Source: Rhizobium oryzihabitans (GTDB lineage Bacteria; Pseudomonadota; Alphaproteobacteria; Rhizobiales; Rhizobiaceae). From it: a DNA stretch of 64,000 bases. Location: NCBI RefSeq assembly GCF_010669145.1, contig NZ_CP048632.1:806001-870000 (forward strand). The letters run 5' to 3'. Numbering within the stretch: position 1 is the first letter of the stretch; each line of letters starts with the position of its first letter. This document shows positions 1 through 64,000 of this stretch, piece by piece. The notes beneath the pieces are model-generated. The model was not told the DNA's origin. It was given only the letters and a program-made list of their open reading frames with translations, and did no database searches. The position numbers and the translations under genes are program-made.

Positions 1-993
1 GTCTATGTCGGTCATGCAGATGGAGATCGGGCGGCCACGAACGGCGGCACGGTCGAAAAGTATCCTGAGGTGACTGTCGAGATAACGGCGATTATTAAGA
101 CCTGTCAGCCCGTCGACGATGGCAAGTTCCATCGTATGCTGGAGATTGAGCCGCAGATGCTCGTTATAGCGCTTGCGCCTGATCTGCGTGAGCGACCGGG
201 CGACAAGTTCGTTGGGATCGATCGGGCGGAGAATGTAATCGTTCACACCGAGATCGAGTGCGCGCGAAACCATATCGTCCGCCCCCTGCTCCGCCACCAG
301 AAGCAGCGGCAGAAAACGGGTGCGCTCCAGAGAGCGAAGCTGCGAGCACAGTCGCAGCGGATCGTAGTCTTCGAAATTGGAATTGACGATGACGAGTTCG
401 AAGGGGTTGCTCGCTGCCTTCAGCAGTGCCGCCTGCGGCTCGGTGACGGCATCGACCTCGGCAACCGGCTTCAGCGCCCTGACAATGCGCTCCTGCGAGC
501 TGGCACGGCCATCCGCGACGAGCACACGGCCTGGCGTCTGCATAAGGCCATCGCTGCGCAGCATCTCCTCGATGCCGATCTGCCTTGCCGTTTCGGCGCG
601 CATCCGCAATTCGTCACTGACGGCCTTGAGGCGCACCAGGCTTTTGACACGGGCGATCAGCTGAAGATCATTAACCGGTTTGGTCAGAAAATCGTCGGCG
701 CCCGCTTTCAGGCCGCGCACGCGGTCTGACGGCTGATCGAGCGCGGTGACCATGACGACCGGGATATGCGCCGTTTTGGGGTTGGCCTTCAGGCGTTCGC
801 ACACCTCGAAACCGTCCATGCCCGGCATCATGATGTCGAGCAGGATGATATCGACCTGTTCCTCGTCGCAGATCGCCAGCGCCTTGAAGCCATCCTCGGC
901 GGTGACGACGTCGAAATATTCCGCCAGAAGCCGCGCCTCGAGAAGCTTGACGTTTGCGGGTATGTCGTCAACAACCAGAACTCTCGCCGTCAT
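1..993 (-). CDS. pleD: Response regulator/diguanylate cyclase PleD (5' part; 3' end outside window)
   Basis: Makes cyclic di-GMP at the cell pole and promotes the motile-to-sessile transition in alphaproteobacteria. The reading frame begins with ATG at 993 and stays open to base 1. It starts with a CheY-like receiver (VLVVDD; phosphoacceptor Asp53 in ILLDIMMPGMDG; TKP near residue 107) and continues into a second, adaptor-like receiver. The visible end holds the start of a GGDEF domain (DGLTGLNNRRYL, then a DID metal motif); the GGDEF signature itself lies beyond the edge. Two receivers plus GGDEF is the PleD architecture. It starts 18 bases after the divK stop, so the two are probably one operon. 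Confidence 0.95.
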   Translation of the reverse strand, partial: MTARVLVVDDIPANVKLLEARLLAEYFDVVTAEDGFKALAICDEEQVDIILLDIMMPGMDGFEVCERLKANPKTAHIPVVMVTALDQPSDRVRGLKAGADDFLTKPVNDLQLIARVKSLVRLKAVSDELRMRAETARQIGIEEMLRSDGLMQTPGRVLVADGRASSQERIVRALKPVAEVDAVTEPQAALLKAASNPFELVIVNSNFEDYDPLRLCSQLRSLERTRFLPLLLVAEQGADDMVSRALDLGVNDYILRPIDPNELVARSLTQIRRKRYNEHLRLNLQHTMELAIVDGLTGLNNRRYLDSHLRILFDRAAVRGRPISICMTDID

Positions 994-1011
994 AACAGTT
1001 CCCCAGTCGCC

Positions 1012-1383
1012 TTATGCATCGCCAAGATATGTCTTGATGATTTCGATGAATTTCGGAACGGAGATCGGCTTCGACACATAGGCCTCACATCCGCCCTGAC
1101 GAATGCGTTCCTCATCGCCCTTCATGGCAAACGCAGTGACCGCGATGACCGGAATGACGTGCAGCTCGTCATCCTCCTTCAGCCACTTGGTCACCTCCAG
1201 CCCGGAAACCTCCGGCAGCTGAATATCCATGAGAATGAGGTCCGGGCGGTGCTTGCGGGCAAGGTCCAGCGCTTCCATGCCGTTGCGTGTCTGGATCGTC
1301 GTATAGCCAGACGCCTCGATCAGGTCGCGAAAGAGCTTCATGTTCAGCTCGTTATCTTCGACTATCATGACCTGCTTGGGCAT
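1012..1383 (-). CDS. divK: Single-domain response regulator DivK
   Basis: A stand-alone receiver of 123 residues that relays phosphate between polar histidine kinases (DivJ/PleC type) and so controls CtrA and the cell cycle. Visible: acidic pocket Glu9-Asp10, phosphoacceptor Asp53 in LILMDIQLP, conserved Thr in VIAVTAFAM and Lys in YVSKPI. There is no output domain and the length is that of the family. Directly upstream of pleD, the usual alphaproteobacterial pairing. The 131 bases upstream are shared with the divergent DUF3572 gene. Confidence 0.96.
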
Positions 1384-1514
1384 GGTGAGCAGTCCCCGTT
1401 TCGCTTTGAAACCTTCATCCAGACATATAGGGTGTCAGAGAACCGATTCCATCGTCCATTTGTTGCGCAAGGCTAGATGGATTTGGTTTCAAAATAGGTA
1501 ACTTCGGTAGAGAA

Positions 1515-1823
1515 ATGCTGCGAGATCCAAAAAACAAAGACGATGCCGGCAAAGATCCGCAAGAAACGGCAGCCGCCATACTTGGCTGGCTGGCAAACGA
1601 GCCGGACATGCTGGCGCGTTTTCTGGCGCTGAGCGGATTGCAGGCCAACATGCTGCGTCAGGCCGCCCACGATCCCGGCTTTCTGGCGGGCCTCACCGAT
1701 TTCCTGATGAGCCACGAGCCCGACCTCATGGCCTTCTGTGCCGCGACGGGTACCTCTCCCGAAACGGTGGCTGCCGCCTGGAACCATTTTTCCGGGCCTG
1801 GGCTGGATTCAGGCGTGTATTGA
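1515..1823 (+). CDS. DUF3572 family protein
   Basis: A 102-residue, probably all-helical cytosolic protein with no signal or membrane segment. The pattern AAAILGWLANEPDMLARFLALSGL followed by a GFL...FLMSHEPDLM segment (quoted in parts: ILGWLANEPDML, FLMSHEPDLMAFC) matches my recollection of the DUF3572 family, found mostly in rhizobia and relatives. Function is unknown. It is divergent from divK and 70 bases upstream of dinB in the same direction. The start codon is ATG after a weak purine stretch. Family assignment is by memory of the sequence pattern. Confidence 0.8.
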   Translation: MLRDPKNKDDAGKDPQETAAAILGWLANEPDMLARFLALSGLQANMLRQAAHDPGFLAGLTDFLMSHEPDLMAFCAATGTSPETVAAAWNHFSGPGLDSGVY

Positions 1824-1871
1824 CAGGCCGACCACTTGAGCCAAGGTCACCACCGGAGTATGGTCGGCAAC

Positions 1872-1886
1872 GTTCTGGTTTTGTTT
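1872..1886 (+). promoter_or_regulatory. Degenerate SOS-box-like site upstream of dinB
   Basis: GTTC, seven bases, then GTTT, ending 8 bases before the dinB start codon. The alphaproteobacterial LexA operator is GTTC-N7-GTTC, so the second half-site has one mismatch. Weak by itself; noted because dinB genes are often SOS controlled. Confidence 0.3.
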
Positions 1887-1893
1887 TCGGTCC

Positions 1894-3177
1894 ATGCCCA
1901 CGTCGCACCACTATGATCCCGGTTTTTGCCGTGACTGTCTGGCGGGCCAGCCAGCGGGCCTGAGGCGTTGCCGCGCCTGCGGCAGCCCGCGTCTCGTCTA
2001 CCATGACGAACTCTATGATCTCAGCATCGCCCATATCGATTGCGACGCCTTTTACGCCTCCGTCGAAAAACGGGACAATCCCGAACTTGCCGACAAGCCG
2101 GTCATCGTTGGCGGTGGCAAGCGCGGTGTGGTTTCCACCGCCTGCTACATTGCCCGCATTCAGGGCGTGCGTTCCGCCATGCCGATGTTCAAGGCGCTGG
2201 AAGCCTGCCCGGATGCGGTGGTCATCAAGCCGGACATGGAAAAATACAGCCGAGTCGGGCGCGAAATCAGGTCCATGATGCAGGAGTTGACGCCGCTCGT
2301 GCAGCCGATTTCCATAGATGAGGCATTTCTTGACCTTTCCGGAACCGAAAGGCTGCACCATGATCCGCCGGCGCGCGTGCTGGCGAAATTTGCCAAGCGG
2401 GTGGAAAAAGAAGTCGGCGTGACGGTCTCGGCCGGCCTGTCCTATTGCAAGTTTCTGGCCAAGGTCGCGTCTGACCTCAAAAAGCCGCGTGGCTTTTCGG
2501 TAATCGGCGAAGCCGAGGCGCTTTCCTTTCTGGCGACGCGGCCCGTCACCACCATCTGGGGCGTGGGAAAGGCATTTGCGGCAACGCTGGAGGCGGACGG
2601 CATCCGCATGGTGGGCCAGCTGCAGGAGATGGAGGAAGGCGATCTGATGCGCCGCTACGGGGTGATGGGGCAGCGGCTCTTCCGGCTCTCACGCGGCATA
2701 GACGAGCGTCATGTCCACAACAATGACCCGGCCAAAAGCGTGTCTTCCGAGACCACTTTCTTCAACGATATTTCCCGGCACGATGACCTCGTCCCGATCC
2801 TGCGCTCGCTGTCCGAAAAAGTCGCCTGGCGGCTGAAGAAGAGCGGCATTTCAGGCCAGACGGTGGTGTTGAAAATGAAGACGGCCGACTTCAAGAGCCG
2901 CACCCGTAACCGCAGGCTTGATGACCCTACCCAGCTTGCCGACCGGATATTCCGCACCGGTCTTTCGCTGCTGGAAAAAGAAACCGACGGCACCAAGTTC
3001 CGGCTGATCGGTATCGGCGTCAGCGATCTGCGCGATGGAGGGCTTGCCGATCCTCCCGATCTCGTCGACAGACAGGCTGAACGCCGGGCAGCGGCGGAAG
3101 CGGCCATGGACAAGCTGCGCGACAAGTTCGGCAAGGGCAGCGTCGAGACCGGCTACACTTTCGGCACACGCAAGTGA
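1894..3177 (+). CDS. dinB: DNA polymerase IV (Y family) with N-terminal zinc-ribbon-like segment
   Basis: Error-prone translesion polymerase of 427 residues. The Y-family core begins near residue 44 with [14 protein letters not shown] (metal Asp) and contains SIDEAFLDL (catalytic Asp-Glu), the helix-hairpin-helix region [12 protein letters not shown], and a little-finger domain near residues 280-390. The first ~30 residues hold Cys12, Cys15, Cys26 and Cys29 as two CxxC pairs, which look like a small zinc ribbon and are absent from E. coli DinB. As I recall, rhizobial homologues share this head. The C-terminal beta-clamp-binding peptide is not obvious. A degenerate SOS box lies just upstream. 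Confidence 0.93.
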
Positions 3178-3330
3178 GGCCTGCGCATGCCGGCGCCGCT
3201 CTCAGCGAATGACGCGCGTTTATTTAAGCTTTTACACAAATTAGTGATGCTGCAACTGGCGCATCCTTAAACTTCATTAAACTTCGCGTGGTTGAGTGAA
3301 GCAAGTTTTGTGCATGTGGTGTATTGCGTC

Positions 3331-4581
3331 ATGTCCCTTCGCCTCTGTTTTCTGACCGGCATGTTGTCGGCCAGCATTCTTGCCTTTCCGGCGCTCGCCG
3401 CCGACAGCAAGTCCCTGCAGATCATCGTTTCGAAAAACGATCAGTCGCTGGCGCTTTATGAAAACGGCGAGATCATCGCCACATCGAAAGTCTCCACCGG
3501 CAAGGCCGGACATGAGACGCCGAGCGGCATATTTTCCATTCTGGAAAAGCGCAAATACCATGAATCCAATATCTACTCGGCCGCCCCCATGCCCTTCATG
3601 CAGCGGCTGACATGGTCGGGCATAGCACTCCACGAAGGCAAGGTGCCGAATTATCCGGCCTCGCATGGCTGTGTGCGCCTGCCCTCCAAATTCGCAAAGT
3701 CACTCTTCGGCGACACGCAACGCGGCGTGCACGTCATCATCACCGACCGGCCGGTCTCGCTGCGCTTCGTGCAGCATCCGGCGCTGTTTGAGCCGCGCGA
3801 GGATGGCGATGACGGCGAGCTGCTGCTCTCCGATGTCGAGCTGCGTCCGGCGACATTCGATGCCGCACTGGGTGCGGTGGAGGTCGCCGTCAATGAAAAG
3901 ACGCATTCTCTCAAGCCGGCTCTCAAACCGGCCGCAAAAGATAAGGAAGCCTCGCCCCTGCGAATCCTCATCACCCGGCGCGGTGAGCGGGAAAAAGTAA
4001 TGGATATTCAGGCCGTGCTGACCCGCCTTGGCTTCGACGCCGGTTCAGCGGATGGTTATGCCGGAGAGATGACGATCAGCGCCATTAACGGTTTCAAGCG
4101 CTGGAAAGGGCTGAAAACCACCGGACCGCTTCTGACGGATGCTTTCGTAACGGCGCTTTATGCTTCCGCCGGTGAAGACCATCCACTGAGCGGCCAGATC
4201 ATGGTGCGGCAGGATTTCAAGCCGTTGTTCGAGGCCGCCATCGACATCAAGGATCCTGAAGTGGCGCTCGGAACCCATTTCTTCGAGGCCGTTTCGGTGG
4301 ACCGCGCGAAGGGCACCGCCGAATGGAACGGCTTGACGCTGGAAAACCACCTGCCGGCCGCTGCCCGCAAGCGGCTGGGCATTACCGTTACCGAGGCTCC
4401 TGGCGGCTTCGACCAGCTGAGCGCCGTGCTCAGCCGCCTCGACATACCGGCCGACATCCGCGCCCGCATCGAAAAGGAGCTTTCAACGGGCAGCTCGATC
4501 ACCGTTTCCGACCTCAGTCACCAGATGGAGACAGGCGCTGGAACGGACTTCATCACCGTGACCAGGGAAGGGCCGGTCTGA
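3331..4581 (+). CDS. L,D-transpeptidase (YkuD) with peptidoglycan-binding domain, periplasmic
   Basis: Cross-links peptidoglycan peptides (3-3 links) or attaches proteins to it. I chose the ATG at 3331 because it gives a clean signal peptide (SLRLCFLTGMLSASILAFPALAA, cleavage near residue 24); an upstream TTG at 3292 would place 13 polar residues in front. Total 416 residues. The YkuD domain spans about 28-155 with the catalytic motif SHGCVRLP (Cys114) and an upstream HEG. A second domain near 230-290 (IQAVLTRLGFDAG...GYAGEMT) resembles PG_binding_1. Agrobacteria grow at one pole and use many L,D-transpeptidases. It is convergent with dnaE. Confidence 0.9.
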   Translation: MSLRLCFLTGMLSASILAFPALAADSKSLQIIVSKNDQSLALYENGEIIATSKVSTGKAGHETPSGIFSILEKRKYHESNIYSAAPMPFMQRLTWSGIALHEGKVPNYPASHGCVRLPSKFAKSLFGDTQRGVHVIITDRPVSLRFVQHPALFEPREDGDDGELLLSDVELRPATFDAALGAVEVAVNEKTHSLKPALKPAAKDKEASPLRILITRRGEREKVMDIQAVLTRLGFDAGSADGYAGEMTISAINGFKRWKGLKTTGPLLTDAFVTALYASAGEDHPLSGQIMVRQDFKPLFEAAIDIKDPEVALGTHFFEAVSVDRAKGTAEWNGLTLENHLPAAARKRLGITVTEAPGGFDQLSAVLSRLDIPADIRARIEKELSTGSSITVSDLSHQMETGAGTDFITVTREGPV

Positions 4582-4604
4582 GCAGGCTGCAAGCGATCGA
4601 GGCC

Positions 4605-7600
4605 TCACACCAGCTCGACATCAACAATGCCGGGAGCGGAGCGAAGTGCTGCGGCGATTTCCGGCGAAATGCGGTATTTCTCCGTCAGTTCCACCTCGAT
4701 CTCGCGACTGCCTTCATCCTTGATGACGATAAAATAGACCGATCCGTCACCCTTCGTGTTGAGGTGCCTGGCGACGGTTTTCAGCGGGCCGGAATCGCGC
4801 ACGTAAACGCGCAGAGCCTTCTGCATCTGCACGGATTTCTCCTCCAGCGATTGCGCCGTCTGGATGCGAAGACCGATGCCTTCCGGTCGCTCTTCGGCCT
4901 GAACGGTGATGACCAGCGATTTGCCCACTTCTAGCAGATCACGGAACTGGCCGAGCCCTTCGGAAAACAGCACAGCCTCATATTGGCCGGAGGCATCCGA
5001 GAAGGTGACGATTCCCATCTTGTTGCCGGTGCGGGTCTTGCGCTCCTGCTTGCCCGTGACCGTGCCGGCCAGACGCCCGGCGGTTGCGCCCTGCTTCACC
5101 GCCGCTGAAAAATCGGCGAAATTCTGTACCCGCAATTTCTCCAGGACCGGCCGATAGGTATCGAGCGGATGGGCGGTGAGGTAAAAGCCGAGTACCTGAT
5201 ATTCGCGCAGCAGCTTTTCCGAAGCGAGCCAGGGCTGGAAGGCGGGCAGCACGAGCTTTTCCGGACCGCTTGCGCCGCCTGAGCCGAACATGTCCGACTG
5301 GCCGGTGACACGGCTTTCCTGCGCGCGCTGCGAATAACCGATGATACGGTCCAGACCGCCGATCATCTCGGCACGGTCGCGACCGAAACAATCGAAACCG
5401 CCGGCATTGATGAGGCTTTCCAACACACGCCGATTGATCTGCTTCGGATCGATCCGCAGGCAGAAATCCTCAAGGCTCGTAAACGGCTTGTCGCCGCGAA
5501 CAGTGACGATGTGCTCCACCGCCCCCTCGCCCACGCCCTTGATGGCGGCCAGCGAATAATAGATGCGGTTTTCGCCCGTCTCGAACTGGCGGAAGGAGGT
5601 CTGCACGGAAGGTGCGACGATCTCGATGCCGAGGCGGCCGGCATCCTGCCGGAAATCGTTGAGCTTATCCGTATTCGCCATATCAAGCGTCATGGAGGCC
5701 GCAAGGAACTCCACCGGATAATGCGCCTTCATATAGGCGGTCTGATAGGAAACGATGGCGTAGGCGGCGGCGTGGCTCTTGTTGAAGCCGTAATTGGCGA
5801 ATTTCGCCAGAAGGTCGAAGATGGTGTCGGCCTGCGGCTTCGATACGCCGTTCTTGATGGCGCCATCAACGAAACGTTCGCGCTGCTTGTCCATCTCCTC
5901 CTTGATCTTTTTGCCCATGGCGCGGCGCAGAAGATCGGCCTCGCCGAGTGAGTAACCGGAGAGAACCTGGGCGATCTGCATCACCTGTTCCTGATAGACG
6001 ATAACGCCCTGGGTTTCCTTCAAGAGATGGTCGATGGTCGGATGGATGGATTCCAGCTCCTCCTCGCCATGCTTGCGGGCATTATAGACCGGGATATTCT
6101 CCATCGGTCCCGGACGATAGAGAGCCACCAGCGCGATGATATCCTCGATGCAGTCCGGGCGCATGCCGATCAGCGCCTTGCGCATGCCGGCACTTTCCAC
6201 CTGGAACACGCCGATGGTCTCGCCACGCGACAGCATCTCGTAGGTTTTGGCGTCATCGAGCGGAATTGCGGCAAGATCGACCTTGATGCCACGCTTGGCA
6301 ACGAAATCGACGGCCACCTTCAGCACCGTCAGCGTCTTCAGGCCGAGAAAGTCGAATTTGACGAGGCCGGCGCTTTCCACCCATTTCATGTTGAATTGCG
6401 TGACCGGCATGTCGGAGCGCGGATCGCGATACATCGGCACCAGCTTCGACAGCGGCCGGTCTCCGATGACGATACCGGCGGCATGGGTGGATGCGTGCCG
6501 GTAAAGCCCTTCGATCTTCTGGGCGATATCAAGCAGACGGGCGACGACCGGTTCCTTGTCCGCTTCTTCCTGCAGACGCGGTTCTTCCTCGATGGCTTTC
6601 GACAAGGGTGTCGGATTGGCCGGGTTGTTGGGCACGAGCTTACAGATCTTGTCCACCTGCCCATAGGGCATTTCCAGCACGCGGCCAACGTCGCGCAAAG
6701 CCGCACGCGCCTGCAGCGAACCGAAGGTGATGATCTGCGCCACCTGCTCGCGGCCATATTTGCGCTGCACGTAACGGATCACCTCTTCGCGGCGATCCTG
6801 GCAGAAGTCGATATCGAAGTCGGGCATCGATACGCGTTCGGGATTGAGGAAGCGTTCGAACAGCAGCGAGAAGCGCAGGGGATCGACGTCAGTGATGGTG
6901 AGTGCATAGGCAACGAGCGAGCCGGCACCCGAACCGCGGCCGGGACCGACCGGAATATCCTGCTGCTTGGCCCATTTGATGAAGTCGGCAACGATGAGGA
7001 AGTAACCGGGGAATTTCATGCGCGAGATGACGCCGAGCTCGAAATCCAGTCTCTCGCGATAATCATGCTCCGTATAGCCGGGCGACATGCCGAGCGCGGC
7101 GAGCCGCTGATCCAGCCCCTCGACAGCCTGTCGACGAAGCTCCTCGGTTTCGGCGTGTTCCGCAGCCTCCGGATCGTCGCTGGCGCCGGTGAAACGCGGC
7201 AGGATCGGCCCGCGTTTTTTCAGCACGTAGGAGCAGCGGAGCGCAATCTCGATGGTGTTTTCCAGCGCCTCGGGAATGTCGGCAAACAGCGCCGTCATTT
7301 CCTCGCGGCTTTTCAGATAATGGTCGGGGGTCAGGCGAAACCGGCTGTCATCGGAAACGATGGCGTTATGCGCCACCGCCATCAACGCATCATGCGCCTC
7401 GTAATCGGCCTTTGAAGGAAAGAACGCCTCATTGGTGGCGACAAGCGGAATATCGTGTTCATAGGCAAGCCCGATCATACGCCGCTCATGGGCGCGGTCA
7501 TAACCGGACTGGCGCTGCAATTCGATGTAAAGCCTGTCACCGAAGAGCGACTTCAGCGTTATCAGACGTTCTTTTGCCTGGGATGCATGCCCTTCCTTCA

Positions 7601-8104
7601 GGGCCATATCAACAGGACCACCCGAGGCGCCCGTCAGCACGATCAAACCGGCATTGGAGGCTTCCTCCAGCCACGCGCGGGTAATATGCACGGACTGGCC
7701 TCCGCTTTCACCCTCCAGATAGGCACGGCTGATCAGATCCACCAGCCGCTCGTAACCTTCAGCATCGGCCGCCAGAAGCACGATGGCGGGAAGTTTTGCG
7801 AGGTGGCTGTTATGGTTGCGGCGATCATCCGCCGCATCCTGCATGTCGATCGATACCTGGCAGCCGATGATCGGCTGCAGACCCTCATCGCGCGCCTTTT
7901 CGGAAAATTCCAGCGCAACGAAAAGATTGTTGGTGTCGGTGATGGCAATGGCCGGCTGGCCGTCAGCAACGGCCTTGGACATGATTTTCTTGAGGGGTAG
8001 CGCCCCTCAAGCAGGGAGTAAGCGGAATGGACCCGCAGATGGACGAAACCCGGCGTCTTCAGCGTTCCGTCAGAGTTTTCTCCACGCACAACCGTATCGC
8101 CCAT
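4605..8104 (-). CDS. dnaE: DNA polymerase III alpha subunit, frameshifted near the 5' end as sequenced
   Basis: Replicative polymerase catalytic subunit. The N-terminus starts at ATG 8104 (MGDTVVRGENSDG) and reads into the PHP-domain start FVHLRVHSAYSLLEG. The frame then changes near 8003-8006 and continues as KKIMSKAVADGQPAIAITDTNNLF to the stop at 4605. One extra C in the plus-strand CCCC run at 8003-8006 would restore EGALPLKKIM. Downstream are GPGRGSGAGSLVAYAL, the catalytic MPDFDIDF (near 6804-6826), helix-hairpin-helix and OB-fold regions and a C-terminal tail, giving about 1,165 residues. Full-length DnaE1 is essential, so sequence error is likelier than inactivation; the long downstream frame shows no other defect. 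Confidence 0.93.
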
Positions 8105-8209
8105 AACATCGTCCTGTCATTCTGAATCGAGGGGGCGATTTTCCGATTTCCGGCGCTCAAAGTCCACAGCCTTGCGGCCTCTATACAGGCTTCTGCGCCG
8201 GTGCGTCCT

Positions 8210-8296
8210 TCACAGGGCAGTGAGGATCACCGAAAAGCTGGCAACAAAGACAGCGATGGAAGCGAAAGCGGCAACGTCACGGATGAAATCAGTCAT
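8210..8296 (-). CDS. 28-residue membrane micro-protein under LexA control (SidA-like candidate)
   Basis: An ATG at 8296 follows a strong ribosome-binding site (AAGGAGAG, 5-6 bases away) and opens a frame of 28 codons ending in TGA at 8210. The peptide begins with a short charged head (MTDFIRD) and then has about 20 uninterrupted non-polar or small residues (AAFASIAVFVASFSVILTAL), so it should be a single inner-membrane helix. Five LexA half-sites lie immediately upstream. Caulobacter SidA, an SOS-induced 29-residue membrane division inhibitor, has the same size, topology and regulation. Homology to SidA is not shown; such short sequences cannot prove it. It ends 105 bases before dnaE on the same strand. 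Confidence 0.75.
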   Translation of the reverse strand: MTDFIRDVAAFASIAVFVASFSVILTAL

Positions 8297-8317
8297 TGGT
8301 CTCTCCTTACTCGTTAT

Positions 8318-8343
8318 GTTCCAACTTTGTTCTCATTTCGTTC
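8318..8343 (-). promoter_or_regulatory. LexA operator 1: three GTTC half-sites, two overlapping SOS boxes
   Basis: Plus strand reads GTTC (8318-8321), 7 bases, GTTC (8329-8332), 7 bases, GTTC (8340-8343). Each neighbouring pair is a perfect alphaproteobacterial SOS box GTTC-N7-GTTC. The site covers the expected -10 region of the micro-gene promoter. Confidence 0.85.
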
Positions 8344-8352
8344 CATTGTCAA
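8324..8352 (-). promoter_or_regulatory. Putative promoter of the SOS micro-gene
   Basis: On the minus strand a perfect TTGACA lies at 8347-8352. With 17 bases spacing the -10 would be CAAAGT (8324-8329), a weak match. The -35 sits between the two LexA operators and the -10 lies inside operator 1, so LexA should block polymerase. Confidence 0.55.
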
Positions 8353-8356
8353 CAGG

Positions 8357-8371
8357 GTTCTGCTGAGGTTC
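8357..8371 (-). promoter_or_regulatory. LexA operator 2
   Basis: GTTC (8357-8360), 7 bases, GTTC (8368-8371): a second perfect SOS box, 13 bases beyond operator 1 and upstream of the TTGACA element. Confidence 0.8.
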
Positions 8372-8439
8372 CTCTTGCTAACGCGAGAGAATCGGCCGCG
8401 GTTCCGTTGGCGTTGTCGGCAAGTCCCTGACTCCAAAGC

Positions 8440-8473
8440 AAAAAAACCCGGAGGCAAAAAACACCTCCGGGTT
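8440..8473 (-). terminator. Rho-independent terminator of the lolCD genes
   Basis: A perfect 10-bp stem (8445-8454 with 8464-8473, arms AACCCGGAGG/CCTCCGGGTT) and 9-base loop, followed on the minus strand by a run of T. It lies about 120 bases after the lolD stop. Confidence 0.85.
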
Positions 8474-8590
8474 CGGAAAAATTCAGTTGTGGAAGAGCGA
8501 GCGACAGTCTGGCCGACGCAGGGTGAAGAGACTCACCGGTTCGGTACGGATCGCACCGGGTGTCGCAATGATCGCCCTATGCAGTGACGA

Positions 8591-9274
8591 TCAGAAATCG
8601 ACGATCTTCCCTTCGGCGAGCGTCACGCGACGATCCATGCGGTTGGCGAGATCGTGATTATGGGTGGCGATCAGTGCCGCAAGACCGGACTGGCGCACCA
8701 GCGCTTCCAGCGCATCGAACACATAATGCGCGGTCTCGGGGTCGAGGTTGCCGGTCGGCTCGTCGGCAAGCAGCAGGAGCGGCGCATTGGCGACTGCGCG
8801 CGCAATGGCCACACGCTGTTGTTCACCGCCTGAAAGTTCCGCCGGGCGATGTTCGCCGCGATGACCGACGCGCATATAGTCGAGCAGCGCGCTGGCGCGC
8901 TTGCGAGCCTCGGCCTGCGTCAAACCGGCGATGAGCTGCGGCATCATCACATTCTCCACCGCTGAAAATTCCGGTAGCAGGTGATGGAACTGGTAGACGA
9001 AGCCGATATCGCTGCGACGGATCGCCGTGCGGGTTTCATCCGGCAGGCCGTTGCAGGGCGCGCCATTGATGAAGACCTCACCTGCGTCGGGATGTTCGAG
9101 AAGCCCCGCCAGATGCAGCAGCGTGGATTTGCCGGTTCCCGAGGGGGCGACAAGTGCCACCATCTCGCCGCTCTTCAGTTCAAAATCGGCCTTGCGCAGA
9201 ATGGAAAGCGACGTCTCGCCCTGACCATAAGTCCTCTCGACGCCGGTAAGCCGCAGCACTGTTTTTTTTGCCAT
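8591..9274 (-). CDS. lolD: Lipoprotein-releasing ABC transporter, ATP-binding subunit LolD
   Basis: Powers release of outer-membrane lipoproteins from the inner membrane. 227 residues with Walker A (APSGTGKST, residues 43-51), Q-loop ([11 protein letters not shown]), ABC signature (LSGGEQQ, from residue 147) and Walker B ([13 protein letters not shown]), then a conserved His in [10 protein letters not shown]. The [17 protein letters not shown] segment is typical of LolD/MacB-type ATPases. It follows lolC by 15 bases and ends upstream of a clear terminator. Confidence 0.95.
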
Positions 9275-9289
9275 ATTGCGAAGCGGTCC

Positions 9290-10597
9290 TTATTCGTAAC
9301 GCAGGGCCTGCACCGGATCGAGCTTGGAAGCCCGCCATGCTGGAAAGATCGTTGCCAGGAAAGAAAGCGTCAGCGCCATGATGACGACGGTGATGGTCTC
9401 GCTCAAATCCATTTCGGCCGGCAGCTGGCTGAGGAAATACAGCTGCGGATCAAACAGCACCGTGCCGGATACCCAGGAGAAGAACTGCCGGATGGATTCC
9501 ACATTGAGGCAGACGATGACGCCGAGCGCCACGCCGGCAAAGGTGCCGACCGTGCCGATCGCCGCCCCCGTCATGAAGAAGATACGCATGACCGCACCGG
9601 AACTGGCGCCCATCGTGCGCAGAATGGCGATATCGCTGCCCTTGTCCTTCACCAGCATGATGAGACCGGAAATGATGTTCAGCGCTGCCACCAGAACGAT
9701 GAGGGTGAGGATCATGAACATGACGTTTCTTTCCACCTGCAGGGCGGAGAAGAAGGTCTGGTTCCGCTGTCGCCAGTCGGTGATATAGATCTGCCGTTCG
9801 GCCGCCTGCTCCACCAGCGGCCGGATGCCGTCGACATCATCAGGGCGGCTGACATAAAGCTCGATCGATTGCACGATGCCATCGGCATTGAAATAAAGCT
9901 GGGCTTCCGACAAGGGCATATAGATCATCGAGGCGTCATATTCCGACATGCCGATCTCGAAGACACCGGATATTTTGTAGGATTTGACGCGTGGATTGAC
10001 ACCCATCGGCGTCACATCGCCTTCCGGCGAAATGAGGGTGATATCGTCACCCGCCGTCACGCCGAGCTGGGCGGCAAGCCTTGAGCCGACCAGAACCCCG
10101 TCGCCCGCCATGAAGCCGACGAGATCGCCGGTCTTGATGTTGGTCGCGACTTCCTTGATCTTGTCGATGTCTTCCTGGCGCACGCCGCGCACCAAGGCAC
10201 CCGAGCCCGCGCCGCCGCGACCGGAGGCCAGGGTCTGGCCCTCCACCAGCGGCAGGGCCATGTTGACACCCGGAACGGCGGCGAATTTCTTCGCCAGCTC
10301 ATCATAATTGTTGAAGGGCTGATCGATCGGCTGGACGATCATGTGGCCGTTGATGCCGAGAATGCGGGAAATCAGCTCGGTGCGGAAACCGTTCATCACC
10401 GCCATGACGATGATGAGCGTCGCGACGCCCAGCATGATGCCGACGAAGGAGAAGCCGGCGATGACGGAAATGAACGCTTCCTTGCGCCGCGATCGCAGAT
10501 AGCGCCACGCCACCATGCGCTCGAAAGCGGAAAACGGCCGGGCGGTTTTTTCCCGGGCGGAAGGAGCCGCACCCTTGTCAGCCTCGGCTTTTGCCAT
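9290..10597 (-). CDS. lolC: Lipoprotein-releasing ABC transporter permease (LolC/LolE type)
   Basis: Inner-membrane subunit that hands lipoproteins to LolA. 435 residues: cytosolic N-terminal region with the family motif AWRYLRSRRKEAFISVIAGFS (first half WRYLRSRRKEAF), one membrane helix near 40-65, a large periplasmic domain, and three C-terminal helices near 290-430 (MacB-like FtsX permease). Alphaproteobacteria usually have a single LolC/E-type permease, so it probably forms a homodimer with two LolD. An intercistronic region of about 125 bases with two hairpins separates it from proS. Confidence 0.93.
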   Translation of the reverse strand: MAKAEADKGAAPSAREKTARPFSAFERMVAWRYLRSRRKEAFISVIAGFSFVGIMLGVATLIIVMAVMNGFRTELISRILGINGHMIVQPIDQPFNNYDELAKKFAAVPGVNMALPLVEGQTLASGRGGAGSGALVRGVRQEDIDKIKEVATNIKTGDLVGFMAGDGVLVGSRLAAQLGVTAGDDITLISPEGDVTPMGVNPRVKSYKISGVFEIGMSEYDASMIYMPLSEAQLYFNADGIVQSIELYVSRPDDVDGIRPLVEQAAERQIYITDWRQRNQTFFSALQVERNVMFMILTLIVLVAALNIISGLIMLVKDKGSDIAILRTMGASSGAVMRIFFMTGAAIGTVGTFAGVALGVIVCLNVESIRQFFSWVSGTVLFDPQLYFLSQLPAEMDLSETITVVIMALTLSFLATIFPAWRASKLDPVQALRYE

Positions 10598-10721
10598 TTC
10601 GTCTCCCTGATCTCACCTTGCAAGATCGGTCTTTTCAAAGACCGGTCCCAATCTCTGCGGCATCCGCTCTAAAACTGGAGCGGTCTTCGGATGAAGGCCG
10701 CTCCCATCTTTCCGTTCGTGC

Positions 10722-12044
10722 TTAGCCAAGCACCCTGTTCATTGCCGCCTCGATCGTGACGGTTTCACGTTCGCCGGTCTTGCGGTCCTTCACTTCGACC
10801 TCGCCATTCGCGACCGAACGCGGGCCGACGATGATCTGCAACGGCACGCCGATGAGGTCGGCGGTGGCAAACTTCTGGCCGGCGCGGTCGTCGGTGTCGT
10901 CGTAAAGAACATCCTTGCCGGCGTTCGACAGCGAGTAATACAGCTTTTCGCAAGCAGCATCACAGGCCTCGTCGCCAGCCTTCATGTTGATGATGACGAC
11001 ATCGAACGGAGCAACCGAAGCAGGCCAGATGATTCCGTTCTCGTCATGCGATGCTTCAATGATGGCGGGAACAAGGCGTGTCGGCCCGATGCCATAGGAA
11101 CCCATGTGGACGGGGTGTTCCTTCCCATCCTTGCCCTGCACTTTCGCGCCCATCGGCTCGGAATATTTGGTGCCGAAATAGAAGATGTGGCCGACTTCGA
11201 TACCGCGCGCGGAAAGGCGCTCGCCATCGGGAATGGCGTCATAGGCGGCTTCGTCGTGCATTTCGGAGGTGGCGGCATAATCGGCCGTCCACTCGTCGAA
11301 AACGCCCTGAAGCGCCGCGACATCGTCGAAATCGGTATTTTCAGCGGGAATGGCGCGGTCGAGGAAGCTCTTGTGGCAGAAGACTTCGGATTCGCCGGTA
11401 TCGGCCAGAATGATGAATTCATGGCTGTGATTGCCGCCGATCGGGCCGGTATCGGCGCGCATGGGAATGGCGCGCAGGCCAAGGCGCTCGAAGGTGCGCA
11501 GGTAAGCCACGAACATCTTGTTATAGGAGTGGATCGCGTCTTCCTTGGTCAGATCGAAGGAATAGGCGTCCTTCATCAGGAACTCACGCGAGCGCATGGT
11601 GCCGAAACGCGGGCGAACCTCGTCGCGGAACTTCAGCTGGATATGGTAGAGGTTGAGCGGCAGGTTCTTGTAGGACTTCACATAGGAACGGAAGATGTCG
11701 GTGATCATCTCCTCGTTGGTGGGACCATAGAGCATCTGACGGTCCTGGCGGTCCTTGATGCGCAGCATTTCCTTGCCGTAGTCATCGTAGCGGCCGCTTT
11801 CCTGCCAGAGCTCGGCCGATTGCAGCGTCGGCATCAGAAGCTCGATGGCGCCGGAGCGGTCCTGCTCCTGCCGGATGATCCTGTTGACCTTGTCCAGCAC
11901 ACGTTTGCCGAGCGGCAGCCAGGAATAAATGCCAGCCGATTGCTGCCGGATCATGCCCGCACGCAGCATCAGGCGGTGGGAGACGATCTCCGCTTCCTTG
12001 GGGTTTTCCTTCAGGATGGGCATGAAATAACGGCTAAGACGCAT
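10722..12044 (-). CDS. proS: Prolyl-tRNA synthetase
   Basis: Charges tRNA-Pro. I start at ATG 12044 ([19 protein letters not shown]), which matches the family N-terminus; an in-frame upstream ATG at 12170 would add 42 unconserved residues. 440 residues, the short bacterial form without the editing insertion seen in E. coli. Class II motifs are visible: motif 2 ([20 protein letters not shown]) and motif 3 ([16 protein letters not shown]), plus the anticodon-binding C-terminus ([19 protein letters not shown]). Confidence 0.95.
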
Positions 12045-12299
12045 GACGGCTTCCATTGATATTGGCGATAACGCGCATATGCGCGGGAATCGCCCCGAAT
12101 AGAGGGATATTGGCGCCGTACATAGCCGTTTCCCGCCAAGAAGAAAACCCGCCATGAAAAGAGCGCTCAAGGCGATTTCATGGCATTTTCGCGATAGCTA
12201 ATTCGCGTCAAAACGCTTTGGTCGGAATATTATTCTTGTTCCGGTGCGACAAATTGCACCATAGGGAATTTTTTGCCGACTGTAACAAATATGCAAAAA

Positions 12300-12486
12300 A
12301 TGAGATGACAAGCATGGGTGATTAAGCTAGCTTTAGCTTACAAAAGAGGCAGGAAGTCTAAATTCTTGTCGTTTTCGCGGTCAGTCTTGGAGGATCAGAT
12401 CTTAGGCGCGCTCGTTCGCTGCCCCGGTAACGGTTACAGATCACGCGAAACCTGAAAAACAAGGCTGAAAAGCCTTGTTTTTTTTT
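12300..12486 (+). ncRNA. Candidate small RNA with its own terminator
   Basis: The 3' end is well defined by a terminator at 12457-12486, on the strand opposite to both flanking genes, so it should end an independent transcript. The 5' end is a guess; I do not see a strong promoter. A short inverted pair (CGCG...CGCG around 12411-12448) suggests further structure. The rhizobial small RNA EcpR1, a stress-induced regulator of dnaA and gcrA, is, as I recall, encoded next to proS in Sinorhizobium, so this may be its homologue. That is inference by position. Confidence 0.45.
12457..12486 (+). terminator. Orphan Rho-independent terminator
   Basis: Perfect 10-bp stem AAACAAGGCT/AGCCTTGTTT (12457-12466 with 12471-12480) closed by a GAAA tetraloop and followed by six more T. 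No plus-strand gene precedes it. Confidence 0.85.
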
Positions 12487-12674
12487 GATTCATGGACGCG
12501 ACCAACCCCCGGCTCGTTATTCCGGTTAAATTGTGACGGTGAATCAGCCGTCCGATACGTCCATGCTGTGTGCACGATGGAGATGACATCCTTATGACAG
12601 TGTCCGGTGCGCCGCTTGCCGCGCCGTGGTGGGTGCTGACATGTGAGGATTTTTTACTCTGCCTCTTTCCCTTA

Positions 12675-12782
12675 TTCCTTTGCTTGTCACAGGGGCCTAG
12701 TCAGCCCAAGTCTTTGGGCTGAAAAGGACGCTCTCTCCGCGCGGACGCGCGTCGGCTGGATTCCTGTGACAGGCACAGGAAT
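12675..12782. repeat. Palindromic mosaic repeat (rhizobial intergenic element type)
   Basis: Outer inverted arms (TTCC...TTGTCACAGG at 12675-12692 with CCTGTGACA...GGAA at 12763-12782) enclose further hairpins: AGCCCAA-GTCT-TTGGGCT (12703-12720), a CGCGC palindrome near 12738-12751, and TCCTGTG-ACAGG-CACAGGA. This nested architecture is typical of the RIME/ABC-like elements scattered between genes of Rhizobiaceae. I cannot count genome copies from one window. Confidence 0.65.
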
Positions 12783-12829
12783 GAGGGGAAGAGAACGTCT
12801 GCTATGGGTGCCGACAGGCTTCCGATGCG

Positions 12830-13099
12830 TCAGTCGTAAACGGGAATAATTCTCGGCAGGTCATCAAGGCTGACGCCGAACCACCAGGATCCGCCGTACC
12901 AGATGCCGCAGATCAGGGCCGATATCAGGGTGGTCAACAAAACGACGCGGCCGCCCCTGAACCGCGACGGTGCGCTTGCGACCGTGCCCAGCGCCACGTC
13001 TCCGTCTTCCGCCTGGGTACGAAGGCCGATCGGCAGCACGACGAAAAGAACCGTCCACCAGACGATGAAATAAATGGCGAAGACCGAAAGAAGCGGCAT
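12830..13099 (-). CDS. DUF1467 family small membrane protein
   Basis: 89-residue-class inner-membrane protein of unknown function. I start at ATG 13099 because a good ribosome-binding site (AGGGAGGATG) precedes it and the family begins MPLLS.FAIYFIVWW. Two membrane helices are evident: residues about 3-25 (FAIYFIVWWTVLFVVLP) and 53-75 (VVLLTTLISALICGIWYG). A central loop with LRTQAEDGDVALGT is characteristic of DUF1467. It lies between rnj and proS, the usual place in rhizobia. Confidence 0.85.
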   Translation of the reverse strand: MPLLSVFAIYFIVWWTVLFVVLPIGLRTQAEDGDVALGTVASAPSRFRGGRVVLLTTLISALICGIWYGGSWWFGVSLDDLPRIIPVYD

Positions 13100-13275
13100 G
13101 ACATCCTCCCTGCATGTGCGTTCCTTGTAACGCATTCATCCGTAAACCGGAATCACTTCCCTGCCAGAAGCGCAAAAAGCCACAGGAAGAAGCGGGAAAC
13201 AGTTGCCACGTCATATCCGGATCAACCCGGATATGGCGCGACGCAGCTGTTTGAAAGGTCCAGCGGCTCTCCGGC

Positions 13276-14943
13276 TCAGACCTTCGTCACGAAAACCGTC
13301 ACGATCGGCTTCTTGCCCCAGGTCTGGTTGGCGGCAGCGCGCACGGCGCGGCGAACCGCCTCGCGCAGCAGTTCCAGATCCTTGCGACGGGCGCGGGGAA
13401 TGCTCTCCACAGCGCCGAGAACGGCGTCATAAAGCGTATCTTCCATATCCTCGCCTTCGTCATCGAATTCCGGCAGGCCGAAAGGCACGACATCAGGATC
13501 GCCGAGGAAGTCATAACGGCTGTCCAGCACCACATTGACGGACACATGGCCAGCGAAGGAAAGCTTGCGACGGTTGGAGATGCCCATCTCGTCCATATCG
13601 CCGATGAGATTGCCATCCTTGAAGACGCGGCCATGCGGTGCATCGTCGATGACTTCCGCCGGACCGGGCGCCAGGCGCAGAATATTGCCGTTGCGCACCT
13701 TCGGCACCTGCGAGATGCCGGCCTGTTCGGCCAGTTCCTTCTGCGCCACCAGATGGGCGGCCTCCCCATGCACCGGCACGACGATCTGCGGCTTCGTCCA
13801 TTCATACATCTTCAGAAGTTCGTTGCGGCGCGGATGGCCGGAAACGTGGACCAGAGCCTCATTGTCCGTGACGATGTGGACACCCTGCTCTATCAGGCCG
13901 TTCTTGATCTCGATGATTGCCTTTTCGTTGCCGGGAATGGCGCGCGAGGAAAACACGACCGTGTCCCCGGCGGCAAGCGCCACATTGCGCATCTCGTCAC
14001 GCGACAGCTTGGCAAGGGCCGCGCGTGGCTCGCCCTGAGAGCCGGTGAGAATGACGACGACCTTGTTGCGCGGGATATAGCCATATTCGTCTTCGGCCAG
14101 GAACGGCTTGATACCTTCCATGATACCGAGATCCTGCGAGACGTTGACGACGCGCTTCAGCGACGAGCCGAGCAGCAGCACCTCGCGGCCCGCCGCTTCT
14201 GCAGCCTGCGCGATGGAACGGATACGCCCGACATTGGAGGAGAAGGTGGTGATGGCCACGCGGCCCTCGGCATTTTCGATGATCTGCCGCAAACCTTCGG
14301 AGACTTCGTGTTCCGACGGAGACACGCCGTCGCGGAGCGAGTTGGTGCTGTCGCACATCAGCGCCAGCACGCCCTCTTCACCGATGGCGCGGAAGCGGGC
14401 CTCATCCGTCAACGGACCGAGCGACGGCGCTTCGTCGATCTTCCAGTCGCCCGTGTGGATGACATTGCCGAGCGGCGTGCGGATGACCAACGACATCGGC
14501 TCCGGGATGGAGTGATTGACGCCGACGGCCTCGATTTCGAAGGGACCGACATTGATGCGATCGCCCGCCTTGAAAGGCGTCACCGGGATCTCGGCGCGGG
14601 AGCCTTCATAGGCGCGCTTCGCCTCCAGCATGCCGGCGGTGAAACCCGAGGCATAGACGGGCACGTTGAGGCCCGGCCACAGATCGTTCAGCGCGCCGTA
14701 ATGGTCCTCATGGGCGTGGGTGATGATGATGCCTTTGAGGTTCTTCTTCTGCTCGGCGATGTAGCTGATGTCGGGCAAAACCAGATCGACCCCCGGCAGA
14801 TCGAGACCGGCAAAGGTCACACCGCAATCCACCATGATCCATTCGCGCTTGCTTGCTGGACCGTATCCGTAAAGCGCCAGATTCATGCCGATTTCACCGA
14901 CGCCGCCAAGCGGCAGAAATACCAGTTCGTCCTGTTTAGCCAT
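13276..14943 (-). CDS. rnj: Ribonuclease J
   Basis: Metallo-beta-lactamase/beta-CASP ribonuclease with 5'-3' exo- and endonuclease activity in rRNA maturation and mRNA decay. 555 residues from ATG 14943; an upstream ATG at 15015 would add a non-family tail. Visible: LPLGGVGEIGMNL near the N-terminus, the zinc motif THAHEDHYGAL, a distal His in VNHSIPEP, VIHTGDWKID, LMCDSTN, the beta-CASP SSNVGRI segment and the HVSGHPRRNEL motif near residue 370. Downstream of birA and probably part of the nuo-birA-rnj transcription unit. Confidence 0.94.
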   Translation of the reverse strand: MAKQDELVFLPLGGVGEIGMNLALYGYGPASKREWIMVDCGVTFAGLDLPGVDLVLPDISYIAEQKKNLKGIIITHAHEDHYGALNDLWPGLNVPVYASGFTAGMLEAKRAYEGSRAEIPVTPFKAGDRINVGPFEIEAVGVNHSIPEPMSLVIRTPLGNVIHTGDWKIDEAPSLGPLTDEARFRAIGEEGVLALMCDSTNSLRDGVSPSEHEVSEGLRQIIENAEGRVAITTFSSNVGRIRSIAQAAEAAGREVLLLGSSLKRVVNVSQDLGIMEGIKPFLAEDEYGYIPRNKVVVILTGSQGEPRAALAKLSRDEMRNVALAAGDTVVFSSRAIPGNEKAIIEIKNGLIEQGVHIVTDNEALVHVSGHPRRNELLKMYEWTKPQIVVPVHGEAAHLVAQKELAEQAGISQVPKVRNGNILRLAPGPAEVIDDAPHGRVFKDGNLIGDMDEMGISNRRKLSFAGHVSVNVVLDSRYDFLGDPDVVPFGLPEFDDEGEDMEDTLYDAVLGAVESIPRARRKDLELLREAVRRAVRAAANQTWGKKPIVTVFVTKV

Positions 14944-15147
14944 TATTCTTCTTATCCATTCACGAGAACGCGCGAGCGACGGCGATCTGCCGCGCCCCGC
15001 GCCGGTTACCAGCATCGGACCTGTTAAACCATCTGATCGACCGGGCCGATGCGGAGCCGGTCTGCCACCCTGCTTTTCAAGAGCTGCAGGAAAGCTCCAA
15101 CCTGTGGGATGCGGTTCGGCGCGGGCGTCCAGCCCGCACCGCGCACC

Positions 15148-15918
15148 TCATCCGAAAAAGACATCACCGGCGGCGATGGAGCGTCTTGCGCCCTCATCCT
15201 CGTCCAGCAGCAGATAACCATTATCATCAATTCCGACGAAACGCCCGCCTATCGAGCGGTCCGGAAAATTGACGGTGATATGTTCGCCGATACCGCAGGC
15301 GGCCGCCCGCCAGCCGGTCATGACGCCGGACACACCCCTGCCCTCATCCCAGCTTTTCAGCACATCCGCCGTTTCGCGGAAAAGATGGGCGAAGAGTTCG
15401 TCGGGTGAACAGGAAGCACCGTGTTCGGAAAGCATGGTGACGGGATAAAGCGGGTTTTCCGGCTTGTGGGCGATATTGATGCCGATGCCAATGACGATGG
15501 CGCGCCGTCCGTCCGGCAGAAGCTCCGCCTCCATCAAAATGCCACAGGTTTTCTGACGACCAATCAGCACGTCATTCGGCCATTTGATTTCAAGCGGGGC
15601 ACCGCCTGTCGGCAGGACCGCACGGATGGCGCGATAGACAGCCAGCGCAAAGGCGAGCGGCAGAGACCCTATGCGATCCGTCGGAGCGGGATCGATCAGA
15701 AGAAGCGAGGCGTAGAGATTGCCGGGCTCGGAGACCCACGGCCGGCCGCGACGGCCGCGCCCGCCGGTCTGGCGGATGGCGGTGATCCACAGATTGCCGC
15801 CATCGCCCGCCCGCGCCCGGGCAAAACATTCTATATTGGTCGATGGTGTTTCCACCATCGCTTCGTGCCGGAAGTCATCGATGGACACCCGGCCCGTATG
15901 CCTGTGCGTATTGGTCAA
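15148..15918 (-). CDS. birA: Biotin-[acetyl-CoA-carboxylase] ligase
   Basis: Attaches biotin to the carboxyl carrier protein of acetyl-CoA carboxylase and related enzymes. 256 residues, the short form without the N-terminal DNA-binding repressor domain. Signature motifs: TPSTN near residue 24, the ATP/biotin loop [12 protein letters not shown], the segment [10 protein letters not shown] with its catalytic Lys, and [10 protein letters not shown]. The frame opens with TTG at 15918, overlapping the nuoN stop as TTGA, which suggests translational coupling; ATG at residue 21 would cut into the catalytic domain. Confidence 0.92.
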
Positions 15919-17356
15919 AAGAACGTCTTTGCTGCGACCGTGACCGCATTGCCGAGCGCACCGCCGAAGACGATGAAGGCGACGACGAACAGTCCCGAAA
16001 GCGCATAAACGATTTTCAGTTCGCCGGCCGGACGCTCGAAGCTGCCCTTGGCCTCATCGAACCACATGACCTTGACGACGCGGATATAATAATACGCGCC
16101 GACGACCGAACCGATCACGCCGATGACGGCGAGCGGGTAGAGCTTGGCTTCGATGGCGGCGAGGAAGACGTAATACTTGCCGAAGAAGCCGGCGAGCGGC
16201 GGGATACCGGCAAGCGAGAACATCAGGATCGTCAGCACAACCGCCATGAACGGGTTGGTGGAGGAAAGCCCGGCCAGATCCTCGACAGTCTCCACATTGC
16301 CGATTTCCTTGCGGCGCATGGAGAGAATGCAGGCGAAGGTGCCAAGCGTCATGACCATGTAGATGGTCATGTAGAGAATGACCCCCGAAACACCAGCCTC
16401 TGTACCCGCCGCCAGACCGACAAGCGCGTAACCCATGTGACCGATGGAGGAATAGGCCATCAGTCGCTTGATGTTCTTCTGGCCGATTGCCGCAAACGAG
16501 CCGAGCAGCATGGAAGCGATGGAGATGAAGACGACGATCTGCTGCCAGTCGGCAAAAACCGGCTGGAAAGCATCAATGACGATGCGAACGAAGATCGCCA
16601 TGGCGCCAATCTTGGGGCCGCGGACAGGAAGGCCGTGACCGGGGTCGGCGCGCCTTCATAAACGTCCGGCGTCCACATGTGGAACGGCACGGCGGAGATC
16701 TTGAATGCCAGACCGGCGAGAACAAAGACCAGACCGAAAACGAGGCCGAGCGAACGCGTCTCTGCCGTCAGCACCTGGGCGATTTCGGTAAAGCCGGTAT
16801 TGCCGGTAAAGCCGTAAACCAGCGACATGCCGTAAAGCAGCATGCCCGAGGAGAGCGCGCCGAGAACGAAATATTTCAGGCCCGCTTCGGTGGAGCGCAG
16901 GCTTTCCCGGTTGATGGCGCAGACGACGTAGAGCGCAAGCGACTGCAGTTCCAGCGCCATATAGAGCGAGATCAGGTTGTTGGCCGAGATCATCAGCAGG
17001 ATGCCGAGGGTCGCCAGAACCAGCAGCACGGGATATTCGAACCGGCCGACCGGTTCGAAACGGCCCTGGCCGACGGAAAGGATCATGGCGGTGATCGAGC
17101 CGATCAGCGCCAGCACCTTCATGAAGTTACCGAAGGCATCGGCGACGTAAACGCCGCCGAAGGCCACACCCGAAGCGGGCGCAAAGACGATCCAGAGACC
17201 GACGACGAGCAGCAGGGCCACGGAGAGGCCCGTGACCGTCGTTGTCGACTTGTCGCCCGAGAAGACGCCAATCATGAGCAGCGCCAGCGCGCCGACCGCA
17301 AGGATCAGCTCGGGCGTCGCGATGTGCAGACTGGCAAAAAGAATTTCAGCGGTCAT
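15915..17356 (-). CDS. nuoN: NADH-quinone oxidoreductase subunit N, frameshifted as sequenced
   Basis: Antiporter-like proton-pumping membrane subunit of complex I. The N-terminal part runs from ATG 17356 through [11 protein letters not shown] and ends TPVTAFLSA; the C-terminal part ([14 protein letters not shown]... to KTFF) is in another frame. One missing base in the plus-strand GGGG run at 16614-16617 explains it: restoring a fifth G gives [16 protein letters not shown], as in the family. Both halves are otherwise intact, with many hydrophobic helices and the conserved Lys-bearing helices ([29 protein letters not shown]). Complex I gene order is unbroken, so a sequence error is the simpler reading. 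Confidence 0.92.
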
Positions 17357-17374
17357 GTCCAACGGGTCCTGTCG

Positions 17375-18885
<1,511 letters not shown>

Positions 18886-18886
<1 letters not shown>

Positions 18887-20883
18887 CAGAGGGCACTCCC
18901 GAGCATCATCCAGGTGACAAGCGCCGCGATGCCGATCAGCATCGCAAAGGCATAATGATAAAGGTAACCGGATTGCAGGCGGACCATGCGGTTGGTCACG
19001 TCAACCACACGCGCTGCAATGCCGTTCGGTCCATAATGGTCGATGACGGCGACGTCGCCCTTCTTCCACAGGAAGCGGCCGAGCGCCTTTGCGGAACGAA
19101 CGAAGAGGAAGTCGTAGAGTTCGTCGAAGTACCACTTGTTGAGAAGGAACTGGTAGAGGCCACGATGGGTCTCGGCCAGACGCTTCGGCGTCTCGGGCGA
19201 CTTGATATACATGTACCATGCGGTCACGAAACCAAGCGCCATGGCGAAGAACGGGCTCCACTTGACCCACAGCGGCACGTGGTGGAATTCCTCTAGGATT
19301 TCGTTGCCGGGAAGCGTGAACAGGGCACCCTTCCAGAATTCGGCATATTCCTCGCCGAAGAAGTAACCTTCGAAGGCCACACCGGCGAAGATCGCGCCGA
19401 TTGTGAGGATGAAGAGCGGGATCAGCATGACCATCGGCGATTCATGCACGTGGTGCATCACATCGGCCGAAGCGCGCGGCTTGCCGAAGAAGGTCATGAA
19501 GGCCAGACGCCAGGAGTAGAAGCTGGTGAACAGGGCCGCGATGACCAGCAGCGTGAAGGCGACGCCCGAGAGAACCGAATGCGAAGCATAAGCGGATTCG
19601 ATGATGACGTCCTTCGAGAAGAAGCCGGCAAAACCGATCATCGTGCCCGGAATACCAACGCCGGTCAGCGCCAGGGTGCCAACGGTCATGGTCCAGAAGG
19701 TGAGGGGGATATGCTTGCGCAGGCCACCCATGTAACGCATGTCCTGCTCGCCATCGACGGCATGGATGACCGAGCCGGCGCACAAGAACAGCAGAGCCTT
19801 GAAGAAGGCGTGCGTGAAGAGGTGGAACACGGCAGCACCATAAGCGCCGACGCCGAGCGCCACAAACATATAACCGAGCTGCGAGCAGGTCGAATAAGCG
19901 ATGACGCGCTTGATATCGTTCTGTACGAGACCGACGGTCGCCGCAAAGAAGGCGGTGATCGCACCGATCAGCGTCACGACAGTCAGCGCATCATGCGACA
20001 GTTCAAACAGCGGCGACATGCGGGCAACGAGGAAGACGCCGGCGGTAACCATGGTTGCAGCGTGAATGAGGGCGGACACCGGGGTCGGGCCTTCCATCGC
20101 GTCCGGCAGCCAGGTGTGCAGCAGGAACTGCGCCGATTTACCCATCGCGCCCATGAAGAGCAGCAGGCAAACGCCCGTCATCGCATTGGCCTTGTCCAGC
20201 TGCATGCCGAACAGGTTGATGACGGTTTCGGTGGATGCGGCACCTTCGGCCGGCAGATAGGTGCTGGCGGCAGCGAAGATCGTTTCGAAATTGATCGAGC
20301 CGAACAGCACGAACACGCCGCCAATGCCGAGGATGAAGCCGAAGTCACCGACGCGGTTGACGATGAAGGCCTTCATGGCGGCAGCCGATGCGGACGGCTT
20401 CTTGAACCAGAAACCGATCAGCAGATAAGACGCCAGACCCACGCCTTCCCAGCCGAAGAACATCTGCAGCAGGTTGTCGGAGGTCACCAGCATCAGCATG
20501 GCGAAGGTGAAGAGCGACAGATAGGCGAAGAAACGCGGACGATGCGGATCGTGGTGCATGTATCCGATCGAATAGAGGTGCACCAGCGTCGAGACGGTGT
20601 TGACGACGACGAACATGACGGCCGTCAGCGTGTCGATGCGGAATGCCCATTCGACGTCGATGCCGCCGGACTGGATCCAGCGCAGCACGGTGACCTTGAT
20701 CACCTCGCCCGGCTCGCCATGGGCAAGCGCGACGGTGAAGAACACGATCCAGGACAGGATGGCGACCACGATCATCAGACCGGTGGTGACATATTCCGAA
20801 GCCTTGGCGCCGATCGAACGGCCGAACAGGCCGGCGATCAGGAAGCCGATCAGGGGAAGAAAGACGATAGCCTTGTAGATCAT
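18886..20883 (-). CDS. nuoL: NADH-quinone oxidoreductase subunit L
   Basis: Distal proton-pumping subunit of complex I with the long lateral helix. 665 residues, full length. Motifs: [21 protein letters not shown] (part: [13 protein letters not shown]), [18 protein letters not shown], the channel motif [20 protein letters not shown] (part: [18 protein letters not shown]), [16 protein letters not shown], and a C-terminal region [15 protein letters not shown] ([13 protein letters not shown]). Seven bases separate it from nuoK. Confidence 0.97.
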
Positions 20884-20890
20884 AGCCTTA

Positions 20891-21199
20891 TCAGCCCTTC
20901 ATCATATTGACGTCTTCGACGGCGATCGATCCGCGGTTGCGGTAGAAGACAACGAGTATTGCAAGACCGATGGCCGCTTCGGCGGCTGCAACGGTCAGAA
21001 TGAACAAGGCGAAGACCTGGCCGACAATGTCGTTCAGGAAAGCCGAAAACGCCACCATGTTGATGTTGACCGCAAGCAGGATAAGCTCGATCGACATGAG
21101 GATGACGATGACGTTCTTCCGATTGAGGAAGATGCCGAAGATGCCGATCGTGAAGAGGATCGCGCTGACCGTCAGGTAGTGGGAAAGACCGATTTCCAT
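20891..21199 (-). CDS. nuoK: NADH-quinone oxidoreductase subunit K
   Basis: Small three-helix membrane subunit of complex I, 102 residues. Conserved: [21 protein letters not shown], the helix [15 protein letters not shown] with the buried Glu used in proton transfer, and [22 protein letters not shown] with the second Glu (quoted in pieces). Length and spacing fit the family exactly. It sits between nuoJ and nuoL. Confidence 0.97.
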
Positions 21200-21228
21200 A
21201 TTCTGTTTCCTTGGATCCGTTCGCGCCT

Positions 21229-21843
21229 TCAGATGCCCTGGCCCGGCTTGACCTTGACCGTGGTAACGGCGGTCTTCGGGTCACGGCCAACCTGCGTGGA
21301 GATATCCTGCCGCTTGATGTCGGTGCGATGACGCAGCGTCAGCACGATGGCGCCGATCATGGCCACCAGCAGCACGAGACCGGCGAGCTGGAAGAAGTAG
21401 ACGTAATTGGTATAGAGCACGTCGCCGAGGGCTGCGGTGTTGGTGCGCTCGGTGACCGGCGGGATCGGCATGGTGATCGATTTCGCCGCCTGCGGGTTCA
21501 AGACGCTGCCGCCGACAACGACGATCAGCTCAGCCGCAAGGATCACACCGATCAGCGCGCCGACCGGGGCATATTGCAGCACGCCGGAGCGCAGCTCCGC
21601 GAAATCCACATCCAGCATCATGACGACGAAGAGGAAGAGCACCGCCACGGCGCCGACATAAACCACCAGCAGGATCATGCCGAGGAATTCGGCGCCCGTC
21701 AGCAGGAACAGCGCGGCTGCGTTGAAGAAGGTCAAAATCAGAAACAGCACCGAATGAACAGGGTTCTTCGATGCGATGACCATGAACGCAGACGCCACGG
21801 CGACGAAAGCGAATATATAAAAGAATACAGCGTGCAGACCCAT
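21229..21843 (-). CDS. nuoJ: NADH-quinone oxidoreductase subunit J
   Basis: Membrane subunit of complex I, 204 residues with five helices. Visible: [16 protein letters not shown], the segment [22 protein letters not shown] (part: [15 protein letters not shown]), and [27 protein letters not shown] (part: [16 protein letters not shown]) containing the pi-bulge helix important for coupling. The C-terminal tail [17 protein letters not shown] is hydrophilic, as in other alphaproteobacteria. A 135-base spacer separates it from nuoI. Confidence 0.96.
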
Positions 21844-21978
21844 CTTGGTGCCTTCTTGTCCTCATCGGGCAAAGATGGCTCGAAGGCCCCTCACCCGTTT
21901 CGTCCCCGCCGGCGAAAACCGCGCAGGCATTTTACTTTTCATCGCTCTCCGGGGTCTCCCCGGAAAGACGGTTGCGCC

Positions 21979-22470
21979 TTAACGGTAAGGCGCATCCAGT
22001 GCGAGGTTGCGCGCGATTTCACGCTCCCAGCGGTCGCCATTGTCGAGAAGCTTCTGCTTGTCGAAATAAAGCTCCTCGCGGGTTTCCGTCGCGAATTCGA
22101 AGTTCGGGCCTTCGACGATGGCATCCACCGGGCAGGCTTCCTGGCAGAAACCGCAATAGATGCACTTCACCATGTCGATGTCGTAACGCACCGTGCGGCG
22201 GGTGCCGTCATTGCGGCGCGGGCCGGCTTCAATGGTGATCGCCTGAGCGGGACAGATAGCTTCACACAGCTTGCAGGCGATGCAGCGTTCTTCACCGTTC
22301 GGATAACGGCGCAGTGCATGTTCGCCGCGGAAACGCGGAGAGACCGGGCCCTTTTCGAAAGGATAGTTCACCGTTGCCTTCTGTTTGAAGAAGTGGCGCA
22401 TCGTGAGCAGGATCGCGCCCACGAACTCCTTGAGGAACAGTGAATTGACGGCTTGGGAGAGGCTTGCCAT
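21979..22470 (-). CDS. nuoI: NADH-quinone oxidoreductase subunit I (2x[4Fe-4S])
   Basis: Carries clusters N6a and N6b that pass electrons towards NuoB. 163 residues with two ferredoxin motifs, [16 protein letters not shown] and [16 protein letters not shown], and an amphipathic N-terminal helix that packs on the membrane arm ([18 protein letters not shown]). Ends YRISP-less, in a normal family tail (LALDAPYR). Between nuoH and nuoJ. Confidence 0.97.
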
Positions 22471-22506
22471 CTCAGTCTCCAGATTTCTGAGCGAGGAGTA
22501 CGGACA

Positions 22507-23553
22507 TCAACCGGCCCACCCCGTCAGCTTCAATACGAATGCAACAATAACGACCATGGCGAGCGACAGAGGCAGGAACACCTTCCAGCCGAGACGCATG
22601 AGCTGGTCATAACGGTAACGCGGAACGAAAGCCTTGGTCAGAGCGATCATGAAGAAGACCATGCAGCCCTTCAGCGCGAACCAGACAATACCCGGAACCC
22701 AGTTCAGGAACCACACATCCACGATCGGCAGCCAGCCGCCCATGAACAGGATCGTCGTCAGGCAGCAGATCAGGACGATCGCAGCATATTCGCCGAGCAT
22801 GAACATCATGTAAGGCGTGGAGCCATATTCGACCATGTGACCGGCAACCAGTTCCGATTCCGCTTCCGGAAGATCGAAGGGCGGACGGTTGGTTTCGGCA
22901 AGGCCCGAAATGAAGAACACGATGAACATCGGGAACAGCGACAGCCAGTGCCAGTCGAGGAACGAGGCAGGCAGGCCGAGCATGGTACCGAGGCCGGTCT
23001 TCTGGGCCAGAACAATGTCCGTCAGGTTCAGCGAACCGACGCAAAGCAGAACGGTGACGATGACGAGGCCGATCGACACTTCGTAGGACACCATCTGCGC
23101 CGCCGAACGCAGCGCGCCGAGGAACGGGTACTTCGAGTTCGAAGCCCAGCCGCCCATGATGATGCCGTATACTTCAAGCGAAGAAATCGCGAAGATATAG
23201 AGAATGCCGACATTGATATTGGCGACGACCCAGCCTTCGTTGAAGGGAATGACGGCATAGGTGGCGAGCGCCAGCGTCACCGCAACCAGCGGCGCCAGAA
23301 GGAAGACGGCCTTGTTGGCGCCGGCCGGAATGACTGGTTCCTTCAAGATGAACTTCAAAAGGTCGGCAAAGGACTGAAAGAGACCGAAGGGACCAACGAC
23401 GTTCGGACCACGGCGCAGCTGCACGGCCGCCCAGACCTTGCGGTCAGCGAGCAGCAGGAAGGCGATGGCCACCAGAAGGCAAACGAGAAGCAGCAGGGAC
23501 TGGCCGACCATGATCAGCGCGGGCCAGACGTAGCTCCAGAAAAACTGTTCCAT
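22507..23553 (-). CDS. nuoH: NADH-quinone oxidoreductase subunit H
   Basis: Membrane subunit forming most of the quinone cavity. 348 residues from ATG 23553, which has a good ribosome-binding site (AGGGGATTT); an upstream in-frame ATG at 23640 would overlap nuoG and add a non-family tail. Motifs: [21 protein letters not shown], the acidic loop [19 protein letters not shown] (part: [15 protein letters not shown]), and [20 protein letters not shown] (part: [15 protein letters not shown]). Eight helices as expected. Confidence 0.97.
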
Positions 23554-23566
23554 AAATCCCCTACCC

Positions 23567-25648
23567 TTACTCTGCCGCAGCCTGGAAATTGTTGCGGGCC
23601 AATGCGGAGCACTCGGCCATGACAGCGGATGCGCGCGCAATCGGGTTCGTCAAATAAAAGTCTTTAACCGGCGAGGCAAACGCCGACTTGTTGAGCGAGC
23701 CGGTCTTGGCAGCCAGCGCTTCGATATCCGTGGCCGTGCCGGCGACGATCTCGTCGGTTTCCGCAAGATGCGGATGCGCGACATAGAGCTGGCCGCGCAG
23801 GGCAGACAGCGAATCGAACGGCAGCTTCTTGCCGAGAACATCGGAAAGCGCACGCAGGATCGCCCAGTCTTCGCGGGCTTCGCCCGGTGCGAAACCGGCG
23901 CGGTTGCCCAGCTGCACGCGGCCTTCGGTATTGACCCAGATACCGGATTTTTCGGTATAGGCCGCACCCGGCAGGATAACGTCGGCGTTCATCGCGCCCT
24001 GGTCGCCATGGCTGCCGATATAGACGGTGAACTTGGCGCCCTTGTTGGAAAGGTCGAGTTCATCGGCGCCGAGCAGGAAGAGAACATCCATGGACGCGAC
24101 CATTTCAGCGGCGGCAACACCGCCCTCGCCCGGCACGAAGCCGATATCGAGACCGCCAACGCGGGCAGCGGCGGTGTGCAGAACCGAGAAACCGTTCCAC
24201 TCTTCGCTGACAGCACCGACCGAAACGGCGAGCTTGGCAGCGGCAGCGAGCACGGCGGCACCATCGGCGCGGGCAAGAGCACCCTGGCCGATGATGATCA
24301 GCGGGTTCTTGGCGGACTTCAGCTTGTCGACGAAGCTGTGCGAACCGTTGGCCAGATCGGACAGCGTTTCAGCGCCGGAACCGAGATATTCGTAATTGTA
24401 GCGCAGTTCGCCGGCTTCACCGATCACGCCGATCGGGAAACCGCCGCGACGCCAGCGCTTGCGGATGCGGGCGTTGAGCACGGCCGCTTCGTAGCGCGGG
24501 TTGGAACCAACGATCAGCAGGGCGTCGGCCTGCTCGATACCTTCGATGGTGGAGTTGAACAGGTAGCTGGCGCGGCCGAGCGACGGATCGAGTGCAGCGC
24601 CATCCTGACGGCAATCGACATTGGCCGAGCCGAGCGACGCCAGAAGCGACTTCAGCGCGAACATTTCTTCAACGGAGGCCAGATCGCCGGCAATTGCGCC
24701 GATCTTGCTGCCGGATGTTGCGGCAACCGCCTGCTTGATCGCACCGAAGGCTTCGCCCCAGCTTGCGGGCTGCAGGCGGCCATCCTTGCGGACGTAAGGG
24801 CGGTCAAGGCGCTGTGTCTTCAGGCCGTCCCAGATGAAACGGCTCTTGTCGGAAATCCACTCTTCATTGATCGCCTCGTTGACACGCGGCATGACGCGCA
24901 TGACTTCGCGGCCACGGGTATCGACGCGGATGGCCGAACCGAGCGCGTCCATCACGTCGATGGTTTCGGTCTTGTTCAGTTCCCACGGACGGGCGGTGAA
25001 AGCGAAAGGCTTGGAGGTGAGCGCGCCGACCGGGCAGAGGTCAACAACGTTGCCCTGCAGCTCCGAGGTCATGGCCTGCTCGAGATAGGTGGTGATTTCA
25101 GCATCTTCACCGCGGCCGATAAGGCCCAGTTCGGCAATGCCGGCCACTTCCGTGGTGAAACGAACGCAGCGCGTGCAGTGGATGCAGCGGTTCATCACCG
25201 TCTTGACGAGCGGGCCGATATATTTGTCTTCAACCGCGCGCTTGTTTTCTGCGTAACGCGAACCGGCGATACCGAAGGCCATGGCCTGGTCCTGCAGGTC
25301 GCATTCACCGCCCTGGTCGCAGATCGGGCAATCCAGCGGGTGGTTGATGAGCAGGAATTCCATCACGCCCTCGCGGGCCTTCTTGACCATCGGCGTGTTG
25401 GTGAAAACCTCAGGCAATTCACCGTTCGGGCCGCCGCGAACATCGCGAACGCCCATGGCGCAGGATGCGGCAGGCTTGGGCGGTCCGCCCTTCACCTCGA
25501 TGAGACACATGCGGCAGTTACCCGCGACCGACAAGCGCTCATGAAAACAAAAGCGCGGAACTTCAGCACCAGCCTCCTCGCACGCCTGCAACAGCGTGAA
25601 ATGATCCGGAACCTCGATCTCTTTACCGTCAACCTTGAGCTTTGCCAT
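23567..25648 (-). CDS. nuoG: NADH-quinone oxidoreductase subunit G
   Basis: Iron-sulfur subunit of the NADH-oxidising arm. 693 residues from ATG 25648 ([15 protein letters not shown]); an ATG at 25690 upstream is in frame but outside the family. N-terminal [2Fe-2S] ligands in [21 protein letters not shown], a His/Cys segment [18 protein letters not shown] (part: [14 protein letters not shown]), two [4Fe-4S] motifs ([26 protein letters not shown]) and a molybdopterin-oxidoreductase-like C-terminal domain without its cofactor. 150 bases separate it from nuoF. Confidence 0.97.
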
Positions 25649-25798
25649 GGTCCTACTTACGTCCTGTTGCCTGTTCGTCCCATGTCTCACACGGTCCGCA
25701 ACAAATCCTTAATCACGCCCGGCACTCGTGTCGTCTGCCAGACGCTTCATGGTGTCGCGAGGCCGGAAAATTCCGGCTCCGCTCGAAGCCTTCTATGC

Positions 25799-27103
25799 TT
25801 ATTCAGCGGCTTCCAGAACAGCGCCATCATCCATGGCCCTGTAGGTATATTGGTCGATGCGCTTTTCGATTTCCGGACGGAAATTGCGGATCAGCGCCTG
25901 TACCGGCCATGCGGCGGCGTCGCCGAGCGCACAGATGGTGTGGCCTTCGATCTGCTTCGTCACTTCGAACAGCATGTCGATTTCGCGCTTCTGAGCATTG
26001 CCCTTGACCATGCGCTCCAGCACGCGCCACATCCAGCCGGTGCCTTCGCGGCACGGCGTGCACTGGCCGCAGCTTTCATGCTTGAAGAAGGCCGCGATGC
26101 GAGCAATCGCCTTGATGACGTCGGTGGACTTGTCCATGACGATCATGCCGCCGGTACCGAAGGAAGACTTCACTTCGCGCATGCCGTCGAAATCCATGAT
26201 GGCGTCCTTCATGTCCTCACCGCGAACGATGGGGCAAGATGCGCCGCCGGGGATGACGCCGAGCAGATTGTCCCAGCCGCCGCGAATGCCGCCGCAATGG
26301 CGCTCGATCAGCTCACGGAAGGACAGGCCCAGCGCATCTTCGAAGGTGCAGGGACGCTCGACATGGCCTGACACCATGAACAGCTTGGTGCCGACATTGT
26401 TCGGACGGCCGATGGACGAGAACCATGCAGCGCCACGGCGCAGGATGGTCGGCGCAACGGCGATCGATTCAACATTGTTGACGGTCGTCGGGCAGCCGTA
26501 GAGACCCATATTGGCCGGGAACGGCGGCTTGAGGCGCGGCTGGCCCTTCTTGCCTTCGAGGCTTTCGAGCAGAGCTGTCTCTTCGCCGCAGATATAGGCA
26601 CCCGCGCCATGATGGACGTAGATGTCGAAATCCCAGCCGTTCTTGTTGTTCTTGCCGAGCAGGCCGGCATCGTAGCACTCGTCGATGGCCGCCTGCAGCG
26701 CCTCACGCTCGCGCATATATTCGCCGCGAACGTAGATATAGGCGGTATGCGCGCCCATGGCGAAACCGGCGATAACGCAGCCTTCGATCAGCGTATGCGG
26801 ATCGTTGCGCAGGATTTCGCGGTCCTTGCAGGTGCCGGGCTCGGATTCATCGGCATTCACGACGAGATAATGCGGACGGCCGTCATTTTCCTTTGGCATG
26901 AAGGACCACTTGAGACCCGTCGGGAAGCCAGCGCCGCCGCGACCGCGAAGGCCTGATGCCTTCATCTCGTTGATGATCCAGTCACGGCCCTTTTCGATGA
27001 TCTGCTTGGTGCCGTCCCAATGGCCGCGCGCTCTCACGCCCTTCAGGGACTTATCCTTGAGGCCGTAGAGATTGGTAAAGATGCGATCCTGATCTTTTAA
27101 CAT
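25799..27103 (-). CDS. nuoF: NADH-quinone oxidoreductase subunit F (NADH/FMN site)
   Basis: Binds NADH and FMN and the N3 cluster, so it is the electron entry point. 434 residues. Motifs: [18 protein letters not shown] (NADH/FMN glycine-rich loop), [16 protein letters not shown], the second glycine-rich segment [19 protein letters not shown], and the cluster motif [12 protein letters not shown] with the later Cys in ICALGDA. Complete, ten bases after nuoE. Confidence 0.98.
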
Positions 27104-27113
27104 GCTTCACCTC

Positions 27114-28211
27114 TTACCGCGGCTTCTTGCCGAAGACCCTGATATACTCGGCTTCGCCACCCTTGGCGAGCGCCTCGGCCTGCTTGATCCACTCGTCGCG
27201 TTCGATGCGGCCCTTGAAATTCAGATAACCGTCAACCCAGTCGCATTCGGCCTTCTTCCAGCCCGCGACCTGCGCGAAGGTGAAGATGCCGAGCTCATGC
27301 AGCGTGCCTTCGATCTTCGGACCGACGCCGGAAATGAGCTTCAGGTCGTCAGGCGTTGCGGGCTTCTCGATACCCGCCGGACGATCCTTGGAATCGAGCG
27401 ACGGCTTCGCAGATCCCGAAGCTTCCTTTTCGGCGGCCTTGACGTTGGCTTCCGCAGCCTTCGGCTCGTTTGCCGGCGTCTTCAGCTTCGGATCTGTCTC
27501 CGGCGCATCGGTCTTCGGCTTGGCGGCATTGGACGGCGGAACCGGTGCGGCTTCCGCAGGCACTTCGGCCGGCTTGTCGAGATTGGAACGATCCGGCTTG
27601 ATCTCTTCCGTCAGCGTCGTCAGTCCACCGACTGGAACCGACTCGTGACGGTCGATCTGCGGGCCGGTCTTGACGGTGTCGCCCTTGCCCGCTTCGAACG
27701 TGTCGATGATCTCTTCCAGACGCTCTGGCGTCAGGTCCTCATAGGCATCCTTGAAGATGATGACCATCGGCGCGTTGACGCAGGCGCCCTGACATTCCAC
27801 TTCTTCCCAGGAGAGCGTGCCGCTCTCATTGGTGTGCAGCGGATCGTGGTGGATCTTCTTGCGGCAGACATCCATCAGCGCTTCCGAGCCGCGCAGCATG
27901 CAGGGCGTGGTGCCGCAGACCTGAACGTGGGCGCGCGTGCCAACCGGCTTCAGCTGGAACTGGGTATAGAAGGTCGCCACTTCCATGACGCGGATATAGG
28001 CCATATCCAGCATGTCGGCGATCTTTTCGATGGCGGCGCGGGTAACCCAGCCGTCCTGCTCCTGCGCACGCATGAGCAGCGGGATGACCGCCGATTGCTG
28101 GCGTCCCTCGGGATATTTCAGAATCGTCTTCTCAGCCCATGCGGTATTTTCCGCATTGAAGGCAAATGCCACGGGCTGGAACTGATCTTCGGCTAGTCGA
28201 CGAACGGACAT
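27114..28211 (-). CDS. nuoE: NADH-quinone oxidoreductase subunit E with long C-terminal extension
   Basis: Thioredoxin-fold [2Fe-2S] subunit (N1a) of complex I. The first ~200 residues are a normal NuoE: QQSAVIPLLMRAQEQDGWVT, VCGTTPCMLRGSE and EVECQGACVNAPM give the four Cys ligands. Standard NuoE stops near 160-200 residues; this one has 365. The extra part is an Ala/Pro/Lys-rich, low-complexity linker (about 215-285) followed by a compact domain with the helix-hairpin-helix-like motif LISGVGPKIEGTLHELGI (about 290-365). Rhizobial NuoE proteins are known to be long; the role of the tail is not known to me. Confidence 0.94.
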   Translation of the reverse strand: MSVRRLAEDQFQPVAFAFNAENTAWAEKTILKYPEGRQQSAVIPLLMRAQEQDGWVTRAAIEKIADMLDMAYIRVMEVATFYTQFQLKPVGTRAHVQVCGTTPCMLRGSEALMDVCRKKIHHDPLHTNESGTLSWEEVECQGACVNAPMVIIFKDAYEDLTPERLEEIIDTFEAGKGDTVKTGPQIDRHESVPVGGLTTLTEEIKPDRSNLDKPAEVPAEAAPVPPSNAAKPKTDAPETDPKLKTPANEPKAAEANVKAAEKEASGSAKPSLDSKDRPAGIEKPATPDDLKLISGVGPKIEGTLHELGIFTFAQVAGWKKAECDWVDGYLNFKGRIERDEWIKQAEALAKGGEAEYIRVFGKKPR

Positions 28212-28227
28212 ACTTCCTCACGCCTTT

Positions 28228-28488
28228 TCAGTTTAACGTCTCACAACGCGATCTCGCCACCGTGACGAATTCGCAGGCGTAAGCCGCCTTGTCTTTCTGC
28301 ATGAACACGATGAACTTGCTGCCATTGGGAACCGAGGCCTTGATCTCGAATCCCGAAGACAGAAGCTGCTTGATAGTGGAACCGCCGCCGCTCGACAGCG
28401 ATACGCCGCCCTCGTCCGTCGCCGTCTGGGCGAGAACGGGGGTCGACATCGCAGCAAGAAAAGCCGGAATGGCGAGCGGCAGACGCAT
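28228..28488 (-). CDS. Small exported protein of unknown function inside the nuo operon
   Basis: 86 residues. A signal peptide is clear ([21 protein letters not shown], cleavage after ALAQ-like VLA-Q near residue 20), leaving about 65 residues in the periplasm. The mature part has two Cys (ACEF and SRCETLN), perhaps a disulphide, and a central GFEIKASVPNGSKFIVFMQK segment (part: SVPNGSKFIVFMQKDK) suggesting a small beta fold. The ATG at 28488 overlaps the nuoD stop by one base (TGATG), so it is translationally coupled to a complex I gene. I do not recognise the family. Confidence 0.82.
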   Translation of the reverse strand: MRLPLAIPAFLAAMSTPVLAQTATDEGGVSLSSGGGSTIKQLLSSGFEIKASVPNGSKFIVFMQKDKAAYACEFVTVARSRCETLN

Positions 28489-29678
28489 CAGCGGTCGACC
28501 TCCCCGAACACGATGTCGAGGGAGCCGAGAACGGCTGTAACGTCGGCAAGCTGATGGCCCTTGCACAGGAAATCCATAGCCTGCAGGTGTGCGTAACCCG
28601 GAGCGCGGATCTTGCAGCGGTAAGGCTTGTTCGAACCGTCTGCGACCACGTAAACGCCGAACTCGCCCTTCGGCGCTTCGACGGCGGCGTAAACTTCGCC
28701 GGCCGGAACGTGATAACCTTCGGTGTAGAGCTTGAAGTGGTGGATCAGCGCTTCCATCGAACGCTTCATCTCGCCACGCTTCGGCGGAACTACCTTGCCA
28801 TCGAGCGAGGAGACAGGGCCGATGCGGTGCTTGCCAGAAAGAAGATCGACGCACTGCTTCATGATTTTCACGGATTCGCGCATTTCCTGCATGCGGATCA
28901 GGTAACGATCATAGCAGTCGCCGTTCTTGCCGACGGGAATGTCGAATTCGAGATCGGAATAGCACTCATAGGGCTGCGCGCGGCGCAAATCCCAGGCAGC
29001 GCCCGAGCCGCGCACCATCACGCCCGTGAAACCCCAGGCGAAGGCGTCTTCAAGCGAAACGACGCCGATATCGACGTTACGCTGCTTGTAGATGCGGTTA
29101 TCGGTCAGCAGGCCCTCGATATTGTCGAGAACGGTGAGGAACGGGTCGCACCACTTGCCGATATCATCGACCAGTTCCGGCGGCAGGTCCTGATGCACGC
29201 CGCCCGGACGAACGTAGGCCGAGTGCATGCGCGCGCCGCAGGCGCGCTCATAGAACACCATCAGCTTTTCGCGTTCTTCGAAGCCCCAGACCGGCGGCGT
29301 CATCGCGCCGACGTCCATAGCCTGCGTCGTCACGTTCATGATGTGCGACAGGATGCGGCCGATTTCCGAATAAAGCACGCGGATCAACTGACCGCGCATC
29401 GGAATTTCGAGGCCGAGCAGCTTTTCGACGGCGAGCGCGAAAGCGTGTTCCTGGTTCATCGGCGCGACATAGTCGAGGCGGTCGAAATAGGGAACGGCCT
29501 GCAGATAGGTCTTGGTCTCGATCAGCTTTTCGGTGCCGCGGTGCAGAAGACCGATATGCGGATCGACGCGCTCGACGATTTCGCCGTCCAGTTCCAGAAC
29601 CAGACGCAGCACGCCGTGCGCGGACGGATGTTCCGGACCGAAGTTGATCGTGAAATTGCGGACGTTATGCTCAGTCAT
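28488..29678 (-). CDS. nuoD: NADH-quinone oxidoreductase subunit D
   Basis: 49-kDa subunit lining the quinone head-group site; derived from the NiFe hydrogenase large subunit. 396 residues. Visible: [19 protein letters not shown] with the quinone-site His, [24 protein letters not shown] (part: [15 protein letters not shown]), [18 protein letters not shown], and the C-terminus [16 protein letters not shown]. It follows the GFA-like gene by a single base. Confidence 0.98.
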
Positions 29679-29679
29679 T

Positions 29680-30108
29680 CTAGTGCTCCGCCGAGGTGAT
29701 CATGGCGATGAATTCGGGGCCGGTCATGTTCTGCGTGGTTTCGGCGAAAGAATAGCTCGAAGGCTTCTCATCCGTGAAAATCTGCGACGCGAACTTGAAA
29801 CTGGAAGGGTTGTCGAAAGCCTGCAGCGAAACGGCAAAATGCTTGCCGTCCTTGGAACGCCACATCAGCGTGCTGCCGCAGGTCTTGCAGAAGCAGCGCT
29901 CACCCCATTCCGACGAGGAATAGACGCCGAGGTTCTCTTCGTTTTCGACGGAGATATCAGCGCATTCGACAGCCAGAAACGCACCGCCGGACCAGCGGCG
30001 GCACATGGAGCAATGGCAAACGCCAAATTCACGGGCACCGATCGCGGCCTTGAGGCCGACGGCGCCGCAAAGACATTGCGCATGCTCTGTCGCGGGGGCT
30101 TGGCTCAT
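29680..30108 (-). CDS. GFA/CENP-V family zinc protein inserted between nuoC and nuoD
   Basis: 142 residues with the Cys pattern of the glutathione-dependent formaldehyde-activating (GFA) family: Cys12/Cys14 (QCLCGAV), Cys31/Cys33/Cys36 ([13 protein letters not shown]) and a later [10 protein letters not shown]. These bind one or two zinc ions. The actual substrate of such proteins is usually unknown. Its start overlaps the nuoC stop as ATGA and it ends one base before nuoD, so it must be co-translated with complex I genes. Most bacteria have nuoC and nuoD adjacent or fused. Confidence 0.9.
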
Positions 30109-30707
30109 TGCTTGGCCTTTTCGTCACCCGGGAGAACATATTCGGTTCCTTCCCATGGGGAGAGGAAATCGAAGTTGCGGAATTCCTGCTTCAGTTCGAC
30201 CGGTTCATAAAGAACCCGTTTCAGTACGTCATCGTAACGTACTTCCACAAAGCCGGTAACCGGAAAATCCTTGCGCAGCGGATGGCCTTCGAAACCGTAA
30301 TCCGTGAGGATACGGCGAAGGTCCTTGTGGCCTTCGAACGGAATGCCATACATGTCCCAGGCTTCGCGCTCGAACCACTCGGCACCCATGTAAACGGAGG
30401 TCGAAGACGGCACGCCCTCGTCTTCCGCTACCTGCAGCTTGATGCGGACGCGCAGGTTCTGGCGCGGCGACAGCAGGTGATAGACGACATCGAAACGCTT
30501 TTCGCGCTGCGGCCAGTCAACGCCGCATATGTCGATGATGTTGACAAAACCGCACTGCACATCGTCACGCAGGAAGGTCAAAAGCGCGATCACACTTTCA
30601 GGCGTCGTGTTCAGCGTCAGTTCGCCATAGGCGATATCAGCCGACACCACGAGGGAACCGCGCGCTTCCTTAACGTAAGCAGCAAGATCGTTGAGAGCTT
30701 CGCTCAT
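30105..30707 (-). CDS. nuoC: NADH-quinone oxidoreductase subunit C
   Basis: 30-kDa subunit of the peripheral arm. 200 residues with the family signature [21 protein letters not shown] (part: [18 protein letters not shown]), the acidic segment [17 protein letters not shown], and [21 protein letters not shown]. Not fused to NuoD, unlike the enterobacterial form. About 20 bases after nuoB. Confidence 0.98.
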
Positions 30708-30727
30708 TCTTAATCCGTCCTTTGCCC

Positions 30728-31312
30728 TTAGCGCTCGATCGTACCGGTACGACGAATCTTCTTCTGCAGCAGAAGCACGCCATAAAGCAGCGCCTCCGCC
30801 GTGGGGGGACAGCCCGGAACGTAGATATCCACCGGCACGACGCGGTCGCAGCCGCGCACGACAGCGTAGGAATAGTGATAATAACCGCCGCCATTGGCGC
30901 AGGAGCCCATGGAGATGACGTAACGCGGCTCAGGCATCTGGTCATAGACCTTGCGCAGAGCCGGCGCCATCTTGTTGGTCAGCGTGCCGGCGACGATCAT
31001 CACGTCCGACTGGCGCGGTGAGGCGCGCGGGGCGACACCGAAGCGCTCCATGTCATAACGCGGACCGGACGCCTGCATCAGGCCTTCGACGGCGCAGCAG
31101 GCGAGACCGAACTGCATCCACATCAGGGAGCCGGTGCGCGCCCAGGTGATCAGCTCGTCGGTCGAGGTGACGAGGAAGCCCTTGTCGGCCAGCTCGTCAT
31201 TGATTTCCGTGAAGTAGGCATCGTTGCTGCCAACCGGCTTGCCGGTCGAGGGATCGATGATCCCCTTCGGCTGCGGCGCAACGAGCGTGCTGTTGTTCTG
31301 GCTCATGCCCAT
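30728..31312 (-). CDS. nuoB: NADH-quinone oxidoreductase subunit B (N2 cluster)
   Basis: Carries the terminal [4Fe-4S] cluster N2 that reduces quinone. Motifs: [14 protein letters not shown] with the tandem Cys, [15 protein letters not shown] and [20 protein letters not shown] (part: [13 protein letters not shown]). I place the start at ATG 31312, seven bases after GGGAG; an ATG at 31306 overlaps the nuoA stop as ATGA and is equally possible, and an ATG at 31333 is further upstream. The choice changes only a few variable N-terminal residues. Confidence 0.96.
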
Positions 31313-31668
31313 TCCAGCGCTCCCTTCTTCCACTCATAGATAAAGCCGATGGTGAGGACGAGAAGGAACACCATCATCGACCAGAAACCGAACCAGCCCA
31401 TCTCACCAAAAGACACCGCCCAGGGGAAGAGGAAGGCGACTTCCAGATCGAAGATGATGAAGAGGATCGACACCAGATAAAAACGGATATCGAACTTCAT
31501 GCGGGCGTCATCGAAGGCATTGAAACCGCACTCGAAAGCGGAGAGCTTTTCCGGGTCCGGCGCCTTGTAGGCGACAGCGAAAGGCGCAATGAGAAGCGCC
31601 AGGCCAATGACAAGAGCGATACCGATAAAGATTGCGATCGGAATATAGGAACTGAGGAGTTCAGTCAT
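31303..31668 (-). CDS. nuoA: NADH-quinone oxidoreductase subunit A
   Basis: First gene of the complex I operon. 121 residues with three membrane helices ([61 protein letters not shown]) and the conserved matrix loop [25 protein letters not shown] (part: [17 protein letters not shown]) whose Cys is redox accessible in the active/deactive transition. Start ATG 31668 follows a strong site (AGGGAAGAG). Overlaps nuoB. Confidence 0.97.
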
Positions 31669-32103
31669 GGTCTCTTCCCTGTCCGGCCGGGTGCCGGACC
31701 TGCCTTTGGACCGAAAAGTCTCAAGGCGCACAAATATGTTGCAACGCCAAAGTGGTTAGCGCAGCCGCGCTCTCTCTGCAAGAGTTTAGGCACCATTTCA
31801 AGACACCTGCCGCATTGATTGGCAACAATATTGCCGGAATTGACGCAAATTTGGGCCACAATTCCGACCTAAGCCCCTCAAATACAATAATAATCGATTG
31901 AACGACGCAACCGCAAAAAAGTCACACGAATTTTACGGCAAAATGGCAACGAAGTGACGATCTGCGCCAATCGAAACTTGAGTATAAATGGCAGGAAAAA
32001 TCGCGCTTGCGAGCGCGGGAATCATGGTCCGAAATGGCCAATAACGAGCCGCACAAACAGCGCGTCAATTCAGCTTTCAAAGGAGACATTTCAGGAAGAG
32101 AAA
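31669..32103. other. Upstream region of the nuo operon
   Basis: About 435 bases without a gene between nuoA and tRNA-Asp. The part 31840-31990 is AT-rich and should contain the nuo promoter; I could not choose a -35/-10 pair with confidence. No regulator site recognised. Confidence 0.5.
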
Positions 32104-32180
32104 TGGCGCGAGTGACGGGGCTCGAACCCGCGACCTCCGGCGTGACAGGCCGGCACTCTAACCGACTGAGCTACACCCGC
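32104..32180 (-). tRNA. tRNA-Asp (GTC), copy 1
   Basis: 77 bases including an encoded CCA. Acceptor stem GCGGGTG pairs with CACTCGC (one G-T pair), D arm TAGCTCAG, anticodon loop with GTC between GCCGG-type stems, T arm GGTTCGAGCC. Differs from copy 2 by one base in the D loop (TCGG versus TTGG). Confidence 0.97.
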
Positions 32181-32220
32181 GCTCCACAGACATTCATCTG
32201 CGTTTTTCCGAGGAACAGGA

Positions 32221-32297
32221 TGGCGCGAGTGACGGGGCTCGAACCCGCGACCTCCGGCGTGACAGGCCGGCACTCTAACCAACTGAGCTACACCCGC
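32221..32297 (-). tRNA. tRNA-Asp (GTC), copy 2
   Basis: 77 bases with encoded CCA, nearly identical to copy 1, which lies 40 bases downstream. Probably transcribed first and processed from the same precursor. Confidence 0.97.
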
Positions 32298-32743
32298 TTA
32301 TCCTGACGGACAGGACCTTGTCCCGCCGTACGAACCAGCCTCGGCTGTTCGTTGAGCGGCTAACTACGGCGTTCGTGCGGGGGTGTCAAGCAGGTTTCAC
32401 GACAAAAGAATAAGCTTTTTCATTTTGATCGGGAAAAACCTGATGGCCATTGATAGGCGTTCCGGCAAACGCCCTGTTTTGCGGGCTTTTCCCAACGAAA
32501 ACAAAAATCTTGTCCACAGCCGCGGGCGTCCGCAGGAAGATCCCCGTGCGTCGTTCGCGCTGGCTGCGGCTTCTGTTTTTGCCAAAAAGCCCGCAGTTCC
32601 AGCCTTTTGGCCGTCAGCCACGCATATACGAAAATACGACCCGGAAAAAAAACAAAAAAACTTCATAAAAGCCCTTGCGGTTTTTTTCCGATCCGAATAC
32701 ATCACGGCCACCGACGCGGCGGACATGATCCGCAGGACGCGAA
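32298..32743. other. Spacer between divergent tRNA-Asp and tRNA-Val genes
   Basis: About 445 bases without a convincing gene. Contains A- and T-rich tracts (32640-32695) and, just before tRNA-Val, the small palindrome GCGGA-CATGA-TCCGC (about 32718-32732). Promoters for both tRNA directions must lie here. Confidence 0.5.
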
Positions 32744-32819
32744 GGGCGATTAGCTCAGTTGGTAGAGCGCCTCGTTTACACCGAGGATGTCGGGAGTTCG
32801 AGTCTCTCATCGCCCACCA
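32744..32819 (+). tRNA. tRNA-Val (TAC)
   Basis: 76 bases with encoded CCA. Acceptor stem GGGCGAT pairs with ATCGCCC; D arm TAGCTCAGTTGGTAGAGC; anticodon stem CCTCG/CGAGG around TTTACAC, so the anticodon is TAC; T arm GAGTTCGAGTCTC. Confidence 0.97.
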
Positions 32820-33140
32820 TTTTCCAAACTCTCCAAATTCCCAGGCAGTTAGACCGGACATTGTTCGGAACACGTTTTTCTTTGCCGCGAATTTCCGGCA
32901 TTGAGAATCATCCCCTGCCCGCTGCAATCTGGCCTATTGCGGCCGGATTGACGTTCTGGGCGTCGGAATCGCTTTTTTCGATTTCCACCTAATCCAAATC
33001 GGCACGGATGTTTCATATTCCGACAATGGATTCTGATCTGTGTGCCACCCTGCAACATACGGGAAAATAAGCAGATTCAGACTTTTTAAAGGGATTTCAG
33101 GCAATGTTTTCGAGCCGTTTCATGATGAGCGGCAGAAATA
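32820..33140. other. Spacer after tRNA-Val
   Basis: About 320 bases with no gene that I can support and no clear terminator after the tRNA. Confidence 0.4.
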
Positions 33141-33275
33141 ATGGATGAAACCATGGTCGACGCGTTTGTAACACTCGCGCTTATTGCGCTGCCTGTTTAT
33201 ATTTTTTTCCGCTGGGTCCAGCAGGATTCGGAAAAAGACAATACTCCCAAAAGCAAGAATTCCATGGGGCGGTGA
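33141..33275 (+). CDS. Small single-helix membrane protein, hypothetical
   Basis: 44 codons. After a short acidic head (MDETMVDAF) there is one hydrophobic stretch (VTLALIALPVYIFF) and then a polar, Lys-rich tail (QQDSEKDNTPKSKNSMGR), consistent with an N-out/C-in inner-membrane peptide. The ATG at 33141 has a weak ribosome-binding site; the second ATG at 33153 is preceded by GGATGAAACC, which spaces better. No homology recognised. Rated moderate because it is short and unsupported by context. Confidence 0.5.
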   Translation: MDETMVDAFVTLALIALPVYIFFRWVQQDSEKDNTPKSKNSMGR

Positions 33276-33310
33276 TCCTTTGCGATCGGTTCGCGGCTTT
33301 TGCCTGGCGT

Positions 33311-33321
33311 CCCCCCCCCCC
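33311..33321. repeat. Poly-C tract (11 C)
   Basis: Eleven consecutive C in a non-coding spacer 35 bases after the 44-codon frame. Possible slippage site; also a place where read errors are expected. Confidence 0.9.
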
Positions 33322-33431
33322 GGACAATCCCCCGATGACCGATAGCAAAGTGGCAATGCCGGTTTGACGGCCTGCATTGCGAAACATCGCGCCAGACAGG
33401 CACCTCCGTACAAGGGTTGCCTCTGCCGCAT

Positions 33432-33460
33432 AAAAAAGCCGGGCTCATGCCCGGCTTTTC
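33432..33460 (-). terminator. Terminator of the phytase-like gene
   Basis: Inverted repeat AAAGCCGGGC/GCCCGGCTTT with a 4-base loop, T-rich on both sides so possibly bidirectional; 25 bases after the stop at 33486. Confidence 0.85.
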
Positions 33461-33485
33461 TCATTTTCGATGTCATTTGGAAGGA

Positions 33486-35684
33486 TCAGTTGATCGCCTT
33501 CAGATCGACAGTGAAGAACAGCGTTTCACCGGAAGAATCGTCGACGCCGTCATTGTCGGTGACGGCATAGGCCGTTCCCGCCTTGTCGAAGGTGAAGCCT
33601 TCCAGCTTGTCGACGACATAACCATTGGTCTGGGCCTTGAGGTCGGGCAGGAAGTCATGCGCTTCCTGCTTGGCCACCAGCGGCAGCTCCCCGCCGATCT
33701 TGCCCGGCTTCAGGTCGGCGATCGCAACGCGGTAGAGCTTCTTGATCTTTGCCTTCTCGCCGATCTGGTTATCGCGCTCGACGATATACACATGCTCGCC
33801 CTGGGCGGTGATTTCGGAAAGGCCAACCCAGCCTGCCTCGGTCTTGTCGAGCGGGTAACGCACGGCGCCCCATTCCTTGGACTTCGGATTGTAGGAGACG
33901 AGCTTGACGAAGCCCTTCTCGTCCGTTCCCCATTCGCGCTGCACGGCCATCCACAGCGTGGTGTCGTCGCCCTTGCCGATCATGGTCACGCCTTCGAAAC
34001 CGAAGCGGGTGTCACCGGCCAGCAGTTCCTTCGGCAGAGCGATTTCAGCCTTGATCTCGCCCTTGGCGTTGACGTTGTAAAGCGCATGCGGGACGAGCTT
34101 GGCGCTATCGCCTTCCGAAGCGAGCCAGAAGCCGCCCTTGCCATCGAGCGTGATGCCTTCGATGTCGAGTTTCTGGGCCGCGATACCGTCACGCTTAATG
34201 CGCAGGACGCTGGTGATGGTGGCAGGCTTCTTCGTCGCATCGATGGTGTAGATCGACGGCTGGTTGCCATAGACCGAGTCGGACACGGCATAGAGAATGC
34301 CGGGCTTCTCGGCATCGCCGACCAGACCGGAAAGAGCACCCCAGCCGATCGGGGCGCCGTCGACGGTGGCGGAGACGAGCTGCGGATAGGCAGCCGTGCC
34401 TTCAGCGCGCTCATAGATCATGACGTGCGAACGGGCACCGCCATCCTCAACCAGATCGACCTCGTTCGCGGTCACGAAAAGATTGCGCGACGGGATGGCG
34501 ACAGCGCCTTCCGGCGAAATGCCAGACGGCAAAAGCTGCGTCAGTTCCGGCTCTTTTCCGGTGTCCTTGTAGACCGCGACGATGGAGCCACGCTCGGAAA
34601 GGACGAAGAAATACTTCTGATCGCCGAATGTCGCCGCTTCCAGGCCTTCCGGCTCGATGCCCTTGGCCTTGGAGCGCTTTTCCGGATAGTGGCCGATAGC
34701 CGCGACCGCATGTTCGAGCGAGGAGCCGGCTTCATAGAGGAGCTTGCCGGTCTTGTCGAAGATGGTGAAGCCGCGCGAACCGCCCTGCCAGTCACCTTCG
34801 TTGGCGATGACGATGCGGTCATTGTCGAGCCACTTCACGGCGTCGGGCTCGCGCTTGCGGCCTTCCTGCTTGTCAGTGAACTTCAGCTGGCCGTCGGACT
34901 TCGTATCGATGCCTTCCAGATCGACCTTGCCGGCGGAGAAATGCGTCTTCACCGTGCCGGTCTTGCCGTCGATGATGACGATATGGTTGTTTTCCTGCAG
35001 CGTGAGCGCGATCTCGCCATTTGCGTTGATCGACACGAATTCCGGCTCCGGATCTTCCGGGGCAATTTCAGCAAGGCCGGTCAGTTCGATCTTCTTCAGC
35101 GTCGCACAGTCGGCAACACCGTTTTTCAGGCCAACGGTGACCAGATAACCGGCAGGCATCTGCGGCAGGGCGCCTTCGTTCACCTCTTCGTCGCGCTCGT
35201 TTTCGATCGCGATAGCGGCAAAGGTCTTGTCGGGGGAAACGGCAACCGAATCGGGCTGACCGCCGAGATCACAGCTTGCTTCAATCTTCTTGGTGGCGAT
35301 ATCGACCGTGACCAGCTTGCCGGAGGGCTTGGCGCGGTTTTCCGACGTGTTGACGCCGGCCAGAACCTTGACGCCTGCAGCAGCAACCGAAGTCGGTTCG
35401 CCTTCAAGCAGCAAAGCGCCGCCGGCCTTGGGAGCCTTGGCGTCCGTGATGTCGATGAAGCCGATGCCGCCAAGCGGGCTGTCCGAATAGATCAGCGTCT
35501 TGCCGTCTTCGCTGGCAGTGACGATCTCAGCGGATGTGACGGACTTGGCGTCCTTGTCCGCGGGAAGGTTCTTCGCCACCGGAAACGATGCGATGCGGTT
35601 GAATACCGGCTCGGCCACAGCCGGAAAGGCTGCGGATGTGAGCAGAGCAGCGGTCAAAGCCATGTGAGAAAATCGGAACGCCAT
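33486..35684 (-). CDS. Exported esterase-like phytase-family protein
   Basis: 732 residues from ATG 35684, preceded by AGGGGGAT. Signal peptide AFRFSHMALTAALLTSAAFPAVA (cleavage near residue 25). The N-terminal half looks like a beta-propeller of YVTN/PQQ-like repeats (VSPDKTFAAIAIENERDEEV-type blade ends: PDKTFAAIAIENERDEE). The C-terminal half carries the phytase-like domain signatures LDIEGITLDGKGGFWLASEG and FGFEGVTMIGK. Such proteins are annotated as esterase-like phytase but substrates are rarely shown. It is monocistronic, with its own terminator at 33432-33460. Confidence 0.88.
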   Translation of the reverse strand: MAFRFSHMALTAALLTSAAFPAVAEPVFNRIASFPVAKNLPADKDAKSVTSAEIVTASEDGKTLIYSDSPLGGIGFIDITDAKAPKAGGALLLEGEPTSVAAAGVKVLAGVNTSENRAKPSGKLVTVDIATKKIEASCDLGGQPDSVAVSPDKTFAAIAIENERDEEVNEGALPQMPAGYLVTVGLKNGVADCATLKKIELTGLAEIAPEDPEPEFVSINANGEIALTLQENNHIVIIDGKTGTVKTHFSAGKVDLEGIDTKSDGQLKFTDKQEGRKREPDAVKWLDNDRIVIANEGDWQGGSRGFTIFDKTGKLLYEAGSSLEHAVAAIGHYPEKRSKAKGIEPEGLEAATFGDQKYFFVLSERGSIVAVYKDTGKEPELTQLLPSGISPEGAVAIPSRNLFVTANEVDLVEDGGARSHVMIYERAEGTAAYPQLVSATVDGAPIGWGALSGLVGDAEKPGILYAVSDSVYGNQPSIYTIDATKKPATITSVLRIKRDGIAAQKLDIEGITLDGKGGFWLASEGDSAKLVPHALYNVNAKGEIKAEIALPKELLAGDTRFGFEGVTMIGKGDDTTLWMAVQREWGTDEKGFVKLVSYNPKSKEWGAVRYPLDKTEAGWVGLSEITAQGEHVYIVERDNQIGEKAKIKKLYRVAIADLKPGKIGGELPLVAKQEAHDFLPDLKAQTNGYVVDKLEGFTFDKAGTAYAVTDNDGVDDSSGETLFFTVDLKAIN

Positions 35685-36038
35685 TGTAATCCCCCTTGGG
35701 TCCAGAAACACCCCATGGCTTCTGCGTCAAAGACATGACAGTGGCATGACATTTCATGTTGGAATCAAAAAGCCCGACCATAAAGGCCGGGCTTTCTTGT
35801 TTATGCGCACATTCCGCGTATCGGAACGCCGTGTGACCGGATGGGGGCTACACAGGCGCGCTCCCCTACTTTCAATTATCATCCTGCCGGTTGAAAAACT
35901 GGGCTGTCCGAAAAGAGCTTTTCGAAGAGCCGCCCGGTTTTCGGGCCGGCCTGATGGCGTCAGGGCGTCAAAACATGTTTCCTCGTGAACCTGAAAAGCC
36001 GCACGTCCGCCGCCGGGCGTTACGGCTTTCCGGAAACC
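35685..36038. other. Spacer between the phytase-like gene and hupB
   Basis: About 350 bases, no gene. Holds a terminator (35765-35795) that probably ends hupB read-through, and the promoter of the phytase-like gene. Confidence 0.5.
35765..35795 (-). terminator. Rho-independent terminator, minus strand
   Basis: Arms AAAGCCCG (35769-35776) and CGGGCTTT (35788-35795), followed on the minus strand by TTTTTGA. Lies 240 bases downstream of hupB, with no other minus-strand gene between. Confidence 0.7.
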
Positions 36039-36314
36039 TTACGAGTTGACAGCGTCCTTCAGGCCCTTGCCTGCGGAAAACTTCGGCACGTTGCGAGCCG
36101 GGATATCGACTTCAGCACCCGTGGAAGGGTTACGGCCCTTGGAGGCTTCACGGCGGCTAACGGAGAAGCTGCCGAAGCCAGCGAGACGGATGTCGCCACC
36201 GCTCTTCAGTTCGTTCTGTACGGTTTCGAATACGGCATCAACAGCGGAAGCAGCATCTGCCTTCGTGAGACCAGCCTTTTCGGCAACAGCAGAGACGAGC
36301 TCGTTCTTGTTCAT
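36039..36314 (-). CDS. hupB: DNA-binding protein HU
   Basis: Histone-like nucleoid protein, 91 residues. Start ATG 36314 follows GAAAGGGGTG; the frame upstream is open but not family-like. Motifs: MNKNELVSAVAEKAGL, the DNA-binding arm signature GFGSFSVSRREASKGRNPSTGAEV (part: GRNPSTGAEVDIPARNVPKF). Placed downstream of lon, a standard bacterial arrangement. Confidence 0.97.
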   Translation of the reverse strand: MNKNELVSAVAEKAGLTKADAASAVDAVFETVQNELKSGGDIRLAGFGSFSVSRREASKGRNPSTGAEVDIPARNVPKFSAGKGLKDAVNS

Positions 36315-36439
36315 GTTTCCACCCCTTTCAATGGTTTGAAACGACTCGGAATTAAGCCGGCGCAGAATACGTTTACATCCACGCGCAGCAACCCAAAAGC
36401 GCTGGAATCGCCTGAAAAACAAGGGGTCTGCGATTTTTT

Positions 36440-36471
36440 TCACAAAAAAGGCCGACATTTCTGCCGGCCTT
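36440..36471 (-). terminator. Terminator of lon
   Basis: Arms AAGGCCG (36448-36454) and CGGCCTT (36465-36471), followed on the minus strand by six T. Lies about 130 bases after the lon stop and before the hupB start. Confidence 0.8.
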
Positions 36472-36554
36472 CCACATATTCGTGCCAAATTGGCATCACT
36501 TGCGCGGGCCGAAGCGCCGCCTGTGCCTTCCGGCACCTAACGCATTGATTCTAT

Positions 36555-36598
36555 GCATCACCTTTTGCGAAAACCGATTCCGGCCTCCGCGTCGATGC
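36555..36598. repeat. Short palindromic intergenic repeat, copy 1
   Basis: GCATCA at the left, the core GCGAAAACCGATTCCGG, and CGATGC at the right. The same core and end motifs recur at 47705-47748 and 59938-59985. Sits just after the lon stop. Confidence 0.6.
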
Positions 36599-36603
36599 CT
36601 TGA

Positions 36604-39021
36604 TCAATGCGCGATCGTCTGACCGCCTTCGTCGACACCCTCAACGGTGGCGATGACAGGCGTTTCGATGCTGCCGTCCCACTCGATGGGCTCCGGCTTG
36701 CGAAGCAGCGCGTGTTCGATGACCTCGCCCATGCGCGAAACCGGGATGATTTCCATCTCGTTCTTCACATTGTCCGGAATCTCCGCCAGATCCTTGGCGT
36801 TCTCTTCCGGGATCAGCACCTTCTTGATGCCGCCACGAAGTGCTGCAAGCAGCTTTTCCTTCAGGCCGCCAATAGGCAGCACGCGACCACGCAGGGTGAT
36901 CTCGCCCGTCATCGCCACATCCTTGGAGACCGGAATGCCGGTCATGATGGAGACGATGGCGGTTGCCATGGCAACACCGGCGGACGGTCCGTCCTTCGGG
37001 GTTGCCCCTTCCGGAACGTGGACGTGGATGTCGCTCTTGTCGAAACGCGGCGGCTCGATGCCGAAATCCACGGCGCGCGAACGGACATAGGATGCCGCTG
37101 CCGAAATGGATTCCTTCATCACTTCCTTGAGGTTGCCGGTCACCGTCATGCGGCCCTTGCCCGGCATCATCACGCCTTCGATGGTGAGCAGCTCACCGCC
37201 GACTTCCGTCCAGGCAAGACCGGTGACGACACCGACCTGATCCTCGCGCTCGGCCTCGCCGTGGCGGAACCGCGGAACGCCCAGATAATCCGGAACGTTG
37301 GCTGCGGTGACTTCCACGGACTTGACCTTGCCCTTGATGATCTCGGTCACGGCCTTTCGTGCAAGCTTCATCAGCTCGCGCTCGAAGCTGCGCACGCCCG
37401 CCTCGCGGGTGTATTGCTGGATCACGATCATCAGAGCGTCATCGCTGACCGAGAACTCTTCCGGACGCAGGGCATGTTCCTTGATCGCCTTCGGCAACAG
37501 GTGACGCTTGGCGATTTCGCGCTTTTCGTCTTCCGTGTAACCGGCGATGCGGATCACTTCCATACGGTCCATCAGGGGACCCGGAATGTTCAGCGTGTTG
37601 GCCGTGGTCACGAACATCACGTCGGACAGGTCGTATTCCACTTCAAGGTAGTGGTCCATGAAGGTGGAGTTCTGTTCCGGATCGAGAACTTCCAGCAGGG
37701 CAGACGACGGGTCGCCACGGAAATCCATGCCCATCTTGTCGATTTCGTCGAGCAGGAAGAGCGGGTTCGCCTTCTTGGCCTTCTTCATCGACTGGACGAT
37801 CTTGCCCGGCATGGAGCCGATATAGGTACGGCGGTGACCGCGGATTTCCGCCTCGTCACGAACGCCACCCAGCGCCATGCGCACGTATTCGCGGCCGGTC
37901 GCCTTGGCGATCGACTTGGCGAGCGAGGTCTTGCCGACGCCCGGAGGGCCGACGAGGCACAGGATGGGGCCACGGATCTTGGTGGCGCGCGCCTGCACTG
38001 CCAGATACTCGACGATACGCTCCTTGACCTTGTCCAGACCGAAATGATCCTGATCGAGGATGGTCTCGGCGGCGTTGAGGTCGGTCTTGATCTTCGACTT
38101 CTTGCCCCATGGCAGACCCAGCAGCCAGTCCAGATAGTTGCGCACGACAGTCGCTTCCGCAGACATCGGGCTCATCTGGCGAAGCTTCTTCATTTCCGCC
38201 TCGGCCTTGTCCTTGGCCTCCTTGGAAAGCTTGGTCTTGGCGATGCGCTCTTCCAGTTCGGCCATCTCGTCCCGGCCATCTTCGCCGTCGCCGAGTTCCT
38301 TCTGGATCGCCTTCATCTGTTCGTTCAGATAATATTCGCGCTGCGTCTTCTCCATCTGGCGCTTGACGCGCGAGCGGATACGCTTCTCGACCTGAAGCAC
38401 GGAAATTTCGCCTTCCATGAAGCCGAGCGCCTTTTCAAGCCGCTGCTTCACGCTGACGGTTTCCAGCATTTCCTGCTTTTCGGTGATCTTGATCGACAGG
38501 TGCGAAGCGACCGTATCGGCCAGCTTCGAATAATCGTCGATCTGACCGGCAGCGCCGACAACCTCGGGCGAGATCTTCTTGTTGAGCTTCACATAGCTCT
38601 CGAATTCCGAAACGACCGAACGCGACAGGGCCTCGATCTCGACGGGATCTTCGGCAGGCTCCTGCAACGGCGTCGCAGACGCCTCGTAGAAATCCTCGCG
38701 GCCGGTATATTCATCGATCTGGGCGCGGCCCTTGCCTTCCACCAGAACCTTGACAGTGCCATCGGGCAGCTTCAGGAGCTGGAGAACATTGGCAACCGTG
38801 CCGACCTTGTGGATGGCGTCCGGGGTTGGATCGTCATCGCTGGCGTTGATCTGGGTGACAAGCATGATCTGCTTGTCCGAACCCATGACTTCCTCGAGCG
38901 CGCGAATGGATTTTTCCCGCCCGACGAACAGGGGAACGATCATATGCGGGAAAACGACAATGTCGCGCAGGGGAAGTACCGGATAGGTACCGCCAGATGC
39001 CGCAGACGTGATGTTCGTCAT
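36604..39021 (-). CDS. lon: ATP-dependent protease Lon
   Basis: Degrades misfolded proteins and regulators (in alphaproteobacteria including CcrM and DnaA). 805 residues from ATG 39021, with GGAAATGAT upstream. N-domain starts [26 protein letters not shown] module: Walker [21 protein letters not shown], Walker [12 protein letters not shown]. Protease domain: catalytic Ser in [16 protein letters not shown] and Lys in [10 protein letters not shown]. An RpoH-like promoter lies upstream. Confidence 0.98.
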
Positions 39022-39102
39022 ATCATTTCCTTTCCATGGTCCCTTTCGGGACACTTTGCAGGACGTCTTGGGGCGTCCGGCATATTCATTTCTCGAGACT
39101 GA

Positions 39103-39131
39103 AAGTGGAGTTTCGAAACACCGATTTCAAG
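39103..39131 (-). promoter_or_regulatory. Putative heat-shock (RpoH) promoter of lon
   Basis: On the minus strand CTTGAA (39126-39131), 17 bases, CCACTT (39103-39108), about 80 bases before the lon start. It agrees with the rhizobial RpoH consensus CTTGAA-N17-CCANAT except for one position. Confidence 0.55.
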
Positions 39132-39381
39132 TCACCGGAAGAGACGGCCCCGCGCAGCGGCAAGACCGTAAAATTCAACAAAACCCAGCGCCGGCCATTA
39201 CTCCCGACATTTCCGGTTATCCTTGAAGGCCAGGAACCGGGTCGCCGACGGTAATTCACATTTCCGTCATATCGCGCTGCAAATCAGTTGTAAGACTTTA
39301 TCAGCAAAGCGCAATCCGCTCCAAACGCAAAATCGGGCTCAGCCAAGTTAGGCGCAAGTTTCACACCCTGGCCCAACAGAA

Positions 39382-39405
39382 AAGGCCCGCACGGGTGCGG
39401 GCCTT
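39382..39405 (-). terminator. Terminator of clpX
   Basis: A nearly perfect 10-bp inverted repeat AAGGCCCGCA/TGCGGGCCTT with a 4-base loop and TTTTCTG on the minus strand, about 30 bases after the clpX stop. Confidence 0.85.
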
Positions 39406-39433
39406 CCAATTCATACCAGACCGGATCAGCCTA

Positions 39434-40711
39434 TCAGGCGGAAACGTTGGTCTTTTCTTCCTGACGATCCGCATAGATGTAGAGCGGACGAGCGACGCCG
39501 CTGACGACATCGTTGGAGATCACAACCTCGCGCACGCCTTCCAGCGTCGGCAGTTCGAACATGGTATCCAGAAGGATCTTCTCCATGATCGAGCGCAGGC
39601 CACGGGCACCGGTCTTGCGGGTGATTGCCTTACGGGCGATCTCGCGCAGCGCGTCCTCGTGGAAGGTCAATTCCACATCTTCCATCTCGAACAGGCGCTG
39701 ATACTGCTTGACCAGCGCGTTCTTCGGTTCCGACAGGATCTGGATCAGCGCATCCTCGTCGAGATCCTCCAGCGTCGCCAGAACCGGCAGACGGCCGATG
39801 AATTCCGGGATGAGGCCGAACTTCACCAGATCTTCCGGCTCCAGTTCGCGCAGCACTTCGCCGACGCGACGATCGTCTTCCGCCTTGACAGTGGCACCGA
39901 AGCCGATCGAGGTCTTTTCACCCCTGGCCGAGATGATCTTGTCGAGCCCGGCAAAGGCGCCGCCGCAGATGAACAGGATGTTGGTCGTATCCACCTGCAG
40001 GAATTCCTGCTGCGGATGCTTGCGGCCGCCCTGCGGCGGCACGGAAGCGACCGTGCCTTCCATGATCTTCAGAAGCGCCTGCTGGACGCCCTCGCCCGAC
40101 ACGTCACGCGTGATGGAGGGATTGTCCGACTTGCGGGAAATCTTGTCGACTTCGTCGATATAGACGATGCCGCGCTGGGCGCGTTCGACATTGTAATCCG
40201 CAGACTGCAGCAGCTTCAGGATGATGTTTTCCACGTCCTCGCCGACATACCCGGCTTCGGTCAGCGTCGTTGCATCCGCCATGGTGAAGGGAACGTCGAT
40301 GATGCGGGCGAGCGTCTGGGCAAGATAGGTCTTGCCGCAACCCGTCGGACCGACGAGCATGATGTTCGACTTCGCAAGCTCGACATCGCCGTTCTTGGAG
40401 GCGTGCGCGAGGCGCTTGTAATGGTTGTGAACGGCAACAGACAGGATTTTCTTCGCCTGTTTCTGGCCGATGACATATTCGTCGAGGATCTTGATGATGT
40501 CCTGCGGGGTGGGAACACCCTCGCGCGACTTCACCATCGACGTCTTGTTCTCCTCGCGGATGATGTCCATGCACAATTCGACGCATTCATCGCAGATGAA
40601 TACTGTCGGCCCGGCAATGAGTTTCCGGACTTCGTGCTGGCTCTTGCCGCAGAATGAACAATAGAGTGTATTTTTAGAGTCGCCGCCGTTGCTGCCGCTG
40701 ACTTTGCTCAT
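39434..40711 (-). CDS. clpX: ATP-dependent Clp protease ATP-binding subunit ClpX
   Basis: Unfoldase that feeds ClpP; in alphaproteobacteria it degrades CtrA and so is a cell-cycle factor. 425 residues, family length. N-terminal zinc-binding domain [18 protein letters not shown]...[10 protein letters not shown] (Cys ligands), Walker [16 protein letters not shown], Walker [11 protein letters not shown], pore loop SADYNVE-AQRGIV region ([10 protein letters not shown]), and the IGF loop IGFGATVK for docking ClpP. Confidence 0.98.
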
Positions 40712-41003
40712 ATCTCTTTCCTTCCAGCACGCCGCAGGTCCGCCAAACGGATCGCGGTCAACTTACCGCCCGCCGATACGGCAGCCCTTGGGGTGCATCA
40801 CCGTATCCGCCTCGTTTCCCGGGGTACTAGCCGTATCAGATACAGGAGCTGACAACCGGCTGCAACGAATTCCCCATCAAACCAAAGGCCACGTCATAAA
40901 AATTCAACACAGCCTTTATATACACTAATATCGCTTTCTGTTCCGGTTGAAAGCCCCGAAATTACTTTCCGGGGTTAAACAAACGTCAAAAAAGCATCGC
41001 GCC

Positions 41004-41636
41004 TCAATTCGCGGCGGCGCCTTCCATTTCCTGGCGCGAGGTGAGGATCTTGTCGATCACACCCCAGTCCTTCGCCTCGTCTGCATCCATGAAGTGGTCG
41101 CGATCAAGGGTTTTTTCAACCTCTTCGAGCGTGCGGCCGGTGTGCTTCACGTAGACTTCATTAAGGCGACGTTTCATCTTGATTATGTCACGGGCGTGAC
41201 GCTCGATGTCCGAAGCCTGGCCCTGGAAACCACCGGAAGGCTGGTGAACCATGATGCGGGCGTTCGGGGTTGCAAAGCGCATTCCCTTCTCGCCAGCGGC
41301 CAGAAGCAGCGAACCCATGGATGCGGCCTGGCCCACGCAGAGCGTGGAAACCGCAGGGCGGATGAACTGCATCGTATCGTAGATCGCCATGCCGGCGGTC
41401 ACGACGCCACCCGGCGAATTGATGTAGAGCGCGATTTCCTTTTTGGGGTTCTCAGCCTCGAGGAAAAGCAGCTGCGCGCAAACGAGCGAAGCCATCTGGT
41501 CTTCCACCGGACCGGTGAGGAAAATGATGCGTTCCTTGAGAAGACGGGAAAATATGTCGTAGGAGCGTTCGCCGCGATTGGTCTGCTCTACGACCATCGG
41601 CACCAGAGCCATGGCGGTATCAACTGGATTTTTCAT
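41004..41636 (-). CDS. clpP: ATP-dependent Clp protease proteolytic subunit ClpP
   Basis: Barrel-forming serine protease, 210 residues. Catalytic triad in [15 protein letters not shown] (Ser), [20 protein letters not shown] (His; part [12 protein letters not shown]) and the C-terminal [18 protein letters not shown] (Asp). Begins with the short propeptide-like [19 protein letters not shown]. About 290 bases before clpX; no terminator seen between, so the two may be partly co-transcribed. Confidence 0.98.
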
Positions 41637-41709
41637 GTCCGTCCTTTGTCAAACTCTGCCCTTCGCGAAAAACCGCTCCGGAATCACTTCTAACCTTCAT
41701 TCTCCCTAC

Positions 41710-41739
41710 ATAGAGTGTCCCTGCCCCGTACTTCAAGAC
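41710..41739 (-). promoter_or_regulatory. Putative heat-shock (RpoH) promoter of clpP
   Basis: Minus strand CTTGAA (41734-41739), 18 bases, CTATGT (41710-41715), about 75 bases before the clpP start. Matches the alphaproteobacterial RpoH pattern CTTG-N17/18-CYTATNT reasonably well. Confidence 0.6.
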
Positions 41740-41974
41740 ACGAAGCCGCATATCCTTAACGGCTCAACAGCGATTGCAGGCCTTTGCCGCCGGTGCGGGC
41801 AGCGACTTCGAACTGCCCGGCGCCCGCAGGACCACTCTCCCTTAACGGCATTATTTTTCACAGGGACGGAGCGCAGACATAAAAACCGGTGGTCATGCAC
41901 AGATATAACTTCTTACCGGCAAGAACTCGTTAGGTATTTGCGGCTGATACTGCGGCCGCGAATTTCCGGTTTCC

Positions 41975-42062
41975 AACAGGAGACAGGAGCCTCCCTGAGG
42001 CGAAATGGCAGCTCAACAATTCCAGCGGGCATAACGCACCTCGTGCGAAAGAGCCCGCTTTT
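41975..42062 (+). promoter_or_regulatory. Structured leader with terminator-like hairpin before the cyclase gene
   Basis: Two hairpins on the plus strand: GCCTC-CCT-GAGGC (about 41990-42002) and a compound stem AGCGGGC (42024-42030) / GCCCGCT (42053-42059) enclosing CGCAC-CTC-GTGCG (42035-42047), followed by TTTTA. It ends 30 bases before the ATG, so it may be an attenuator in the 5' leader or the 3' end of a small RNA. Confidence 0.45.
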
Positions 42063-42092
42063 ACCGCATGATGGCGCAGATAGGATTTTGCA

Positions 42093-43340
42093 ATGCTGGA
42101 TGCAAAGACGAGCACGCTACTGTGGGCGGCGGAAACGTTCACCCTTGCTGTGCTTTTGGGAACGCTGTGGCTGCACCGCCCTTCCCGCCAGCATAATCTC
42201 TACTTCGCCGCCGGCTTTCTCGCCACAGGATTCGGCACGGTGATGGTGGCGTTTCGCGGGGATATTTCCAGTTTTCTATCCATTCAGGTCGGCAATACGC
42301 TGGCGCTGTCCGCCTTCGGTTTCTGGCTCGCGGGCCTGTTATGCCTGGAGCAGCGGAAACTCGGCGGCTGGATTGCAATTCCGGCCCTGTTGTGGATCGC
42401 CGGAATGCTCGTGCCGCCCGTGCGCGAAGACATGGTCGCCCGCATCCTGCTCTATCATGCCAGCGCGGCCACGGGCTATTTCATGCTCGCCGGTGTCCTT
42501 CTGGCCAGCAGGGCGCGCACAACACGCAGCCGAAAGGTACTGGCCACGATCCTGATCCTGCAGGCTTTTGCCGGGGCGCTCGTCGCATCCATCGTCATCC
42601 CCGCCAATGCCGCGGTTCCCAACGCCATTCCCATGACGTCGGCGCTCTCCATTTCCGGCATGCTCGGCTTCACGGCCATCATCATGATCAGCGCCAAGAT
42701 CATCATGGAGGACACGGAAATTCGTCTTCACCGGCTCGCCATGACCGATCATCTAACCGGCGTTCTCAACCGGCGCGGTCTTCTGGAGGAATTCGACCGC
42801 ATCAAAAAGCGGTCGCCGGCCTCCGACCGCTATGTGGCGCTGGTGCTGTTCGACATCGACCACTTCAAGAAGATCAATGACAAATATGGCCACCAGTCCG
42901 GTGACGCGGTTCTCGTGCACTTCTGCACGATGGCGCAGCGCGTCATCGGCGATCGCGGCCTCTTCGTCAGGATGGGCGGTGAGGAGTTCGCGCTGGTGGC
43001 GGAAGTGGAAAGCCCTTCCAGCACGGTGACGCTGGCGGAAGCCATCCGCAGCAATCTGCGCCAGTCGAAGATCACTGCGCGTGGCGAAAGCATCGAGGTT
43101 ACGACGAGTGTCGGCATATCCGAAGCCACGATCAGGGATGCCGACCTGAGCGTGATGATGACCGAGGCCGACCGCGCGCTCTATGCGGCAAAAAAAGCCG
43201 GCCGCAACAGAACCGTCCTCCACGTCAATTCAGCCAATGTCGTCGTGCCCTCTCCTGACCGGGACGAAAACCCGATGGACAACAATGCCGACCGGCAGGT
43301 CGCTGCACTGAACCGGATATCGGCCATCGCCAGCCGGTGA
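42093..43340 (+). CDS. Membrane-anchored diguanylate cyclase (GGDEF)
   Basis: Synthesises c-di-GMP. 415 residues: six predicted membrane helices in residues 1-205, then a GGDEF domain at about 220-370. Active-site motif is GGEEF (in FVRMGGEEFALVAEV) with the metal Asp in LVLFDIDHFKKIND and the start signature TDHLTGVLNRRG. The inhibitory RxxD site that should stand five residues before GGEEF is replaced (GDRG at that place), so product inhibition is probably absent. C-terminal 40 residues are polar and unstructured. A structured leader lies upstream. No EAL domain. Confidence 0.93.
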   Translation: MLDAKTSTLLWAAETFTLAVLLGTLWLHRPSRQHNLYFAAGFLATGFGTVMVAFRGDISSFLSIQVGNTLALSAFGFWLAGLLCLEQRKLGGWIAIPALLWIAGMLVPPVREDMVARILLYHASAATGYFMLAGVLLASRARTTRSRKVLATILILQAFAGALVASIVIPANAAVPNAIPMTSALSISGMLGFTAIIMISAKIIMEDTEIRLHRLAMTDHLTGVLNRRGLLEEFDRIKKRSPASDRYVALVLFDIDHFKKINDKYGHQSGDAVLVHFCTMAQRVIGDRGLFVRMGGEEFALVAEVESPSSTVTLAEAIRSNLRQSKITARGESIEVTTSVGISEATIRDADLSVMMTEADRALYAAKKAGRNRTVLHVNSANVVVPSPDRDENPMDNNADRQVAALNRISAIASR

Positions 43341-43424
43341 CAAGGTAACCACACGGTGACAGTCAGAAAACACGATGAGGGGCTTTTTCATGCCCTTCCA
43401 AAAGCATCAAGTGCGGAATAAACC

Positions 43425-44678
43425 ATGGGCATGACAGCGACATTTCCCTTTCTCAAAATCGACCCTGCCACACGCCGCGTTTCGCTCAACGCCCGCGATC
43501 CGGCCTTCTACAACGACCCGAACCCGGTCTATGCCGCCCTGCATGCGGAGTGTCCCACCTTCTACTGGGAAGAACAGCGGCAATGGTTCTTCACCGGATA
43601 CGACCATGTCAGCGCCCTTCTGCGCGACCGCCGGTTCGGACGGCAGATCCTGCATGTGGCGAGCCGCGAGGAAATAGGCCTTCCCCAACCGCAGGACCAT
43701 GTGAAGCATTTTGATGCCGCCGAGCAGCATTCGCTGCTGGAACTGGAACCGCCGGAACACACCCGCCTGCGCACGCTCATCAACCGCGCCTTCGTGTCGC
43801 GGCATGTCGACAAGATGAAGCCGGAAATCGAGGAACTCGCCAACCGCCTGATCGACGCCTTCGAACGGAACGGCGAGACGGAACTCCTCTCTTCCTATGC
43901 CGACATCATTCCGGTGACGATGATCGCGCGGATGATCGGCATTCCCGAGGAGATGGGCCCGCAGCTGCTGAAATGGTCACATGCCTATGTCGGCATGTAC
44001 ATGTTCAAGCGCACCCCCGAGGACGAGCTTCTGGCCGACAAGGCGGCCCATGAATTCTCGGACTATGTGCGCAGCGTGATTGCCGAGCGGCGGGCGGAGC
44101 CGAAGGACGATCTCCTGAGCCACATGATCCACACGGAACATAAGGGCCAGTATCTCACCGACGACGAGCTCATCTCCACCACCATCGTTCTATTGAATGC
44201 CGGGCACGAGGCAACCGTGCACCAGATCGGCAATTCCGTGCGCATCATTCTGGAAAGCGGCATTTCCCCGGATGCCCTGTTCCACGACGAGACGGCCACG
44301 GAACGCACGGTGGAGGAGACGCTGCGCATCTGCGCACCCGTCCATATCTTCCAGCGCTGGGTTCTGGAGCCGGTCGAGATCGACGGCGTGGAATTCAAAC
44401 GCGGCGACAAGGTCAGTCTCATTCTGGCGGCAGCCAATCTCGATCCGGCCAAGTTCTCCGATCCGCTGGCCTTCAGGCCGGACCGGAATGAGGGCGCCAA
44501 CGTCTCCTTCGGCGCCGGCATCCATTTCTGCATCGGCGCGCCGCTGGCAAGGCTGGAACTGAACCTTGCCCTGCCGCTGCTTTTCAAACGCCTGCCTGGC
44601 CTGAAGATCGCCAAGCCGCTCAGGGTCAAGGATGTCTATCATTTCCATGGCCTGGAGCGGCTCGATCTCAGCTGGTGA
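43425..44678 (+). CDS. Cytochrome P450
   Basis: Heme monooxygenase of 417 residues, soluble bacterial class. I-helix oxygen motif NAGHEATVHQ, ExxR motif EETLR (in EETLRICAPVH), and the heme-binding loop FGAGIHFCIGAPLARLEL with the axial Cys. N-terminal region lacks a membrane anchor. It needs electron-transfer partners (ferredoxin and reductase), and none is encoded nearby. The substrate cannot be read from the sequence. A ribosome-binding site before ATG 43425 is poor; downstream genes run the other way. Confidence 0.94.
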   Translation: MGMTATFPFLKIDPATRRVSLNARDPAFYNDPNPVYAALHAECPTFYWEEQRQWFFTGYDHVSALLRDRRFGRQILHVASREEIGLPQPQDHVKHFDAAEQHSLLELEPPEHTRLRTLINRAFVSRHVDKMKPEIEELANRLIDAFERNGETELLSSYADIIPVTMIARMIGIPEEMGPQLLKWSHAYVGMYMFKRTPEDELLADKAAHEFSDYVRSVIAERRAEPKDDLLSHMIHTEHKGQYLTDDELISTTIVLLNAGHEATVHQIGNSVRIILESGISPDALFHDETATERTVEETLRICAPVHIFQRWVLEPVEIDGVEFKRGDKVSLILAAANLDPAKFSDPLAFRPDRNEGANVSFGAGIHFCIGAPLARLELNLALPLLFKRLPGLKIAKPLRVKDVYHFHGLERLDLSW

Positions 44679-44733
44679 CAGCCATTTCGGAAATGGCCTC
44701 CCCTAGCTGACGAATTTATGAATCATCCGGCCC

Positions 44734-45078
44734 CTACAGCCGGATGACATAATCCTTACGCGTCGTTTCCACGACCTCCCACGTGCCCGCAAAGCCCGGC
44801 CGCAGGATCAGCCTGTCGCCCGGCTTCAGGTGGCGCGGCTCGCCACCATCCTCGGTCAGGATCGAGTGGCCCTCCAGAATGCTGAAATATTCCCATTCGT
44901 CATAAACCACACGCCATTTGCCGGGCGTGGATTGCCAGATGCCGGCATAGATGCCGCCGGGCGCTTCCTCCAGATTCCATGTGGTGAATCTGGGATCGCC
45001 GGAAATCAGCCTTTCCGGCGCAGGCGCGCCGTGCTCCACCTCGGCCGAGACATCATCGAATGTCAGAAAATTCGTCAT
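44734..45078 (-). CDS. Cupin-domain protein (DUF861-like)
   Basis: 114 residues forming one small beta-barrel. The pattern GIWQSTPGKWRVVYDEWEYFSILEG (part: WRVVYDEWEYFSILEG) followed by HLKPGDRLILRPGFAGTWEV resembles the cupin_3/DUF861 family ((S)-ureidoglycine aminohydrolase-like fold). The usual metal His residues are not clearly present, so catalysis is uncertain. It starts 14 bases after the metY stop on the same strand, so likely co-transcribed with it. Confidence 0.85.
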   Translation of the reverse strand: MTNFLTFDDVSAEVEHGAPAPERLISGDPRFTTWNLEEAPGGIYAGIWQSTPGKWRVVYDEWEYFSILEGHSILTEDGGEPRHLKPGDRLILRPGFAGTWEVVETTRKDYVIRL

Positions 45079-45092
45079 AATGACCCCGGCCC

Positions 45093-46376
45093 TCAAATCT
45101 TCGAAAGCGATTGTTCGAGATCGGCGATGATGTCCTTGACGTCCTCGATACCGATCGACAGGCGCACAACATCCGGTCCGGCACCTGCCGCCGTCTGCTG
45201 TTCCGGTGTCAGCTGCGCATGTGTCGTGGAAGCAGGATGGATGACCAGCGAGCGTGTATCGCCGATATTGGCGAGATGGGAGAAAAGCTGCAGACCTTCC
45301 ACCAGCGCCTTGCCGGCGGCATAACCGCCCTTGATGCCGAAGGTGAAGACGGAGCCTGCTCCCTTTGGTGAATAATGCTGCTGGATGGCATAGTTGTCGC
45401 TGTCTTCCAGCCCGGCATAATGCACCCAGCCGACCTTCGGATGCGCCTTCAGCCATTTGGCGACGGCCAGCGCATTGTCGGAGTGGCGCTGAACGCGCAG
45501 CGGCAGGGTTTCTATGCCGGTGAGGATGAGGAAGGCATTGAACGGCGAGATCGCCGGGCCAAGATCGCGCAAGCCAAGCACGCGGCAGGCGATGGCGAAA
45601 GCGAAATTGCCGAAGGTCTGGTGCAGCACGACGCCTGAATATTCCGGACGGGGCTGGGAGAGCGCCGGATATCTGTCCGTCGCCGACCAGTCGAAGGTGC
45701 CGCCGTCGACAATGATGCCGCCCATGGAATTGCCATGGCCGCCGAGGAATTTCGTCAGCGAATGCAGCACGATATCCGCACCATGCTCCAGCGGCCGCAG
45801 CAGATAGGGGCTGGCCATGGTGTTGTCGACGATGAGCGGCAGGCCATGCCGGTGGGCGACATCGGCGATTGCGGCGATATCCACGAATGTGCCGCCGGGA
45901 TTGGCAAGACTTTCAATGAAGATGGCGCGTGTGCGCTCATCGATCTGCCGTTCGAAACTGGCCGGGTCGGTCGCATCGGCCCAGCGCACCTGCCAGTCGA
46001 AGCCCTTGAAGGCATGGCCGAACTGATTGATGGAGCCGCCATAAAGCTGGCGGGCGGAAATGAAGTTGTCACCATGTTGCAGCAGCGTGTGGAAGACGAG
46101 CAATTGAGCGGCGTGACCGGATGCGACGGCGAGTGCCGCCGTGCCGCCCTCGAGGGCTGCGACACGTTCTTCCAGAACCGCCTGGGTGGGGTTCATGATG
46201 CGCGTGTAGATATTGCCAAACTCTTTCAATCCGAACAGCGCGGCAGCGTGATCGGCATCACGGAAGGCATAGGCCGTCGTCTGATAGATAGGCGTCGCGC
46301 GCGCGCCGGTGGTCGGATCAGGCTGCGCGCCTGCGTGCACGGCCAGCGTTGAAAAACCGGGATTGCTGCTCGACAT
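45093..46376 (-). CDS. metY: O-acetylhomoserine aminocarboxypropyltransferase (sulfhydrylase)
   Basis: PLP enzyme that makes homocysteine from O-acetylhomoserine and sulfide in methionine biosynthesis. 427 residues, the long MetY type. Motifs: [45 protein letters not shown] (part: [20 protein letters not shown]), [20 protein letters not shown], and the PLP-binding Lys in [16 protein letters not shown]. Other Cys/Met-metabolism PLP enzymes share the fold; the length and the [10 protein letters not shown] segment favour MetY. A hairpin covers the ribosome-binding site. Confidence 0.93.
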
Positions 46377-46383
46377 AATGTTT

Positions 46384-46404
46384 CCTCCAATGAAATTTTG
46401 GAGG
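46384..46404 (-). promoter_or_regulatory. Hairpin enclosing the metY ribosome-binding site
   Basis: CCTCCAA (46384-46390) pairs with TTGGAGG (46398-46404) over a 7-base loop. On the mRNA the 3' arm reads TTGGAGG, which is the Shine-Dalgarno sequence of metY (start at 46376). Possible translational control; no match to the SAM-II aptamer that often precedes alphaproteobacterial met genes is visible. Confidence 0.5.
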
Positions 46405-46449
46405 GATCATAATGCCTTGCCGCCAAATGATAAGTCCAATGTGTACCAA

Positions 46450-46884
46450 CTATCGCATAATATTGAGACGCGGATACTCAATTGCGGGGCAACGGTCCAT
46501 CACCACGTCTATGCCGTAGGCTTCGGCCTTGGCCGCGGCATTGTCGTCTCGCACGGAAAGCTGGCCCCAGATCACCTTCGGGCGCTGCGGCAGCAATATC
46601 GCCTCCTCGACGATTGCAGACAGATATTCCGGTGCGCGGAAAACATCGACCATATCCACCGGTTCGGGAATATCGGCAAGCCGGGCATGGACCTTCTGCC
46701 CCAATATCTCCTTGCCCGCCTGACCGGGATTGACCGGGAAAACGCGGTAACCCTTGGAGAGGAGAAAGCGCATCACGCCATGGCTCGGGCGGTCCGGGTT
46801 TGGCGAAGCGCCAAGCAAAGCGATGGTGCTGACATCCGTCAGGATTTTTCTGATGTAATCCGGCTCGTAAGTATCATGCTGCAT
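46450..46884 (-). CDS. CoA-binding (YccU-like) protein
   Basis: 144-residue Rossmann protein of the CoA_binding_2 family. Typical features: TIALLGASPNPDRPSHGVMRFL with the nucleotide-binding glycine (part: LLGASPNPDRPSHGV), YRVFPVNPGQAGKEILG, DMVDVFRAPEYLSAIVEEA (part: VDMVDVFRAPE) and the Cys in VVMDRCPAIEYPRL. Physiological role is unknown. It lies 70 bases upstream of metY in the same direction; this neighbourhood (CoA-binding protein then O-acetylhomoserine sulfhydrylase) is common in rhizobia as far as I recall. Confidence 0.9.
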   Translation of the reverse strand: MQHDTYEPDYIRKILTDVSTIALLGASPNPDRPSHGVMRFLLSKGYRVFPVNPGQAGKEILGQKVHARLADIPEPVDMVDVFRAPEYLSAIVEEAILLPQRPKVIWGQLSVRDDNAAAKAEAYGIDVVMDRCPAIEYPRLNIMR

Positions 46885-47787
46885 GTCAACTTATCCCTCT
46901 GGCACATCGGGTGATTTCAGGCCCCCAGCCCGCACTTCAGGTTGGAGAGCCACAGGAAGCGTCGCGTTTCCCGCATGAGCAATACTGGCGGTGTTCCCTG
47001 CGGCGGTCATTCACATCTAGGAAGCGCTGTCGCTCTCTTGAACCCCTGCCCGTCTGAAAATCATGACCACGCCGATGTTCCCCGCCTGAAACGGCAGATT
47101 TTTTTCACGCAAAATGATTTCACAAAAATGCGCCAACTGCAGTTGTATTGAGTATTTCAATCCAGTTTTCAAAATGGCGCGTATCGGAAGGAATGCTTGC
47201 GATAACAACATTTGCGTGCATTTAATGCGCACTTCGTGTCCTGTTTGTTTTCATTCCGTTCACCGATGAATTAGGCAAATCTAATTTTCAGAAAGTTATT
47301 CTGCAAATCTATCGATATCCAAATCTGAAACGTTGCAGTCAACCATTCAGTAAGTTCATGAAATTCCTTTTCAGTTTGGACATCAATACCGGCATTCAAT
47401 TGATACACCCTTGGGCCGGAAACCAATGCGAATTTCAGCCTGAAGAGGCGGCAAAAAAGACCATCTTTTGAGGAAAAAACGCTCCGCCATAGAGCGGCGA
47501 GCCGTGCATCCGACGCCGGTGCGGCTGTTTTGGGGATGAATTCATGAGCAGGGCCAGACATCGTGTGACGCAAAAGCCACCCGCCCTGCCTCGCAACATG
47601 CACAAATCCGAAACTTGACGCGTGTCGCAATCCGTAAAATGGCCGCAGCCTGCAAAGAGCAATCCGGCGGCTCCCTGCGCCCACTTTCAGACGATCAGCA
47701 TTGCGCATCACCTTCATCGAAAATGGATTCCGGTTTTTAAGCTGATGCTGTAGGTTGCCCAGAATAGCCCGCGAGCGAGTCTCTATT
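46885..47787. other. Long gene-poor stretch
   Basis: About 900 bases without a gene that I can support. The segment 47080-47480 is visibly richer in A and T than its surroundings. A minus-strand frame ending at 47271 lacks any recognisable motif and starts within a repeat, so I do not call it. The short palindromic repeat lies at 47705-47748. Confidence 0.5.
47705..47748. repeat. Short palindromic intergenic repeat, copy 2
   Basis: GCATCACCTTCATCGAAAA at the left, core GGATTCCGGTTTTT, right end GATGC. Shares core and ends with the copies at 36555-36598 and 59938-59985. Confidence 0.6.
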
Positions 47788-48624
47788 GTGACAATTGATA
47801 TTCTTTTTCTGGTGCTCCTGGGCGCGATACTGCATGCCGGCTGGAATGCACTGGTCAAATCCGGTTCCGACAAATCGCTCGATGCCTCGCTGATTGCCGC
47901 GGGGGCTGCAGCCTGCTCTTTGCCGTTTCTGCCTTTTCTGCCGTTTCCCGCGCCAGCGGCCATTCCCTTTCTGATCGCCTCGGCCTTTTTACAGTTTGCC
48001 TATTTCCGGCTTGTTGCGGCTGCCTATACGATCGGCGATATCGGCCTCGTTTATCCCGTCATGCGCGGGGTGGCGCCGCTCATCGTTGCGGCGACAAGCA
48101 GTCTTTTCCTGAGCGAGGTTCTGAGCCCGCTTGCGCTTGCCGGCATCGCCATCATATCCGGCGGCATATTGACGCTCGCCTTCGAGGCGCGGCGCGGCGG
48201 CGGCAAGGCGATCATCCTTGCGCTCATCAATGCCTTCGTGATCGCCTCCTACACCTTCGTCGATGGTGTCGGTGCACGGCTTTCCGGCAATGCGATTTCC
48301 TATACGCTGTGGATGTCGCTTCTACCGCCCGTGCTGCTGTTCGGTTTTGCTTTTTACCAGCGTGGAGCAAGTGCCGTCGCGGCGCATGTCCGGCGCAACT
48401 GGTGGCGCGGTCTGATCGGCGGTGGCGGCTCCATTCTCTCCTATGGGCTGGCGCTCTACGCCATGACCAAGGCCCCCGTCGCCGTCGTTGCGGCCCTTCG
48501 CGAAACCTCCATTCTGTTTGCGCTGGTTATCTCCGTCGTGATCCTGAAAGAACGCGCCAGCATCTGGCGTTATCTTGCCGGCGGCATCATCGCGGCAGGT
48601 GTTCTGGTCATGCGGCTGGGATAA
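47788..48624 (+). CDS. DMT-superfamily (EamA) transporter
   Basis: 278 residues and about ten membrane helices, two EamA repeats. I start at GTG 47788 (fMTIDILFLVLLGAILHAGWNALVK) because this is the usual beginning of the family; an upstream TTG at 47755 adds a basic tail. Conserved: HAGWNALVKSG in helix 1, YTIGDIGLVYPVMRGVAPL in the first repeat, ALRETSILFALVISVVILKE in the second. These are exporters of amino acids or other small molecules; the substrate is unknown. Single gene between non-coding regions. Confidence 0.88.
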   Translation: MTIDILFLVLLGAILHAGWNALVKSGSDKSLDASLIAAGAAACSLPFLPFLPFPAPAAIPFLIASAFLQFAYFRLVAAAYTIGDIGLVYPVMRGVAPLIVAATSSLFLSEVLSPLALAGIAIISGGILTLAFEARRGGGKAIILALINAFVIASYTFVDGVGARLSGNAISYTLWMSLLPPVLLFGFAFYQRGASAVAAHVRRNWWRGLIGGGGSILSYGLALYAMTKAPVAVVAALRETSILFALVISVVILKERASIWRYLAGGIIAAGVLVMRLG

Positions 48625-48787
48625 AATCGACCATGCAGGTGGGGTAAAATAATACCACACAAATAACCGATTGTTTTTATTGGTTTATTTTTACCGTCGT
48701 CCAAGTCCGCGATATTGACGCTTCATCCAGCACACCGTATAAGCGCGCCAGATCGGATTCCAGAAGGAATATGGTCATTTGCGGTCG

Positions 48788-48853
48788 CCTTCGGGTGACC
48801 AAACCAAGCAACAAGAAACGCCCGTATGCTCTTATTTAAAAGAGGATGACGGG
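48788..48853 (+). promoter_or_regulatory. Structured leader of rplM
   Basis: Two hairpins in the 5' region of rplM: GGTCGCC-TTCG-GGTGACC (48783-48800 region) and CCCGT (48821-48825)/ACGGG (48849-48853) around CTCTT (48829-48833)/AAGAG (48840-48844). Ribosomal protein operons are often controlled through such leaders; no known family recognised. Confidence 0.4.
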
Positions 48854-48875
48854 TCCACGTTAGAAAGTGAAATCC

Positions 48876-49339
48876 ATGTCTACTTTCGTTCAGAAGCCTG
48901 CTGAGGTGGAGAAGAAGTGGGTCATCATCGACGCCGAAGGCCTCGTTGTTGGTCGCCTCGCCACCATCGTTGCAACCCGCCTGCGCGGCAAGCACAAGGC
49001 CACCTACACCCCCACGTCGATGATGGCGACAACGTCATCGTCATCAACGCGGAAAAGATTGCCTTCACCGGCAACAAGTACTCCGACAAGAAGTACTACT
49101 GGCACACCGGTCACCCGGGTGGCATCAAGGAGCGTACGGCTCGCCAGATCATCGAAGGCCGCTTCCCGGAGCGCGTCGTTGAAAAGGCCATCGAGCGCAT
49201 GATCCCGCGCGGCCCGCTCGGCCGTCGCCAGATGAAGAACCTGCGCGTTTACGCCGGCTCGAACCATCCGCACGAAGCACAGCAGCCCACCGTTCTCGAC
49301 GTGGCCGCGCTTAACAAGAAGAACGTAAGGAGCGCCTGA
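48876..49339 (+). CDS. rplM: 50S ribosomal protein L13, frameshifted as sequenced
   Basis: Early-assembling protein of the large ribosomal subunit. From ATG 48876 the frame reads [22 protein letters not shown] and KHKATYTP, then loses phase; the second frame continues [20 protein letters not shown] (first half [14 protein letters not shown]) to the stop at 49339. The C run at 49009-49013 has five C; six would restore [11 protein letters not shown]. Corrected length is 154 residues, as expected. L13 is essential in most bacteria, so I regard this as a sequence error. rpsI follows by two bases. Confidence 0.95.
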
Positions 49340-49341
49340 TA

Positions 49342-49809
49342 ATGGCCGATCTTTCCTCTCTGAAAGACCTCGCCCCGGCATCGGAAGCTTCGGCTCCCGT
49401 GCACGTCCGCAAGGTTGATACCCTCGGCCGCTCCTACGCGACCGGCAAGCGCAAGAACGCCGTAGCCCGCGTATGGGTGAAGGCCGGTTCTGGCAAGATC
49501 ATCATCAACGGCCGCGATTTCACCACGTATTTCGCACGTCCGGTTCTGCAGATGATCCTCCAGCAGCCGCTGGTCGCAGCTGCCCGCTCCGGTCAGTTCG
49601 ACATCATTGCGACGGTTGCAGGCGGCGGTCTTTCCGGCCAGGCCGGTGCAGTTCGTCACGGTGTTTCCAAGGCTCTCACCTACTTCGAACCGGGCCTGCG
49701 CTCCGTTCTGAAGAAGGGAGGCTTCCTGACCCGCGACAGCCGCGTTGTCGAGCGTAAGAAGTACGGTAAGGCCAAGGCCCGCCGTTCGTTCCAGTTCTCC
49801 AAGCGTTAA
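49342..49809 (+). CDS. rpsI: 30S ribosomal protein S9
   Basis: 155 residues, small-subunit protein whose basic C-terminal tail reaches the P-site tRNA. Contains [22 protein letters not shown] (part: [13 protein letters not shown]), [19 protein letters not shown], and the invariant tail [17 protein letters not shown]. The N-terminal ~25 residues are an alphaproteobacterial extension. Usual rplM-rpsI operon; a strong terminator follows. Confidence 0.98.
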
Positions 49810-49841
49810 TCGCTTATCCGAACTGTTCGTTCAGAACTTCG

Positions 49842-49870
49842 AAAGGCGGGGCTTCGGCTCCGCCTTTTTT
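49842..49870 (+). terminator. Terminator of rplM-rpsI
   Basis: 11-bp stem AAAGGCGGGGC/GCTCCGCCTTT (one G-T pair) with a TTCG tetraloop, followed by T residues; 33 bases after the rpsI stop. Confidence 0.9.
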
Positions 49871-49939
49871 CATTGTCTCCTCCCTTGTTTTTTCAGCAGG
49901 AAGACAGCAACCTCGGCGCAAATCGCAATGGGGTGATCA

Positions 49940-50893
49940 ATGCCGTCCAAAACCATCGACCATGCCTTTACCGCCGCAGCGCTGACATCGGCTGCCACCG
50001 ACCCGACCCATGCGGGCGTCCTTTCCTTCATGCGGCGCAAATATACCAAGAACCTCAAGGGCGTATCGACGGCCGTCTGGGGCATTCCTTTCGATGCGGC
50101 GACCTCCAACCGGCCGGGTGCGCGCTTCGGGCCACAGGCGATCCGCCGGGCTTCGGCAATTTTCGACAATGATCCGCAATATCCCTTCGCGCGCGATCTC
50201 TTCGCCCATATGCCGACCATTGATTACGGCGATTGCCTGCTCGACTACGGCAATCACTGGAAAACGCCCGACACGATCGAAAAGGAAGCGCGCCGGATCA
50301 TCTCCAAGACGGATTATCTGCTGACGCTCGGCGGCGACCATTTCATCACCTGGCCGCTTCTGAAGGCGCATGTGGCAAAGCACGGCCCAATGGCGCTGGT
50401 GCAGTTCGATGCCCATCAGGACACCTGGTTTGACGATGGCAAGCGTATCGACCACGGTTCCTTCGTGGCACGCGCCGTGCGCGACGGCCTGATCGATGCC
50501 GACCGCTCGATCCAGATCGGCATCCGCACCCATGCGCCGGAGGATTTCGGCATCCGCATTCTCCACGGTTACGAGGTGGAGGAGATGCGGGCAAGCGACA
50601 TCGCCTCGCTGATCGTCAAGCACACGGCGGGCATGCCAGCCTATCTCACCTTCGATATCGATTGCCTCGATCCAGCCTTCGCACCGGGAACCGGCACGCC
50701 TGTCGCGGGCGGACCGACCAGCGCCAAGATATTGTCCGTTCTGCGCAGGCTCGGTCAGCTCGATATTCGCGGTTCCGATGTGGTGGAAGTCGCGCCCGCT
50801 TACGACCATGCGGATATTACTGCCATTGCCGGAGCCACCGTTGCGATGTATATGCTTGGCCTGCGTGCCGAGCGGCTGGCGAAGGCTGGCTGA
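49940..50893 (+). CDS. speB: Agmatinase (ureohydrolase)
   Basis: Hydrolyses agmatine to putrescine and urea; arginase-superfamily enzyme of 317 residues. Two-manganese site motifs: [25 protein letters not shown] and [22 protein letters not shown] (part: [15 protein letters not shown]). [11 protein letters not shown] near the N-terminus is also typical. Agmatinase is the best call, but guanidinobutyrase and related ureohydrolases cannot be excluded from motifs alone. argC follows 70 bases downstream. Confidence 0.88.
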
Positions 50894-50963
50894 CACAGAA
50901 AACGGCACTTACAGAACTGATTCCGATTACCCTCGCAACCCTTTGAAAAGTCAGGACAAGGAC

Positions 50964-51896
50964 ATGACAGCGAAGATCTTCATCGATGGCGAACACGGCA
51001 CAACGGGTCTGCAGATCCGCACGCGCCTTGCTGATCGCCGCGATATCGAGCTGCTGTCCATTCCCGAAGCTGAGCGCCGCAATGCGGCGATGCGCGAGGA
51101 TATGCTCAACAACGCCGACATTTCGATCCTCTGCCTGCCGGATGATGCCTCACGGGAAGCCGTCTCGATGGTGGCCGGCAACAACAATGTCCGCATCATC
51201 GACACCTCGACCGCCTATCGCGTTCACAAGGACTGGGCTTACGGTTTTGCCGAAATGGACAAGGAACAGGGCGAGAAGGTCCGTTCCGCCCGTTTCGTCG
51301 CCAATCCGGGCTGCTATCCGACCGGTGCCATCGGCCTTCTACGTCCGCTGCGCGCTGGCGGCATCCTGCCGGACGGTTATCCCGTCAGCGTCAATGCGGT
51401 CTCCGGTTACACCGGCGGCGGCAAACAGATGATTGCGCAGATGGAAGACCAGAGCCGGGACGACGCGATCAGCGCTAACAACTTCCTCTATGGCCTGACG
51501 CTTACCCACAAGCACGTGCCGGAAATGACCATTCACGGCCAGCTCGACCGTGCCCCGCTGTTTGCGCCCTCCGTCGGGCGTTTCCCGCAGGGCATGATCG
51601 TACAGGTTCCGCTGTTTGCCGCCGACCTCAAGGAAGGCACGACCATCGAGACCGTGCATGCCGCCCTCACCGCGCACTATGCCGGGCAGGACATCGTCAG
51701 CGTCGTTCCGCTTGCGGAGAGCAAGGGTCTTTCCCGGATCGATGCCGAGGAACTGGCCGGTAAGGACACGATGAAACTCTTCGTCTTCGGCACGCCGGGC
51801 GGCGAGCACATCAACCTCGTGGCGCTGCTCGACAATCTCGGCAAGGGTGCATCCGGTGCGGCCGTCCAGAACATGGAATTGATGCTGTCTGCATGA
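50964..51896 (+). CDS. argC: N-acetyl-gamma-glutamyl-phosphate reductase
   Basis: Third step of arginine biosynthesis: reduces N-acetylglutamyl phosphate with NADPH. 310 residues from ATG 50964 (ribosome-binding site CAGGACAAGG), the short, type 2 family. Visible: [15 protein letters not shown] (NADP-binding loop), the catalytic Cys in [20 protein letters not shown] (part: [13 protein letters not shown]), and LTHKHVPEM, followed by [20 protein letters not shown] (part: [14 protein letters not shown]). The kinase gene downstream overlaps its stop codon. Confidence 0.96.
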
Positions 51897-52738
51897 ACCA
51901 GCGACTCCCCTCTTTTCCGGCCTCGTGGAATATCGAGGCCGCAAAACAGATTGCCGACACGCCGGCCGGGATGGTTTACGAGGTGACGCTTGGCGATGGC
52001 TCCCTCGCCGTTGCCAAGGCGCTGAAAGACAAGGTTCTGACAGACAGCCTGCGCGGCGCGGATTTCATCGAATGGCGAGCGGGTGTCGGCTGCGTGAAGC
52101 TGCTCGACCGCTCCGACGACATCATTCTCATGGAACATGCCGGATCGGAGACGCTGCGCGACGTATTGTTCCGCGACGGCAACGACGATGCCACAACGGA
52201 AATCGCCGCCGATGTTCTCCTGCACTATCACCAGCCTTCAACACAGCCGCCACCGTCAAGCCTGCTGACGCTGCCGCAATATTTCAAAAGCCTGTTCCGC
52301 AAAGCCGAACAGGACCGCACCGACGGTATCGAGAGCCCCTATATGGAGGCCGCTTCGCTTGCCGAGGAGCTTATCGGCCGCCAAAGCGATGTCCGTCCTC
52401 TGCATGGCGATCTGCATCACGAAAACATCATGCGCAGTGCGCGGGGCTGGATCATCATCGACCCGGCGGGCCTGATCGGCGATGCGGCACTCGACGTCGC
52501 CAACATGTTCTCCAATCCGCTTGATCGCTTCGATCTGACACGCAGCGAAGCGCGCATCGCCTCCATGGCGTCGATTTTTGCGAAGGCGCTCAAGCGGGAC
52601 GAGCGGGTTCTTCTGCAATATGCCTTTGCCTATGGCTGCCTTTCGGCAGCCTGGCATGACGAGGACGGCAATGTGGAAGAGCGCGACAATGAACTTGCCG
52701 TTGTCGCAACCACCAAGAGTGTGCTCAGGCAGCTTTAA
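51893..52738 (+). CDS. Aminoglycoside phosphotransferase-like kinase (APH(6)/hydroxyurea type)
   Basis: 281-residue small-molecule kinase fold. ATP-lobe features in [19 protein letters not shown], catalytic loop [14 protein letters not shown] (Asp and Asn) and metal Asp in [20 protein letters not shown] (part: [15 protein letters not shown]). The pattern DPAGLIGD...DVANMFSNP is that of streptomycin 6-kinase/hydroxyurea phosphotransferase proteins. Whether it confers resistance or acts on a cell metabolite is unknown. Its ATG overlaps the argC stop (ATGA), so it is translated together with arginine biosynthesis. Confidence 0.88.
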
Positions 52739-52744
52739 ACGTCG

Positions 52745-53863
52745 TCAGTCCCTGACTTCGACGGCGACCGGTGCCGGGTATTCCCCGATGAAACCGCGCC
52801 AGTGTGCCACCGCAAAACCAAGCACGATCAGCGCCATGCCCTGATGGGCGAGCGCGACATGGATATCCACATGCATCAGCAGCGTGGTGATGCCGAGTGC
52901 TGCCTGAATGGAGACGAGCACGAAGAACAGCACGGAGCGGCGGGCATGCGGCGTGCCGGGCAAGGCGCGGGCGATGGACACCATATGCCATAGCGTGGCG
53001 GCAAACAGCGTATAGGCGCCGAGACGGTGGACGAACTGCACCGTCTTCGGGTTTTCGAAGAGGTTGATCCACCAGGGTTGCTGCAGGAAGAGGTCACCCG
53101 GCACCAGCGACCCATCCATCAGCGGCCAGGTATTGTAGGAAAGGCCGGCATTCAGCCCCGCCACCAGCGCGCCAAGATAAATCTGGAACAGACAGAGGAA
53201 GGTCAACAGTGCGGCAAAGCCCCTGCCCGTCCTTTCATCAGCCGCCTCCGGCGAATGATGCGACAGACCGCGCAATATCCACATGCAGCCCGCAAAGATG
53301 AGGCAGGCGATGGTCAGGTGCGTGGCGAGACGATATTGCGAGACATCCGTGCGGTTGACGAGGCCGGAAGACACCATCCACCAGCCGATGAAGCCCTGAA
53401 AACCGCCAAGCGCCAGAAGGCCGACCAGCGGCAGGCGCAGGCGCTTTTCGATACGGCCGGTGAGCCAGAAGAAGGCGAGCGGCAAAGCGAAGATGAGGCC
53501 GATGGCGCGGGCAAGCAGGCGATGCGCCCATTCCCACCAGAAGATCGTCTTGAACTCATCAAGCGACATGCCCCTGTTGATTTCCTGATATTGGGGAATG
53601 CGCTTGTAGAGCTGGAATTCCTCTTCCCATTCGGCCACGGAAAGCGGTGGAATGGCGCCGTGGATCGGCTTCCATTCGGTAATAGACAGGCCGGATTCGG
53701 TGAGCCGCGTGGCGCCGCCGACGAGGACCAGACAAAAAAGCGTGAAGAGGACGACGCGCAGCCAGATGCGCAGCAGGCGGCGATCCTTCTCCTGCTTCTG
53801 CAGGGCAGCCTCCACCACCAATTCCGCAGAACCATCTGTCATCGTCATGCCGCTCGAACGCAT
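52745..53863 (-). CDS. ctaA: Heme A synthase (CtaA/COX15)
   Basis: Oxidises heme O to heme A for cytochrome aa3 oxidase. About 372 residues with eight membrane helices in two four-helix repeats. Conserved: [76 protein letters not shown] and [11 protein letters not shown], which supply the heme-ligand His residues. The start is uncertain: ATG 53863 has GGAG nine bases before it; ATG at 53881 and 53848 are alternatives. Convergent with the kinase gene. Confidence 0.93.
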
Positions 53864-53991
53864 CTTTCGGGTCTCCATCATACAGTCATGTTGATTAGCC
53901 CCAACCGGCACCACAAAACAAGGGCTGAGGGTTTGCGGCATCCGGTCGCGGCGGTATAGTCCGGCGCAGATACTCAATGACGGAAGACTTC

Positions 53992-54204
53992 ATGCACCCT
54001 CGCCTCAGATCGCTTATCGGCACCATCGTCATCATCTGCCTCGTCGTCGTTTACGCCGTGGCGGCGACGGCCATCGCATCGGCAACGCTGGCGCAATCGC
54101 CCTGGTGGGTGCATCTCATCTATTTTGTCCTGAGCGGTCTTTTGTGGATATTGCCCGCCATGCTCGTCATCAAATGGATGGCCGGATCAAAAAAACGGGG
54201 GTAG
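53992..54204 (+). CDS. DUF2842 family small membrane protein
   Basis: 70 residues, two membrane helices (LIGTIVIICLVVVYAVAATAIA and WWVHLIYFVLSGLLWILPAMLVI), ending in a basic tail. The segment WWVHLIYFVLSGLLWILPAM is diagnostic of DUF2842 in my memory, a family found next to heme A synthase in alphaproteobacteria, as here. I prefer ATG 53992 (GGAAG five bases upstream); ATG at 53977 would add five residues. Function unknown. Confidence 0.82.
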   Translation: MHPRLRSLIGTIVIICLVVVYAVAATAIASATLAQSPWWVHLIYFVLSGLLWILPAMLVIKWMAGSKKRG

Positions 54205-54302
54205 CCGCCCTCTTTCCATGGGACATCCAGAGGTCGCAATTTTATAAACCGATTGTTTGCCGCTCAACGCTATAGTGCGATCGAAACAACCGGAGAGAGT
54301 GG

Positions 54303-55535
54303 ATGGCGGCTGTGGGGCCGGTCACAACGAGCGAGGACAAGAAACCTGCAGCCATGCAAGGCGAGCGGCGTGGCGCCGACCGTCTGACCATAGATCTCGT
54401 TGAAGACGCCTCGACCATCCGCTCCGACTGGGAGCAACTGGAGCGCGATCCGCTCAATTCGTTGCATCAGGGTTTTGGCTGGTGCTCCATCTGGGCGCAA
54501 ACGCAGAACAGCCCCCTTGTCATCATTCGCGGCAGGCAGGATGGAAAGACGGTGTTTCTGCTGCCGCTGGAAATCGTTCAGGAAGGCGGCATCCGCAAGG
54601 CGCACTTCCCCGGTGGACGTTTCAACAATATCAATACCGGGCTTTTCGACCCGACCTTCGCCGAAGAGGCCGGGCATAAGACGGCGGCGGCCATTGCCCG
54701 CGAGGCTCGAAAACTGCTGCATGGCCGCGCGGATATTCTCGCCCTGCAGAACATACCGCTGATCTGGCGCGGCAGGGCCAACCCGCTCTCGCATCTGGCT
54801 TCGGTTGAAAACCAGAACCCCGCCTTTCAGCTTCCCCTGCTCGACAGTTTCGAAAACACCCTGCGGCAGGTCAATGCCAAGAGGCGGCGAAAGAAATTCC
54901 GTATCCAGAGCCGACGGGCCGAGGAAATGGGCGGTCATAGCCATGTGATCGCCCGTTCGCCCCAGGAAAAATGCGAATTGCTGCAGGCGTTCTTCCGCCA
55001 GAAGGCCGCCCGTTTCGCCTCTCAGGGCATTCCGGATGCCTTTCGCGATCAATCGGTGAAGAATTTTTTCTACGATCTGGCCAATTTTCCGGAAACGGGC
55101 ACGGACAGCCTTCTGGAACTGCACGCCATTCGTCTGCATGGCGACAATGAAGGCGTGATCGCCGCCATAGCGGGCCTTTCGCGCAAGCAGGATCACATCA
55201 TCTGCCAGTTCGGCTCGATCGATGAGGCGGTTTCGGACATCAGCCCCGGCGAATTACTGTTCTGGCTGATGATCGAAAAGGCGTGCAGGGAAAAAGCCGC
55301 GCTGTTCGATTTCGGGGTCGGCGACCAGCCTTACAAACGCAGCTGGTGTCCGCTGGCAACCGTTCAGCATGACATATTCCTGCCGGTGACACTAAAGGGC
55401 CGTGCGGCCGCCTCCGCTTATGTGGCGATTGCGAGAACGAAGACCCTGATCAAATCCAATCCGTCGCTTTATGCGTTCATCCAGCGTTTCCGCGCCGGGC
55501 GACCACGGATGGACACGCCACCCGCCGCCGATTGA
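54303..55535 (+). CDS. uppA: GNAT-fold acetyltransferase of the CelD/BcsL type, polysaccharide cluster
   Basis: 410 residues. Start ATG 54303 after GGAGAGAG. The central and C-terminal part is a double GNAT-like (Acetyltransf_6) fold with the family end motif DFGVGDQPYKRSWCPL; family members acylate surface polysaccharides such as cellulose in Agrobacterium, or use aminoacyl-tRNA donors (FemX-like). It is soluble, with no membrane segment. By position it is the first gene of the unipolar-polysaccharide-like cluster and is convergent with the wzc-like gene. The symbol is from recollection of the A. tumefaciens upp gene order. Confidence 0.8.
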   Translation: MAAVGPVTTSEDKKPAAMQGERRGADRLTIDLVEDASTIRSDWEQLERDPLNSLHQGFGWCSIWAQTQNSPLVIIRGRQDGKTVFLLPLEIVQEGGIRKAHFPGGRFNNINTGLFDPTFAEEAGHKTAAAIAREARKLLHGRADILALQNIPLIWRGRANPLSHLASVENQNPAFQLPLLDSFENTLRQVNAKRRRKKFRIQSRRAEEMGGHSHVIARSPQEKCELLQAFFRQKAARFASQGIPDAFRDQSVKNFFYDLANFPETGTDSLLELHAIRLHGDNEGVIAAIAGLSRKQDHIICQFGSIDEAVSDISPGELLFWLMIEKACREKAALFDFGVGDQPYKRSWCPLATVQHDIFLPVTLKGRAAASAYVAIARTKTLIKSNPSLYAFIQRFRAGRPRMDTPPAAD

Positions 55536-55554
55536 GTATCTTCTGCTGCCTGTC

Positions 55555-57840
55555 TCAGGCAGCGCTCAGGCGGTCGGTCCTGTGCAGGCCAGTCATCGGC
55601 AATGCGTGTTCGTAGCCGTGGGCCACCAGTTCGCTCAAAGTCTTTTCCAGCATTTCGCTGTCCTTGCCGGGAACGGAAACGATGATTTCCGCCGGCAGAT
55701 TGCGCAGCATCTTCTCAAGGCTCGATATCTGCACCGCACCGCATTCGACAAGAACCGTATCATAGGCATCGGACAGGGCGCTGAGGATCATTGTCAGACG
55801 GTCGATCGCGCGCATGGCTTCGCGTGGCTGCGCATTGCCGCGCGGCACGATATGGGCGTCGGAAAGCCGGTCACCGTGAATGGTTTCACCAAAGGCGGCA
55901 GCACCCGCCAGAAGGTCCATGACACCAGGCAACCCGGCATCAGGCGCCATCAGACGCGTCGGACAGGCCGATGCCGTCATGTCGACGAGGACGACCGACC
56001 GGCCCGTTTCAGACAAAGCGCGTGCCAGCATGACGGTCGTGGTGGAACCGCTATCACCGGCCGGCGACACGACGGCGGCGACGGGTTTGGCAAGCCGCGT
56101 GGCAAGGAAAGCCGCGACGGCATTGATCGAGAAGTCACCTTCGGTATCGGTCTCCTGTTCCGCCGTATCCTCTGTCACGGAGGCCAGTTCCTGTGCGGCC
56201 AGTTCCCGTGCAGCCAAGGCCGGTGGGGCAGCTACAGCTGCGACCGGTATCGGCCGCTCCTCTTCTACGACGGGCTGGAAAGCCGCGGCGGGCATGGCCC
56301 GGACAGCGGGCGGCGCATCCTCGTGATGTGTTGGTATTGGCAGAGGCTGTTCCGGCACATCCGTAGCCTCATCCTTTGCGGCAGGCGCGCGCGTGGGCGA
56401 AGGCGGATCGGACAATGGCGGCACATGGTTTTTGCCGACCGGCTTCAAGGCCCGCCCGGTGAACAGTTCCACCAGCATGACGACGATGCAGGAGAGAAGG
56501 AACGCTGCCAGCGTGACGACAATGGTGATGGCGCCGGTCTTCGGGAAATAGGGTTCGCGCGGTTCTACCGCCGCCGAGATCACACGTGCATCGGCGGGCG
56601 TGGAATCCACGGAACCGGCACGCGACGTCGCTTCGCGGTAACGGGCAAGATAGGTTTCCAGAAGCTGGCGCTGGGCCGAGGCCTCGCGTTCCAGATCGTT
56701 GAGACCAACCTGCTGTTCGCCGGCGCGCACGCTCTCCGTCTTCAGCACGTTCAATTGCTGAACCAATTGCCGTTCCCGCAGGCGCGACACATTGGCCTCG
56801 TTTTCGAGGCTCGCGAGCACCTTGCGTGTCTCTTCCTGAATTTGCGCCTGTATGCCGTCAAGCTGGTTGCGCAGCGCCCTGAGGCGCGGATGGCCTTCCA
56901 GCAGCGAGGACGAAAGATCGGAAATCTGGCTGCGGATACCCGTCTCGTTTTCCTTCAATCGCTGGATCGTCGGCGAGCCGACGACATCGGGAAAGGTATC
57001 GAGCGGGCGGCCGCTGGAAAGTGCGTTGCGCACGCTCTCCGCCCGCGCCTCCGCATTTGCCCTTTCACCCCGGATACGGCCAAGTTCGGTCGAGATATCG
57101 CTGAGCTGCCGGGTGGCGAGCGTTTCGCCCTGCCCGGCGGAAAGAATATCGGATGAGGCGCGATAATCCGCGACCTTTCTGTCCGCAGCCCGTACCTTTT
57201 CACGCAGATTGGCGATCTCCGGCTCCAGCCAGCGCGCCGCCTCGGTGCTCGTGTCCAGCTTCGCGCCGCTTTGCAGCGCAATGTAAGCCTTCATCATCTC
57301 GTTGGGGATGGTAGCTGCGAGCTTCGGATCCTGCGAGGAAAATTCGACGGTAATGACGCGCGAGCTTTCGACCTGATAGACCTGCAGCTTCTCGCGGAAG
57401 GCCGTCAGAATGCGCTCCTCGGGCGGCACCTGCAACGGGTCCTTCTTGATGCCGATCGCGACCAGCAGCCCTGAGACGAGGGAGGGGCGTGCATCGGGAT
57501 CGAACTCCTCCAGCTCATAAAGCTTCATGTCCTTCGCGACCTGCTTGATGAGATCGACGGATTGCAGGATCTGCACTTGGCTGGAAACGGTCAACTCATC
57601 GAGCACGGGTTCAGCCGGCGCGTTCGACTGCTGCGAGGCGCCGAAGGAGGCGGTGCGGGATTCGATGAGGACGCGCGCCTCGCCCTTGTAAGCGGGCGAC
57701 ATCATGCTGGCGACAACGAAGGCTGCGCCCCCGGCCAGCAGGGTGATGGCCGCGATCCGGCCCTTGCGTTGCCATATGGCTGCGACGAGGCGCGCAAGAT
57801 CGATATCCACATCCCTGTCGTCAATGCGATCGCCGTTCAT
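55555..57840 (-). CDS. uppB: Wzc/ExoP-like polysaccharide co-polymerase with degenerate P-loop
   Basis: 761 residues from ATG 57840. Wzz domain: helix near 25-50 (GRIAAITLLAGGAAFVVASM), periplasmic coiled-coil region about 180-420 (RLRERQLVQQLNVLKTESV), second helix near 440-465 (AITIVVTLAAFLLSCIVVML), then a Pro/Ala-rich linker and a BY-kinase-like cytosolic domain (about 575-761). The Walker A position reads SPAGDSGSTTTV, without the Lys of GKT/S, though the A'-like VVLVDMTAS is kept. The C-terminus has no Tyr cluster. So it should set chain length but not phosphorylate. Divergent from the wza-like gene. Confidence 0.85.
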   Translation of the reverse strand: MNGDRIDDRDVDIDLARLVAAIWQRKGRIAAITLLAGGAAFVVASMMSPAYKGEARVLIESRTASFGASQQSNAPAEPVLDELTVSSQVQILQSVDLIKQVAKDMKLYELEEFDPDARPSLVSGLLVAIGIKKDPLQVPPEERILTAFREKLQVYQVESSRVITVEFSSQDPKLAATIPNEMMKAYIALQSGAKLDTSTEAARWLEPEIANLREKVRAADRKVADYRASSDILSAGQGETLATRQLSDISTELGRIRGERANAEARAESVRNALSSGRPLDTFPDVVGSPTIQRLKENETGIRSQISDLSSSLLEGHPRLRALRNQLDGIQAQIQEETRKVLASLENEANVSRLRERQLVQQLNVLKTESVRAGEQQVGLNDLEREASAQRQLLETYLARYREATSRAGSVDSTPADARVISAAVEPREPYFPKTGAITIVVTLAAFLLSCIVVMLVELFTGRALKPVGKNHVPPLSDPPSPTRAPAAKDEATDVPEQPLPIPTHHEDAPPAVRAMPAAAFQPVVEEERPIPVAAVAAPPALAARELAAQELASVTEDTAEQETDTEGDFSINAVAAFLATRLAKPVAAVVSPAGDSGSTTTVMLARALSETGRSVVLVDMTASACPTRLMAPDAGLPGVMDLLAGAAAFGETIHGDRLSDAHIVPRGNAQPREAMRAIDRLTMILSALSDAYDTVLVECGAVQISSLEKMLRNLPAEIIVSVPGKDSEMLEKTLSELVAHGYEHALPMTGLHRTDRLSAA

Positions 57841-58051
57841 GCGAACTCCGTAACCGAGGCAAGCCTCTAGCGTCCAAAATATAAATGGCCAATTTTCGCG
57901 AAGTTTAAGTGTTTCCGGTAACACAACGGTTAATCCCGACGAATCCGACGAAATAAAGCCGATATTACTATCCCAGGGGCCGGGCGTTTACCGCGCATTA
58001 ACCCTAACAGAACGATAAGAATGATCAAAGATCGACTCGGAGCCAGATGAG
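57841..58051. promoter_or_regulatory. Divergent promoter region of the polysaccharide genes
   Basis: 210 bases between the wzc-like (minus) and wza-like (plus) genes; AT-rich with GGTTAATC and CATTAACC motifs. These resemble CtrA half-sites (TTAA) but the spacing of a full TTAA-N7-TTAA box is not met. Confidence 0.4.
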
Positions 58052-58623
58052 ATGCCGCTCGCCGGATCACGACATGTCACCGCACTGACGCTTGCCGTTC
58101 TGACGGCCCTTTCCGGGTGCGCGGCATATCAACCCGCGCCCAAGGCGTTTCACGAGGTCGCGTTGCAGCCCTATCACGTCGATAGCGGCGACAGGCTGCG
58201 CATCAACGTGTTCGAGCAGACAGGGCTGACGAATACCTACACGGTAGATCAGGCCGGCTACGTCGCCTTCCCCTCGTCGGCCAGGTTCCTGCAAGGGGCA
58301 AGACGCTGCCGCAACTCGAAGCCGCCATCGCCGCCAAATTGCGCCAGGGTTATCTGCGCGATCCTGACGTGACGATCGAAATCGACCGCTATCGTCCCGT
58401 CTTCGTGATGGGTGAAGTCGGCCGTCCCGGCCAATATTCCTACGTGCCGGGCATGACGGTGCAAAACGCCATCGCCATCGCCGGCGGCTTCACTCCGCGC
58501 GCCAATCAGGCCGATGTCGACATCACACGCAAGATCAACGCCGAGGTATTGACCGGTCGGATCGGGATCACCGCCCCGATGCTGGCGGGCGATACGGTCT
58601 ATGTGCGTGAACGCTTCTTCTGA
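58052..58623 (+). CDS. uppC: Wza-like polysaccharide export lipoprotein, frameshifted as sequenced
   Basis: Outer-membrane polysaccharide export subunit (Poly_export/SLBB). Start ATG 58052; signal peptide ends in lipobox LSGC (TALSGCAAY). First part reads YHVDSGDRLRINVFEQTGLT and DQAGYVAFP, then loses frame; the later frame gives LRQGYLRDPDVTIEIDRYRP, VMGEVGRPGQYSYVPGMTV and ends at 58623. One more C in the CCCC run at 58270-58273 restores YVAFPLVGQVPARGKTLPQL. Corrected length about 190 residues, the short GumB/KpsD-like form. Probably a sequencing error, as for the other three frameshifts. Confidence 0.86.
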
Positions 58624-58640
58624 AAAACGGAGTGGCACCC

Positions 58641-59783
58641 ATGTCGGATGACGGCCCTCCCCTGCGCATCATTCACTGTTTCCGCTCCCCGGTCGGCGGT
58701 GTCTTCCGCCATGTGCGCGACCTGATCGAAGAACATGTCAAACAGGGCCACAAGGTCGGCATCGTCTGCGACAGCTCCACCGGCGGCGCCCATGAGGAAC
58801 GGCTTTTCGCGCAGATCGCCCCGATGCTGGAGCTGGGTCTCACCCGCATGCCCATCCGGCGGTCCATCAGCCCGGGCGACCTCATGGCGCTCTATAAGTC
58901 CTATAACCATATCAAAAGTTTGCGGCCGGACATTCTGCACGGGCACAGCGCCAAGGGTGGCGCATTGGCCCGGCTGATCGGCTCATTGCTGCGGGCGAAC
59001 AGGTATCGCGTAGCCCGCCTCTATTCGCCGCATGGCGGCAGCCTGCATTATGACCGCAAGAGCCTGAAGGGACAGTTGTTCCTGCGGATCGAGCGGTTTC
59101 AGGAGCGTTTTACCGACGCGCTCTGTTTCGTCTGCAATTTCGAGCAGGCGACCTACGAAGCCAAGGTGGGCAAGCCGCGCACCCGCACGGCGATGATCTA
59201 TAACGGCGTGCAGGAAAGCGAATTCGAAACCGTACCCGCCCGCGAGGGTGCCGCGCGCTTCCTCTATATCGGCATGCTGCGTGATCTCAAGGGGCCGGAC
59301 GTGTTCATCAAGGCATTCGCCAGGATGGAGCGCAGCATCGGCCAGCCCATGTCCGGCGTGATCGTCGGCGACGGGCCGGACAGGGACAAATATGCGGCGA
59401 TGATCGAAAAGGCCGGGCTCTCCCAACGCATTTCCATGCATGCCGCCATGCCCGCCAGACAGGCTTTCGCGCTGGCGCCGACAGTGGTGGTTCCTTCGCG
59501 CGCCGAGGCCATGCCCTATATCGTGCTGGAAGCGCTCGCAGCGGGCAAAACCGTCATCGCTTCGCATGTCGGCGGCATCGCCGAGGTTCTGGGAGAAGAC
59601 AGCGAGGCGCTCGTTCCGGCCGGAGATGCCGATGCGCTGGCGCAGATCATGGTCAAGGACGCGGAAAACAACGACTGGGCAAAACGGGTGATGCCGCACC
59701 CCGACAGCTTCAAGGCGAAATTTTCAACCCCGGTGATGGCCAGTGACATGATGAAGCTCTATCGCGACCTGCTTTCGCTCTAG
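58641..59783 (+). CDS. uppD: Glycosyltransferase family 4 protein, polysaccharide cluster
   Basis: 380 residues, GT-B fold. N-terminal domain starts LRIIHCFRSPVGGVFRHVRDL; the C-terminal nucleotide-sugar domain has ARFLYIGMLRDLKGPDVFIKAF (part: YIGMLRDLKGPDVFI), VIVGDGPDRDKY, and the E-x7-E signature in PSRAEAMPYIVLEALAAGKTV (part: RAEAMPYIVLEALA). The start is ATG 58641 with ACGGAG eight bases before. 17 bases after the wza-like gene, so co-transcribed. Sugar donor unknown. Confidence 0.9.
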   Translation: MSDDGPPLRIIHCFRSPVGGVFRHVRDLIEEHVKQGHKVGIVCDSSTGGAHEERLFAQIAPMLELGLTRMPIRRSISPGDLMALYKSYNHIKSLRPDILHGHSAKGGALARLIGSLLRANRYRVARLYSPHGGSLHYDRKSLKGQLFLRIERFQERFTDALCFVCNFEQATYEAKVGKPRTRTAMIYNGVQESEFETVPAREGAARFLYIGMLRDLKGPDVFIKAFARMERSIGQPMSGVIVGDGPDRDKYAAMIEKAGLSQRISMHAAMPARQAFALAPTVVVPSRAEAMPYIVLEALAAGKTVIASHVGGIAEVLGEDSEALVPAGDADALAQIMVKDAENNDWAKRVMPHPDSFKAKFSTPVMASDMMKLYRDLLSL

Positions 59784-60006
59784 AAACGTTTCAAAAACAC
59801 GATTTTTAATTGTATATTCCGCTTTCCTGTAGAAAGTCATCATAAACGTTTCTTAGCATGTTTCGGCTAGTTTCCTGCTCGTAGAGTGCGTGCATCCTTC
59901 CGGATGTCACACGAGGACGCTCTACCACTTTGAAGTTGCGCATCGTTCCTGTCGAAGACCGATTCCGGTTTTCGGGCCGATGCGCTAGAGGGTGCGGACC
60001 AAAGCA
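59784..60006. other. Spacer with palindromic repeat between uppD and uppE
   Basis: About 220 bases. AT-rich first half (59790-59870), then the repeat at 59938-59985. No terminator seen, so it may be transcribed with the cluster. Confidence 0.5.
59938..59985. repeat. Short palindromic intergenic repeat, copy 3
   Basis: Perfect ends GCGCATCG (59938-59945) and CGATGCGC (59978-59985) with the core GAAGACCGATTCCGG. Related to copies at 36555 and 47705. Confidence 0.7.
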
Positions 60007-61560
60007 ATGACCAAGGCTGACAAGGACAGACTGCAATTCGATCTGGCGTCTTTGCGCAAGCAAATCTCCGAGCGCGAGGCCGGGGAGCCGTCAGCGCCGG
60101 AAACTGTCGTTCTCAATCCGCTGGCGCGGCAGATTGCCAACCAGCTGCGCGCCGGCAACCATTCGCCGAACATGGTGATCGGCCAGTTGCGGCTTTTGGA
60201 ATTTTCGATGCTTGTGGTCATCGCCGCCATCGTCAACGGTATCGCGGCCGATCGGGGTCTCGAAACCTTCCTGGCGGTTTTCGGCGGCGGCGTTTTGGGG
60301 GCAGCGCTCTGCGTGTTCCTTCTACAGGCGGGAGATTGCTACCAGCTTCCAACGCTGCGCACGCCGCTTAAAATGTTCGCCCGCATTCAGGGCGCCGTCT
60401 GCCTGTCCTTCGTCGGTGTCGCCTGTTTCCTTCTCGTCCTTTTCCCGGATGCGCTGCATTCGTGGCAGGCCTTCGGTATCTGGTATGCAACGAGCGCGAT
60501 TGCGATTTTCACCGGACGGCTGATCCTCGGCTTTGCCATTCGCCACTGGGGGCGCAACGGTGTCATGGAGCGCCGCGCCGTCATCGTTGGCGGCGGCGAT
60601 ACGGCGAAAGACCTCATCCGCTCCCTGGAACAGCAATCGGACAATGATATCCGCATCTGCGGCATTTTCGACGACCGAAAAAGCGAGCGTTCCCCCGAAG
60701 TCGTTGCAGGTTATCCCAAACTCGGCACCTTCGCAGAATTGGTCGAATTTGCACGCCTGACGAAGCTTGACATGCTGATCATAGCCCTGCCGCTCAGCGC
60801 CGAGGCGCGCATTCTCCAGCTGCTGCGCAAGCTCTGGGTGCTGCCGGTCGATATCCGCATCGCGGCGCACGCCAATAAATTGCGCTTCCGCCCGCGCGCC
60901 TATTCGCATGTCGGCAACGTTCCGATGCTCGATGTGTTCGACAAGCCCATACGCGACTGGGATTCGGTGGCAAAACGGGTGTTCGACATCATTTTCAGCC
61001 TTATCGGCATTGCCCTGCTCTGGCCGGTGATGCTGGGCGCGGGGATCGCCGTCAAGGCGACGTCCAAGGGCCCCGTCCTCTTCAAGCAGAAGCGTCACGG
61101 CTTCAACAATGAGACGATCAATGTCTGGAAGTTCCGCTCCATGTATACGGAACTCAGCGATCCGACGGCGAAGAAGGCCGTCACGAAGAACGATCCACGC
61201 GTCACACCGGTCGGCCGGTTCCTGCGCAAATCCTCGATTGACGAGTTGCCGCAGCTTTTCAACGTGCTTTACGGCGACCTTTCTCTGGTCGGACCACGCC
61301 CCCACGCGGTCCATGCCCAGACGGGCGATCTGAAATATACCGAAGTAGTGGAGCATTATTTCGCACGCCACAAGGTCAAGCCCGGCGTTACCGGCTGGGC
61401 GCAGATCAATGGTTGGCGCGGTGAAATCGACCATGGCGACAAGATCAAGTTCCGCACGGAATACGATCTTTATTACATCGAGAACTGGTCGCTGTTCTTC
61501 GATCTCAAGATCCTGTTCCTGACGCCGATACGCCTGCTCAAATCGGAAAACGCCTATTGA
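60007..61560 (+). CDS. uppE: Polyisoprenyl-phosphate hexose-1-phosphate transferase
   Basis: Starts lipid-linked polysaccharide synthesis by moving hexose-1-phosphate onto undecaprenyl phosphate. 517 residues: four to five N-terminal helices (about 60-195), a CoA_binding_3-like Rossmann domain (RAVIVGGGDTAKDLIRSL), another helix, and the C-terminal Bac_transf domain with KRVFDIIFSLIGIALLWPVM, PVLFKQKRHGFNNETI, SSIDELPQLFNVLYGD and LVGPRPHAV. It is the WcaJ/ExoY-like long (PHPT) type. ATG 60007 chosen; GTG at 59992 is possible. The next gene overlaps its stop. Confidence 0.93.
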   Translation: MTKADKDRLQFDLASLRKQISEREAGEPSAPETVVLNPLARQIANQLRAGNHSPNMVIGQLRLLEFSMLVVIAAIVNGIAADRGLETFLAVFGGGVLGAALCVFLLQAGDCYQLPTLRTPLKMFARIQGAVCLSFVGVACFLLVLFPDALHSWQAFGIWYATSAIAIFTGRLILGFAIRHWGRNGVMERRAVIVGGGDTAKDLIRSLEQQSDNDIRICGIFDDRKSERSPEVVAGYPKLGTFAELVEFARLTKLDMLIIALPLSAEARILQLLRKLWVLPVDIRIAAHANKLRFRPRAYSHVGNVPMLDVFDKPIRDWDSVAKRVFDIIFSLIGIALLWPVMLGAGIAVKATSKGPVLFKQKRHGFNNETINVWKFRSMYTELSDPTAKKAVTKNDPRVTPVGRFLRKSSIDELPQLFNVLYGDLSLVGPRPHAVHAQTGDLKYTEVVEHYFARHKVKPGVTGWAQINGWRGEIDHGDKIKFRTEYDLYYIENWSLFFDLKILFLTPIRLLKSENAY

Positions 61561-62798
61561 CCCACACCGGCTACCAGCACGCACCGGACTTCGACGCGCC
61601 ACTTGCCGCCATGCGGCTGGTCGGCGCGTTCTTCATTGCTTTCGGCGTGTTTCTTTCCGGTTTCGTGATCTCGGAGCCGGCGCCATACGAGCTGATGATG
61701 GTGGGACAGGTGGCGATCTGGTTCCTGCTCGGCCTGCGGCTTTCGCGCACCGTGGTGCTGCTTCTGTGCATGCTGCTTGCTTTCAACGTCGGCGGTTATC
61801 TTTCGCTCACCACCATGGCCGATCTGGACGAGGGGCCGCTTTATCTGGCCGTATCAACCTTTCTGGCGCTGACTTCGGTTTTTTATGCGGCGATCATCGA
61901 GGACAAGCACCAGCGGCTGCTCCTGATTTTCCGGGCCTGGCTCGCAGCCGCGCTGATTACCTCCCTGCTCGGCATTATCGGATATTTCCACGCCATTCCC
62001 GGTTTCGAGGTCTTCACCCTTTACGATCGCGCCAAGGGCGCTTTTCAGGACCCCAACGTCTTCGGTCCCTTTCTGGTGACACCGTCGCTTTACCTGATCT
62101 ACGGCCTGCTGACCGGCAAGGCGATGCATGCGCCGTGGCGGATTATCGGCCTGCTCATCCTGTCGCTCGGCGTCTTCCTGTCGTTTTCGCGCGCGGCGTG
62201 GGGCCTGTTCCTGTTTTCGGCGGTCCTTCTGGTTTTCGTCATGCTGCTGAAGGAGCGCACCGCCGCGTTCCGTCTGAAAATCCTCGTGCTGTTTCTTGTC
62301 GCCGTCGCCTTGATGGTTGCGGCCGTCATCATCGCGCTGCAGTTCAAGCAGGTGGCGGATCTGTTCTCCAGTCGCGCCTCGGCGGTGCAATCCTATGATG
62401 GCGGCCATCTCGGGCGTTTTGCCCGCCATTATCTCGGCTTCCTGATGGCGATGGATCATCCGCTTGGGATCGGGCCGCTGGTCTTCGACAATATCTTTCC
62501 CGCTGCCGAACATAATATCTGGCTGAAAAGCCTGACCACGCATGGCTGGTTCGGCTTCGTGATCTATCTCACGCTGATCTGCTGGACCATCGCCGCCGGC
62601 TTCCGGCACCTCTTGCGCCAGCGGCCGTGGCAGCCATTCCTGATCATTGCCTGGGTGACCTTCGTCGGTCATGTGATGATCGGCGCCGTCATCGATACCG
62701 ACCACTGGCGGCATTTCTTCCTGCTGCTCGGCATATTGTGGGGATGCATGGCGCTCGAAAAACGTGAAAGCCTGCGCCGTCGCAGAAGCAATTCCTAA
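61557..62798 (+). CDS. uppF: O-antigen polymerase/ligase-like (Wzy_C) membrane protein
   Basis: 413 residues with about eleven membrane helices and the Wzy_C pattern FLSFSRAAWGLFLFSAVLLVF (part: LSFSRAAWGLFLF) and the periplasmic loop GGHLGRFARHYLGFLMAMDHPLGIGPL with HNIWLKSLTTHGWFGF. Such proteins polymerise repeat units or ligate them. The frame begins with TTG at 61557, overlapping the previous stop as TTGA; an ATG lies 19 codons in. Last gene of the cluster. No flippase (Wzx) gene is present in this window. Confidence 0.87.
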   Translation: MTHTGYQHAPDFDAPLAAMRLVGAFFIAFGVFLSGFVISEPAPYELMMVGQVAIWFLLGLRLSRTVVLLLCMLLAFNVGGYLSLTTMADLDEGPLYLAVSTFLALTSVFYAAIIEDKHQRLLLIFRAWLAAALITSLLGIIGYFHAIPGFEVFTLYDRAKGAFQDPNVFGPFLVTPSLYLIYGLLTGKAMHAPWRIIGLLILSLGVFLSFSRAAWGLFLFSAVLLVFVMLLKERTAAFRLKILVLFLVAVALMVAAVIIALQFKQVADLFSSRASAVQSYDGGHLGRFARHYLGFLMAMDHPLGIGPLVFDNIFPAAEHNIWLKSLTTHGWFGFVIYLTLICWTIAAGFRHLLRQRPWQPFLIIAWVTFVGHVMIGAVIDTDHWRHFFLLLGILWGCMALEKRESLRRRRSNS

Positions 62799-62875
62799 AA
62801 TACTTACCGTTACGGAACCCTGCGCTATTTCATGCGTTTAGCCCCCGATTATGTTGTCAAACGGGGAGACATCTT

Positions 62876-63025
62876 ATGACGCAGACCAATAATCTCTATC
62901 TCATCATCGGCGCACTTCTGGTGGTCCTTGTCGGCCTTGGAGCCTATGTCTGGCACGAGGAAAGCAAGCCGAAAGGGATCGAGATGAACATCGGCCCGAA
63001 CGGCGTTTCCGTTCAGGAAAATTAA
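62876..63025 (+). CDS. Small membrane protein of 49 residues, hypothetical
   Basis: ATG 62876 follows a strong ribosome-binding site (GGGGAG, 8 bases). One N-terminal membrane helix (LYLIIGALLVVLVGLGAYVW) and a periplasmic or cytosolic tail ending in IEMNIGPNGVSVQEN, a short beta-like segment. I recall similar small proteins (MTQTNN..LIIGALLV) in other Rhizobiaceae, where they are hypothetical. Monocistronic, with no obvious link to the polysaccharide cluster. Confidence 0.75.
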   Translation: MTQTNNLYLIIGALLVVLVGLGAYVWHEESKPKGIEMNIGPNGVSVQEN

Positions 63026-63202
63026 GACGTAAGCGTCGCGCAAAGTCCGGCCATTAGACCGGGTGCAATCCAAGCCAGAAACGGCGCGGAATGCACCCGG
63101 TCTTCTTATGAGAGAGGACGAAAAGGCGGGATCGAGGATCCATGCCGAGCCGGTTCGGTACGAATGATGCGTATCGGGGCCGATCATGGAACAGTTAGAA
63201 AA

Positions 63203-63853
63203 ATGGTCTCCTCCATCGACCTTTCCACACGCCTCACCGCCACCAAACTGGCCCTCAAGGCCATCAGGGAGCAGGAAGACAATTCCGCGGCGACCTCTTC
63301 TTCCTCGTCGCCAAGGACGGCACTGCTGGCCTCCTACGGAGTCGACACATCATCCTCCTCCACCAATACCAGGCTGACGCAGCTTCTGGCGCAATATGGG
63401 CAGGCCTCCGGCGACGATACGAAAACCGACGATACGGACACACAGGTGTCTTCCGGTGACATTACCCAGGCCGATTTCATGAAGAACCTGAAAGAGACCC
63501 TGGAAGAACTGTCCAAGGACGCGGACAAGGCTGCACAGGCCAAGGCGATGCTCGAAGCGCTTAAAGAGGGAACGCTAACCGTCTCCGATCCGGCGGAAGG
63601 GGCACAGATCAAAGCCTGGGATGTCGAGACCGACAAAAAAACCACCTCGAAACCGGCAACCGAAATCGCCACCACGGGCTGGAGCGACTTTCTGAAAGAT
63701 CATCTCAAACGCGACGGCTCGGCCTATGCCAAGAGTTCTGGTGGCGCCTATGTTGATCGCATTTCCGGGGATAGTGCATTTTTTGGCAGCGTCGGCAGCC
63801 GTTATTATTATCTGACCTGGCCTCAGGCGAAAAACGGCACGCTGACGCTATAA
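63203..63853 (+). CDS. Hypothetical Ser/Thr/Asp-rich protein
   Basis: 216 residues from ATG 63203 (MVSSIDLSTRLTATKLAL); an ATG at 63164 would add 13 residues. No signal peptide or membrane helix. The N-terminal half is low complexity (SSSSSPRTA, DDTKTDDTDTQVS), followed by helical KNLKETLEELSKDADKAAQAKAML and a C-terminal part with WSDFLKDHLKRDGSAYAKSSGGAYVDRISGDSAFFG (part: WSDFLKDHLKRDGSAY). I do not recognise a family. A plus-strand terminator follows at 63885. Confidence 0.72.
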   Translation: MVSSIDLSTRLTATKLALKAIREQEDNSAATSSSSSPRTALLASYGVDTSSSSTNTRLTQLLAQYGQASGDDTKTDDTDTQVSSGDITQADFMKNLKETLEELSKDADKAAQAKAMLEALKEGTLTVSDPAEGAQIKAWDVETDKKTTSKPATEIATTGWSDFLKDHLKRDGSAYAKSSGGAYVDRISGDSAFFGSVGSRYYYLTWPQAKNGTLTL

Positions 63854-63884
63854 GCAGCCGCTTCCAGATTACCTCAAGAAATGG

Positions 63885-63913
63885 CTGCGGCATGGATCAT
63901 GCCGCAGCGTTTT
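63885..63913 (+). terminator. Terminator after the hypothetical gene
   Basis: Perfect 9-bp stem CTGCGGCAT (63885-63893)/ATGCCGCAG (63899-63907) with a 5-base loop, then CGTTTTT. May serve both the plus-strand gene and the minus-strand gene ending at 63929. Confidence 0.85.
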
Positions 63914-63928
63914 TCTCGTTCTGCCCGC

Positions 63929-64000
63929 TCAGGCGGCGGGCTGTTCGGTTCCGCCGGACAGGGCCTTTTGCAGTTGCGCTTCCTGCTCTGGCGAAAGCGA
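63929..64000 (-). CDS. 3' end of an unidentified gene
   Basis: The frame read from the right edge gives 23 codons and a TGA at 63929: SLSPEQEAQLQKALSGGTE and four more residues ending PAA. Short, polar and helical; the family cannot be named from this piece. Convergent with the preceding gene, with the shared terminator between. Confidence 0.55.
   Translation of the reverse strand, partial: SLSPEQEAQLQKALSGGTEQPAA

Follow-up and report, generated by a model that had tools for sequence, protein, structure and literature searches.

The small gene that directly precedes dnaE in the window, that is, the 64,000-nucleotide stretch of Rhizobium oryzihabitans DNA analyzed here, is best read as a homolog of Caulobacter sidA located in the same dnaE slot, and for this 28-codon gene we predict repression by LexA, induction upon DNA damage, and a block of cell division, likely exerted beside FtsW. 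To this reading we assign a probability of roughly 0.8.

Small gene and its genomic context

The features of the locus are summarized in Table 1. The genes were found in the order proS, lolC, lolD, small gene, and dnaE on one common strand (the proS and lol names were read from translations). A terminator scan of the locus detected no terminator-like site between the 28-codon frame and dnaE, and SOS-driven transcription running from the small gene into dnaE is thus possible. The initial annotation had described a 28-codon frame with a strong ribosome-binding site; both were present, and the GGAG of the latter was retained in 33/33 genus genomes.

Table 1. Positions, within the window, of the small gene, its control elements, and its neighbors
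Feature	Positions	Strand	Remarks
Putative SidA-homolog frame	8210–8296 (stop codon included)	minus	28 codons; ATG start; encodes MTDFIRDVAAFASIAVFVASFSVILTAL
Ribosome-binding site AAGGAGAGA	8300–8308	minus	GGAG at 8306–8303, six bases 5' of the ATG
LexA-type box GTTC-N7-GTTC, AT-rich	8318–8332		Best conserved in the genus (32/33 perfect)
Overlapping LexA-type box GTTC-N7-GTTC	8329–8343		Perfect in 24/33 genus genomes
TTGACA, likely -35 element	8347–8352	minus	Box 8329–8343 lies in the spacer behind it
Third GTTC-N7-GTTC match	8357–8371		Perfect in 6/33 genus genomes; not conserved
Terminator-like hairpin	8444–8474	minus	13 pairs; precedes the promoter and closes the lolD unit
lolD-like ABC transporter gene	8591–9274	minus	Upstream neighbor of the slot; name read from translation
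dnaE	4605–8104	minus	Next gene downstream, ~105 bases from the 28-codon frame

The dnaE reading frame in the window is broken near 7983–8010, which leaves a first part at 7733–8104 and a remainder at 4605–7982. It is uninterrupted in a relative of the same family (L309), and given so essential a gene, the interruption is likely an assembly error. Approximately 5 kb off, a dinB-like (DNA polymerase IV) frame, named from its translation, was observed on the plus strand at 1894–3177.

The peptide is predicted to form a single membrane helix, as had been proposed in the initial annotation: its mean Kyte-Doolittle hydropathy over residues 8–28 was 2.36 (1.88 for SidA), and a segment of 19 residues reaching 1.6 or more was present in 102 of 112 family frames. 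When all 117 family sequences were taken together, conservation was periodic at 105 degrees (P 0.0013), which is consistent with one binding face; with the 28-mers alone, aligned from Met, a conserved helix face was not significant (P 0.24).

Conservation of the frame as a protein

The 28-codon frame was found in all 37 genomes of the genus, including that of the window, at E≤1e-8. The same search of 24 other-family genomes returned only four weak matches (E 0.5–1), three of which (G041, G049, and G051) proved to adjoin dnaE. Across 35 loci of the genus, the DNA occurred in 29 distinct versions and the protein in 10; variable columns were distributed over codon positions 1, 2, and 3 as 10/1/24 (hypergeometric P=6e-9), and pN/pS was 0.133. 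The small frame evolves as a protein, and it is the protein that is conserved. A check proposed along with the initial annotation, namely whether relatives conserve the frame itself or the LexA boxes alone, was therefore answered in favor of the frame by its presence in 37/37 genus genomes and its pN/pS. A chance reading frame was ruled out by these two observations together with the codon-position bias.

A family profile search covered 394 genomes and gave a match in 278 at E≤1, a permissive threshold at which some matches arise by chance. Forty family loci with strong or middling scores were then fetched by choice, mostly one per genus, and three (L115, L116, and L126) were left out as spurious, having neither dnaE nor lolD context. 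In the 37 verified loci that remained, the frame had 28 codons in 36 and 27 codons in one, dnaE lay downstream in 36, and a lolD match lay upstream in 31; the locus L124 kept proS-lolC-lolD and the small frame, with dnaE absent. The 28-codon frame is a conserved gene, and the family to which it belongs is not confined to agrobacteria but extends through the order and into some lineages of the class. In a reduced 1.5-Mb genome of the family (L320), no small-gene relative was recognized before dnaE, and this one such genome suggests that the small gene was lost with genome reduction.

Occupant of the same slot in Caulobacter

Caulobacter genomes were reached by using part of an S-layer protein as bait, and dnaE was then located in four genomes. 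In each of these four named genomes, the frame directly before dnaE was 29 codons long. The four 29-mers were identical or one to two residues apart, had a GAAC-N7-GAAC box upstream, and scored 73.4–74 bits against NF033228, "cell division inhibitor SidA" (cut-off 35), by which SidA itself was shown to occupy that slot. SidA has been described as a 29-residue, SOS-induced inner membrane peptide that binds FtsW (PMC4211646); the genes concerned are CCNA_02004 for sidA (PMC10769358) and CC1926 for dnaE (PMC1839093).

Homology tests against SidA

When the 28-mer of the window was searched against NCBIfam, NF033228 included, and Pfam, no match was obtained even at E≤10. NF033228 exceeded its cut-off (35 bits) in none of 289 class genomes, the genome of the window itself being without a match, and in 1 of 14 control genomes; within the alignment A3, it matched one of the 38 members (E=0.038). 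We accordingly regard the window gene as a SidA homolog that falls outside the NF033228 equivalog model.

Profiles built without Caulobacter sequences approached SidA in steps. The profile from A3 only scored the Caulobacter 29-mers at 11.3–14.6 bits, all of which were exceeded by the best of 2000 shuffles (15.1 bits), and 3 of the 2000 shuffles reached the score of the weakest 29-mer. With members from the order added, SidA scored 16.7–20.2 bits, compared with 16.4 for the highest of 2000 shuffles. When the profile was widened to other members of the class, and the nearest sampled SidA relative (L285) was omitted along with Caulobacter, SidA rose to 22.0–24.1 bits, the best shuffle for this profile being 15.4 bits. 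Two bridging class genomes (L398 and L402) carried 29- and 31-codon frames before dnaE, which scored 20.5 and 23.5 bits against the SidA model, under its cut-off.

In hhalign, SidA and the rhizobial alignments were aligned without gaps from Met1 to residue 20, with Prob values of 77.5 and 68.5 and E-values of 1.9e-5 and 4.6e-5, each for a single comparison. The hhalign score was reached by 0/200 shuffles of all columns and by 3/200 shuffles of the helix columns only, indicating that much of the alignment signal comes from the head. Beyond the core R-[DE]..A..S.A.F[VI], identity was low. Searching whole Caulobacter genomes with the A3 HMM gave matches at E≤10 from which sidA was absent, a result that illustrates the weakness of sequence alone.

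The case for homology, suggestive by sequence alone, is strong once the common slot, length, and regulation are taken together. Since both genes occupy the same slot before dnaE and profiles built without SidA reach SidA, descent best accounts for the resemblance, and the window gene is likely an ortholog of SidA. Homology, position upstream of dnaE, a LexA-type box, and a predicted single-helix form of about 29 residues were all found for it. The initial annotation had proposed an agrobacterial functional equivalent of SidA from resemblance alone; that proposal is supported and can be raised to a likely ortholog, but its restriction to agrobacteria has to be abandoned in view of the wider spread of the family.

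LexA boxes and promoter

GTTC half-sites start at 8318, 8329, 8340, 8357, and 8368, with spacings of 11, 11, 17, and 11 bases, and GTTC-N7-GTTC is the LexA consensus of Caulobacter (PMC12700426). Box, TTGAC, and GGAG counts for the genus were made on 33 distinct genomes of the 37, with L061 and L062 omitted as second loci. The single genome in which box 8318–8332 was imperfect had one mismatch, and the nine in which box 8329–8343 was imperfect were likewise one mismatch off; the latter box stands at -47 from the ATG, the position commonest for the box in other genera. The three perfect boxes that the initial annotation had placed around TTGACA were all present in the window, but only two of them belong to the conserved arrangement; the third is probably outside the regulatory system. 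TTGAC was present in 33/33 genus genomes, and TTGAC or TTGAA in 55/65 wider loci. A consensus sigma-70 scan at the locus gave no promoter match, so that TTGACA is the sole basis of the promoter assignment.

A perfect GAAC-N7-GAAC was located within 200 bases upstream of the frame in 55 of the 65 loci (37 from the family and 28 from the order search, L093 and L130 being one place and both counted), mostly at -47 or -48. The LexA box had played no part in the searches that yielded these loci. In the genome of the window, GTTC-N7-GTTC occurred 206 times versus 98 for a reversed-word control, and its AT-rich form GTTCNNNNWWTGTTC occurred 20 times versus once for the reversed word, box 8318–8332 being among the 20. 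Ten frames beside AT-rich sites were scanned: they included UvrA (partial), a UvrD/PcrA-like helicase (partial), a DNA-repair radical-SAM protein, another radical-SAM protein, two ImuA-like proteins (below the model cut-off), and the YifB ATPase, and the remaining three had no family match. Given these GTTC-N7-GTTC boxes, LexA repression of the 28-codon gene is predicted.

Three ImuA-like frames were seen in the same genome, on contigs C2, C4, and C6 (L416, L418, and L421), all three of them preceded by an AT-rich LexA box; the C2 and C6 frames seem to begin identically. The same three contigs also carry dnaE-type polymerase matches besides dnaE, the C2 copy consisting of two overlapping pieces.

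Distribution across the order and class

A survey was made of 183 dnaE loci taken regardless of small frames, of which the order search supplied 89 and the class search plus Caulobacter 94. They were a portion of the loci listed by these searches: about 30 loci per search were joined by 60 per list taken by rank, which favored nearer relatives. Small frames within 450 bases upstream of dnaE were scored with the profile, which was then iterated. The first pass gave 58 matches (controls: 0 opposite-strand, 1 shuffled), and the Caulobacter frames passed this round at 9.3–12.6 bits against a threshold of 8 with a profile then still devoid of Caulobacter sequences. Finally, relatives were recognized before dnaE in 55/89 order loci, a count left unadjusted for at least one doubtful row (L382, with neither box nor core motif), and in 20/94 loci of the class set; the controls gave 0/409 opposite-strand and 0/2700 shuffled frames. 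For the class outside the order, the figure was 13/87, where 87 is the number left from the 94 once the genome of the window, two genomes of the order, and the four purposely selected Caulobacter genomes are removed.

A perfect box was present within 450 bases of dnaE in 53/89 order loci and 25/94 loci of the class set, the reversed word in 3 and 3. Frame and box went together: both, box only, frame only, and neither were counted at 49/4/6/30 order loci (Fisher P 1.3e-13), and at 13/5/0/69 class loci outside the order and without Caulobacter (Fisher P 8e-12). A recognizable homolog was not found at 34/89 order and 74/87 class dnaE loci, for which loss, relocation, or divergence are possible explanations. 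A class-wide HMM search without synteny gave 59/387 matches at E≤0.3, mostly chance, among which L162 (order) and L163 and L183 (outside the order) proved to precede dnaE.

In one family of the class (f60; L189–L192), the frames in the same lolCD-dnaE slot were longer, about 44–48 codons, because of additional N-terminal residues in front of a WF[QK]DIAAL core, and GAAC half-sites were present. The additional residues may represent either an added domain or a different start codon.

Proposed function and alternative interpretations

By analogy with SidA, DNA damage would activate RecA, whereupon LexA cleavage would release the promoter. The peptide would then insert into the inner membrane, its single helix would contact the septal-wall synthase FtsW (and FtsN), and septal synthesis would be stalled until LexA recovers. 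That the rhizobial peptide is induced by damage, binds FtsW, and arrests division is thus extrapolated from the Caulobacter case, in which cells lacking lexA filament because of sidA (PMC12700426), SidA suppressors map to ftsW and ftsI (PMC4211646), and SidA has been placed on TM7 of FtsW by published models to which their own authors do not ascribe high confidence (PMC13396833).

The gene might instead descend from sidA and have another membrane partner in this lineage, without binding FtsW. The low identity beyond the core motif and the absence of the Trp19 of SidA would fit such a change of partner, which we nevertheless hold to be unlikely in view of the gapless register with SidA over residues 1–20, the same regulation, and the same locus. 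The common locus with SidA, along with the homology, also argues against an SOS-induced membrane toxin that depolarizes or slows the cell rather than inhibiting the divisome. TisB and DinQ are small single-hydrophobic-helix peptides under SOS-type control, and the present peptide has its small size, its one hydrophobic helix, and its type of control in common with them; its helix, however, is uncharged, and a toxin of this kind appears highly improbable here. A type I toxin like TisB or DinQ would be expected to have an antisense RNA antitoxin in cis. Rfam gave no match over the gathering score in 7900–8700, by which a described structured RNA at the locus was rejected; an undescribed antisense RNA would escape such a search.

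The distance of about 105 bases to dnaE, free of terminator-like sites, would equally suit an upstream leader frame whose translation tunes dnaE while the peptide itself matters little, and uORF roles have been suggested for frames such as the translated sORF25 in the dnaE1 5'-UTR of Sinorhizobium meliloti (PMC10117765). This interpretation is very unlikely, however, given that different genera retain both the length and the amino-acid sequence of the peptide and that all seven genomes examined of genus g97 have kept the frame with a perfect box although their 3-kb loci contain no dnaE; of the three g97 genomes in which dnaE was looked up, it lies about 711 kb away in one (G274) and on another contig in two (G132 and G213). 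A leader peptide of dnaE should always be joined to dnaE, and in L124 and the seven g97 genomes no dnaE adjoins the frame. At five of the seven g97 loci (L131, L132, L136–L138, L140, and L141), a lolC or lolD match still adjoins the gene.

Returning to the preferred reading of a SidA homolog, we consider it somewhat probable that SidA is the ancestral SOS division brake of Alphaproteobacteria, already seated between lolCD and dnaE when the lineages of rhizobia and Caulobacter split, and overlooked as too short and fast-drifting for annotation. It would then be the missing SOS checkpoint of rhizobia and agrobacteria, with one LexA promoter driving both division arrest and transcription of the replicative polymerase.

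Comparison with known systems

In the literature found, an alphaproteobacterial SOS division inhibitor is known only from Caulobacter; our search, which did not cover the 2011 SidA and 2004 LexA-regulon papers, returned no report of SidA homologs beyond that genus. The present family offers many lineages a candidate inhibitor of about 28 codons at a predictable address, missed by the curated SidA model of NCBI. It would also make available a minimal single-helix inhibitor of the FtsW type in dozens of naturally occurring forms, useful for finding the helix face that matters.

The window gene and sidA are alike in their slot directly before dnaE, their GTTC-N7-GTTC control, their length (28 versus 29 codons), and their R-D/E head followed by one hydrophobic helix, with gapless homology at the profile level. 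They differ in that only 7 of 28 residues are identical (shuffle P 0.04), in that Trp19 of Caulobacter SidA is missing from the window peptide, and in that some relatives are longer, at 30–48 codons. A further likeness is found in sORF25 of S. meliloti, a small frame in the dnaE1 5'-UTR whose translation was detected by Ribo-seq; judged by its place it is probably the same gene, and the words "SOS" and "LexA" are absent from the main text of the report (PMC10117765). By their descriptions, YneA of Bacillus, SosA of Staphylococcus, ChiZ of Mycobacterium, and DidA of Caulobacter are likewise small, damage-induced membrane inhibitors acting late in division, and YneA binds TM7 of FtsW; YneA and ChiZ differ from the present peptide in carrying a LysM domain, and DidA in being SOS-independent (PMC13396833, PMC4211646).
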